Notes under the pieces: model-generated | What the model was told of the DNA's origin: nothing | Database searches by the model: none | Seen by the model: only the letters and a program-made list of their open reading frames with translations | NCBI GenBank assembly: GCA_024710585.1 | Contig: JANJUM010000057.1 | Location: 1-43,213, forward strand | Length of the DNA stretch: 43,213 bases | Origin: Desulforhopalus sp. | GTDB lineage: Bacteria; Desulfobacterota; Desulfobulbia; Desulfobulbales; Desulfocapsaceae | Direction of reading: 5' to 3' | Program-made: the position numbers and the translations under genes | Shown: positions 1-43,213 of the stretch, one piece after another | How the letters are laid out: every line of letters starts with the position of its first letter | How positions within the stretch are numbered: position 1 is the first letter of the stretch

Positions 1-12
1 CGGGGCCGGCCA

Positions 13-510
13 TTACGCTGCTTCGGGGTTCTTCCAGCGCTTCCAGTCGGAAACGAGATGCTCGAGTTCGATGATTCCCTGCAGCAAGGCCTCGGGGCGA
101 GGCGGGCAGCCGGGAACATAGACGTCCACCGGCAGAAAGACGTCGGCGCCGAGGACGATACTGTACTGCCCTTCGAAGGCGAAGGGCCCGCCGGAGATGG
201 CGCAGTTGCCGAGGGCCATGACCCATTTTGGTTCCGGCATCTGGTCGTAGAGGGTTTTGATGCCCGGCATCATCTTCTTGGTGATGGTGCCGGCGACGAT
301 CATCACGTCGCTCTGCCTGGCTGAGGGGCGGAAGACCTCGGCGCCGAAGCGCGACATGTCGAAGCGGGCGCATCCGGTGGCCATCATCTCGATGGCGCAG
401 CAGGCGATGCCGAAGGTCAGGGGCCAGAGGGAGTTGGCCCGGCTGATGTCGATCAGTCTGTCGGCGAGGGCGAACTGGACTATCGACGGAGGAATGTTTT
501 TCGTTCCCAC
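13..510 (-). CDS. nuoB: NADH-quinone oxidoreductase subunit B
   Basis: This is the complex I subunit that carries iron-sulfur cluster N2, the last electron carrier before quinone, in the peripheral arm at the membrane. The cluster ligands are visible: the CC pair in [11 protein letters not shown] (residues 37-38 from this start), the Cys of [10 protein letters not shown] (103) and the Cys of VPGCPPRPE (135). Length is 165 residues, normal for NuoB. I chose the GTG at 510 because it follows an AAAGGGGG ribosome site at 7 nt. An ATG at 531 in the same frame has no such site. Either way the start lies inside nuoA, so the two genes are translationally coupled. The stop is near the window edge and nuoC and later genes should lie beyond it. 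Identity is certain; the start is fairly sure. Confidence 0.96.
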
Positions 511-905
511 TTGAAGACCCCCTTTATCCATGCGTAGACGATCGCCAGCGCGAGAATGCCAACGAAGAGGACTACTTCCACGAAATCGCGGATCGAGGAT
601 GCGAATATCGCATCGTTATAGACGGTGGCAACGGGGAAGAGAAAAAGGACGTCGACGTCGAAAGCCAGAAAAATCAAGGCATAGAGGTAGAAGACGACGC
701 CGTAGCGGATCCAGCTGTCACCGATCGGGTCCATGCCGCACTCGATGAACTGCTTGGCTTTGTCGCTGATCTGCCTGGTCTTGAGGGGCATGAACAGGTA
801 GACGATGACGATCGGGCCGATGGCGAAGGCCAGACCGCCGAGGACGAAGGCGGTGATCCAGAGCACCTGCTCATGATACAAGAACGTCGCGAACTGGGGT
901 TCCAT
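480..905 (-). CDS. nuoA: NADH-quinone oxidoreductase subunit A
   Basis: Small membrane subunit of complex I, at the junction of the membrane and peripheral arms near the quinone site. The 141-residue product has three hydrophobic segments: an N-terminal one (about residues 12-35), one around [24 protein letters not shown] (roughly 68-92) and a C-terminal one before KGVFKWERK. The acidic Phe-Asp-Val-Asp stretch in the second segment and the preceding Cys-Gly-Met-Asp-Pro loop (ECGMDP) are typical of the family. The start ATG follows GGGAGG at about 8 nt. It is the first gene of the leftward nuo operon and overlaps nuoB by about 30 nt. A promoter candidate and a palindrome lie upstream, in the gap shared with the divergent LysR gene. 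Confidence 0.95.
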
Positions 906-942
906 GTATGAGCCTCCCTGGATGATGGTATGAGGAAAATAT

Positions 943-960
943 CAACTATACCAATAGTTG
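943..960. repeat. 18-bp palindrome in the nuo leader
   Basis: CAACTAT and ATAGTTG form perfect 7-bp arms around a 4-nt centre (ACCA). The site lies between the nuoA start (905) and the candidate nuo promoter (1002-1030). It could be an operator or a small leader hairpin. Its place between nuoA and a divergent LysR gene suggests regulation, but no factor is identified. Confidence 0.45.
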
Positions 961-1001
961 CGCCGGGTTGAGCCGGTCGCCGGTGGGCAGTCACGAGCGC
1001 A

Positions 1002-1030
1002 ACCATATAGAATTGTCCGAAGGCTGTCAA
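1002..1030 (-). promoter_or_regulatory. sigma70-type promoter candidate for nuo
   Basis: On the minus strand, TTGACA (1030-1025) is followed after 17 nt by TATGGT (1007-1002). This predicts transcription toward nuoA with a leader of nearly 100 nt. A second TTGACA lies 14 nt further upstream in the same orientation. Confidence 0.5.
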
Positions 1031-1103
1031 CAGGAAACTGTCAATATTATCACAATGTAGGAAGCAGGGAGGGCGGAAGCGGCTGCTAATAAGTAAAAGT
1101 TGC

Positions 1104-1131
1104 TTGTCTCAATGACTAAAAGTGATATAGT
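1104..1131 (+). promoter_or_regulatory. sigma70-type promoter candidate for the LysR gene
   Basis: TTGTCT (1104-1109), a 16-nt spacer, then TATAGT (1126-1131). It lies about 70 nt before the LysR start, in a locally AT-rich stretch. The LysR gene's ribosome site is GAGGAG, 9 nt before its ATG. Confidence 0.5.
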
Positions 1132-1199
1132 GGCTCTGTTTTAGGGGCAGTTAAAAGGCCCCTTCCTGTCAAGATTTTTCCGGTGAGGAGTGACGAAAC

Positions 1200-2180
1200 A
1201 TGTCTATCACCTTGAGACAATTAGAAATATTTATTGCTGTGGCGGAAACGGCGCAGGTCACCAAGGCCAGTAAAAAACTTTTTGTGACCCAGTCGGCGGT
1301 GAGCATGGCCCTGGCCGAGCTCGAAAACCAGTTGGGGGGGTCGCTCTTTGACCGCCATGGTCGCAGCCTGCTGCTCAACTCGCGGGGACGCTTCCTGCTT
1401 CCTCTTGCCAAGGATATAGTTTGTCAGGTGTCCAGCATCGAGACGATCATGTCGGAGCGCAACGACAAGCTCGACGGCAGCATCGAAGTGGTGGCCAGCA
1501 CCACCCTCGGCAATTATATCCTGCCCTATCTCATCGGTGCGTTCAAACGTGTTCATCCCAACGTCCATGTCAACATGCTGGTGTACAATACCCGGCATGC
1601 CGAGAAGCTGGTCATCGACAAGGAGATGGACGTCGGTTTCGTCGAAGGGCCTCTGTCAGGCCGGGAGGAGATCGCCTCACGGCCATGGTTCGAGGATGAA
1701 CTGCTGGTCCTCTGCGGGCCCACCGATCCTCTCGCCCATAACGAGGTCTTCGACATCAAGCGTGATCTCAAGGGCAAACGCTGGATCATGCGTGAGAGCG
1801 GCTCCGGTACTGCCGCTACTGTCAGGGAAAAGTTCGGCGCCTATATGCAGGATGTGCATGTGGTCATGGAGATGGGCCACCCGGAAGCAGTCAAGAGGGC
1901 GGTGGAGTCTGGGGCGGGGATTACCTGCCTGTCGGCTCTGAGCATCTGCCGCGAGGCCGAAAACGGCTGGCTCAAGGGGTTGCGCGTCGAGGGGCTCGAC
2001 ATGCGCCGCCAGCTCAAGATCATCCAGCACCGCGACCTTCAGCCCAGCGAAGCGCTCCAGGAGTTTCTCGCTTTCTGCGATGTCATGTCGGTCTGCGACG
2101 ACTCGCGGGTCTGTCTTTCCTCGCCCTGGAAGCTGCAGTCGCTCCTTGCCAAGCACTCGGCCCTGAAGAAGACCAACTGA
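1200..2180 (+). CDS. LysR-family regulator, YeiE-like
   Basis: A 326-residue LysR-type transcription factor. The N-terminal winged helix-turn-helix (about residues 1-62) has the usual layout: LRQLEIFIAVAE, then the recognition region VTQSAVSMALAELE and LFDR. The effector domain (about 90-300) resembles E. coli YeiE as I remember it, notably STTLGNYILPYLIG, DVGFVEG, WIMRESGSGT and GITCLSALSI. YeiE proteins have been reported to respond to sulfite and to affect iron homeostasis; I recall this and cannot check it here. The gene diverges from nuoA and is followed by the convergent truA. Targets could be itself, nuo, or distant genes. Family is sure; YeiE subgroup is likely. Confidence 0.9.
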   Translation: MSITLRQLEIFIAVAETAQVTKASKKLFVTQSAVSMALAELENQLGGSLFDRHGRSLLLNSRGRFLLPLAKDIVCQVSSIETIMSERNDKLDGSIEVVASTTLGNYILPYLIGAFKRVHPNVHVNMLVYNTRHAEKLVIDKEMDVGFVEGPLSGREEIASRPWFEDELLVLCGPTDPLAHNEVFDIKRDLKGKRWIMRESGSGTAATVREKFGAYMQDVHVVMEMGHPEAVKRAVESGAGITCLSALSICREAENGWLKGLRVEGLDMRRQLKIIQHRDLQPSEALQEFLAFCDVMSVCDDSRVCLSSPWKLQSLLAKHSALKKTN

Positions 2181-2219
2181 TCCAATGCGATAGGGTCTGG
2201 GCGCTCTAGCTAGCCGCGG

Positions 2220-2990
2220 TCAGTAGAAGACGCGGCTGAGCCACAGACCGTGGGCCGGTGCGGTCGGCCCGGCCATGCTGCGCTCTCTTGCGGCAAGAAT
2301 AGCGGCGAACTCCTCCTCGGTGATCCTGCCCCGACCCGCCTCGAGCAGCGTACCCACCATATTCCTCACCATATTACGTAGAAAGCCGTCCCCCTGAAAG
2401 TGCAGGACGATCATGGAGCCATCCTCTTCGGCGAGGCGCGCGCTGTGAATGGTTCGTACAGCACCACGTCCGCCGGGGGCGGCTTTGTCGCGGGTCCCGC
2501 TGTTCTCGAACGAGGAGAAATCGTGGGTGCCCTCGAGCAGGCCGAGGCAACGTGATATGGCCTGGAGGTCGGGCCTGTGCGTGATATGCAGGGTGTAGTG
2601 CCGCAGTCGGGGAGGTTGGATGGGGCCATGGAAGATCTCGTAGCGATACTCCTTGGCGACGGCGGAGAAGCGTGCGTGGAAGGTCGGCTCAGCCTCCTCG
2701 GCGGCATAGATGCGGATGGCGAGGGGGAGCATGGCATTGAGGCCGCGGCGGAAATTGGCGCAGGAGATTCTCGCCGCGGTATGGAAATGGGCGACCATGC
2801 CATCGGCGTGCACTCCGGCATCGGTGCGCCCGGCACCGTGCACGAAGACCTCGGCGCGGGTCATCACCGCCAGTGCCGCCTCGATCTCGCCCTGGATGGT
2901 GCGACCGTTCTCCTGCCGCTGCCAGCCGCTGAAGTCGCTGCCGTCATAGCCGATGAGCAGCCTGATGTTGCGCGTCGCCGGCATCGGCAC
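2220..2990 (-). CDS. truA: tRNA pseudouridine(38-40) synthase
   Basis: Converts uridines 38, 39 and 40 in the anticodon stem-loop of many tRNAs to pseudouridine. The catalytic motif GRTDAGVHA is present near residue 60 and holds the active-site Asp. The N-terminal IGYDGSDFSGWQRQ and C-terminal GDGFLRNMVRNMVGT are also hallmarks. Length 256 residues is normal. The start is a GTG at 2990, with an ATG two codons later at 2984; neither has a clear ribosome site. Translation probably depends on coupling to argC, whose stop is only 6 nt upstream. It is the last gene of the leftward block and converges with the LysR gene. Confidence 0.95.
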   Translation of the reverse strand: MPMPATRNIRLLIGYDGSDFSGWQRQENGRTIQGEIEAALAVMTRAEVFVHGAGRTDAGVHADGMVAHFHTAARISCANFRRGLNAMLPLAIRIYAAEEAEPTFHARFSAVAKEYRYEIFHGPIQPPRLRHYTLHITHRPDLQAISRCLGLLEGTHDFSSFENSGTRDKAAPGGRGAVRTIHSARLAEEDGSMIVLHFQGDGFLRNMVRNMVGTLLEAGRGRITEEEFAAILAARERSMAGPTAPAHGLWLSRVFY

Positions 2991-2996
2991 GGGGCG

Positions 2997-4037
2997 TCAG
3001 GGAAAGAGCGGCACGGTGCTCAGCCCCGCCGTCTCGGGGAAGCCAAACATGATGTTCATGTTCTGTACTGCTTGTCCCGAAGCCCCCTTGACGATATTGT
3101 CGATGGCCGACATGACGATGACCCGCCCTGTGGCTGTATCGACTTTGAAGGCGATATCGCAGAAGTTGGAGCCTCGCACGTATTGTGTCGCCGGCAGGGT
3201 GCGGTCACCGAGGACACGGATGAAGGGCTCTTCTGCATAGCGTTTCCGGTAGAGTTCGTTGATCGTCTGGCTGTCGAAGCCTGGCTTCAAGGTTGCGTAG
3301 ATCGTGCTGAGTATGCCGCGCGAGATTGGCAGGAGATGGGGGGTGAAGGTCACTTGCACCGCCATGCCGGATAGCTTGCTCAACTCCTGCTCGATCTCCG
3401 GGGTGTGGCGGTGTGTCCGGCCGACTTTGTAGGGCCTGAAGCCATCGTGTACCTCGCAGAAGAGGCTGCCGGTCTGCGCGGCGCGCCCCGCCCCGGAGGT
3501 GCCCGATTTGGAGTCGGCGATGATTGACAACGGGTCGATGGCCCCAGCCTCGAGCAGCGGGGCGAGGGCGAGGATGATCGACGTGGGATAGCAGCCCGGG
3601 TTGGCGACGAGGTCGCAGCCCCTGATGCGCTCCCGCGCCAGCTCGGGGAGGCCATAAACCGCTTTGGCAAGCAGCTGTGGCGAGCTGTGCGGCTCGTACC
3701 ATTGCTCGTAGACGGCAACGTCACGCAAACGGAAGTCGGCGGAGAGGTCGATGACCTTCCGGCCGGCGGCGAGCAACTGGGGCACGAGGTCCATGGCCGT
3801 CTTGTGGGGGACGGCGGTGAAGAAGAGCTCGGCCCGCTGACAGAGTTCGTCGATGCCGGGATTGTCGCAGATGATGGTCACCGCTTTGCCGAGGCTGGGA
3901 AAGATGTCTGCCAGGGCGGTACCGGCGTATTGGCGTGAGGTGGCCGCGGTCAGCTCCACCTGCGGGTGACGTGAGAGAATCCTGGCCAGTTCCGCCCCGG
4001 TATAGCCCGAGGCGCCGATGATTGCCGTCTTGATCAT
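2997..4037 (-). CDS. argC: N-acetyl-gamma-glutamyl-phosphate reductase
   Basis: Third step of arginine synthesis: NADPH-dependent reduction of N-acetyl-glutamyl phosphate to the semialdehyde, in the cytoplasm. The N-terminus carries the Rossmann motif GASGYTGAELAR (about residues 7-18). The catalytic Cys sits in NPGCYPTS, and SGTSGAGR and the C-terminal AVQNMNIMFG also fit. Length 346 residues matches the family. The frame is open far upstream (to 4346), but that extension runs through a hairpin and up to the edge of rpsI and has no homology, so I start at the ATG before IKTAIIG. The ribosome site is weak. The gene lies below the rpsI hairpin and 6 nt before truA. No other arg gene is in the window. 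Confidence 0.95.
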   Translation of the reverse strand: MIKTAIIGASGYTGAELARILSRHPQVELTAATSRQYAGTALADIFPSLGKAVTIICDNPGIDELCQRAELFFTAVPHKTAMDLVPQLLAAGRKVIDLSADFRLRDVAVYEQWYEPHSSPQLLAKAVYGLPELARERIRGCDLVANPGCYPTSIILALAPLLEAGAIDPLSIIADSKSGTSGAGRAAQTGSLFCEVHDGFRPYKVGRTHRHTPEIEQELSKLSGMAVQVTFTPHLLPISRGILSTIYATLKPGFDSQTINELYRKRYAEEPFIRVLGDRTLPATQYVRGSNFCDIAFKVDTATGRVIVMSAIDNIVKGASGQAVQNMNIMFGFPETAGLSTVPLFP

Positions 4038-4080
4038 GAGCGTGTGTCCCGAAGTGAAGGGTTGGCGGGGGGAGAAACGG

Positions 4081-4119
4081 AACAAGGGGAATGACGGTCG
4101 GACCGTCATTCCCCTTGTT
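4081..4119 (-). terminator. Long perfect hairpin between rpsI and argC
   Basis: Two 19-nt arms (4081-4099 and 4101-4119) are exact reverse complements around a single central base. In RNA this gives a stem of about 17-18 bp with a tiny loop. It lies about 70 nt beyond the rpsI stop and 44 nt before the argC start. Only a patchy T-rich stretch follows on the minus strand, so it could be a terminator, an RNA-processing site or a stabiliser of the ribosomal-protein mRNA. Confidence 0.65.
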
Positions 4120-4189
4120 GCATAACTGGCGGTGTCCTCTCCCCGATGTGGCCAGCCGAAAACGGGTGACCTCGGGGAGCGGCGAGGGA

Positions 4190-4582
4190 CTAGCGCTTGG
4201 AGAACTGGAACTTGGCCCTGGCGCCCTTCTGGCCGTATTTTTTGCGTTCCTTCATGCGCGGGTCGCGGGTCAGCAGCCCGGACTGCTTGAGGGGCAGGCG
4301 GGTGTCGGGGCTGGTCTCGAGCAGGGCGCGAGAGATGCCGTGGCACAGGGCGTCTGCCTGGGCGGATTTTCCCCCACCGCGCAGGGTGGCGACGACATCG
4401 TACTGCTCCATGGTTTCAGTGACACTGAACGGCTTGACGATGCGCTGATTTTTGAAAATCTGTCCAAAATACTCATCAACTTCCATGTCGTTGACGATCA
4501 TTTTGCCGCTGCCGGGAGTAAGCCAGACCCGAGCGACCGCATTTTTTCTCTTGCCGGTGGCGTAATAACGAACCTGTGCCAT
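4190..4582 (-). CDS. rpsI: 30S ribosomal protein S9
   Basis: Small-subunit ribosomal protein whose C-terminal tail reaches the P-site tRNA. The 130-residue product starts AQVRYYATGKRKNAVARVWL and ends in the conserved basic tail with RKKYGQKGARAKFQFSKR, the final Lys-Arg being the family signature. GGGKSAQADALCHGISRALL is also typical. The start follows GGAGAGAG at a good distance. It lies 18 nt below rplM, the universal L13-S9 pair. Confidence 0.98.
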   Translation of the reverse strand: MAQVRYYATGKRKNAVARVWLTPGSGKMIVNDMEVDEYFGQIFKNQRIVKPFSVTETMEQYDVVATLRGGGKSAQADALCHGISRALLETSPDTRLPLKQSGLLTRDPRMKERKKYGQKGARAKFQFSKR

Positions 4583-4600
4583 GATGTTCTCTCTCCAGTA

Positions 4601-5029
4601 TTAGATATCCAGCACAACCGGTTGCTGCGCTGCATGGGGATGGTTGGTGCCGGCGTAAATCTTCAACTTCTTCAGCTGGGCGCGGCCGAGCTTGTTTTTC
4701 GGCAGCATGCCACGCACCGCATGCATGAGCAGGTCGGTGGGGTGTTTGGCGAGCAGCTCCTTGGCGGAGGCTTCTTTCAAGCCGCCCATATAGCCGGTGT
4801 GGCGGTAGTATTTCTTGTCGTCGAGCTTGTTGCCGGTCAAGGCGATCTTCTCGGCATTGGTGACGACGATGAAATCTCCGTTATCGATGAAGGAGGAGAA
4901 GGTCGGCTTGTGCTTGCCGCGCAGCCGATTGGCGATTTCCGAAGCCAGGCGACCGAGCACCTTGTTCTCGGCGTCGACGACGTACCATTTCTTCTCGATC
5001 TCGTTGACTGGGGCAAGATAGGTCTTCAT
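4601..5029 (-). CDS. rplM: 50S ribosomal protein L13
   Basis: Early-assembly large-subunit protein that binds 23S rRNA. The 142-residue product shows the family landmarks: [16 protein letters not shown] near the N-terminus, [21 protein letters not shown] and the [13 protein letters not shown] motif. I start at the ATG at 5029 ([10 protein letters not shown]), preceded by GAGGGA at about 6 nt. A TTG four codons upstream is possible but less likely and would make the protein longer than usual. A terminator-like hairpin lies just 31 nt upstream, between this gene and the tRNA. Confidence 0.98.
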
Positions 5030-5059
5030 TGTATCCCTCAAAGATTCGATCTTTTTAAC

Positions 5060-5090
5060 AAAAAAAGGTCCGAACGGCGTCGAACCTTTT
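5060..5090 (-). terminator. Hairpin with T-run between tRNA-Gly and rplM
   Basis: On the minus strand, AAAAGGT and ACCTTTT (5090-5084 and 5069-5063) pair around a short GC extension with one mismatch and a loop of about 6 nt. The stem runs directly into seven T residues. This is a good intrinsic terminator for the tRNA transcript. It leaves too little room for a separate rplM promoter downstream. Confidence 0.7.
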
Positions 5091-5102
5091 GTATTCGGTG
5101 CG

Positions 5103-5177
<75 letters not shown>

Positions 5178-5210
5178 TGCTTGTCTGTGCCTCTCGGCAA
5201 AACTGCGGTG

Positions 5211-5239
5211 TTTATACAAGGTTCGTTCTGGGGTGTCAA
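5211..5239 (-). promoter_or_regulatory. Strong sigma70 promoter for tRNA-Gly
   Basis: On the minus strand, TTGACA (5239-5234) and TATAAA (5216-5211) are separated by exactly 17 nt. The predicted start of transcription, near 5203, is about 26 nt before the mature tRNA. It may also feed rplM and rpsI through readthrough of the hairpin at 5060-5090. Confidence 0.8.
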
Positions 5240-5636
5240 TTAAAAAATGCTCGAGCTAAGCATGACAATATATATGTTTTCTGCTTTCCTGTCACGAAAA
5301 AATAGAGATGGAATCGTCGCTTTAGGGTATGCTGGGTGGACTCCGCCGACACTGGATGCGGTCACTGGTTCTCTATGGGCTGGGCTCACAATGAGATTTT
5401 TAGCTCGCCAGCCGTTCCAGCCAGGGCGTTGAAAAGCAGTTGATGCCACCTGTCGCCACCGAGGCAGCGATTCATGGACGTCATGTCTTGGGGTGGGGAC
5501 CAGCCTGATGTGAGAGATGTGCCAGCGGCTGGAATGGATTGTGGCGAGGCGGGTCGCGGCTTCGAGGAGCAGCTGCCGGCAAGCGAGACGCGACCGACGA
5601 ACGCAGCTGAAGATACTTGGCAACTACGAAGAGACA
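5240..5636. other. Non-coding gap between tRNA-Gly promoter and hisB
   Basis: About 400 nt without a credible gene. The first 60 nt are AT-rich, with GCTCGAGC and an ATGCT/AGCAT inverted repeat around 5248-5264. The rest is of ordinary GC. Short open frames on both strands match no family I recognise. The hisB promoter should lie here, but I cannot point to a convincing one. Confidence 0.6.
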
Positions 5637-6245
5637 ATGAGCAGCGAAGACACCCCCAGGGCGCCACGAAGGGCCGAGATCATCCGCAAGACCAGGGAAA
5701 CCGACATCCTCCTCGATCTCGGCCTCGATGGCTGTGGCCGGGGCGAAATCGACAGCGGTGTGCCTTTTCTTGACCACATGCTGACCTTGTTTGCCGTACA
5801 CGGCTTCTTCGACCTCAAGGTCACCGCCACCGGCGATACCATGGTTGACGATCACCACAGCGTCGAGGACCTCGGCATCTGCCTTGGCCGGGCCCTTTCC
5901 TCGTCCCTTGGCGCTCTGGAGGGGATAGCTCGCTACGGCAGCTGTCATCTGCCTATGGACGAGACCCTGGTGCGGGTGGTGCTCGATGTCTGCAACCGCC
6001 CCTACCTCCACTGGGGGGTGACGGTGCGCGAGGAAAAGCTCGGCACATTCGATACCGCCCTGGCCAAGGAGTTTTTCCGGGCGGTGGCGCAACATGGCGG
6101 GCTCACCCTCCATATTGATCTCTTGCACGGGGAAAATGGGCACCATATAATAGAGGCGATTTTCAAAGGGTTCGGTCGGGCCCTGAAGGCGGCGGTGACC
6201 CCGATCGCCCTTGCCGGGCCGCTCTCCTCCAAGGGCAGTCTGTAA
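5637..6245 (+). CDS. hisB: Imidazoleglycerol-phosphate dehydratase
   Basis: Catalyses the dehydration step of histidine synthesis, imidazoleglycerol phosphate to imidazoleacetol phosphate, using two Mn ions. The metal and active-site motifs are present: FLDHMLTLFAVHGFFDL (about residue 42), DDHHSVEDLGICLG (about 70), and GENGHHIIEAIFKGF near the C-terminus. It is the 202-residue monofunctional form without the phosphatase domain found in E. coli HisB. The open frame extends upstream to 5517, but homology begins just after the ATG at 5637. The ribosome site (GAAGAG) is modest. No other his genes are in the window. The lipoprotein gene follows after 55 nt. Confidence 0.96.
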   Translation: MSSEDTPRAPRRAEIIRKTRETDILLDLGLDGCGRGEIDSGVPFLDHMLTLFAVHGFFDLKVTATGDTMVDDHHSVEDLGICLGRALSSSLGALEGIARYGSCHLPMDETLVRVVLDVCNRPYLHWGVTVREEKLGTFDTALAKEFFRAVAQHGGLTLHIDLLHGENGHHIIEAIFKGFGRALKAAVTPIALAGPLSSKGSL

Positions 6246-6300
6246 AGGATCGATGGTCAAGGTGCCGATGGGCACGTTTTGCATGCGGGGGTATGTCGAG

Positions 6301-6930
6301 ATGAAGATATCGGGTGTCGCGGTGGGCTGTGGAATTTCCTTGATGCTGCTGACCGCATGTGCCAGTACCGGCGGGAGCAGCGATCAGGGGCGGGTGCCGC
6401 TCAGGCCGCTTTCCTGCATCGCTGTGCTGCCGGCCGAGGCCGCCTTCGACAAGGATGTGCAGTGGTCGGCGGAGCAGCGGCGCTCCCTGGCCGAGGGGGC
6501 GGCATTTGCCACTGAGGTGACCTCGCGGCAGCTCGATGGCAACCCCAAGGTGCGCCTGGTAACCCCCAGTCAGGCGGCGAAGATCAGCTCAGAACTCTCC
6601 CACGGGGTGTTCGGCACGGTCTCCGCGGTCGGTCGTCAGGTGGGCTGCGACGGCGTCCTCACCACCACCGTGCGCCGCTTCAAACAGCGTGAAGGAACGG
6701 AATACGCCATCGAGGACCCGGCTTCAGCCGAGTTCACCATGACGCTGGTGCACGCCGGCAGCGGTGCGGTCTTATGGACCGGGGACTACCAGGAAACTCA
6801 GGAATCCTTTCTCGACAATATCCTCGCCATCGAGAAGGTGCAGAGCCGTGGCCTCAAGTGGGTGAGTGTCGAGCAACTCATGGAGCAGGGGCTGAGCGAA
6901 CGGCTCGCCGCCTGCCCTTACCTGCAATAG
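6301..6930 (+). CDS. Predicted lipoprotein with a CsgG/LpoB-like domain
   Basis: A 209-residue predicted lipoprotein. The signal peptide is clear: MKISG, a hydrophobic core, then the lipobox LLTAC with Cys20 as the lipidation site. The mature part begins with a Gly/Ser-rich linker, then an alpha/beta domain starting at CIAVLPAEAAF, with VRLVTPSQAAKISSEL, GCDGVLTTTVRRFKQ, MTLVHAGSGAVLWTGDYQE and a C-terminal helix. That pattern recalls the nucleotide-free Rossmann-like folds of CsgG, LpoB and TolB N-terminal domains, but I would not assign a function. The start was chosen because the signal peptide begins there and GGGGG lies 8 nt upstream; the frame is open to 6211. It is probably co-transcribed with hisB without being functionally linked. 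Confidence 0.75.
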   Translation: MKISGVAVGCGISLMLLTACASTGGSSDQGRVPLRPLSCIAVLPAEAAFDKDVQWSAEQRRSLAEGAAFATEVTSRQLDGNPKVRLVTPSQAAKISSELSHGVFGTVSAVGRQVGCDGVLTTTVRRFKQREGTEYAIEDPASAEFTMTLVHAGSGAVLWTGDYQETQESFLDNILAIEKVQSRGLKWVSVEQLMEQGLSERLAACPYLQ

Positions 6931-7063
6931 ATTTCCGGCGCGCATCCCCGCAACCGCCGCGCCGCTGCGGGAGCGCGCTGCCGAGAACCTTCGCCAGCGC
7001 TGCTATTGCAGGTCTGGTCGGTTCGCCGCCACTGTCACCATCTTCCTCCCCAACTTCGTCGCG

Positions 7064-7792
7064 ATGACCAGCGGGTTTCGACTGCCAGCCTCCATCAACC
7101 GCAGGATCGGCCGGGCGATGCACGACTACGGCATGTTTGCCGCCGGGGACCGCGTGCTGGTGGCGATCTCCGGCGGCGTCGACAGCATGGTACTCGCCGT
7201 GGTGCTGCGCCTCTGGCAAGAAAAAGCGCCCATCGAGTTCACTCTGCTGCCCTGCCATGTCGATCACGGTTTCTGGCGGCAGGGGCGAGATGAGCTTCCC
7301 CCACAGGAGTCCATCGGCCGCCAGCTGTCGGCCTGGGGGCTTAGGCTGACAATTGTTCCGGAGCGGGATCTCGCCGCGGGGGAGCGCACCTGCTTTCTCT
7401 GTGCGCGCAACAGACGCAATGTACTGTTCGACCTTGCCCGCACCCACGGCTGCAACAAGCTGGCGGTAGGACACCACAAGGACGATCTCATCGAGACCCT
7501 GTGGCTCAACGCCATCTACAGCGGCAACCTCTCGACCATGGTGCCGCGTCAGGACCTCTTCGATGGCAACCTCGCCCTGGTCAGGCCCCTCGCCTACCTG
7601 GATAAGGATGAGGTCGTCGGGCTTGCCAGAGAGCTTGGTCTCGTCGCGGTGAAAAACCTCTGCCCCCTGTCCGTCGACACGAGGCGCGAACGGGTGCGGG
7701 AACTGCTCGAACGCCTTTACGCCGAGGAGCCGCGCGCCAAGAGCTCGCTGTTCGCCGCGCTGGGCAATGTACGGAGGGACTACCTGTTGTGA
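7064..7792 (+). CDS. TtcA-family tRNA thiolation ATPase
   Basis: A PP-loop ATPase of the TtcA group, which adenylates tRNA and installs 2-thiocytidine at position 32. The PP-loop SGGVDS sits at residues 36-41. Cysteines 110 and 113 (CFLCARNRR) and 200 (NLCPLS) match the three ligands that hold the [4Fe-4S] cluster in TtcA. AVGHHKDDLIETLWLN and the C-terminal SLFAALGNVRRDYLL are also typical. The product is 242 residues, slightly short. The alternative, a TilS lysidine synthetase, is unlikely because TilS lacks these cysteines. Its last codons overlap the next gene's GTG (GTGA), so the two are translationally coupled. About 130 nt of GC-rich sequence separate it from the lipoprotein. Confidence 0.88.
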   Translation: MTSGFRLPASINRRIGRAMHDYGMFAAGDRVLVAISGGVDSMVLAVVLRLWQEKAPIEFTLLPCHVDHGFWRQGRDELPPQESIGRQLSAWGLRLTIVPERDLAAGERTCFLCARNRRNVLFDLARTHGCNKLAVGHHKDDLIETLWLNAIYSGNLSTMVPRQDLFDGNLALVRPLAYLDKDEVVGLARELGLVAVKNLCPLSVDTRRERVRELLERLYAEEPRAKSSLFAALGNVRRDYLL

Positions 7793-8703
7793 GAACCGTG
7801 GTGGAATGTCTCCCCTGTTTTCTGCGCCAGGCGGCGCGGGTGGCGCGGGTTGCCGGCTGCGCAGCGCCGGTGCGCGAGAAGGTGGTGCAGACGGTGGCTG
7901 GCCTCATCGCCACTATGGACCTGAACAGCAGCCCGCCGGCCAATGCCGAAGACATCTATGCGGCCATTCACCGTGAAAGCGGCTGCGCCGACCCCTATGC
8001 CGATATCAAGAAACGGAGCAACGAACAGGCCCTGGCCGTCGTCGCCGGCATCGAAGCCGAGTTCGGCGGCAGGCCGCTGCCCCTGGCAACGGCGCTGCGC
8101 CTGGCCATCGCCGGCAATGCCATCGACTACGGGGCCTTTGCCGCCAGCGAGATCGCCAGCACCCTGGCCACGAGCCGCACCGCCACCCTGGCGGTCGATC
8201 ACAGCGACCTCCTGCAGCGGCGTCTCGATGGCTTGCGGGCGGGGGACAAGGTGCTCTATCTTGCCGATAACTGCGGCGAGATCGTCTACGACCGCCTCCT
8301 CGTGGCCCACCTCGCCTCCCGCGGCCTTGCGGTGACCGTCGCCGTCAAGGACGGACCGATCATCAACGACGCCCTGGTCGAGGATGCCCAGGCCGCCGGG
8401 CTGGATCGCTTCGCCGCTCTCGTCAGCAACGGTTCGCGCTGCCCGGGCACCGTACTGGAACGCTGTTCGCCTCAGTTTCGCCGCCTCTTCGACTCGGCAG
8501 AACTGGTGCTGGCCAAGGGCCAGGGCAATTTCGAGAGCCTCTCCCAGCCGGGGCGCGAGGTCTTTTTTCTCTTGCTGCTCAAATGCCGGGTGGCCGCGGT
8601 CCACATGGCCACGCTGCTCGGCCGCCATCCCGACGACCTGCCCGGCCGCGGGGAAATGGCGGTATACTGTTCGACAGAGTCCATAAAGAGGGGAACACCA
8701 TGA
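7789..8703 (+). CDS. DUF89-family metal-dependent phosphatase (damage-control type)
   Basis: A 304-residue DUF89 protein. This family contains metal-dependent phosphatases thought to remove damaged or excess phosphometabolites. The N-terminal CLPCF and the core motifs are all present: the small-helix region KKRSNEQAL, LADNCGEIVYDRLL (metal-binding Asp/Asn), VKDGPIINDAL and LAKGQGNFESL. The substrate cannot be told from sequence. The start is GTG in a GTGA overlap with the TtcA-like gene. The stop overlaps the asnS start (ATGA). The three genes therefore form a tightly coupled unit, which hints at a link with tRNA metabolism, though this could be a simple operon arrangement. Confidence 0.88.
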   Translation: MRTVVECLPCFLRQAARVARVAGCAAPVREKVVQTVAGLIATMDLNSSPPANAEDIYAAIHRESGCADPYADIKKRSNEQALAVVAGIEAEFGGRPLPLATALRLAIAGNAIDYGAFAASEIASTLATSRTATLAVDHSDLLQRRLDGLRAGDKVLYLADNCGEIVYDRLLVAHLASRGLAVTVAVKDGPIINDALVEDAQAAGLDRFAALVSNGSRCPGTVLERCSPQFRRLFDSAELVLAKGQGNFESLSQPGREVFFLLLLKCRVAAVHMATLLGRHPDDLPGRGEMAVYCSTESIKRGTP

Positions 8704-10058
8704 AAACACGGATCAAGACACTCCTCGCTGACAAGCCGCTGGGGGCACAGGTGGCCTTCGCCGGCTGGGTCCGCACCAAACGGGATGCCGGCGCCTTCTC
8801 CTTTCTCGAGATAGGTGACGGCTCCTCGCTGGCCAACCTGCAGGTCATCGCCGATGCCGCCCTCGGCAACTACGACAGCGATATCAAGGCCTTGTCCACC
8901 GGCTGTGCCGTCATGGTCGAGGGCGAGGTCAAGGCCTCCCCGGCCAAAGGGCAGGAGATCGAGGTGCTGGCCAGCCGGGTGGAGGTGGTCGGTTGGGCCG
9001 ACCCGGCCCGCTATCCGCTGCAGAAGAAGCGCCACTCGCTGGAATTTCTCCGTGAAATAAGTCACTTGAGGCCACGCACCAATGTCATCGGCGCGGTCGG
9101 CCGGGTGCGCTCGTATCTAGGCTTTGCCGTGCACCGCTTTTTTCAGGAGAGGGGCTTCGTGCAGGTGCATACGCCGATCATCACCACCAGCGACTGCGAA
9201 GGGGCCGGGGAGATGTTCCAGGTGACCACCGGCCTCACCCCCGGCAAGGGCGAACACTTCTTCGGGCGTCCCGCCGGGCTGACGGTCAGCGGCCAGCTGC
9301 AGGCCGAGGTCTACGCCATGGCCCTGGGCGACGTCTATACCTTCGGGCCGACCTTCCGCGCCGAGAACTCCAACACCTCGCGCCACCTCGCCGAGTTCTG
9401 GATGATCGAGCCGGAAATGGCCTTCTGCGATCTCCAGGGCAATATGGCGGTGGCGGTGGAGATGCTCAAGTTCCTCCTCGACGACCTCCTCGCCGGCTGC
9501 GCCGAGGACATGAAGCTTTTCGACTCCTTCGTCGAGAAAGGGCTGCTCGACAAGCTGCGCGGCGTGGTCGAGCACGAGTTCGCCCAGATCAGCTACAGCG
9601 AGGCGGTGGAGCGGCTCCTCGCCTCGGGCAAGAGCTTCACCTTCCCGGTGGCCTGGGGGCTCGATCTGCAGTCGGAGCACGAGCGCTATCTCACCGAAGA
9701 GGTTTTCGCGCGGCCGCTCATCGTCACCGACTATCCGGCGAGCATCAAGCCTTTTTATATGAGGGTCAACGACGACGGCAAGACTGTGGCCGCCATGGAT
9801 ATCCTCGTGCCGGGGATCGGCGAGATCGTCGGCGGCAGCCAGCGCGAGGAGCGCCATGATGTGCTGCTGGCGCGCATGCGCGAGGCGGGCATCGCCATCG
9901 ACGACTACCAGTGGTATCTCGACCTGCGCCTCTATGGCTCGGCTCCCCACTCCGGCTTCGGCCTGGGCTTCGAGCGGCTCCTGCAGTTCGTAACCGGCAT
10001 GACCAATATCCGCGAGGTCATCCCCTTCCCGCGCACCCCGGGGTTCGCCCCTTGCTGA
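8700..10058 (+). CDS. asnS: Asparaginyl-tRNA synthetase
   Basis: Class II aminoacyl-tRNA synthetase that charges tRNA-Asn with asparagine. The N-terminal OB-fold (residues about 15-105, [14 protein letters not shown]) binds the anticodon. The catalytic domain shows motif 2 ([23 protein letters not shown], around 225-245) and motif 3 ([22 protein letters not shown]). The C-terminal FPRTPG is the family signature. Length 452 residues is normal. The ATG at 8700 is preceded by GAGGGGAA and overlaps the DUF89 stop. The frame is open upstream to 8583, but that is antisense-like overlap with DUF89. Its presence suggests direct charging of tRNA-Asn instead of relying only on transamidation. Confidence 0.97.
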
Positions 10059-10098
10059 AAGGTATGGTCATGGGCGGAGAACGGGCAGGGAGGCTTGC

Positions 10099-10791
10099 AT
10101 GAGCAAGGGGGAAGGGGTGCAGCGCATGTTCGATGCCATCGCCTCGCGCTACGATCTGATGAACCGGGTGATGACCCTGGGCCAGGACCAGCGCTGGCGG
10201 CGTGTCGTCGTCGCCTCGGCGGCGGCCCCGATGGAGGGGGCGATTCTCGATCTGGCCACCGGAACGGGCGACATCGCCGCCCTCTTCGCCGCCACCCGGC
10301 CGAAGGCGGCTGTGGTGGGCGGGGATTTTTCGCTGAAGATGCTCGAGCAGGCCAGGCGGCGCTTCTCCGGTCTGCCGATCTCCTGGCATGCCTGCGACGC
10401 CAACAACCTGCCCTTTGCCGCCGACACCTTCACCGCGGTGACCTTCGGCTACCTGCTGCGCAACGTCGACGATACCGCGCGGGTGCTGGGGGAGGTCCAC
10501 CGCGTGCTGCGGCCGGGGGGGCGCGTGGTGTGCCTCGACACCACCCCGCCGGGCAATCACCCCCTCACGCCGCTGGTGCGCCTCTACCTGCGCTTCGGCA
10601 TTCCCCTCCTCGGGCGGCTGCTCGCCGACGACAAGGCGGCCTACGCCTACCTGACCGGCTCGACCATGGCCTTCCATGATGCCGACACCCTGGCCGGCTA
10701 TTTCCGCGCTGCCGGTTTCACCAAGGTCGGCTACCGGAAGTTCATGTTCGGCACCATCGCCGTCCACTGGGGCGAGAAAGCGCTCGTCTGA
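10099..10791 (+). CDS. ubiE: Demethylmenaquinone methyltransferase (UbiE/MenG)
   Basis: SAM-dependent C-methyltransferase that makes menaquinone (or ubiquinone) from its demethyl precursor. In an anaerobe the role is most likely menaquinone synthesis (MenG). Family signatures are clear: MFDAIASRYDLMNRVMTLGQDQRWRR near the N-terminus, the SAM-binding DLATGTGDIA (51-60), FGYLLRNVDD and the C-terminal GTIAVHWGEK. Length 230 residues is normal. It begins 40 nt after asnS with AAGGGGGAAGGGG-like purine-rich sequence around the start. It supplies the quinone used by complex I, whose genes lie at the left end. Confidence 0.93.
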   Translation: MSKGEGVQRMFDAIASRYDLMNRVMTLGQDQRWRRVVVASAAAPMEGAILDLATGTGDIAALFAATRPKAAVVGGDFSLKMLEQARRRFSGLPISWHACDANNLPFAADTFTAVTFGYLLRNVDDTARVLGEVHRVLRPGGRVVCLDTTPPGNHPLTPLVRLYLRFGIPLLGRLLADDKAAYAYLTGSTMAFHDADTLAGYFRAAGFTKVGYRKFMFGTIAVHWGEKALV

Positions 10792-10827
10792 GAGCGTCGC
10801 GCCAGAGGCGGCCCCCGGTATTCCAAT

Positions 10828-10852
10828 AAAAAATTCCTGGCGCCCGACGCCA
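10828..10852 (-). terminator. Weak terminator candidate after the MOSC gene
   Basis: On the minus strand TGGCG-TCGGG-CGCCA (10852-10838) forms a short 5-bp hairpin, followed 4 nt later by six T residues (10833-10828). It lies about 60 nt past the MOSC stop. The stem is short, so this is only a candidate. Confidence 0.4.
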
Positions 10853-10913
10853 CCTTGCACAGTGAATCCAGCCGTCGGGAAGAGCTGCGCGGATTGCCGC
10901 GTGCCGTACCTCG

Positions 10914-11678
10914 TCAGGGGGCGAGTTCGCCGACCTCGGCCGTGGTGCGGCAGTGGTGGATGCGCGAATCCGCGCAGCGGTAGACCGCGCCCGGCCTTTC
11001 GAGCCGCTGGTAGCCGGCGAGGTGGAGACCTTCGCCGCCATCGGGGTCGTAGACGATGATGGTGGCGATCTTCTGGGTGCCGGTGAGGTCGGCGAGGATG
11101 GCGGGCAGGGTGGAACCCTCCTTGTCGCCGATGGCGTCGAGGCGCACCACGCCAGGCTGAAGGCTGTCCACGGCCAGGGAGGCGAGTTTCTCGCCGTGTT
11201 CCTTGAGCAGGTCTTGGCGGGCGACGACGGCCAGCGTCGGCGAGGTGTGCTCAAGCACGGTGATCGGGTCGCCGACTTTGATGGTGCCGCCCCTTGTGAC
11301 GACCGCGAAGATGCCCTCTCGGGGCATGACGCAATCCCCGGCGAGGCGGAAGATGGCACAGCGCACGTGACAGATCTTGCCCAGCTGCGAGATGATCAGC
11401 TCGCTGTCGCCGACCCGTATGTGGCGGCCGACGCCGAGGGCGGTGAGGTCTATGCCCTCGGTGGTGAGGTTCTCGGCGAAGTTGCCGGCCACCACGTCGA
11501 GGCCGCGGCGGCGCATGGTGTCGATGCTCTCCTGGGCGAGCAGGCTGACCTGGCGGTGCCACTTGCCGCCATGGGCGTCGTCGGCGAGACCGAAACCGAC
11601 CACCAGACTGGCGCTGTCGACATTGTTCTTGCGAACCCCTTTGCGATCGCTGATGGAAATTGCCCTGATGCTGCTCAC
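10914..11678 (-). CDS. MOSC-domain protein with C-terminal extension
   Basis: A 254-residue protein. The first 145 residues or so are a MOSC domain, the sulfur-carrier fold shared with the C-terminal part of molybdenum cofactor sulfurase: ISDRKGVRKNN, GLADDAHGGKWHRQVSLLAQESI, AGNFAENLTTEGIDL, VGDSELIISQLGKICH, and a Cys in GDCVMPREGIFAVV. About 100 residues follow (VVRLDAIGDKEGSTLPAILADL, ATIIVYDPDGGEG and a C-terminal Cys pair) that I do not recognise. The GTG at 11678 was chosen because GGAGGAGG lies 5 nt upstream; the frame is open to 11861 without homology. It probably handles molybdenum- or sulfur-containing cofactors. It converges with ubiE and diverges from the usp gene. Confidence 0.8.
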   Translation of the reverse strand: MSSIRAISISDRKGVRKNNVDSASLVVGFGLADDAHGGKWHRQVSLLAQESIDTMRRRGLDVVAGNFAENLTTEGIDLTALGVGRHIRVGDSELIISQLGKICHVRCAIFRLAGDCVMPREGIFAVVTRGGTIKVGDPITVLEHTSPTLAVVARQDLLKEHGEKLASLAVDSLQPGVVRLDAIGDKEGSTLPAILADLTGTQKIATIIVYDPDGGEGLHLAGYQRLERPGAVYRCADSRIHHCRTTAEVGELAP

Positions 11679-11970
11679 CCTGCCTCCTCCGTGGTGGAAA
11701 GGTGGTCCGCCGGGCCGAGGCCGGGTCCTGGCCGGGGCCGGAAGTACCACAATGTGTGTGTTGATGAGCATAGCGGCTTTTTGCTGTTTGTCAAAGGAAT
11801 TCGCCACATCGCGAGATGGCCGCTTGGTGCCGTGAAGGCCATGATTTGCTTGCTTCCTCACCGGAATTATGAGAACATTTCAACAGGAAAGAGATCCGGC
11901 GGCAGGGTGGCGGCGATCGGGCCGGCTCCGGGCCGTCTTCGACAAACCATAATGTTACGGGGGTTGATGC
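11679..11970. other. Divergent intergenic region, MOSC gene and usp
   Basis: Nearly 300 nt between divergent starts, with no credible gene. A weak promoter candidate toward usp is TTGCTT (11846-11851), 16 nt, TATGAG (11868-11873). AT content rises between 11750 and 11890, as expected of a promoter region. Confidence 0.4.
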
Positions 11971-12450
11971 ATGAGTATCATTCGTGAAATCAAGAGGGTG
12001 GTGACACCGGTGGACTTTTCCGACAACTCGCGGCTCATCGCCGAGTCCTCGGCTTACGTTGCCGGCAAGTTCGGTGCGGCTATGCACCTCGTCTTCGTGG
12101 TGCAGAACTTCGACGATTATTCAGGGTTTTTCGTGCCGCAGATGACCCTGCCGACCCTGGAGGGGGAACTGGTGGAGAGCGCCGAGACGAAGATGGCCTC
12201 CTTCTGCGGCGAGATGGTCGCCTACTGCGAGTCGGTGGGCGTCAAGGAACTGAGCTACAAGGTCTTTATGGGTGACGTGGCGGAGAAGATCGTCGAGTAC
12301 GCCGCCGATCTCAAGGCGGACATGATCATCATGGGAACCCACGGCTATAAGGGGCTGGAGAAGATCATGTTCGGCAGCGTCGCCGACAAGGTGGTGCGTT
12401 CAGCCAGCTGCCCGGTGCTCACCGTCAATCCCTACACCTGCTGCAAATAG
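11971..12450 (+). CDS. Universal stress protein, ATP-binding type
   Basis: A single-domain 159-residue UspA-fold protein. The N-terminal strand RVVTPVDFSDNS carries the conserved Asp. The nucleotide loop G-2x-G-9x-G-S is complete: Gly122, Gly125, Gly135 and Ser136 in MGTHGYKGLEKIMFGSVADK, followed by SCPVLTVNP. It should therefore bind ATP, unlike true UspA. Such proteins are cytoplasmic and respond to growth arrest or redox stress. The specific role is unknown. A second ATG two codons upstream (11965) is possible; GGGGG lies just ahead of both. The gene stands alone, with its own upstream region and convergent to the next gene. Confidence 0.92.
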   Translation: MSIIREIKRVVTPVDFSDNSRLIAESSAYVAGKFGAAMHLVFVVQNFDDYSGFFVPQMTLPTLEGELVESAETKMASFCGEMVAYCESVGVKELSYKVFMGDVAEKIVEYAADLKADMIIMGTHGYKGLEKIMFGSVADKVVRSASCPVLTVNPYTCCK

Positions 12451-12618
12451 GCCGGGTGCGGGGGAGAGGCGGCCGGTCGGCGGGGTCGGGGTGCAGGCCG
12501 CTCCCGCGGGCCGCCTTTCTCGCGGAGGTGTCGCAGGATCGAACCGCTGTCTGCCGCGGCGACGGGCCAAAGGCTCATGTGCCGTGGCGACGGGCTTGCC
12601 CCGTGAAGATCTGCCCGT

Positions 12619-13707
12619 TCAGAGCGGGGTGACGAGCAGGCCGTTGACATGCCCCATTGCCGTCTGGCGGGGCCTGCACAGCAGGGCCGCCGTTGGCCAG
12701 CCGGGGAAGAGGGTGAAGCTGACCGGGCTGCGGCCGTAGCGTTCCTCGGGAAAATGGTGGTCGAGCAGCTCCTGCCAGGCTGTGAGGAGGCCCTCGTCGA
12801 GGGTTGGCGGGGCGGTCGCCGCCAGGGCCGGGTCGAGGCACAGCAAGGCCTCGCAGTGGGCGGCGAACCTGTCGAGGGTCGGCTCCGCCTCGTCGACGAA
12901 GCGGCGGACTTCCTCTTCCGCCTCGGCGCGGCCCAGGCCGACCACCGTCGGCAGGGGCAGGGTCATCACAAGGCGGGCCACTCCGCCGCTCTTCGTCTCA
13001 TACTCCTCGCGAAGGAGCTCACCGCTGTCGCCGGGGCGGGCGAGCAGCATGGCGAAGTCCCCCTCGGGAAGCGTCGCGTAGAGGCTCTTCCAGGCCTGGA
13101 AACGCTGCCGCTGGCTGTAGAGGGAATGGCCGCGCCGCTCGACCTCGAGGCGCGACAGGTTGCCGAGCAGGGCGGCCATCTCCTCGTCGTCTTCATCGCC
13201 CTGCAATTCCTTGAAAAGTTTCTTTTCTTCGTCGGCAAACGTGGTCAGCGACAGGGCGAGGTCCTCCTCCTCCTGGTCGAGCAGTTGGCCGATGGCCAGC
13301 AGCAGCCGCGCCTTCCAGAGAAGGTCTTCGCCCTGCGGCTCTTGTGGGGCGGGGATGTCCTCTCCGCGCAGCGAACGGGTGATGGAGCGCTCCGACTCCT
13401 CCAGGGGGCGCTCGCTGCTCGCCGCCAGGGTCAGCGACTTGAGCTGCGCGGCATAGTCGGCGCCCCGCGAGGTGATATCGGCCACGAGGCGCAGGAAGCG
13501 CTGCCGCTCCCGGCCCAGGGGGCGGGGAGTATGTACTTGACAGAAGTCCCATTTAATGAAACTATCAGCCGATTCGCCCGGGTCGGCCGCAGGGTCGGGC
13601 TCGACCGGCGCCAGGAAGTGCAGGTTCTGGAAGAGCAGAAAGAGCGGGTAGAGACGGAGCGACTCCACCGCCGTGGAGGGAAAGGTCAGCGTTGCGAGAG
13701 AGTTCAT
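12619..13707 (-). CDS. Unrecognised protein next to recC
   Basis: A 362-residue protein I do not recognise. It begins with a hydrophobic stretch (VESLRLYPLFLLFQNLHFL, about residues 14-32), then a Pro/Asp/Glu-rich linker, then a mostly helical, acid-rich middle with many Glu, Leu and Gln (about 70-250), and a C-terminal region ending GWPTAALLCRPRQTAMGHVN. There are no clear catalytic motifs. Coding quality supports it: coherent hydrophobic patterning, and no sensible protein on the other strand. The frame stays open on through recC to 17370, but that part is an antisense shadow. The ATG at 13707 touches the ATG of the divergent small gene and lacks a good ribosome site, so the true start could be later. 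Confidence 0.65.
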   Translation of the reverse strand: MNSLATLTFPSTAVESLRLYPLFLLFQNLHFLAPVEPDPAADPGESADSFIKWDFCQVHTPRPLGRERQRFLRLVADITSRGADYAAQLKSLTLAASSERPLEESERSITRSLRGEDIPAPQEPQGEDLLWKARLLLAIGQLLDQEEEDLALSLTTFADEEKKLFKELQGDEDDEEMAALLGNLSRLEVERRGHSLYSQRQRFQAWKSLYATLPEGDFAMLLARPGDSGELLREEYETKSGGVARLVMTLPLPTVVGLGRAEAEEEVRRFVDEAEPTLDRFAAHCEALLCLDPALAATAPPTLDEGLLTAWQELLDHHFPEERYGRSPVSFTLFPGWPTAALLCRPRQTAMGHVNGLLVTPL

Positions 13708-14001
13708 ATGGGCAATGGCAAGAAGAATTTTACTTTGGTGGCCTCGGCCGTCCTCTATCTCTTGTTCAACCTGCGCCTTAGCAGCGATCCGATGAAATCG
13801 CTGCAGGCGACCCTGTGGCAGCTGCTGCAGACCGTGCCCTATGTCATGGGCATCGTCATCATCATCGTCGCCCTGCTGCAGTACATGGCTGGGGGGGACA
13901 AGCTGCCCTGGGATCGGCGCTTCCGGCTGTTTTTCGGCGTCGGCATAGTTGTCGGTCTCTTCTACGGCATCTACGAATATGCCGGGGTAGGGGGCAAATA
14001 A
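13708..14001 (+). CDS. Small membrane protein upstream of recC
   Basis: A 97-residue predicted membrane protein of unknown function. It has hydrophobic segments at about residues 8-22, 42-62 (VPYVMGIVIIIVALLQYMAG) and 72-92 (RLFFGVGIVVGLFYGIYEYAG), with charged loops KLPWDRRFR between them. It begins at the ATG immediately adjacent to the divergent gene's ATG (CAT|ATG), with GAGAGAG 5 nt upstream. It ends 90 nt before recC in the same direction, so it may be co-transcribed with recCBD. I cannot place it in a family. Confidence 0.6.
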   Translation: MGNGKKNFTLVASAVLYLLFNLRLSSDPMKSLQATLWQLLQTVPYVMGIVIIIVALLQYMAGGDKLPWDRRFRLFFGVGIVVGLFYGIYEYAGVGGK

Positions 14002-14091
14002 TACCGGGACGGGCCGTTCCTGTAAACGAGGGAAACAGGGACTTCGTTCTTTCCCCTCGGCCATGGCCCTCGCCGTGACCTCTCCATAGCC

Positions 14092-17000
14092 ATGTTCACC
14101 CTCCACCTTGCCAATCGCACCGAGACGCTCCTCGACGGGGTAGCCACGGTCATCGCCACCGAGCCCCAGGAGGACCTCTTCGCCCCCGAGCTCTTCCTCG
14201 TGCAGAGCCAGGGCATGGAGCGCATGGTTGCCCAGGTGCTCGCCGACCGCTTCGGGGTCTTTTGCAATTTCCGCTTCTATCTGCCCGTCGATTTTCTGGC
14301 GTCTATCGGCGAGGTCGTCGGCCTCGGCCTGGCCGCCGCCGGTTTCGAGCGACGGGTGCTCACCTGGCGCCTCGACCAGCTGCTGCGCGAACTCGACGGC
14401 GAGGTCTACGGGCTGCTGCAACGCTATCTGAGCGGCGAGGATGCAGCGCTGAAGAGGTTTCAGCTGGCGCGCCATCTCGCCGACACCTTCGACCAGTATC
14501 AGGTGCTGCGCAGCGAGATGCTCGACAGCTGGGAGAGGGGGAGGACGGTCACCAGCCACGCCGCCGAGCCCTGGCAGATGGCCTTGTGGCGCCGCCTGCA
14601 GCAGGACGCCACGGGCATGCACCGTGGCAAACTGCTGCGGCGCATCGGCGAGCGGCTGGAGGCGACGGAGGACCTCGGTCCTCTCCTGCCGCGGCGCATC
14701 TTTGTCCTCGGCCTGCACACCATGCCGCCAATCTTCCTGCACTGCCTCGACAAGCTCTCGCGCCATATGGCGGTGTACCTCATGCTGCTCTCTCCGAGCC
14801 GCCACTACTGGGGCGATGCCGAGAGCCCGCGGGTCACCCTGCGCCGCCAGGCCCGCGCGCCCCGGGAGGCCTTCGTGGGGGTCGAGCACCACCCCCTGCT
14901 CGCAGCCTTCGGCCGTCAGGGGCGCGACTTCCACAACATGTTGCTCGAGGGACTGGGGCAACTGCACGAGGTCGAGGGCTACGACGCCTCCTTCGATGAG
15001 GAGGACTATTGCGCCGCCCCCCTGCTGCAGCGGCTGCAGGCCGATCTCCTCGAGGATCGCCTGCCGCCCGTCGCGACGCTGGGGGCGGACCCCCAGGACA
15101 GCCAGGTCCGGGGGCATCGGCCCACGGGGGAGGACGACTCCATCGTGGTGGCCTCCTGCCACTCGCCCCTGCGCGAGCTCCAGGTGCTCAAGGACTATCT
15201 CCTGCTGCGGCTGCATGGCGACCCTGATCTGGCGCCATGCGACATCGTCGTCATGGCCCCGGACATCCAGGACTATGCCGATCTCATTCCGGCGGTCTTC
15301 GCCGACCTGCAGCACTCCATCGCCGATCGCAGCACCCGGCAGCGCAACCCCTTTCTCGCCGCCTTTCTCGCCTTCCTCGACCTCTTCAGCGGACGTTTCG
15401 GCCAGAGCGAGGTCTTCGACCTGCTGCGCCGCACCGAGATTCACCCCCAGTTTCAGCTGGCCCCCGGAGACCTCGACACCCTCGAGGGCTGGGTGCTCGA
15501 CAGCGGCATCCGCTGGGGGCTTTCCGCGCAACAGCGCTGTGACGACGGCCATGCCGATTTCCCCGAAGGCAGCTGGCGGCATGGTCTGGCGCGGATGCTG
15601 CTCGGCTACGCCATGGCTGGCGAAGAGGCCTGGCAGGGGGTGTTGCCTTTCGCAGAGATCGAGGGGCAGGGGGCGCGACCCCTCGGCGGTCTCTGCCGCT
15701 ATATCGCCCTGCTCGAGCGGGCCTGGGAGGATTTTCGCCACGAACGGCCGCTGGCCGCCTGGGCGGAACTGCTCGCATCCTACGCCGGCACCTTGTTCGG
15801 CGATGGCGAGGACAGGGGGCTCGCCGAGCTGCGTGCGATCCTCGCCGAGCCGGCCGAGGCGGTGGGCGGCCTGCACCACGGGCCGGTGACCTTTGCCGTC
15901 ATCCGCCACTGGCTGGCCCTCTCGGCCAGCGAGCGCCGTTCCAGCTCCGGCTTTCTGCGTGGCCGGCTGACCTTCTGCTCGATGTTGCCGATGCGCTCGG
16001 TGCCCTTTCGCGTCATCTGCCTGCTCGGCCTCAATGACGGCGCCTTCCCCCGACCGGAGCGGCATCACACCTTCGACCTCATGGCCGACGATCCCCGCCC
16101 CGGCGACCGCTCGCCGCGCGCCGACGACCGCTACCAGTTCCTCGAGGCGCTGCTCTCGGCCCGCCGCCATCTCTACCTCAGCTATGTCGGCCAGTCGATT
16201 CGCAGCAACGAGGAGCTTTATCCTTCCACCGTGCTCGCCGAGCTGCTCGAGGTGCTGGAGCGCTTCTACGCGGCCCGCGACCTGGTCACCGCCCACCCCC
16301 TGCAGCCCTACAGCGCGCGCTATTTCAGCGCTGGCGAGGGACATCGCCTCTACAGCTACGACGAGCATTTCTGCTCCGTCGCCGATGCCCTGCGCCAGCC
16401 GCAGCCCCCGGCCGGGCGCTGGTGGCAGGGAACCCTGGCCGAGAGCCGCGGGGCGGTAGCCGTCGCCGACCTGCAGCGCTTCTGCCGCGACCCGCAGCGC
16501 TTTTTCCTCGGCGATATCCTGGGCATCGGCCGTGAGCCGGACAGCGCCGGGGTGGAGGACAGCGAGCCCTTCACCTGCCAGGGGCTCGACCTCTATGAGG
16601 TGGAGAGGGAGCTGCTGCGCCGCGGGCCGGAGGGGGGGACGGCGGCCCTCGCCCGGTTCACCGCCGCGGCGCGCTGGCCCCTCGGCACCCCGGGGGCCCT
16701 GGCCTTCACCGCCAAGCGGCATGAGGTCGAGCGCTTTCTCGACAAGGTCGCCACCCTCGGCATGGGCGAGGAGCTGGCTCCCGAAGCGGTCGAGGTGACC
16801 ATCGGCGGGCTCCGCCTCAGCGGCACCCTCGCCCCGCGCCGCGAGCGGGGCGGCCTGCTGCTGCGCTTCGGGCGTCTGCGCGGCCGCGACCTGCTCGAAG
16901 CCTGGCTGTGGCATGCGCTGGCCGAGCGGGGCACGCCGGGGCTGGTGACCCGACTTGTCACCCCGCAGGAGACGGTGACCTTTGCCGCCGAGCGCCGCGG

Positions 17001-17292
17001 CCCGAGCCTCGAGGTGCTGCTGCAGCTTTTTGTCGAGGGGTGCCGCCGCCCCCTGCCGCTCCTCCTCGAGCCGGCCCTGGCCTGCGCCCAGGAAGAGGCG
17101 AGGAGCGGGGATGAGAGCCTCTCCCTGGGCAAGGCGGTCAAGGTCTACGAGCGCTTCATGGAGGAGGGCTATGCCCCCGACTGGGAGCTGCTCTACCGCG
17201 GCCTGAGTGCCGTTGACGTGCTCGGCGGGGAGTTCCTCGACCTGTGCCGCAAGGTGATGTGCCCCCTGTGGAGGTGTGTCGATGCCGACTGA
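14092..17292 (+). CDS. recC: RecBCD subunit RecC
   Basis: Gamma subunit of the RecBCD helicase-nuclease, which processes double-strand DNA ends and recognises Chi while splitting the strands. The 1066-residue protein (E. coli RecC is about 1120) has the family start with LFLVQSQGMERMV (around residue 40), NFRFYLPVDFL, LFVLG-type LHTMPPIFLHCLDKLS (around 210), LLGLNDGAFPR (around 645) and a degenerate nuclease-like C-terminal half. The start is the ATG before FTLHLANRTE; a good ribosome site is not apparent. It overlaps recB by 11 nt, so the subunits are translationally coupled. The order recC-recB-recD, without ptrA between, is common outside enterics. Confidence 0.95.
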   Translation: MFTLHLANRTETLLDGVATVIATEPQEDLFAPELFLVQSQGMERMVAQVLADRFGVFCNFRFYLPVDFLASIGEVVGLGLAAAGFERRVLTWRLDQLLRELDGEVYGLLQRYLSGEDAALKRFQLARHLADTFDQYQVLRSEMLDSWERGRTVTSHAAEPWQMALWRRLQQDATGMHRGKLLRRIGERLEATEDLGPLLPRRIFVLGLHTMPPIFLHCLDKLSRHMAVYLMLLSPSRHYWGDAESPRVTLRRQARAPREAFVGVEHHPLLAAFGRQGRDFHNMLLEGLGQLHEVEGYDASFDEEDYCAAPLLQRLQADLLEDRLPPVATLGADPQDSQVRGHRPTGEDDSIVVASCHSPLRELQVLKDYLLLRLHGDPDLAPCDIVVMAPDIQDYADLIPAVFADLQHSIADRSTRQRNPFLAAFLAFLDLFSGRFGQSEVFDLLRRTEIHPQFQLAPGDLDTLEGWVLDSGIRWGLSAQQRCDDGHADFPEGSWRHGLARMLLGYAMAGEEAWQGVLPFAEIEGQGARPLGGLCRYIALLERAWEDFRHERPLAAWAELLASYAGTLFGDGEDRGLAELRAILAEPAEAVGGLHHGPVTFAVIRHWLALSASERRSSSGFLRGRLTFCSMLPMRSVPFRVICLLGLNDGAFPRPERHHTFDLMADDPRPGDRSPRADDRYQFLEALLSARRHLYLSYVGQSIRSNEELYPSTVLAELLEVLERFYAARDLVTAHPLQPYSARYFSAGEGHRLYSYDEHFCSVADALRQPQPPAGRWWQGTLAESRGAVAVADLQRFCRDPQRFFLGDILGIGREPDSAGVEDSEPFTCQGLDLYEVERELLRRGPEGGTAALARFTAAARWPLGTPGALAFTAKRHEVERFLDKVATLGMGEELAPEAVEVTIGGLRLSGTLAPRRERGGLLLRFGRLRGRDLLEAWLWHALAERGTPGLVTRLVTPQETVTFAAERRGPSLEVLLQLFVEGCRRPLPLLLEPALACAQEEARSGDESLSLGKAVKVYERFMEEGYAPDWELLYRGLSAVDVLGGEFLDLCRKVMCPLWRCVDAD

Positions 17293-20200
17293 GACGCTGC
17301 CCTTCGATGCGGTGCATGGCGAGCTGCGCCAGGGGGTCACCCTGGTCGAGGCCAGCGCCGGCACCGGCAAGACCTACGCCATCACCATGCTCGTGCTGCG
17401 GGCGGTGGTGGAGAAGGGCATTCCCCTCTCGAACATCCTCATCGTCACCTTCACCATCGCCGCCACCGACGAGTTGCGCCGACGCATCCGCAGCCTCCTC
17501 GCGACGGTCCGCCAGCTCCTTGGCGGCGATGCCGGCGACGGCGACGAGAGCTGCGGCGACGCCACCCTGCGCCAGTGGGTCGCCACCCTCGAGGATCGCC
17601 GCGCCGCCCTCTCCCTGGTGCAGGTGGCCCTGGCCGACATCGACGGCGCCGAGATCTACACCATCCATGGCTTCTGCCAGCGCATGCTCGTCGACCAGGC
17701 CCTGGAGAGCGGCCGGCCCTACGAGGTGGAACTGCTCACCGATGTGGCGCGGGTGCGCGAGGAGGTCGCCGCCGACTTCTGGCGCAGACGCCTCTACCCC
17801 CTGGCCCCCTTGCCCTGCGCGGTGGTCGTCGCCGCCTTCGCCACTCCAGCGGAGCTGTTGGCCAGCGTTGTCGAGGCGCGGCGCCAGGGCTGCCGGCTGG
17901 AGCCGCCGGCGCCGGACCTGCAGGAGACCCTGGCCCTCCTGCGCCAGGCCATGGAAAAGCTGGTCGGCTGGTGGCACAGGGACGGGCAGCGGGTCGAGGA
18001 GCTCTTTGCCGCCGGGCTGGCCGCGGGCCACTTCAAGAAGGACTTTGTCGATGGTTTCGACGCCTGGTGGGGCAGGCTGCGGCAAATCTTCTCCGGCCAG
18101 CTGGCCGGGGCGCCGGAGGGGATCGAGCTGCTCAGCGGCGAGGGGTTGCTGAGGCAGCTCAACGGCAAGGTGCTGCGCGGCGAGAAGAAACGGCTTGCCT
18201 ATCTCGAGTCCTGGCCTCTGCCGCAGGAGGCGGTAGGCGACTATCGCGCCGCCGCCGCCGACCTCGTGCTTTCCCTGCGGGTCGAACTGGCGGGAATGCT
18301 GCGCCGGGAGACTGCCGAGCGCCTGGCGCGCCAGGGCTGCATGGGCTTCGACGACCTCATCCACGGCCTCTTCCATGCCCTGCGTCCTCCCGACGGCAAG
18401 ATCATCGCCCGCCTCGTCGGCGAGCGCTACCGCATGGCGCTGATCGATGAATTCCAGGACACCGACAGCGAGCAGTGGCAGATCTTCTTCACCCTCTTCG
18501 GCACGCCGCGCCACGCCCTCTATCTCATCGGCGACCCCAAGCAGGCCATCTACCGCTTTCGCGGCGCCGACATCCATTCCTATTTCGCAGCCCGCCAGGC
18601 GGCGCAGTGGCAGCTGACCCTCGAGGCCAACTACCGCTCCCACCCCCTGCTGCTCGCCGAGATCAACCGCCTCTTCTCGTCCAGGCCGCAGCCCTTCCTC
18701 TTCCCCGAAAAGACCCTCGACTACCGCCCGGTGGCCGCCGGGGCCGGGATCGAGGGCCGCGACCTCCTCCATGACGGGCGCTCCCTGGCGGCTATGGTCT
18801 ACTGCCATGCCGGCCAGGACGAGGGCGGCGGCAAGTGGTCGTCGTCCCGCGCCGGCGCCTGTCTGCGCCTCTTCGTCATCGCCGAGATCGCCGCCCTGCT
18901 GTGCGGGGAAAGGCGGCCGACGCTGCGCGGCGGAGGCGACCGGCCTTTAGCTCCGCGGGACATCGCCATCCTCGTGCGCAACCATTTCCAGGCCGAGGAA
19001 TACCGCCGCGAGCTGGCCGCGGCGGGAATTCCGGCGGTGCTCGCCTCGCGTCGCTCGGTGTTCGACAGCGAGGAGTGCCGCCAGCTGCTGCTCCTCCTTA
19101 CGGCCATTGCCGACCCCGGCCATATCGCCACGGTCAAGCGGGCCCTGGCCCTGCCCTGGTTCGGCAGGAGCGGCGACGAGCTTTTCCGGCTATGGAGCGA
19201 CGAGCGCCGCTTCGAGGAGGTGCTCGACCGCTTCAACGACTACCAGCGCCGCTGGCGGGAGGAGGGCTTTCTGGCGATGATGTACCGCCTGCTCCACCTC
19301 GAGGGGGTGCTGACCCACCTCGCCGCCACCCCTCTGGCGGAGCGCGCCATGGCCAACGTCTTCCATCTTCTCGCGCTGGTGCAGCAGGCGGCGAGCGCCC
19401 TGAACCTCACCGTGCCGCGGGTGCTGCGCTGGCTGGGCGACAGGCGCCAGGACAGCCGTGGCGCCGAGGAAAGCGAGCTGCTGCTCGAGAGCGACGAGGA
19501 CGCGGTGCGTCTGGTAACCATGCATGGCGCCAAAGGCCTCGAATACCCGGTGGTCTTCTGCCCTTACCTGTGGTACCGCAGCGACCGCGTCAGCGAGGAA
19601 GGCCATCAGGTGGTCGGCTATGACGAGGAGCAGCGGCTGGTGGTCGACCTCGGCTCGCCGCGCTTTGCCGAGCGGCGATTGGCGGCGGCACGCGAGCAGC
19701 TGGCCGAGGATCTGAGGCTGCTCTACGTCGCCGTGACCCGCGCCAGGCTGCGCTGTTACGTGATGTGGGCCGACGTCAAGCGGTTCCGCACCCTGTGCTC
19801 CTCCTTCGAATCGGCCCTCGGCTACCTGCTCTTTCCCGAGGGCGAGCAGGGCGACGAGGAGCAGGAGCGTCTTTTCGCCCGGCTGGGCGAGAGGGAGGGT
19901 GTCGAGGTGCGCTTCCTGGACCGCGATACCCCGCGGGTCGCTGTCTCCCTGCCGCGACCGCAGCCGGCGCTGTCGCCACGCACACCGTCGGGCCGTTCCC
20001 TGTACAGTGACCGGCAGGTGTCGAGCTATTCCGCCCTGGCGATGCTCAGTGACTATGGCCAGGAACAGGGCCTTGAAGTCCCCAGGCGGGGAACCGGGCC
20101 CTCCGCCGGCCTGCCCGCCGGGGCCGGTTTCGGCAATGTCGTCCATGACCTGCTCGACCAGGTGCCCTTTGCGCAGCTTGAGAGCGGCCAGGGCTACGAG

Positions 20201-20929
20201 ACGGTTCTCGCCGCCCTCTGCCGACGCCACGGTGTCCAGGCCGACGGGGCGGCGGTGGCGGCCCTGCTGCGTCGCACGGTGCGTACCAGGCTGCTCGCCG
20301 GGGAGGAGGGGGCCACCTTCACCCTCGCCGGGCTTGATCCTGGGCAGTGCCTGCGTGAGATGGAGTTCTACCTCCAGGTTGGCCGACTGGCCACCGCGCG
20401 CCTCAACAGGCTCCTTTCCGGCCAGCCGGGCTTTGTCAGCCTGGAGGAGAAGACCATGCACGGACATCTCACCGGCTTCGTCGACCTCATCTGCCGCGCC
20501 GCCGGCAGGTTCTGGCTCATCGACTACAAGACCAACCACCTCGGGGCCGAACGCGAGGACTACCTTCCCGAGCGCCTTGGCCAGGCCATGCGCGCCCACA
20601 ACTACGGATTGCAGTACTGGATCTATACGGTGGTGCTGCACCGCTATCTGCGCCGCCTGCTGCCAGGCTACCGCTACGGCGACCATTTCGGCGGGGTGCT
20701 CTATCTCTTCGTGCGTGGCATGGAGGAGGACATCCCGGGGAGCGGCGTCTTCGCCACCCTGCCCCCGGCCGGGCTGGTGGAGGAGGTCGACCGGGTTATC
20801 GGCGAGAGGGGCGGAGGCGGGGGGCTGGCCAAGGCAGAGGCGCGGAGCGACCGGCCAGGCCTTGGCCGGATGAGGCCCGGGGAGGTTTCGGCTGCTTTGG
20901 GCGACAGCGGGGAGGGCAACCATGGATGA
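17282..20929 (+). CDS. recB: RecBCD subunit RecB (helicase-nuclease)
   Basis: Beta subunit: a 3'-5' superfamily 1 helicase fused to the nuclease domain of the complex. The Walker A motif ASAGTGKT is at residues 24-31, motif II DEFQDTD near 389, GDPKQAIYRFRGADIHSYF follows, and MHGAKGLEYPVVF (motif V) is near 755. The C-terminal nuclease domain retains the key residues in GFVDLICR and LIDYKTN (Asp about 1081, Lys 1083), then NYGLQYWIYTVVLHRYLRR. It should thus be catalytically active. Length 1215 is normal. I chose the ATG at 17282, 7 nt after GGAGG; the GTG at 17276 sits too close to that site. It overlaps recC (11 nt) and recD (8 nt). Confidence 0.97.
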   Translation: MPTETLPFDAVHGELRQGVTLVEASAGTGKTYAITMLVLRAVVEKGIPLSNILIVTFTIAATDELRRRIRSLLATVRQLLGGDAGDGDESCGDATLRQWVATLEDRRAALSLVQVALADIDGAEIYTIHGFCQRMLVDQALESGRPYEVELLTDVARVREEVAADFWRRRLYPLAPLPCAVVVAAFATPAELLASVVEARRQGCRLEPPAPDLQETLALLRQAMEKLVGWWHRDGQRVEELFAAGLAAGHFKKDFVDGFDAWWGRLRQIFSGQLAGAPEGIELLSGEGLLRQLNGKVLRGEKKRLAYLESWPLPQEAVGDYRAAAADLVLSLRVELAGMLRRETAERLARQGCMGFDDLIHGLFHALRPPDGKIIARLVGERYRMALIDEFQDTDSEQWQIFFTLFGTPRHALYLIGDPKQAIYRFRGADIHSYFAARQAAQWQLTLEANYRSHPLLLAEINRLFSSRPQPFLFPEKTLDYRPVAAGAGIEGRDLLHDGRSLAAMVYCHAGQDEGGGKWSSSRAGACLRLFVIAEIAALLCGERRPTLRGGGDRPLAPRDIAILVRNHFQAEEYRRELAAAGIPAVLASRRSVFDSEECRQLLLLLTAIADPGHIATVKRALALPWFGRSGDELFRLWSDERRFEEVLDRFNDYQRRWREEGFLAMMYRLLHLEGVLTHLAATPLAERAMANVFHLLALVQQAASALNLTVPRVLRWLGDRRQDSRGAEESELLLESDEDAVRLVTMHGAKGLEYPVVFCPYLWYRSDRVSEEGHQVVGYDEEQRLVVDLGSPRFAERRLAAAREQLAEDLRLLYVAVTRARLRCYVMWADVKRFRTLCSSFESALGYLLFPEGEQGDEEQERLFARLGEREGVEVRFLDRDTPRVAVSLPRPQPALSPRTPSGRSLYSDRQVSSYSALAMLSDYGQEQGLEVPRRGTGPSAGLPAGAGFGNVVHDLLDQVPFAQLESGQGYETVLAALCRRHGVQADGAAVAALLRRTVRTRLLAGEEGATFTLAGLDPGQCLREMEFYLQVGRLATARLNRLLSGQPGFVSLEEKTMHGHLTGFVDLICRAAGRFWLIDYKTNHLGAEREDYLPERLGQAMRAHNYGLQYWIYTVVLHRYLRRLLPGYRYGDHFGGVLYLFVRGMEEDIPGSGVFATLPPAGLVEEVDRVIGERGGGGGLAKAEARSDRPGLGRMRPGEVSAALGDSGEGNHG

Positions 20930-22589
20930 CAGTCGTTTTTCCGACCTCGATCTCGCCTTCGCCGACTTTCTCGTCGACCATAGCGGCCTTGCCGCAGGGC
21001 AGAGGGAGCGTCTGTGGGTTCTCGCCGGGAAGCTGTCGCAGGCTCTCGGCGATGGTCACAGCTGCCTGCCGCTGGCACCGAATGATGAAGGGCTGCTGCG
21101 CGGGCTGGTCGCGGTGGGCGACGGCCTGACGGCGGCGCCGCTGGTGCTGTGGCGAGGCCGGCTCTATCTCTCTCGCTACTTCCACTATGAGCGGCGTCTT
21201 GCTGCGCATATCGTCCGCCTGGCAGGGGCGTCGGTCGCCATTCCGCTGTCGGAAGGCGAGGCGCCGCCGCTCCCCGGCGGTGACGAGCGGCAGCTGCAGG
21301 CGGTGGAGCTGGCGCGGCAGCGGGCCCTGACCATCGTCTGCGGTGGCCCGGGGACCGGCAAGACTACCACGGTGGTGGCGATGCTCGCCGCTCTGCTGCA
21401 AGACGCCCCGGAGGAGGCCCCGCCGGCGGTGGCCCTGGCCGCCCCCACCGGCAAGGCGGCGATGCGCCTCGGCGAGGCGGTGGGCAGGAGCCTGACGCGG
21501 CTGGATCTGCCGGAGAGGGTGGCGCGGGCCATCCCCACCGTCGCCACCACCCTGCACCGCCTCCTCGGGGTGCGGCGCAGCTCGCCCACCTTTCTGCACA
21601 ACGAGGACAATCCGTTGCACTGGGACGTCGTCGTCGTCGACGAGGCGTCCATGGTCGACCTGGCGATGATGTGCAAGCTGACCCTGGCCATCAAGCCGGG
21701 GGCGCGTCTCATCCTCCTCGGCGACAAGGACCAGCTGGCCTCGGTGGAATCGGGGGCGGTGCTCGCCGACCTCATCGCCTCCCTGCCCGGCAACACCATC
21801 GAGCTGACCACCACCTACCGCTTCGAGGCGGGCATCGCCAGCCTGGCCGAGGCGATCAGGATGGGGCAGGGGGGGCGGGCCTGGCAGCTGCTGCGTCAGG
21901 GGGAGGCGGAGAGCGTCGCCCTGCTCGAGGAGGAGGGACTGGACGAGGTCGACCGCCGCTATGGCGAGATCTTCGCCGAGCTTGGCTCTCCTGTGACCTG
22001 CGACGCGCAGCGGGCCTTGAACCTCTTTGGGCGCTTTCGCGTGCTCTGCGCCCTGCAGCATGGCCCGCGCGGGGTCGCCGCCCTGAACCGGCGCGTCGAG
22101 CTGGCCCTCGCCGCCCAGGGTTTTGTCGTGCGGCCCGGCACCTGGTATCATGGCCGTCCGGTGCTGATCACCCGCAACGACTATGGCCTTGGCCTGTTCA
22201 ACGGCGATACCGGGGTCTGCCTGGCCCATGGCGAGGGCGGCGAGCTGCGTGTGTGGTTCGAGCGGGCCGAGGGTGGGCTGTGCTCTTTCGCCCCGTCGCG
22301 GCTCCCCGAGTGCCAGACGGTTTACGCCATGACCGTGCACAAGAGCCAGGGCTCGGAGTTCGACGAGGTGGCGGTCATCCTGCCCGGAGAAGACAGCCGC
22401 GTGCTCGGCCGCGAGCTGCTCTACACCGCCGTCACCCGAGCCAGGCAGCGTGTGTCGCTGCTCGTCGACGAGGAAATCCTCCGCCTCACCCTGTCCCGCG
22501 CCATCGAGCGGCACAGCGGGCTGAGCGAGTGGCTCGGCGACGAGGGTCATGGCAGCCTGGCCCGGGCCGGGAGAGGGCAGGGGCGGTGA
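20922..22589 (+). CDS. recD: RecBCD subunit RecD
   Basis: Alpha subunit, a 5'-3' superfamily 1B helicase. The N-terminal 130 residues form the RecB-contacting region. The Walker A motif GGPGTGKTT lies around residue 141, motif II VVVDEASMVD around 235, GDKDQLASVE follows, and the C-terminal SH3-containing part has TVHKSQGSEFDEVAVILP and LLYTAVTRARQRV (motifs V and VI). The 555-residue length fits RecD and not the longer RecD2. Its ATG lies inside the end of recB. With recC and recB it should form a complete RecBCD enzyme. Confidence 0.96.
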   Translation: MDDSRFSDLDLAFADFLVDHSGLAAGQRERLWVLAGKLSQALGDGHSCLPLAPNDEGLLRGLVAVGDGLTAAPLVLWRGRLYLSRYFHYERRLAAHIVRLAGASVAIPLSEGEAPPLPGGDERQLQAVELARQRALTIVCGGPGTGKTTTVVAMLAALLQDAPEEAPPAVALAAPTGKAAMRLGEAVGRSLTRLDLPERVARAIPTVATTLHRLLGVRRSSPTFLHNEDNPLHWDVVVVDEASMVDLAMMCKLTLAIKPGARLILLGDKDQLASVESGAVLADLIASLPGNTIELTTTYRFEAGIASLAEAIRMGQGGRAWQLLRQGEAESVALLEEEGLDEVDRRYGEIFAELGSPVTCDAQRALNLFGRFRVLCALQHGPRGVAALNRRVELALAAQGFVVRPGTWYHGRPVLITRNDYGLGLFNGDTGVCLAHGEGGELRVWFERAEGGLCSFAPSRLPECQTVYAMTVHKSQGSEFDEVAVILPGEDSRVLGRELLYTAVTRARQRVSLLVDEEILRLTLSRAIERHSGLSEWLGDEGHGSLARAGRGQGR

Positions 22590-22600
22590 AAGGGGCGGGG

Positions 22601-23446
22601 ATGTTCGTCAGCGATCTCGACGGCACCCTGTTGACCAGCGACCGGCGGCTTGCCGCGGTCGATGTGGCCGCCCTGGCCGAGTTGCGCCGCCACGGGGTGC
22701 GCGTGGTGCTGGCCACCGGCAGATCGGAACATTCCCTCGCGCGGCAGTTGCAGCTCCTCGGCTTGGCACGTGAGAAGGCGTCGCTGCCGATCGACTACCT
22801 CATCTTTTCCACCGGCGCCGGGGTGAGCCTCTTTTCTGCACGTACGCCGCTGCGCTCGCTGACCCTCTCCGGCGCCGCCCTGGCCGGCGCCCTGGACCTG
22901 CTCGACCGGCTGGGCATAGACTACATGGTGCATCGGCCGATCCCCCACACCGCCCACTTCCTCTTCCGCCGCAATGGCGGCGACAACCCCGATTTCACCC
23001 GTCGCCTCGAACTCTACGCCGACTTCGCCCAGCCCTTTTCCCGGCAGGCCCTGGACTCTTTTGGCGGGGCCACCGAGGTGGTGGCTATCGTCCCCGCCGC
23101 CGGGGGCCACGAAAAGGCCGCCAGGGTGGCCGCCCTCCTTAACGAATGCAGTGTCGTCAAGGCCACCTCGCCCCTCGACGGCGAGTCGCTGTGGATCGAG
23201 ATCTTCGCGCCGACGGTGTCGAAGAGCGGGGCGGCGGCCTGGCTCGCCACCCGCTGCGGCATCGCCCGGGAAGAGGTCTGCGCCGTCGGCAACGACTATA
23301 ACGACGAAGACCTGCTCTCCTGGGCGGGGCAGGCCTATGTCGTCGGCAACGCTCCCCTGTCCCTGCGCCGCCGTTTCGCGACGGTGGCCGATAACGACCA
23401 CGGCGGGGTGGCCGAGGCGGCGGCGCGCTGGCTGGCGGGGCGCTAA
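22601..23446 (+). CDS. HAD-IIB (Cof-like) hydrolase
   Basis: A 281-residue haloacid-dehalogenase phosphatase of the Cof/IIB type. Motif I is SDLDGTLLTS at the N-terminus (nucleophile Asp), motif II is LATGRSEHSL, and motif IV is AVGNDYNDEDLLSWAG near the C-terminus, with a Lys (VSKSGAAAWL) before it. The cap domain lies between about residues 85 and 200. Substrates of such enzymes are usually sugar phosphates or similar and cannot be inferred. The ATG at 22601 follows AAGGGG at 6 nt. A GTG at 22586, overlapping the recD stop as GTGA, is an equally plausible coupled start. It follows recD directly and is probably co-transcribed. Confidence 0.88.
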   Translation: MFVSDLDGTLLTSDRRLAAVDVAALAELRRHGVRVVLATGRSEHSLARQLQLLGLAREKASLPIDYLIFSTGAGVSLFSARTPLRSLTLSGAALAGALDLLDRLGIDYMVHRPIPHTAHFLFRRNGGDNPDFTRRLELYADFAQPFSRQALDSFGGATEVVAIVPAAGGHEKAARVAALLNECSVVKATSPLDGESLWIEIFAPTVSKSGAAAWLATRCGIAREEVCAVGNDYNDEDLLSWAGQAYVVGNAPLSLRRRFATVADNDHGGVAEAAARWLAGR

Positions 23447-23631
23447 GCGCCGTGGGTCGGCGCATTTATGGCTTTACTTTTCCTGCGCTTATGACGATAA
23501 CAGGAATGTAAGGGGAGCGAACGGCGGAGGTATCTTCCTGAAACGACGTCGAAAATTTGTTAGTGTGCTGAAATCGTTGCGAAATATTCGTTGAACGGTC
23601 GGCTCTGGGCTTGCCGGTGGGGGGAGCGTGT
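23447..23631. other. Gap between the HAD gene and the FapA-like gene
   Basis: About 185 nt. It begins with GCGCC-GTGGGTC-GGCGC (about 23448-23464) followed by a short AT-rich stretch, a weak terminator candidate for the recCBD-HAD unit. The rest is AT-richer than its surroundings and probably holds the promoter for the FapA-like gene. I see no gene in it. Confidence 0.4.
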
Positions 23632-25317
23632 GTGGCGGCGAGGGTGAAAATTCATTTCCGCGAGGAACCGCGCAGTGTCGGAGAGGCTGAAAGCTCGGTA
23701 ACGTTTACGGCGCGCACCCTGGTGGTTCGCGGCGCGCTGCTGGTCAGCATCGAGGGCGACGGCAGCGAGGCCGGCACGGGGTATGACGAGCGCTTCGAAA
23801 TGATCCCCGAGCAGGGCGCGGAGCTGTCCGCAGACCGCCGCGGCCTGCTCGCTGCAGTCTGCGGCTATCCGCAAATGACACGCAGTAGGGATGGCGGCCG
23901 GGAGACCGTCGTTGTCCGCGTCGAGCCGCTCTTTGCCAGCGACGGCGATGGCTGGACGGCGCGCATGAGCCTCTACCCGCCGCCCGAAGGGGAGACTCTG
24001 CCCGATGTCGCCGCGCTGGTGGCCATGTTGCGCCAGGAGGGGGTGACCTACGGCATCCGCGAGAAGAATCTCGCCGCCGCCCTGGCCATGGTCAAGGCAG
24101 AGGGTGTTCCCCATCTCAATCAGGTGGTGGCCCGGGGCCGTCTGCCGGTCAACGGCGAGGATGCCAGATTGCGCCTCGACATCGCCTGCGGCGCCCAGGC
24201 CGGGGAAGAGCAGGGTGATGGGCAGATGGACTTCCGCGAGCGCAACCTCTTCATCGAGGTGGACGAGGGGCAGTTGCTCGCCACGAGGATTCCGGCCACT
24301 GCCGGCCTGGCTGGAGTCAACGTTTACGGCCAGCCGGTGGCGCAGCAGGCCGGCAAGGACCTGGTGCTGAAGACCGGCGAGGATGTGCATGTCGATGCGG
24401 TCAGCGGCGAGGTGCGCGCCGCCATCGCCGGAGTGCTCTCGGCCACCGGGGACAGTGGCGTCAAAGTCACCGCCAAGCTGACCATCTCCGGGGATATCGA
24501 TTTTCAGACCGGCAATGTCCGCAGCCGCGACGCCGTGGAGATCTCCGGCACGGTACGGCCGGGCTTCGTCGTCAGTGCCGGCGGCAACGTGGTCGTCGGT
24601 GGCACGGTGGAGGCGGCAACGGTAGAGTGCGGCGGCAATGTGCTGGTGCGCGGTGGCATCAGTGGCGAGGATGCCCTGGTGCAAGCCGACGGCGATGTCG
24701 ACGTGCCGGTGCTCTCCCATGGCGTCATCAGCGCCGGCGGTGCGGTGCGCATCGCCCGCGAGGCCTACTACGCCAAGGTGCGCTGCAAGGGCGAGATCGT
24801 CTTCCCCGGGGAGGCGCGGGTGCTCGGCTGCGAACTGCTGGCCGGGGGCAGCATCACCGTCGCCTCGGTGGATACCGAGTTCAGCCCCAACTCTCTTCTC
24901 GCCGCCGCCGTGGTGCCGGAGCGTTACGCCCGTTACTACCGGCTGCTGAAGAGTTTTCACCAGGCCCAGGCCAAGGTCGACGCCTGGCGGCGGCGCTTTG
25001 GCGAAGGGGCCCAGGGGGAGGAGATCGACGAGCTGCTCGAGGATCTCGAAGACACCCGCCGCGCGGCAGCCTCCTACAATCTCATTCCCGGTGCCGGGGA
25101 ACGGGACCGGGCCGGGGGCCTGCGCTATGCCTGCCGCCAGCGCATCAGCATTTCCGGGGTTATCCATATGGGGGCGGTGATTCGCATCGGCAACAGCGAA
25201 GTGACGCTGAAAAAAGGATTCGCCGAAGGCTGGTTCGCCCTGAACGGCGAGAGCGGCCGGGTGGAGTTCCATCATCAGGCCAAGGGCCCGGCGGCCTTTG
25301 GCCCCGAAGTACTGTAG
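23632..25317 (+). CDS. FapA/DUF342-family polymer-like protein
   Basis: A 561-residue FapA (DUF342) protein. The central region (about residues 200-430) is a regular series of short beta-strands rich in Gly and Val, for example VEISGTVRPGFVVSAGGNVVVGGTVEAATVECGGN-like turns, as in a right-handed beta-helix. YGIREKNLAAAL (around 140) and GVNVYGQPV are family hallmarks. A helical C-terminal part follows (SFHQAQAKVDAWRR), then a final beta region. The family was named for flagellar assembly, yet no flagellar gene is near. Its role in non-flagellar settings is unknown. The GTG at 23632 follows GGGGGAG at 6 nt; a TTG at 23611 and a GTG at 23644 are alternatives. The CBS gene follows after 15 nt. 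Confidence 0.87.
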   Translation: MAARVKIHFREEPRSVGEAESSVTFTARTLVVRGALLVSIEGDGSEAGTGYDERFEMIPEQGAELSADRRGLLAAVCGYPQMTRSRDGGRETVVVRVEPLFASDGDGWTARMSLYPPPEGETLPDVAALVAMLRQEGVTYGIREKNLAAALAMVKAEGVPHLNQVVARGRLPVNGEDARLRLDIACGAQAGEEQGDGQMDFRERNLFIEVDEGQLLATRIPATAGLAGVNVYGQPVAQQAGKDLVLKTGEDVHVDAVSGEVRAAIAGVLSATGDSGVKVTAKLTISGDIDFQTGNVRSRDAVEISGTVRPGFVVSAGGNVVVGGTVEAATVECGGNVLVRGGISGEDALVQADGDVDVPVLSHGVISAGGAVRIAREAYYAKVRCKGEIVFPGEARVLGCELLAGGSITVASVDTEFSPNSLLAAAVVPERYARYYRLLKSFHQAQAKVDAWRRRFGEGAQGEEIDELLEDLEDTRRAAASYNLIPGAGERDRAGGLRYACRQRISISGVIHMGAVIRIGNSEVTLKKGFAEGWFALNGESGRVEFHHQAKGPAAFGPEVL

Positions 25318-25332
25318 ATCTGAGAGGAAGAC

Positions 25333-25977
25333 ATGTTCGTCAAGCAGTGGATGAAGACCGAGCTGTTGACCATCGGGCCGGAGGATACCATCGCCGCCGC
25401 CGAGGAACTCTTAAAGAAACACCGCATCCGCAGGCTGCCGGTGGTGGCCGAGGGACTGCTGGTGGGGGTGGTCAGCCCCCATGACCTGGAGAAGGTGATG
25501 CCGTCTATCCTCGATGCCGAAGGGGCTTCGGAGGAGGAGTTTATCGCCGCCAACACCGAGATCCGTGCGGTGATGACCTCGTCGCCGATCACCGTCTGCT
25601 CCGACGACACCCTGGCCGCGGCGGCGCGCAAGATGCGTCACCATAAGATCGACGGCCTGCCGGTGGTCGATTGCGGCCGGCTCATGGGCATCATCAGCAT
25701 CACCGACATCCTCGACGCATTTCTGGTGATGATGACCGGCGATTGTACTGGCACACGGCTCGACCTCACCATATCCCAGGAGCCCGAAGCCTTCTACCGG
25801 ATGATCAAGGCCTTCCAGAAGACCGGCAAGGAGATCGTCGCCATCGCCCAGCACTATGGCTACAGTGCCGACAGCCACCTCGTCACCGTCCACGTCAGGG
25901 AGGAGGATAATGACGACCTCCTCGACCTCCTCTGGCAATACGGGGTGACGGTGAAGCGTAGCGGCCCCGCCGATTGA
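25333..25977 (+). CDS. CBS-CBS-ACT regulatory protein (AcuB-like)
   Basis: A 214-residue cytoplasmic protein with two CBS domains (about residues 7-60 and 78-132, each with a VMTSSPITV- or WMKTELLTI-type start and a D-I/L end) that normally bind adenosine nucleotides. A C-terminal ACT-like domain (about 138-205, LDLTISQEPEAFYRMIKAF and HLVTVHVREEDND) normally binds amino acids or similar ligands. This layout is that of AcuB-type proteins, but no acetoin or acetate gene is present. It probably senses energy state. The ATG follows GAGGAAG and lies 15 nt after the FapA-like gene, suggesting an operon. Confidence 0.87.
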   Translation: MFVKQWMKTELLTIGPEDTIAAAEELLKKHRIRRLPVVAEGLLVGVVSPHDLEKVMPSILDAEGASEEEFIAANTEIRAVMTSSPITVCSDDTLAAAARKMRHHKIDGLPVVDCGRLMGIISITDILDAFLVMMTGDCTGTRLDLTISQEPEAFYRMIKAFQKTGKEIVAIAQHYGYSADSHLVTVHVREEDNDDLLDLLWQYGVTVKRSGPAD

Positions 25978-26098
25978 CAAGTCATTTTTCCTGACAGTCC
26001 CGCAATTTATGTTCGAGGAAATTTTCGTCTTGGGGTAGAATGAGGCACTTTTCGTAACCCGCTGTCGTCCTCTCACCTCTTCCCCCAAGGGTTAGCCC

Positions 26099-27445
26099 AT
26101 GAACGAAACGGAACTGCAGAAACAACTTCAGGCCAAGGTGAAGAAGAAGCTCGAACCGCTCTTCGCCCGCTATAAGATGGATTTCGGCGGCATCGATGCC
26201 TCGCTCAAATGGAAGCCCATCGTCCTCATCATCGGCAACTATTCCTCCGGCAAGTCCACCCTCATCAATGAACTGGTCGGCCAGGATATCCAGCGCACCG
26301 GCCAGGCCCCTACCGACGACAGCTTCACCATCATCACCAGCGACAAGGGCGTTGCCATGGCCGAGACGCCCGGCTCGACCCTGGTCAATGACGAGAAGCT
26401 GCCCTTCGGCGGCTTCAAGCAGTTTGGCGAGAAGCTCATCTCCCATATCTGCATGAAGCAGATTTCCAGCCCGATCCTCGAGAACATGGCGATCATCGAC
26501 AGCCCGGGGATGCTCGACGCCACCAGCGAGAAAGATCGCGGCTACGACTATATGCGCGTCCTCGGCGAGTTCGCCCGCATGGCCGACTTGATCGTGCTGA
26601 TGTTCGACCCGCACAAGGCCGGCACCATCCGCGAGAGCTACGAGGCCATCCGCAACACCCTGCCCGAAAAATCGGGGGAGCATCGCATCATCTTCGTCAT
26701 GAGCCGCATCGACGAGTGCGACAACCTCAGCGACTTCACCCGCTCCTACGGCACGCTGTGCTGGAACATGTCGCAGATGACCGGCCGCAAGGACATCCCG
26801 CACATCTACCTCACCTACTCGCCCAAGGTGGCCAAACCGGAGGCGGTGGCCCGCGACTGGCCGCAGGAGCGGCAGCAGCTCATCGACAAGATCAAGAAGG
26901 CGCCGAGCTTCCGCATCAACCATGTGCTCGAGGATATCGACCGCCAGGTCAACGAGGTACAGATCGTCGCCCAGGCGGTGGCCGAGGTGATGCGGCGCGG
27001 GAGCGCCCTGTTCTGGAAGTACACCAACACCACCCTCTTCCTCGCCATCGCCCTGTTCCTGTTCGGCGACATGGTTCTTGCCGGCATGCTGCCCTTCATC
27101 GACCAGACGCTGATCGCCTCCCTGCGGGGCGGCACCTTCGAGCCGGCGACGCTCATCGTTCCGGCCACGCTGGCCCTGGCGATGCTGATCCTCGGACACC
27201 TGGCCTTCAGCAAGTTCGCCTTCCGCCGCCTGCTCAAGAAGTCGCTCGCCAATCCCTCTGCCCTGGTGACCCTCGACAGCGACTATCGCCGCAACCTGTG
27301 GCGGCGAATGGAAGACAAGGTGCGGCAGAATCTCCAGGTTCTCAAGGTGGGCGACCTGTGGCGCGGCTATGGCCGCAGCCTGGCGAAAATCGACCACTTC
27401 CTCGGCTATGACCTGAAGATGTACTACGAGAAGATCGTCAGCTGA
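26099..27445 (+). CDS. EHD/dynamin-superfamily membrane GTPase
   Basis: A 448-residue GTPase that resembles the eukaryotic EHD proteins and their bacterial relatives. G1 is GNYSSGKST (46-54), G2 is in PTDDSFTII (71-79), G3 is DSPGML (134-139) followed by the EHD-like RGYDYMRVLGEFA and LIVLMFDPHKAG. The position of G4 reads SRID (202-205) instead of NKAD; the Asp is kept. YGTLCWNMSQMTGR also matches the EHD pattern. Two transmembrane segments lie near 311-333 and 351-369, followed by a basic helical tail, so it should sit in the inner membrane. Such proteins remodel membranes on GTP hydrolysis; the cell role here is unknown. A 120-nt gap separates it from the CBS gene, and the cupin gene follows after 7 nt. 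Confidence 0.87.
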   Translation: MNETELQKQLQAKVKKKLEPLFARYKMDFGGIDASLKWKPIVLIIGNYSSGKSTLINELVGQDIQRTGQAPTDDSFTIITSDKGVAMAETPGSTLVNDEKLPFGGFKQFGEKLISHICMKQISSPILENMAIIDSPGMLDATSEKDRGYDYMRVLGEFARMADLIVLMFDPHKAGTIRESYEAIRNTLPEKSGEHRIIFVMSRIDECDNLSDFTRSYGTLCWNMSQMTGRKDIPHIYLTYSPKVAKPEAVARDWPQERQQLIDKIKKAPSFRINHVLEDIDRQVNEVQIVAQAVAEVMRRGSALFWKYTNTTLFLAIALFLFGDMVLAGMLPFIDQTLIASLRGGTFEPATLIVPATLALAMLILGHLAFSKFAFRRLLKKSLANPSALVTLDSDYRRNLWRRMEDKVRQNLQVLKVGDLWRGYGRSLAKIDHFLGYDLKMYYEKIVS

Positions 27446-27452
27446 GAGGGCG

Positions 27453-27956
27453 ATGTCTTTCGCTGACTGCAGCGCCGCAAGGAGGCGCGAGCTCATCGAA
27501 GCCCTCGGCCTCGTTCCCCACCCCGAGGGCGGCTTCTTCCGCGAGATCCACCGCGCCACCGCGACGGTGATTTCGCCCCGCTGCGGCCAGCCGCGCAGCT
27601 GCCTCACCGATATCTATTTCCTCCTCGCCGCCGGCCAGGTGAGCCGTTTCCACCGCGTTGTGCACGACGAGCTGTGGCACTTCTACGAGGGCGCCCCCCT
27701 GCAGCTGTTCGAGTTCGATCCATGCGGGGGTGAACTGCAGAGTACCCTGCTCGACCCAGGCGCCCGCCCGCCACGCTTTGCCCACTGCATCCCCGGCGGG
27801 GTCTGGCAGGCGGCCTGCAGCTGCGGCGACTACAGCCTGGTCGGCTGCTGCGTCGCCCCCGGCTTCGACTTCGCCGATTTCGCCTTTCTCTCCGACGACC
27901 CGGCGGCGAGCGACCTGCTGCGCGCCCGCCACCCCGCCCACACCCGCCTTCTTTAA
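27453..27956 (+). CDS. DUF985 cupin-domain protein
   Basis: A 167-residue single-domain cupin of the DUF985 type. The signature LVPHPEGGFFREIH is at about residues 22-35. The cupin barrel follows: YFLLAAGQVSRFHRVVHDELWHFYEG, whose His, Glu and His residues are in the position of a metal site, then LLDPGARPP and GCCVAPGFDFADF. Members of this family have no settled function; some are proposed sugar epimerase-like or metal-binding proteins. The gene starts 7 nt after the GTPase stop and ends 11 nt before the nuclease pair, so it is in the same run of genes. Confidence 0.87.
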   Translation: MSFADCSAARRRELIEALGLVPHPEGGFFREIHRATATVISPRCGQPRSCLTDIYFLLAAGQVSRFHRVVHDELWHFYEGAPLQLFEFDPCGGELQSTLLDPGARPPRFAHCIPGGVWQAACSCGDYSLVGCCVAPGFDFADFAFLSDDPAASDLLRARHPAHTRLL

Positions 27957-27967
27957 GCGCGCCTTTT

Positions 27968-29215
27968 ATGGTCAAGATTCTCCATGCCGCCGATATCCAC
28001 CTCGACAGCCCGCTGCGCGGCCTCGAGGGCCACGAGGGCGGGCAGGTCGAGGATATCCGCGGCGCCACCCGGCGCGCCTTCGACAACCTCGTCGAACTGG
28101 CCATGGAGGAAAAGGTCGACCTGCTGCTTCTCGCCGGGGATCTCTACGACGGCGACTGGAAAGATTACAACACCGGCCTGTATTTCGCCTCGCGCATGGG
28201 CCGCCTGCACCGTGCCGGGGTGCGGGTGTGCATGGTCAGCGGCAACCACGATGCTGCGAACCGCATCACCCGCGCCATGCCGCTGCCAGGCAACGTCAGC
28301 CTTTTCTCATCGCGCAGCGCCGAGACGGTGTGCTATGACGATCTCGGCCTCGCCATCCACGGGCGCAGCTACCCGGCGCGGGCGGTGGCCGAGAACCTCG
28401 CCGCCAGCTACCCCGCGGCGGTGGAAGGTTTCTGCAACATCGGCCTGCTGCACACCTCGCTTGCCGGCCGCCCCGGCCATGAGCCCTACGCCCCGTGCAG
28501 CGTCGACGATCTCTACGGCAAAGGCTACCAGTACTGGGCCCTCGGACACGTCCATTGCCGCGAGGTGGTCTCGCGCGAGCCGTGGATCGTCTTTCCCGGC
28601 AATCTGCAGGGGCGGCATGTGCGCGAGGAGGGCGACAAGGGGGCGACCCTGGTCCGTATCGAGGACAACGTCGTCATCGAGGTGCAGCACCGCGCCCTCG
28701 ACGTGGTGCGCTGGAAGAGCTGCCAGGTGGATCTCGGCACGTGCCAGGCCGTGGAGGAGGTCTACGACAGTGTGCGGCGGGCGATGTCCGACAGTCTCGC
28801 CCAGGCCGAGGGGCGCGTGCTCGCCCTGCGGCTGACCCTCTCCGGGGCTACCGCGGTGCACCCGCTCCTCCATGGGCGCAGCTTTCAGCTCGGCGAGGAA
28901 CTGCGTGGTTTGGCCGCCGCCCTGGGCGAGGTGTGGCTCGAGGAGGTGCGTCTGGAAACGACGCCACCCGCTGCCGCCCGCCCTGGCGACTGTGGCGACA
29001 CGCCCTTGGCCGGGCTGCTGCGCACCCTCGAGGAGGTGGTCGCCGGAGGGGATGTCGCCGGGCTCGCGCCCGAGCTTTCCCTCCTGCGCAGCAGGATGCC
29101 GGCGGAACTCGCCGACGCGGCCTCGTTTGTCGGCGACAAGGGGGCCGAGAGGCGGCTGCTCTCTGAAGTGCGCGAGCTGCTCCTCGCGAGGCTGTTGCCG
29201 GGGGATGGGCGATGA
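27968..29215 (+). CDS. SbcD/YhaO-like DNA exonuclease subunit
   Basis: A 415-residue metallophosphoesterase nuclease of the Mre11/SbcD group, nearest in style to Bacillus YhaO. The Mn-binding motifs are complete: HAADIHLDSPLRG (Asp9, His11), LLLAGDLYDGDW, VSGNHDAANR, LLHTSL and ALGHVHCREV. The C-terminal part (about 290-400) would be the capping and partner-binding region. With its neighbour it should process DNA ends or hairpins. The stop overlaps the next gene's start by 4 nt (ATGA), a strong sign that the two form one complex. Confidence 0.92.
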   Translation: MVKILHAADIHLDSPLRGLEGHEGGQVEDIRGATRRAFDNLVELAMEEKVDLLLLAGDLYDGDWKDYNTGLYFASRMGRLHRAGVRVCMVSGNHDAANRITRAMPLPGNVSLFSSRSAETVCYDDLGLAIHGRSYPARAVAENLAASYPAAVEGFCNIGLLHTSLAGRPGHEPYAPCSVDDLYGKGYQYWALGHVHCREVVSREPWIVFPGNLQGRHVREEGDKGATLVRIEDNVVIEVQHRALDVVRWKSCQVDLGTCQAVEEVYDSVRRAMSDSLAQAEGRVLALRLTLSGATAVHPLLHGRSFQLGEELRGLAAALGEVWLEEVRLETTPPAAARPGDCGDTPLAGLLRTLEEVVAGGDVAGLAPELSLLRSRMPAELADAASFVGDKGAERRLLSEVRELLLARLLPGDGR

Positions 29216-32200
29216 GGCTGGTGCAGCTGGAGTTCAAGGCCTTTGGCCCCTTCACCGGCCTTGCCCTCGACTTCGATGGACCGGCACCCGGCCTGCATCT
29301 CGTCTTCGGCGCCAACGAGGCCGGCAAGAGCAGCGCCCTGCGCGGCCTCACCGCGCTGCTCTTCGGTTTCCCCTCCCAGACCCCCGATAACTTCCTGCAC
29401 AGCTACGATCAGCTGCTCGTCGCCGGGCGGCTGCGCCACAGCTCGGGGGAGGAACTCTCTGTGCAGCGGCGTAAACGCCGCGTCGCCGATCTGCTCGACA
29501 AAGAGGGCAATCCCCTCGACCCGCAACGTCTCGCCCCCTACCTGCAGGGGCTCGACGCCGAGCTTTTTTCCTCCCTCTACGGCATCGCCCACGACACCCT
29601 GGTGCGCGGCGGGGAGGAACTTCTCGCCCAGAAGGGCGAGGTCGGCCAGGTTCTCTTCGCCGCCGGGGCCGGCCTCGCTTCGGTGCACGAGACCTTGCGC
29701 GAACTGGAGAGCGAGGCGGCAAGCCTCTTTTTACCCGCAGGGCAGAAGCCGCCGATCAACGCCTCCCTGCGCCGCCTCCGCGAGGTGCAGCAGCAGGTCA
29801 GGGAAGCGGCCCTGGGCGTTGCCCTGTGGAAGGAGCAGCGGCGTCTCCTCGAGGAGGCCGAGCTGGCCCGTGATCAGGTCGAGAAAGAGCGCGAGGGGCT
29901 GCGCTCCGAGCTGCAGCGCCTCGAGCGTCTCGGCAGGGCGGCTCCGGAATTGGCTGCCCTGCGCCTGTGGCGCCAGCAGCTGGCCCCGCTCGGCGCGGTG
30001 CCGGCTCTGCCCGAGGACTTCGCCGAGCGCTTCCAGCGTGTACAGGCCGAGCTGCGCGAGGGCCAGCAGGTGCTGAAACGTGAGGGCGAACGGCTCGTCC
30101 GGCTGCGTCAGCGCCGCGACACGGTGACGGTGAAAGAGGGCCTCTTGCGCGCGGCCCCGATTATCGACGGCTTCCACCGCCGCCTCGGCGAATACCTCAA
30201 AGGACAGAAGGATCGCCCGGAACGCAACGGCATGCGCATCGCCCTGCGCAGCGAGGCCGGGCAGCTGCTGCAGCTGGTGCGGCCCGACCTGCGCCTTGAA
30301 CAGGCCGAGGAATTGCGACCTATGCTCGTCAAGAAGCGGGCCATTCAGGCCCTGGCTAACAGCCATGGCGCCCTGCTCGCCCGTCATGCCGCGGCAGTCG
30401 AGGAAGAGCGCCGCCTGGCGACGGAGCGGCGCCTGCTTGCCGAGGAGGTGGCGGTGGCACCGCCGCTGGCCGACGCCGGTCCCCTGCTGCAGGCGGTCAA
30501 GGCGGCACGTCTCGCCGGTGATATCGATGCCCGGCTTGCCGCCGGGCGTGGCGAATATGGTCGCTTGCGCAGCGAATGCCTTGCTGCCCTGTCACGACAA
30601 CGCCTGTGGCAAGGCGATTTTCAGGCTCTGGAGCGATTGCCGCTGCCCCTGGCGCAGACAGTGCACGGCTACGTCAACGACTACGCCGAGCAGGACGAAA
30701 AGCGTCGCGAACTGGAGAAGGACAAAGCGTCCGCTGACGGCGAGGAACGGCGCCTGCAGGGCGAGCTGCGCCTTCTCGACCAGGGTGGGGCGGTGCCCAG
30801 TGAAGCGGAGCTGGCGGAATGCCGCCGCCGGCGCGACCAGGGCTGGTTCCTGGTCAGGGGTCGGCTCGAGGGAGAAAGCGACGCCGCGGCCGAAGAGGGT
30901 TACGCCTGCGGCAGGCCGCTGGTGGCTGCCTACGAGGAGGACATCGCCCGGGCCGACACCCTTGCCGACCGCCTGCGCCACGAGGCCGACCGCGTTGCCG
31001 CTGCCGCCTCGCTGCGCGCCCGTCTCGAAGAGCTGCGCCAGGTGAAGGCCGGGCACCTCCTGCGAGAGGAGGAACTATACCAGCGGCACGGGCGATTGCA
31101 GGAAGGCTGGCTCGAGCTGTGGCGGCCTGCCGGCATCGTGCCCCTTGGCCCGCGCGAGATGCTGGAGTGGCTGGGCCTCATCGAACAGTTGCGCTTCCGG
31201 CTGGCTGAGCTGGCCCAGAAAGAGGAAACCGGGCGGGCCGAGGCTGACCGTCTCGCTTGGTTGCGGCAGCAGCTGGCGACCGCCCTTGCGCCCTTCGCGG
31301 TGCCCCTTCCTGCGGAGCCGGGGCTGGCTGCGGCGCTCCTCGTTGCCGAGGAACGGCTGCAGCATCTGGAAGAGAGCGCCAAGCGGCAGGCGGCCCTGCT
31401 CGAGGCCGTCGACAAGGCCGCCCGCGAGCAGCAGCGCCTGGCCCAGGCGGTGACCAGGGCTGGCGACGAGTTGGCCGCTTGGGGCGAGCAGTGGCGAGGG
31501 CTGGTGGCCGGGCTCGGCCGTAGTGGCGACCTTCTCCCCCTCGAGGCCATGGAAATGATGGAGGCCCTGCAGGGCTGTTTCGACCGGCTGCGCCAGGCCG
31601 ATGAGTTGCAGAAACGCATCGACGGCATCGACCGCGACGCCACGCTTCTCGAGAACGAGGTGGCCCGTCTCGCCAGGGAAATAGCCCCTGATCTGGCCGC
31701 GCAGCCGGTGGAGCAGGCCATCGCCGCCCTGCGCCAGGTGCTCGAGCAGGCGGTCAAGGAGGCCACCCTGGCCGCGGAGCTCGACCAGGAGATCATCGCC
31801 GTCGGCGACGATCTGGCCCTGGTCGGCGTTACGGTTCGCGGCCTGGAAGAGCGCCTCGGGCAGTTGCTCGCCGAGGCCCGCTGCCACCACGAGGAAGAGG
31901 CGGCGGAGGTCATACGCCAGGCGGGGCTTCGTCGCCAGCTCGAGGACAAGCTCTTTGCCGGCGAGGAACGACTGGCGATGCTCTGCCCCGGCATGTCCGA
32001 GGAGGAAGTGGCGGTCGAGCTGCAGGAAGTCGATGTCGCGCAGCTCCCCGGCCTGGTGGCGCAACTGCAGGTCAAGCTGCGCGAGCGGCTCGACCCCGAG
32101 GTCAACCGCCTCTCCCAGCTCATCGGTCAGCAGCAGTCGCTGCTGGCGGCGATGGATGGTGCGCCGCGGGCCGCCCTGCTGCAGGAGGAGGTCGAGGCGG

Positions 32201-32730
32201 AGGGTGCGCGGCTGCGCCGCCTCGCCCATCGCTACGCCCAGGTCAAGGTGGCCGAGAGGGTGCTGCGCCAGGCCATCGAGCGCTACCGCGAGGAGCACCA
32301 GAGCCCGGTGATCGAGCTCGCCGCCAACTACTTCCGCCGCCTTACCCTCGGCTCCTTTGTCGGCCTGCGCGCCGACAGCGACGACAGCGGCCACCCGGTA
32401 CTGGTGGGGGTGCGTCCCGGGGAGCGGCGTCTCGACGTGTCGCGCATGAGTTCCGGGAGCCGCGACCAGCTCTACCTCGCCCTGCGTCTCGCCACCCTGG
32501 CCTGGCGGGCGAAGAGCGGCGAGCCCATGCCCCTGGTGCTGGACGACATCCTCATCAACTTCGACGATGCCCGTTCCCGCGCGACCCTCGAGCTGCTCGC
32601 GCAGATGGCGGATAGCACCCAGGTCATCCTTTTCACGCATCACCGCCGCATCGTCGACGAGGCCCAGCGCCTTACCAACACTGCCGCTGTACGGGTGCAC
32701 ACGCTCGCCGAGGCCTTGCCGCCCCTGTAA
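29212..32730 (+). CDS. SbcC/YhaN-like SMC-type ATPase
   Basis: A 1172-residue ABC/SMC-type ATPase. The N-terminal Walker A motif GANEAGKSS (about residues 32-40) and C-terminal signature and Walker B regions (SRMSSGSRDQLYLALRLA and PLVLDDILINFDD) would join in one head. Between them lies about 900 residues of Leu/Glu/Arg/Gln-rich coiled coil. No Cys-x-x-Cys zinc hook is visible at the middle; the few Cys are isolated. That and the head sequence place it with YhaN instead of classical SbcC/Rad50. It should regulate and open DNA for the partner nuclease. The gene ends the long rightward run and is followed by the ilv leader. Confidence 0.92.
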   Translation: MRLVQLEFKAFGPFTGLALDFDGPAPGLHLVFGANEAGKSSALRGLTALLFGFPSQTPDNFLHSYDQLLVAGRLRHSSGEELSVQRRKRRVADLLDKEGNPLDPQRLAPYLQGLDAELFSSLYGIAHDTLVRGGEELLAQKGEVGQVLFAAGAGLASVHETLRELESEAASLFLPAGQKPPINASLRRLREVQQQVREAALGVALWKEQRRLLEEAELARDQVEKEREGLRSELQRLERLGRAAPELAALRLWRQQLAPLGAVPALPEDFAERFQRVQAELREGQQVLKREGERLVRLRQRRDTVTVKEGLLRAAPIIDGFHRRLGEYLKGQKDRPERNGMRIALRSEAGQLLQLVRPDLRLEQAEELRPMLVKKRAIQALANSHGALLARHAAAVEEERRLATERRLLAEEVAVAPPLADAGPLLQAVKAARLAGDIDARLAAGRGEYGRLRSECLAALSRQRLWQGDFQALERLPLPLAQTVHGYVNDYAEQDEKRRELEKDKASADGEERRLQGELRLLDQGGAVPSEAELAECRRRRDQGWFLVRGRLEGESDAAAEEGYACGRPLVAAYEEDIARADTLADRLRHEADRVAAAASLRARLEELRQVKAGHLLREEELYQRHGRLQEGWLELWRPAGIVPLGPREMLEWLGLIEQLRFRLAELAQKEETGRAEADRLAWLRQQLATALAPFAVPLPAEPGLAAALLVAEERLQHLEESAKRQAALLEAVDKAAREQQRLAQAVTRAGDELAAWGEQWRGLVAGLGRSGDLLPLEAMEMMEALQGCFDRLRQADELQKRIDGIDRDATLLENEVARLAREIAPDLAAQPVEQAIAALRQVLEQAVKEATLAAELDQEIIAVGDDLALVGVTVRGLEERLGQLLAEARCHHEEEAAEVIRQAGLRRQLEDKLFAGEERLAMLCPGMSEEEVAVELQEVDVAQLPGLVAQLQVKLRERLDPEVNRLSQLIGQQQSLLAAMDGAPRAALLQEEVEAEGARLRRLAHRYAQVKVAERVLRQAIERYREEHQSPVIELAANYFRRLTLGSFVGLRADSDDSGHPVLVGVRPGERRLDVSRMSSGSRDQLYLALRLATLAWRAKSGEPMPLVLDDILINFDDARSRATLELLAQMADSTQVILFTHHRRIVDEAQRLTNTAAVRVHTLAEALPPL

Positions 32731-32738
32731 AAATAGCC

Positions 32739-32767
32739 TTGACGAGGCCTGGCCGCTCTGCTATCAG
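32739..32767 (+). promoter_or_regulatory. sigma70-type promoter for the ilv leader
   Basis: TTGACG (32739-32744) and TATCAG (32762-32767) are separated by exactly 17 nt, beginning just after the YhaN-like stop. Transcription should start near 32774, about 35 nt before the leader peptide ATG. Confidence 0.6.
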
Positions 32768-32808
32768 TGAGAGGCAAGAGACAACCCTTTTCCCCCAGAC
32801 AGGCATCC

Positions 32809-32916
32809 ATGCATACCCTCTCCTCCACCCCGAACATTGTCGCCGGCATTCTTGCCGTAGCGCTTGTCGTCGGCGTCGTGGTAGGTGTCCGAGAGGTCGA
32901 CGGCGGAGTGCCCTAG
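32809..32916 (+). CDS. Branched-chain leader peptide (IvbL-like)
   Basis: A 35-codon open frame, too short for ordinary ORF lists. Fifteen of its 35 residues are branched-chain: ten Val, three Leu and two Ile. The core AVALVVGVVVGVREV (residues 16-30) concentrates Val codons. This is the pattern of the E. coli ilvBN leader peptide, which is of similar size, is Val-rich, and also ends in a short Gly-x-x-Pro tail. A weak ribosome site (AGG, 5 nt) precedes the ATG. The stop TAG lies inside the left arm of a predicted antiterminator and about 30 nt before a terminator. Its job would be to sense charged tRNA-Val, -Leu and -Ile by ribosome stalling and so control ilvBN. No function as a protein is expected. 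Confidence 0.85.
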   Translation: MHTLSSTPNIVAGILAVALVVGVVVGVREVDGGVP

Positions 32917-32961
32917 GGGAGAGAATCCAGAAAATTCAGTTACTTCAACCCCCGTCGGCAC
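32908..32961 (+). promoter_or_regulatory. Predicted antiterminator of the ilv attenuator
   Basis: GTGCC (32908-32912) pairs with GGCAC (32957-32961), and GGGG (32916-32919) pairs with CCCC (within 32949-32953), with a 3-nt internal mismatch between. The right arm is the left arm of the terminator hairpin, so the two structures exclude each other. The left arm covers the last leader codons and the stop. A ribosome finishing the leader would block it; one stalled at upstream Val codons would leave it free. Confidence 0.65.
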
Positions 32962-32982
32962 TTCGCCAGCGGGGGTTTTTTT
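32947..32982 (+). terminator. Intrinsic terminator of the ilv attenuator
   Basis: AACCCCCG (32947-32954) pairs with CGGGGGTT (32970-32977), extended by GGC/GCC with one wobble and one mismatch around a 5-nt loop (ACTTC). The stem is followed by seven T residues (32976-32982). It lies 50 nt before the ilvB start and after the leader peptide stop, the position of an attenuator. It would also end stray transcripts from the YhaN-like gene. Confidence 0.88.
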
Positions 32983-33033
32983 GTCCTCCGCGGCGTGCTG
33001 GCGACGAGACCACAGACACCAAGGAGGACGACA

Positions 33034-34725
33034 ATGTACGAGATGACCGGAGCCCGGGCGATAATCGGGCTGCTTGAACGACAAGGGATCGACACCATCG
33101 CCGGGATCCCCGGGGGCGCCAACCTGCCCCTTTACGATGCTCTGCGCGACAGCCGCACCATCCGCCATGTCCTCTGCCGCCACGAGCAGGGGGCCGGCTT
33201 CCTCGCCCAGGGCATCGCCCGCTCCACCGGCCAGGCGGCGGTATGCTTCGCCACTTCCGGGCCAGGAGCCACCAACATCCTCACCGCCATCGCCGACGCC
33301 TACCTCGACTCCATTCCCCTGGTGTGCATCACCGGGCAGGTGCCGACCTCGCTGATTGGCACCGACGCCTTCCAGGAGGTGGATATCTACGGCCTGTCCA
33401 TCCCCATTACCAAGCACAACTACCTGGTGCGCAGCGCTGACGACCTGCTGCGTATCCTCCCCGAGGCCTTCACCCTGGCTCTGTCGGGGCGGCCCGGGCC
33501 GGTGCTCATCGATGTTCCCAAGGACATCCAGACCGCCACCATCCGCTTTGCCAGATGGCCCGAGCCGGGGTGCCGCCGCGAGGTTCCGGCAGCCGACGGG
33601 GAGGCCATCGCCCAGGCCGCCAGGCTGATCGACGCCGCCGAGCGGCCGATCCTCTGTCTGGGAGGGGGCATCATCCATGGCGGCGCCAGCGACCTGGCGA
33701 GGGAACTGGCGGAGAAGTGCTCCCTGCCCACCACCATGACCCTGATGGGCCTCGGCGCCATGCCGGCCGACCATCCTCTGGCGCTGGGCATGCTCGGCAT
33801 GCACGCGGCGCGGTCCACCAACATGGCCCTGCAGGAGTGCGACCTCTTCATCGCCGCCGGGGCGCGATTCGACGACCGCGCCACCGGCAAATTGGTGGAG
33901 TTCTGCCCTGGCGCCGGCATCGTCCATATGGACATCGACGCCAGCGAGGTCTCCAAGCTCAAGACCGCCACCGTCGGCCTGGTGGGCGATGTGCGCCATA
34001 CCCTGGCGGCCCTGCTGCCCCTGGTGCGGCGGCGCAGTCGCGGGGCGTGGCGCCATACCACCGCCATGTTACGCCGCATGTACCCGATGACCCTCCCCGA
34101 GGCCACTGTGCCCGAGCGGCCCTATGGCCTGATACTCAAGGTGGCGGAACTGCTCGACGAAGAAGCGGTGGTGGTCACCGACGTCGGCAAGCACCAGATG
34201 TGGACCGCTCAGGTCTATCCCTTTTCCCGGCCGCGGCAGTTGCTCACCTCCGGCGGCCTGGGCACCATGGGCTTTGGCCTGCCCACCGCCATCGGCGCAG
34301 CACTGGCCATGCCACAGCGGCCGGTGGTCCTCTTCACCGGCGACGGCAGCCTGCAGATGAACCTGCAGGAGTTGGCCACGGCGGTGGAACAGCGCGCCAA
34401 CGTCAAGATCCTCGTCATGAACAACCGCTCCCTCGGCCTGGTCCGGCAGCAACAGCGACTCTTCTACAACGAGCGCCATATCGCCTGCGATTTTCAGCTC
34501 GACGTCGATTTCTGCACCATCGCCCGCGGCTATGGCATCCCGAGCTTCAACGCCCCGGCCGGTTGCGACCTCGACAGCCTGCTGCGCCAGGTCTTCGCCG
34601 TCCCCGGCCCGTGCCTGGTCAATGTCCTCGTCGGCCGCGAGGAAGAGGTCTATCCCATGGTGCCGCCCGGCGCCGCCAACAGTGAAATGTTAGGAGGATT
34701 CTATGCTGAACGATGCACTTGCTGA
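33034..34725 (+). CDS. ilvB: Acetohydroxyacid synthase large subunit (isozyme I-like)
   Basis: Thiamine-diphosphate enzyme that makes acetolactate or acetohydroxybutyrate, the first common step to valine, leucine and isoleucine. The catalytic Glu is in RHEQGAGF (residue 51). SGPGATNILTAIADA, CITGQVPTSLIGTDAFQEVD, ARFDDRATGK and the cofactor motif GDGSLQMNLQE (around 436) are present. From memory it is unusually close to E. coli IlvB, for example SIPITKHNYLVR and the end VYPMVPPGAANSEM. At 563 residues it is nearly identical in length. The ATG at 33034 follows AAGGAGG at 6 nt; the frame is open to 32995. It overlaps ilvN by 23 nt and sits behind the leader and attenuator. Confidence 0.96.
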   Translation: MYEMTGARAIIGLLERQGIDTIAGIPGGANLPLYDALRDSRTIRHVLCRHEQGAGFLAQGIARSTGQAAVCFATSGPGATNILTAIADAYLDSIPLVCITGQVPTSLIGTDAFQEVDIYGLSIPITKHNYLVRSADDLLRILPEAFTLALSGRPGPVLIDVPKDIQTATIRFARWPEPGCRREVPAADGEAIAQAARLIDAAERPILCLGGGIIHGGASDLARELAEKCSLPTTMTLMGLGAMPADHPLALGMLGMHAARSTNMALQECDLFIAAGARFDDRATGKLVEFCPGAGIVHMDIDASEVSKLKTATVGLVGDVRHTLAALLPLVRRRSRGAWRHTTAMLRRMYPMTLPEATVPERPYGLILKVAELLDEEAVVVTDVGKHQMWTAQVYPFSRPRQLLTSGGLGTMGFGLPTAIGAALAMPQRPVVLFTGDGSLQMNLQELATAVEQRANVKILVMNNRSLGLVRQQQRLFYNERHIACDFQLDVDFCTIARGYGIPSFNAPAGCDLDSLLRQVFAVPGPCLVNVLVGREEEVYPMVPPGAANSEMLGGFYAERCTC

Positions 34726-35014
34726 GCTCAGCGCCGAGGAGCGCGGCGCTACCCTGGAACTCACCGTCAACAACCACCCCGGGGTGATGTCCCATATCTG
34801 CGGGCTCTTCTCGCGCCGCGCCTACAACCTCGAGGGCATCGTCTGCCTGCCCCAGGGCGATGGCGCCACCAGCCGCATGTGGCTGCGCGTCAACGAGAAC
34901 GCCAAGCTGCAGCAGGTCATGCGGCAGGTGGAGAAACTGCCCGATGTCCTCGCCCTGGTCCACCACCCGGCCGAACACGAGATCTTTTCCCTGGTCGGCC
35001 GCTTCACGGCCTGA
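34703..35014 (+). CDS. ilvN: Acetohydroxyacid synthase small regulatory subunit
   Basis: Regulatory subunit carrying one ACT domain for feedback inhibition by valine. At 103 residues it is the short IlvN form (E. coli about 96), unlike the longer IlvH type of about 160 that is usual in bacteria. Matches to IlvN as I remember it include LELTVNNHPGVMSHICGLF, RRAYNLEGIVCLP and the QVEKLPDV helix. The ATG follows AGGAGG at 7 nt, inside the end of ilvB, so the subunits are coupled. Together with the leader peptide this gives the whole enteric ilvBN layout. Confidence 0.93.
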   Translation: MLNDALAELSAEERGATLELTVNNHPGVMSHICGLFSRRAYNLEGIVCLPQGDGATSRMWLRVNENAKLQQVMRQVEKLPDVLALVHHPAEHEIFSLVGRFTA

Positions 35015-35036
35015 GCCACGTGCCCCTGGCTACCGC

Positions 35037-35082
35037 GTAGCGCCGTCATTTCGCCCCGCGCGGGTTGGAAGGGTGGCGCTAC
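35037..35082. repeat. Inverted repeat after ilvN
   Basis: GTAGCGCC (35037-35044) and GGCGCTAC (35075-35082) are perfect 8-bp arms. The palindrome CCCGCGCGGG (35055-35064) lies between them. No T-run follows directly. It could help end the ilvBN transcript or form a stabilising 3' structure. The remaining gap up to the hemerythrin stop (35225) shows nothing else. Confidence 0.45.
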
Positions 35083-35225
35083 AAAGGAAGGGTAAACGTG
35101 ATAATGAGTTGAGATGTTTAGACAATGGTGAAAAAGGGGGGCGAAAATGAGAGTCCGGCAATCGTCTGCAAGCCCTTGAGCCGCGAGTCGTTAAGCGTTT
35201 CCCCGCGGGGCCTGCGACCCGGGCG

Positions 35226-35642
35226 TCACTGGCTGCCAGCCTTTTCTGTGGAGGCCAGAAAGGTGGCGATCTTCTGGTCTTCGCTTTGGATGTGGGCGAT
35301 CAGCCAGTTGCGCATCAACTGCAGCATCTCCGAGGTCAGCATCGTCTCGCCGCTCTCATGTTTCCTGAAGTGGCCGTAGATGAGGGAGTCGAAATCCTTA
35401 TGCAGGCGGCGATGCGACGAGAAGGCGGGATAGCCGCTTTCGGCCATGAGCTTTTCCTCTTCGTCGAAATGGAAATGCGTATAGTCGAGTATCTCCTTGA
35501 AGGCGGCGAGCTGCATGTCGAACATCGACTCCCCTTGCAGAAAGGATCGTTCCAGGGCGTTGAAAATTTCCACCCAGCGCCGATGCTGGGCGTCGATGAT
35601 CTCGATGCCGATGTTCCAGGCGGGATCCCATTGCAGAGGCAT
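35226..35642 (-). CDS. Bacteriohemerythrin
   Basis: A 138-residue single-domain hemerythrin, a four-helix bundle with a non-heme di-iron site that binds O2. The ligands match the family pattern: His20 (DAQH), His58 and Glu62 (HFHFDEEE), His77 and His81 (SHRRLHKDF), His117 and Asp122 (HIQSED). The WDPAWNIGIEIIDAQH start is typical. It is soluble, without a sensor domain. It could store, deliver or scavenge oxygen, which suits an anaerobe or microaerophile. The ATG follows GGAGAG at 6 nt. It stands alone, facing away from the next gene. Confidence 0.95.
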   Translation of the reverse strand: MPLQWDPAWNIGIEIIDAQHRRWVEIFNALERSFLQGESMFDMQLAAFKEILDYTHFHFDEEEKLMAESGYPAFSSHRRLHKDFDSLIYGHFRKHESGETMLTSEMLQLMRNWLIAHIQSEDQKIATFLASTEKAGSQ

Positions 35643-35806
35643 GATTTCTCTCCAGTGAAGTCAGTGGTTCGTTGGCGGTTGTACCACTATACAACGGAAA
35701 GCGGAAAAGTGGCAAAGGGAGACTGCCATTGGCCATTCCCCGTTTGCAAATTGGGGCAAGAGAGGCCATCATGGGGTAAAGGCCATTATCTCTTCAGGAG
35801 GGCGCC

Positions 35807-36895
35807 ATGCAGACCAAAATTTCCTCGATTCTCGTTCTCGGCCTGGGCAAGGTCGGCCATCTCGTCGCCGAACTGCTGCACCTCTCAGGGTTCCAGGTGA
35901 CCGGGGCCGATGTCGCGCCGCCGGCCGGCCGGCCCTTTGCCACCATCACCCTCGATGTCGAGGACCAGGCGGCCATCATCCAGGCCCTGCAGGGCCTGGA
36001 TGCGGTGATCTCCTGCCTGCCCTATCGCTTCAACCTGGCGGTGGCCACCATCGCCCGGCAGCGCCAGGTGCACTATTTCGACCTCACCGAGGACGTCCCC
36101 ACCACCAAGGCGATCATCGCCATGAGCGATGAGGCACAGACCATCCTCGCCCCCCAGTGCGGTCTGGCCCCGGGCTTCATCGCCATCGTCGGCGCCTCGC
36201 TGGCGGCGGGCTTCGAAGGCATCAGGTCGATCAGGCTGCGTGTCGGCGCCCTGCCGCAGCATCCCACCGGCCTGCTCGGCTACGCCTTCAACTGGTCGCC
36301 GGAGGGAGTGGTCAACGAATACCTCAACGATTGCGAGGTCATCGAGGATGGCAAGCACAAGTGGGTTTCCCCCATGGAGTGGCTCGAGCAGATCGTCATC
36401 AACGGCGTGCAGCTCGAGGCCTTCACCACTTCCGGTGGCCTGGGCACGATGTGCGCGACCTATCTCGGCCGGGTGGAGAACCTCGACTACAAATCGATCC
36501 GCTACCCCGGCCATGCCAAGCAGATGAACTTCTTCTTCCATGAACTGCTGATGCGCGAGCAGCGCGAGCTGGCCGGCAAGATCCTCACCAACGCCAAGCC
36601 GGCGGTCAATGACGACGTGGTCTTCGTCCACGCCTCGGTGGAAGGCTTGAAGAGGGGGCGGCTGTTCCGCGACGAGTTCGTCAGGGGCTATTACCCGCAG
36701 GTCATCAATGGTCGCACCCACCGCGCCATCGCCTGGACCACCGCCGCCTCGGTGTGCTCGGTTGTCGAGCTGGTGGCCGCCGGCAAGCTGCCATCTCGGG
36801 GCTTTCTCCGCCAGGAGACCATTCCCCTGGAAGAATTCCTGCGCACCGCCAATGGCAGACTGTATGGCGAAGGTCAAAGCGGCCGACCCGCCTGA
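35807..36895 (+). CDS. Saccharopine dehydrogenase-family oxidoreductase
   Basis: A 362-residue NAD(P)-dependent enzyme. The N-terminal Rossmann motif is VLGLGKVGHLVAELL (about residues 9-23). The family core GLDAVISCLPYRFN, VHYFDLTEDV and LAPQCGLAPGFIAIVG is intact, and the C-terminal part ends with GLKRGRLFRDEF and TTAASVCSVVELVAAGKL. Members include saccharopine dehydrogenase, carboxynorspermidine dehydrogenase and lysine 6-dehydrogenase, which interconvert amino acids and imines. I cannot tell which reaction applies. The ATG follows AGGAGG. The symporter gene follows after 23 nt and may supply the substrate. Confidence 0.85.
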   Translation: MQTKISSILVLGLGKVGHLVAELLHLSGFQVTGADVAPPAGRPFATITLDVEDQAAIIQALQGLDAVISCLPYRFNLAVATIARQRQVHYFDLTEDVPTTKAIIAMSDEAQTILAPQCGLAPGFIAIVGASLAAGFEGIRSIRLRVGALPQHPTGLLGYAFNWSPEGVVNEYLNDCEVIEDGKHKWVSPMEWLEQIVINGVQLEAFTTSGGLGTMCATYLGRVENLDYKSIRYPGHAKQMNFFFHELLMREQRELAGKILTNAKPAVNDDVVFVHASVEGLKRGRLFRDEFVRGYYPQVINGRTHRAIAWTTAASVCSVVELVAAGKLPSRGFLRQETIPLEEFLRTANGRLYGEGQSGRPA

Positions 36896-36918
36896 AGAGA
36901 GGTGCCGGCGCACGCACC

Positions 36919-38211
36919 ATGGACTCCGCCCTCTACCAGCTGACCTTTCTCGTCACCTTCGCCGTCATCGGCTTTGCCGCCATCCGCCGCACCAGGACGG
37001 TGACCTCGGCGGAGTCCTTCGCCGTCGCCGACCGATCTCTTTCCGCCCGCGGGGTTGCCTCGATCATCATCGGCACCCTGGTGGGCGGGGTGTCGACCAT
37101 CGGCACCGTGCAGGCCGCCTACACCCACGGCGTTTCGGCGGGCATCTTCACCCTGGGCAGCGGCCTTTCCTGTCTGATTCTCGGCCTTTTCTTCGCCCGG
37201 GCTCTGCGCGAGGAGGGTGTGGTCACCGTTTCCGAGTATCTTGGCAGGACCTTCGGGCAGCGTTTCCGGCATTACTGCAGCGCCATCAACTCCCTGGGCA
37301 TGTTCATCCATATCGTCGGCCAGGTCCTCGCCGCCATTGCCGTGCTGCAGGCGGTATTCCATTGCGGCGACAGCATGGCGGTGCTGATCACCATGCTGCT
37401 CATCGGCGTCTTCGTCGTCTGCGGCGGCATCGGTGGCGCCGGGCTGCTCGGCGGGATCAAATTCGTCATGCTCTACGTGATCATGATCGTCTGCGCCGTG
37501 GCGGCCCTGCTGGAGGGAGGCGGCATGGGGGCGATCCTCGCCGCCCTGCCGCGGGACATCGATATGCTCGGCCTTGCCGACTACGGGGCGAAGGGCGCGG
37601 CGGTGGACCTGTTGTCGGTGATCGTCGGCGTGCTCTCGACGCAGATCTATCTCCAGGCCATCTTCGCCGCGAAAACGGTGCGCGAGGCCCGCAACGGGGC
37701 CTTTATCAGCGCGGCGGTGATCCCGCCCATCGGCATCCTCGGCATCATCATCGGTCTGCACCTGCGTGCCAGCCACCCGGAACTGGCCGCCAGCCCCGCC
37801 CAGGCCTTGCCCTATTTCCTGCAGATCAGCTTTCCCCCGCTGGTCGCCGCCTTCTTTTCCGCCGGCCTGCTGTTGATCGTCCTTGGCACTGGCGCCGGAC
37901 TGGTGCTGGGGGTGACCACCAATATCTACAACGATTTCCTTGCCTCGGCGGGGTGGCGACAGACGGCGCGGCCGATCCGGGTGGTGCGCCTCACCACCCT
38001 GGCGGTCCTGTGCGCCGCCGCCTTGCTGGTGTTCACCGGGCTCGACTCGACCATCCTCAAGTGGAGCTATATGTCCATGGGGCTGCGCGGTTCGTCGGTA
38101 TTCGCCGGTCTGGTGGTGCTGGTGTTCTGCAGAAAGATCGCAGCGTCGCCGTGGCTGCTGGCCTTGCTCTACCTGCTCCCCGTGGCCTATATCCTCGCCG
38201 CGCTGCTGTAG
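36919..38211 (+). CDS. Sodium:solute symporter family transporter
   Basis: A 430-residue inner-membrane transporter of the SSS family, with about 12 hydrophobic segments. FAVADRSLSARGVASIIIGTLVGGVSTIGTVQ-type sequence near residues 35-65 matches the Na-binding first helices of the LeuT-like fold, and EYLGRTFGQRF follows. The substrate is not predictable; amino acids, acetate or pantothenate are common in the family. The frame is open upstream to 36754, but the membrane topology begins at the ATG at 36919, without a clear ribosome site. It lies 23 nt after the saccharopine-dehydrogenase-like gene and may work with it. Confidence 0.88.
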   Translation: MDSALYQLTFLVTFAVIGFAAIRRTRTVTSAESFAVADRSLSARGVASIIIGTLVGGVSTIGTVQAAYTHGVSAGIFTLGSGLSCLILGLFFARALREEGVVTVSEYLGRTFGQRFRHYCSAINSLGMFIHIVGQVLAAIAVLQAVFHCGDSMAVLITMLLIGVFVVCGGIGGAGLLGGIKFVMLYVIMIVCAVAALLEGGGMGAILAALPRDIDMLGLADYGAKGAAVDLLSVIVGVLSTQIYLQAIFAAKTVREARNGAFISAAVIPPIGILGIIIGLHLRASHPELAASPAQALPYFLQISFPPLVAAFFSAGLLLIVLGTGAGLVLGVTTNIYNDFLASAGWRQTARPIRVVRLTTLAVLCAAALLVFTGLDSTILKWSYMSMGLRGSSVFAGLVVLVFCRKIAASPWLLALLYLLPVAYILAALL

Positions 38212-38215
38212 AGAT

Positions 38216-38241
38216 AGGCCCGGCCCCTTCGTGCCGGGCCT
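38216..38241. terminator. GC-rich hairpin at the convergent gene end
   Basis: AGGCCCGGC (38216-38224) and GCCGGGCCT (38233-38241) are perfect 9-bp arms with an 8-nt loop, right after the symporter stop. No T-run follows. It may act as a terminator or mRNA end stabiliser for the two genes that converge here. Confidence 0.5.
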
Positions 38242-38322
38242 CGCCGTGCCGGAAATGCCGGGGGGGCGGCGTTCCGGCAAGTGTAGCCTTTCTTTGCCGA
38301 CGAGCGGCCGGCGCGGCATCCC

Positions 38323-38709
38323 TTAAAAGGTCACCCGCTCCCCCCGCGCCGCCAGGCTGGCGAACTCGCTGCGCCACTCTTCGCCGCCGAGATGGCGGGC
38401 GAGGAGCACGGCGAGGTGCTGCGGCACGATACCGAGGTCGCGGTTGCGGCCAAGACCGGACAGGCAGGAGGGGCAGTTGGTGGCCACTACGGTCGCCTCT
38501 TCGCCAAGCATCGCCCGTTCCAGCGAGTGGCGCTTGCGCCGCCGCATGGCATCGGCGATATCGGGGCGCGACACCGCCAGGGTGCCCGCCTCCGAGCAGC
38601 AGTCGGGCACGGCGGTGACGGCTGTAAAGAGCCGGCCGAGGAGGGCCTTGCCCATGCCGTCGAGGGAGTCGTGGCAGGGGGTGTGATAGAGGACCGTCTC
38701 GCGGCGTTT
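38323..38709 (-). pseudogene. C-terminal remnant of the FAD/Fe-S oxidase after an in-frame stop
   Basis: This stretch continues the reading frame of the larger gene upstream, separated only by one TAA (38712-38710). It encodes 128 residues with the second CCG half: LYHTPCHDSLDG right after the stop, then VPDCCSEAGTLA and ATNCPSCLSGLGR. These cysteine motifs are the family's C-terminal end, so the two parts once formed one protein. The first internal ATG (38655) is past the first motif and has no ribosome site. It is probably not translated alone. Confidence 0.8.
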
Positions 38710-41700
38710 TTACCCGCTCGGCAGGGGGGTGTTATCGAGGACGAACTGCGCCGCGTCGACGATGGGGCAGTCGAAGATCTCGCCGCAGCCCATCTCGTGC
38801 AGGGCCTCGCGACAGGTGCCGCAGCTGACCACGAAGCCGTCGAAGGCGATATGGCCGAGCATCTCGCGGATCTGGCTGAGGATGATGGTGTCGCGCAGGG
38901 CGCTGATCGCCGCCATCTTCTTTCTGGCGTTGACCTTGGCGGGAAAGCCGCAGCACTGGTGCAGCGGGGGGATGATGACGCGGATGCCGCTCTTGACGAG
39001 GCAGTAGATGGCGGCGGCGCCGATGTCTGCGTAGAGGCGCTCCGAGCCGCAGCCGGGAAAGTAGAACACCGTCTTGATCGGCGTCTCCGCCGGGGTGAAC
39101 ATCAGCGCCTCGCGCTCGCTGTAGGGCGGCAGCAGGGCTTCGAGGGACGTCGGCGAAGGCTGCTGCATCGGCGAGGCGAGGGCGTGCAGAAAGCGCCAGC
39201 CTCGCTCGGCGAGCAGCGGCGGCGCCTTGCGATAGGCCTTCGCCGCCACGGCCTGCGCGGCGCTGCCCCACTGCACCACGCCTTTGCGGAAGATGTGGTT
39301 GAAGGTGCGGTTCCTGATCTTCAAATAGTAAAGCGATAAAAGCGTCGCCGGAGCGGTGTGCTTGTAGCCGAGGTCGCAGAGGATCTCGCGCTCGAGCAGC
39401 GACACCTCGGCGGTGTCGATGTCCACCGGGCAGGGCGCCAGGCACTTGCGGCACATGGTGCAGTGGTCGGCGATCTCCTCGAGGTTCTTGAGCTGGTTGA
39501 AGCGCGGCAGGTGCGAGCGCTGCATGTCGTAGAGCAGGGCCTCGATGAGCGAACCGATGACCATGTTCTTGTTGCGCGGGTGGAAGAAGAGGTTGCTGCC
39601 GGGGTGGTAGACGCAGCACACCCCCATGCACTTGCCGCAGCGTATGCATTTGGAGATCATCGCGCTGAGCTTGGCCAGCTCGCCGTACTGGAGGAGCTTC
39701 GCCTCCAGTTCGAGGAGGTTGAAGGAGGGGGTGTAGACCTTGTCGATGATGCCCGGGTCGCTGAGCATCCCCGGGTTCATCACCCCGCGCGGGTCGACTT
39801 CGCGGCGATAGCGGCGCAGTTCATCGAGGCGCTTTTCGTCGAGGAACTTCATCTTGGTGATGCCGATGCCGTGTTCGCCGCTGACCACCCCGCCCAGCTC
39901 CACCGCCTTGGTCATGATGTCCTCGGCGGTTTTCTCGGCGCGCTTCATCATCTCGCGGTCGTTGGAGAAAACCGGGATGTTGACGTGGATGTTGCCGTCA
40001 CCGGCGTGCATGTGGGTGGCGATGACGATGCGCCGCGCCCGCACCCGGGAATGGATGGCCTCGATGTCGCTGCTGACCCTGCTGTAGCCGCTGAGCAGTT
40101 GCAGCAGGTCGGCGAGGAGGTTCCGGATATCGACGCCCTGGCGCACCGCCTCACGGCGGCGCAGTTGCAGCTGGTCGAGGGTGGTGCGGCACAGCTCGTT
40201 GGCCTTGGGGATCTTGGCCTCGAGCCAATCCGGGTCTTCGATGGGCTCGGCGGTCTGCAGGTAGCCGACGATGGCCTCGATGACCTCCATCTTGTTATGG
40301 ATGTCCTCGTCGATATTGCGGGCGTCGACGAAGCGGGCGAACTCGGCCAGGGCGGGCAGCGGCAGGACGATGTCCTCGTTGAGCTTGAAGGCGTTGGTGC
40401 GCGCGGCGATGGCGCCGAGGCGCTTGCGGTCGCGCCAGAAGCGCGCCGCCTCGTCCTCGTCCTGGGCGATGAACAGCTCGGTGTTGCCATAGGGGGCGAG
40501 AAGCGCCACCAGCCGGTCGCGGCCGCGCAACACCTGGGCGCTGCTGTGGCCGACCATGTCGATGAGCAGCACCGCCTTGGGCTGCTCGCTGCGTGCCGCC
40601 TTGAACTTGTACTTGATGGCGCGGATGTACTCCTCGTCGAAGTGCTCCAGGGCCATGAGGGCCTCTTCGCCGTTATTGGCGAAGGCGTCGGAGATCTCGA
40701 CGATGACCCGGCTGGCCTCGTCCATGTCCTCGCCGTAGAACTCGAGGCAGAAGGTCATCTTCTTCTCGTAGGCCTGGTGGAGGACGAAGCGGCCGGAGGT
40801 GATCACCCCGTCGCAGCCCTCTTTCTGGAAGCCGGGCAGGCCGTTGAGGGCCTTGTTGGTGATGTCTTTCCACAGGCCTTTCTTGCGGATCTCGGTGCCG
40901 GCGAGGCGTACCTCGCGCAGCAGGCTGCCATGGCGGTCGAGCACCTCGAAGCGCACCTCGTCGTCGGGGAGGATCTTGCGCATCGGGTGATTGACGCGCC
41001 GTACGGTGAGCAGCCCCTGGCCGGGCATGGCGATGCGGTAGGAGAGGATGTTGTCGATGGCCGTGCCCCAGAGGACGGCGGTCTTGCCGCCGGCGTTCTC
41101 GGCGATGTTGCCGCCAATGGTCGAGGCCCAGGCGCTGGTCGGGTCGGTGGCGAAGACCAGGTTGTGCCGGGTGGCCTGGGCCATGGCGTCACCGGTGACC
41201 ACCCCGGCCTCGACGCGCAGCACCGGCACCTTGGCCCCCTCGCCGAGATGGGCGAAGTCGTCCCAGGCGATGGGGTCGATGCCGGTGAGCTTCTCGGTGT
41301 TGATCATCACGCAGCCGGACTGCACCGGCACGCTGCCGCCGGTCAGCCCGGTGCCGCCACCGCGGGGGATGACCTTCAGCCCCAGCTCGGTGCAGGCTTC
41401 GATGAGCTCGCTGACCTGCTCCTCGCGCTCGGGGCGCAGTACCGCCAGGGGCAGGAAGAGGCGCCAGTCGGTGGCGTCGGTGGCGTGGCTGATCAGGGTG
41501 AAGGGGTCGAAGCGCACGTTGTCGCGGCCGATGATTGGCGCCAGCCGTTTCATCAGCCGCTCGCGCTGGGCCGGGGCGTCGTGGATCTCCTGCTTCAGCT
41601 CGGCCAGGCGACGGCGGCACAGGGCGACGAGGCGCAGCACCTTGGCCCGCCGATCGCCGCCGACGCGGCCAAGGCCTGCCGCCGCCTCGATCACCGACAG

Positions 41701-41961
41701 GTCCTCGGCGGCGGTGGTGAAGAAGCGCTGCCGGCGACGCGTCGAGTCGATCAGCTCCTGGAAGAGAAAGGGGTTGCGGCGGAGGATGAACAGGTCGCCC
41801 ATGAAGCGCATCATCAGACGGGAAGAGCGGCCGGTGATGCGCTGGCTGAGGAGTTCTTCGAGGTCTTCCCAGACCTCGGCGCCGAAGAGCAGGCTGATGA
41901 TCAGTTTATCGTCTGCCGACGTGAAATTGTAGGGGATTTCCCTGTAGGTTGCAGTGCTCAT
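38710..41961 (-). CDS. FAD-linked oxidase with Fe-S and CCG domains (DUF3683 type), truncated
   Basis: A large flavin/iron-sulfur oxidoreductase, likely acting on D-lactate, D-2-hydroxyglutarate or another 2-hydroxyacid and passing electrons to the respiratory chain. Domains in order: an N-terminal DUF3683-like region; the FAD-binding domain with PRGGGTGLTGGSVP (about residue 205); the FAD-oxidase C domain; two Fe-S motifs CIRCGKCMGVC (about 770) and CTMCRKCLAPCP (about 834); and the first CCG half FYFPGCGSE (about 970) with CCGFPAKV. The frame then meets TAA at codon 1084. Intact, it would be about 1212 residues, the usual family length. The ATG at 41961 precedes STATYREIP; no good ribosome site is seen. 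Activity is doubtful if the second CCG half is lost. Confidence 0.85.
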   Translation of the reverse strand: MSTATYREIPYNFTSADDKLIISLLFGAEVWEDLEELLSQRITGRSSRLMMRFMGDLFILRRNPFLFQELIDSTRRRQRFFTTAAEDLSVIEAAAGLGRVGGDRRAKVLRLVALCRRRLAELKQEIHDAPAQRERLMKRLAPIIGRDNVRFDPFTLISHATDATDWRLFLPLAVLRPEREEQVSELIEACTELGLKVIPRGGGTGLTGGSVPVQSGCVMINTEKLTGIDPIAWDDFAHLGEGAKVPVLRVEAGVVTGDAMAQATRHNLVFATDPTSAWASTIGGNIAENAGGKTAVLWGTAIDNILSYRIAMPGQGLLTVRRVNHPMRKILPDDEVRFEVLDRHGSLLREVRLAGTEIRKKGLWKDITNKALNGLPGFQKEGCDGVITSGRFVLHQAYEKKMTFCLEFYGEDMDEASRVIVEISDAFANNGEEALMALEHFDEEYIRAIKYKFKAARSEQPKAVLLIDMVGHSSAQVLRGRDRLVALLAPYGNTELFIAQDEDEAARFWRDRKRLGAIAARTNAFKLNEDIVLPLPALAEFARFVDARNIDEDIHNKMEVIEAIVGYLQTAEPIEDPDWLEAKIPKANELCRTTLDQLQLRRREAVRQGVDIRNLLADLLQLLSGYSRVSSDIEAIHSRVRARRIVIATHMHAGDGNIHVNIPVFSNDREMMKRAEKTAEDIMTKAVELGGVVSGEHGIGITKMKFLDEKRLDELRRYRREVDPRGVMNPGMLSDPGIIDKVYTPSFNLLELEAKLLQYGELAKLSAMISKCIRCGKCMGVCCVYHPGSNLFFHPRNKNMVIGSLIEALLYDMQRSHLPRFNQLKNLEEIADHCTMCRKCLAPCPVDIDTAEVSLLEREILCDLGYKHTAPATLLSLYYLKIRNRTFNHIFRKGVVQWGSAAQAVAAKAYRKAPPLLAERGWRFLHALASPMQQPSPTSLEALLPPYSEREALMFTPAETPIKTVFYFPGCGSERLYADIGAAAIYCLVKSGIRVIIPPLHQCCGFPAKVNARKKMAAISALRDTIILSQIREMLGHIAFDGFVVSCGTCREALHEMGCGEIFDCPIVDAAQFVLDNTPLPSG

Positions 41962-42329
41962 GATGCTGGGGCGATAGTGGTGGAGTGTCCGCGGCGAGGC
42001 CCTGCCAGGGCCGACCGCGCAAAGGGCGTGCCGAGGCATGCCGGGCACGGCCGTGCGGGTGATCCTGGGAGGTGTCGCGGGGGGAAAGGGGGTGAGAAGG
42101 CTGCCGAAATCGCCTTTTTACCATGTTCGCCGATTATTGCCAGACTTTTGTCGTCAGGCTGGGGGCGACATCCTCACCGTTCTCGAGGTCTGGCCATTTT
42201 GCCGTTGTCCTCGCCAGTGGCGGCCGGGTATGCTCGCTGGCGAAAGTGGCGGCGGGAAGGTTTGCGACACGATGCACGCCATGCCGCCGCGGTCGGCGCC
42301 GTCACCGCCATCATCGCCCAGGAGTCGCT
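41962..42329. other. Divergent gap before the glycosyltransferase gene
   Basis: About 370 nt between divergent genes. A locally AT-richer segment around 42105-42160 is the likely promoter region for one or both. I find no convincing -35/-10 pair and no credible gene. Confidence 0.45.
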
Positions 42330-43213
42330 ATGGATGGGTTCACGCTGTTCAGCCTCCTCGTCTCGTCGCTCGTTGTCTACGCCATTTTCGTGGTGGCCTC
42401 CGGGGTGCGCCGGCTCGGCCGCCTCGAGGATGTCGCGCCTCTCGAGGGGGATCGTCTGCCACGGGTGTCGGTAGTCGTCCCTGCCTGCAACGAGCGGGAG
42501 AAGATCGGCGACGGGCTGCGTTCCCTCCTCTCCCAGGACTACGGCAATCTCGACATCGTCGTCATCGACGATCGCTCCAGCGACGGCACCGGCGAGGTGG
42601 TGCGGCGTCTCCAGGCCGACTGGCCGGGGCTGCGCCTCTTTACCGTCGCCACCCTGCCCGAAGGCTGGCTTGGCAAGAGCCACGCCCTGCAGACCGGCGC
42701 CGACCTCGCCGACGGCGACTATCTGCTCTTCACCGATGCCGACGTGGTCATGGCGCCTTCCACCTTGCGGCGGGCCATCGCCCACATGCAAGGGGCCGAC
42801 CTCGACCACCTGCCGCTGATTTTCTCCACCAAGGGTGGCACGCCGCTGTTCGACTGCCTCGTTCTCGAACTCGGCCTTGGCCTGCTGTTCGCGTTTCGCC
42901 CCTGGCGGGTGAAGGAGAGGGGCAGCCCGTTCTTCATGGGTGTCGGGGCCTTCAATCTGCTGCGCCGCTCGGCCTATGAGCGTATCGGCGGCCACCGCAG
43001 CTTCGCCATGTACCCCATCGACGACGTCATGCTCGGCAAGCTCGTCAAGGAGCACGGTCTGCGCCAGGACTGCCTGCTGGCGCAGCGGCATGTCGTCGTT
43101 CCCTGGTACGCCACCGTCGGCGAGATGGTCGAGGGCCTGGAAAAGAATGGCTTCGCCTTTCTCCATTACCGGCTGTGGCTGGTGCCGCCGCTGGTGGCGA
43201 TCCTGCTGGCGGG
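42330..43213 (+). CDS. Membrane-anchored family 2 glycosyltransferase (partial)
   Basis: The gene is open to the window end, with 294 codons seen. An N-terminal membrane anchor (about residues 5-25, FSLLVSSLVVYAIFVVAS) is followed by the GT-A catalytic domain: VSVVVPACNEREKIG, LDIVVIDDRSSDGTGE, GWLGKSHALQTGA, the metal-binding YLLFTDADVV (about 135), and GVGAFNLLRRSAYERIGGH. A second hydrophobic segment begins at LWLVPPLVAILLA. The pattern is like HpnB- or CrtQ-type enzymes that glycosylate lipids, but the acceptor is unknown. The ATG follows AGGAG at 6 nt. Family is sure; substrate is not. Confidence 0.88.
   Translation, partial: MDGFTLFSLLVSSLVVYAIFVVASGVRRLGRLEDVAPLEGDRLPRVSVVVPACNEREKIGDGLRSLLSQDYGNLDIVVIDDRSSDGTGEVVRRLQADWPGLRLFTVATLPEGWLGKSHALQTGADLADGDYLLFTDADVVMAPSTLRRAIAHMQGADLDHLPLIFSTKGGTPLFDCLVLELGLGLLFAFRPWRVKERGSPFFMGVGAFNLLRRSAYERIGGHRSFAMYPIDDVMLGKLVKEHGLRQDCLLAQRHVVVPWYATVGEMVEGLEKNGFAFLHYRLWLVPPLVAILLA

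Follow-up and report, generated by a model that had tools for sequence, protein, structure and literature searches.

A lone in-frame TAA in a DUF3683 FAD/Fe-S oxidase gene from a single draft genome

The window analyzed here, a stretch of 43,213 bases that makes up one whole contig of a draft genome (276 contigs, 4.15 Mb, 95.82% complete, 2.04% contamination), contains a gene for an FAD/Fe-S oxidase that is interrupted once by an in-frame stop codon. We are confident that a single codon of an otherwise ordinary, single-copy gene has been replaced by a stop in this one draft genome, through either a recent mutation or an error in the consensus, and that the site is not an established recoding site. 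The minus-strand frame begins with an ATG at 41961 and runs for 1083 codons to a TAA, continues for a further 128 codons, and ends at a second TAA (38325-38323); re-reading of the sequence confirms the position (38712-38710) and codon number (1084) given for the internal stop in a preliminary description. The features of the gene are as follows.

38323-41961, minus strand: DUF3683 FAD/Fe-S oxidase gene, interrupted once (from the open reading frames and 22 open collinear relatives)
38710-38712, minus strand: in-frame TAA (codon 1084), lying within the linker that joins the CCG halves (from the sequence; a variable column in the relatives)
41593-41946, minus strand: DUF3683 domain (PF12447), the sole match in the genome (Pfam)
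41020-41451, minus strand: FAD_binding_4 domain, residues 171-314 (Pfam)
39766-40083, minus strand: best stretch of the FAD-oxidase_C domain, residues 627-732 (Pfam)
39418-39657, minus strand: 4Fe-4S dicluster domain, residues 769-848 (Pfam)
38809-39069, minus strand: first CCG domain, residues 965-1051, retained ahead of the stop (Pfam)
38455-38694, minus strand: second CCG domain, residues 6-85 of the 128 amino acids past the stop (Pfam), with the five invariant cysteines of this part retained

Judged by its domains and by its upstream identity to 22 relatives (62-80%), the gene is a member of the DUF3683 FAD/Fe-S oxidase family by descent, interrupted as it stands. The N-terminal DUF3683 domain scores 116.9 bits against a gathering cut-off of 27, and both of the FAD domains that mark the family are present (86.6 bits for FAD_binding_4 and 125.9 bits for FAD-oxidase_C). 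The 4Fe-4S dicluster domain and the two CCG domains are all there, but they do not share one open frame, as the TAA falls between the CCG domains. The sequence is thus open and homologous on both sides of the stop, as had been proposed, with one CCG domain on each side and the 128 downstream codons matching those of relatives, and it is indeed the second CCG half that is cut off. There is one DUF3683 match in the genome, which makes the gene single-copy and rules out a second full copy; four weak paralogues match its C-terminal half, at 23.7-25.6 bits. Adjoining the oxidase downstream, and convergent with it, is a sodium:solute symporter family gene (PF00474; 36754-38211, plus strand), which is a possible substrate transporter.

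Counting the stop, the interrupted gene has 1212 positions, and the 22 full-length relatives, with their starts set as the last methionine before the YNFTS motif, are 1211-1240 residues long and exactly 1212 in 16 of the 22 cases. Because the codon count matches that of the relatives there is no net insertion or deletion, so that a frameshift or indel at the stop is ruled out and the in-phase substitution of the preliminary description stands. Identity to the relatives is 62-80% in the upstream part and 48-69% over the 128 codons past the stop, which exceeds what chance would give, and since the relatives are collinear with the window the TAA replaces a single codon in the variable linker between the CCG halves. 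Aligning relatives at the TAA had been suggested as a check, and it reveals sense residues in that column, of 12 types among the 22 relatives, eight columns ahead of an invariant Tyr-His. Desulfoprunum benzoelyticum supplies the nearest named homologue (81%), with records titled Desulfobulbaceae and similar coming next; the draft genome itself lies close to Desulfoprunum and other Desulfobulbaceae and is related to sulfate-reducing bacteria.

The stop is private to the window's genome among the relatives examined. All 22 full-length relatives are open from end to end, and in a class-wide search of 257 genomes, 60 of which match at E<=1e-150, the only internal stop is the one TAA in the window's own genome; the remaining 59 have no stop within the match, with four of these matches starting only at residues 197 to 487. 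The matches of 71 among 75 named records extend over the position of the stop, and all 71 are free of stops. When a whole relative serves as the query, a single frame runs through this place in 70 of the 75 loci, including L092, L099 and L100, whose matches start only at residue 153 or 156; L083 also crosses it but shifts frame near residue 792-800, L085 shifts frame near residue 690 with a match that ends ahead of the stop place, and the matches of L081, L087 and L105 likewise end ahead of it. A narrower comparison, using the last 333 residues before the stop and the 128 past it, again places 70 of the 75 loci in one frame, with L081, L085 and L094 giving no downstream match and L087 and L105 no upstream match. 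The sets of 22, 75 and 60 overlap in part (L004 and L033 are examples) and so are not independent of each other. The frame changes inside the oxidase homologues of L083 (titled Desulfobacter postgatei MAG, at about 4346) and L085 (titled Desulfatitalea sp. MAG, at about 4235) lie elsewhere in the gene than the window's stop; these two copies, both from draft genomes, are possibly broken or mis-assembled and count towards a background of lesions or errors.

The sequence beyond the stop shows no sign of decay. Where the 22 relatives are all identical, the window agrees with them in 38 of 38 columns downstream and 419 of 421 upstream, and all 23 invariant cysteines are kept, including the five downstream. 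On a fixed topology the window branch makes up 4.51% of the tree length in the upstream part and 4.42% in the downstream part. In a custom-written codon model, with branch lengths and background values held fixed, making the window branch wholly neutral worsens the fit of the downstream part by 28 lnL units relative to a common omega (-7161.42 vs -7133.20). When a late portion of the branch is allowed to be neutral, its best estimate downstream is zero; fractions of 1.8% and 3.3% cost 1.28 and 2.23 lnL units respectively, so that about 2-3% of the branch is allowed at a drop of 1.92 units, a bound on age that is rough, given the fixed values and the saturation of synonymous sites on the window branch in this short part (the free omega fit ran to infinite time). 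Branch shares, invariant columns and the neutral-time fit thus agree in showing no acceleration of the window branch past the stop. The relaxed constraint behind the lesion that would mark a pseudogene is not seen in these comparisons, and if the gene is a pseudogene it is a very young one. The lack of decay implies either that the stop arose very recently, or that it is an artefact, or, improbably, that it is read through and so does no harm. Upstream of the stop, giving the window branch its own omega (0.097, vs 0.070 elsewhere) improves the fit by 3.65 lnL units, while the neutral-time fit gains only 0.44 units over zero; the whole gene may therefore be slightly relaxed in the window's lineage, and neither a purely recent event nor an error would explain this.

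A recent nonsense mutation and an assembly error were both put forward in the preliminary description, and both are consistent with a stop that is private and has no decay downstream; the sequence alone leaves the two unseparated. That the mutation is real and very recent, and perhaps still segregating, has in our judgement (a weighing rather than a computation) roughly an even chance of being correct. Translation would then terminate at the TAA to yield a protein of 1083 residues that lacks the second CCG motif. With one of its five-cysteine motifs missing, this main product would probably be inactive or impaired, and we infer a loss of function. That the living organism instead has an intact gene, and the stop is not a real feature, is a serious possibility to which, again by judgement and not by calculation, we give somewhat under an even chance. 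The draft state of the assembly, with its 276 contigs and the completeness and contamination given above, favors such an error, as do the absence of decay past the stop, the lack of an internal stop in the other 59 strongly matching genomes of the class, and the presence in this assembly of another conserved gene that is likewise interrupted by one in-frame stop. Weighing against it, a consensus built at high depth seldom contains single wrong bases, and a scan for frameshifts among the matched genes of this genome (described below) yielded no candidate, although it detects only those whose pieces each reach E<=1e-20.

This other gene emerged from a scan in which 126 genes from 746 kb of the window's genome (G000), at least one of them an antisense frame, were matched to 1.48 Mb of a relative (G007), with any stop lying 15 or fewer residues from an alignment end being skipped. 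Six genes with seven stops were flagged, of which two were accepted after inspection, the window oxidase and an NADH:flavin oxidoreductase gene (L136:4461-6485, in G000:C29), presumably 2,4-dienoyl-CoA-reductase-like, that has one in-frame TGA where G007 has a Trp. The others were set aside: in q62, which we take to be HypF, the flagged stop lies upstream of an open 792-aa frame, q177 runs antisense to a frame of 307 aa on the opposite strand, and the stops in q79 and q881 are near gapped alignment ends. A reverse control of G000 frames against G007 (86 genes) gave many flagged stops, seemingly swamped by the antisense frames of a G+C-rich genome, and was left out. This genome thus has a background of lone in-frame stops above zero, and such stops may be real variants or consensus errors.

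The preliminary description also raised an unusual readthrough site, and this suggestion finds no support here. Programmed or leaky readthrough of the TAA would give both a short and a full-length oxidase, and constraint is equally strong in the two halves of the gene, which is what would be expected of an unspoilt half kept in use by readthrough. Predicted folding just past the stop is also weakly unusual (z of -1.93, with nine of 200 shuffles folding at least as well), but this is not convincing as a downstream RNA element. Against readthrough, the stop is not conserved, being present in one of the 60 class genomes, in none of the 22 relatives, and in none of the 71 named records reaching across, and it is situated in a variable linker. 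Moreover, TAA is a normal terminator in this genome: among the 111 matched genes with an end found, in the sampled part of the genome, 22 end in TAA, 26 in TAG and 63 in TGA, and TAA also ends the oxidase gene itself. The base following the internal TAA is an A, a context that is efficient for termination. We therefore regard readthrough as very unlikely, and we give hardly any credence to the more specific proposal that ribosomes in this lineage pass the TAA at codon 1084 often enough to be useful, making one-CCG and two-CCG forms of the oxidase, even though this would explain the fully constrained downstream half.

Equally improbable is that the gene now consists of two cistrons, with the second CCG half made as a separate subunit by re-initiation. 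There is an ATG-started frame downstream (38655-38323, 110 aa), but its ATG falls past the invariant cysteine at +12, in the PCHD motif, and so would make an incomplete CCG motif; no obvious ribosome-binding site precedes this ATG when the sequence is read by eye, and none of the relatives examined in the three sets above is split at this place. On these three grounds we reject it. A change of genetic code is ruled out by the use of all three stop codons to terminate genes in the counts above, and selenocysteine or pyrrolysine insertion is rejected because the codon is TAA, which is not known to encode either amino acid.

A nonsense codon that stands alone in a single draft genome is of little importance in itself, its practical consequence being that the oxidase would be annotated as truncated although its relatives are open. 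The DUF3683 family is of some interest through a role proposed for it in Price et al. 2018 (PMC5764234), where the family is suggested to replace phosphoglycerate dehydrogenase in bacteria without serA, and two DUF3683 proteins that were tested are reported not to have complemented an E. coli serA mutant. The proteins described there, BPHYT_RS03150 of Burkholderia phytofirmans and HSERO_RS19500 of Herbaspirillum seropedicae, are given DUF3683, FAD-binding, FAD-oxidase, 4Fe-4S dicluster and two CCG domains, as in the window gene, a likeness of domain content. They differ in having a C-terminal DUF3400 domain, which Pfam does not report in the window gene, and the window copy for its part carries the in-frame stop.

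The FAD domains of the window oxidase also resemble those of better-known enzymes. They match the GlcD glycolate oxidase subunit (TIGR00387; 1e-59, 202 bits), the solved structures of a glycolate oxidase (9qgz) and a D-lactate dehydrogenase (8jdc), and the D-2-hydroxyglutarate dehydrogenase YdiJ (NF049975), the last at 54 bits, far under its cut-off of 1350 bits; every model reported in the NCBIfam search falls below its curated cut-off. GlcD and the D-lactate dehydrogenases differ from the window protein, which has its FAD and Fe-S parts in one chain together with DUF3683.

The window's genome contains a SerA homologue that is cut by a contig start (429 bits over positions 149-524, with a family cut-off of 454), so that a cell losing the oxidase would not necessarily become a serine auxotroph, and a real loss would presumably be tolerable. 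In a post hoc count across 57 genomes, not corrected for relatedness, a SerA match over the curated cut-off is absent from nine of the 23 genomes with a full-length DUF3683 oxidase vs four of the 34 without (Fisher p 0.024). Removing G000 alone gives eight of 22 vs four of 34 (p 0.045), and removing G000 with its truncated SerA, G028 with its SerA in pieces, and the incomplete G002 and G029 gives seven of 21 vs two of 32 (p 0.021). This side count fits the suggestion that the family takes part in making serine. In G028, a single-contig genome that also has a DUF3683 oxidase, the SerA matches lie in three adjoining pieces (1-232, 225-347 and 343-525, at G028:C1:936498-938073), and its SerA gene may be frameshifted.
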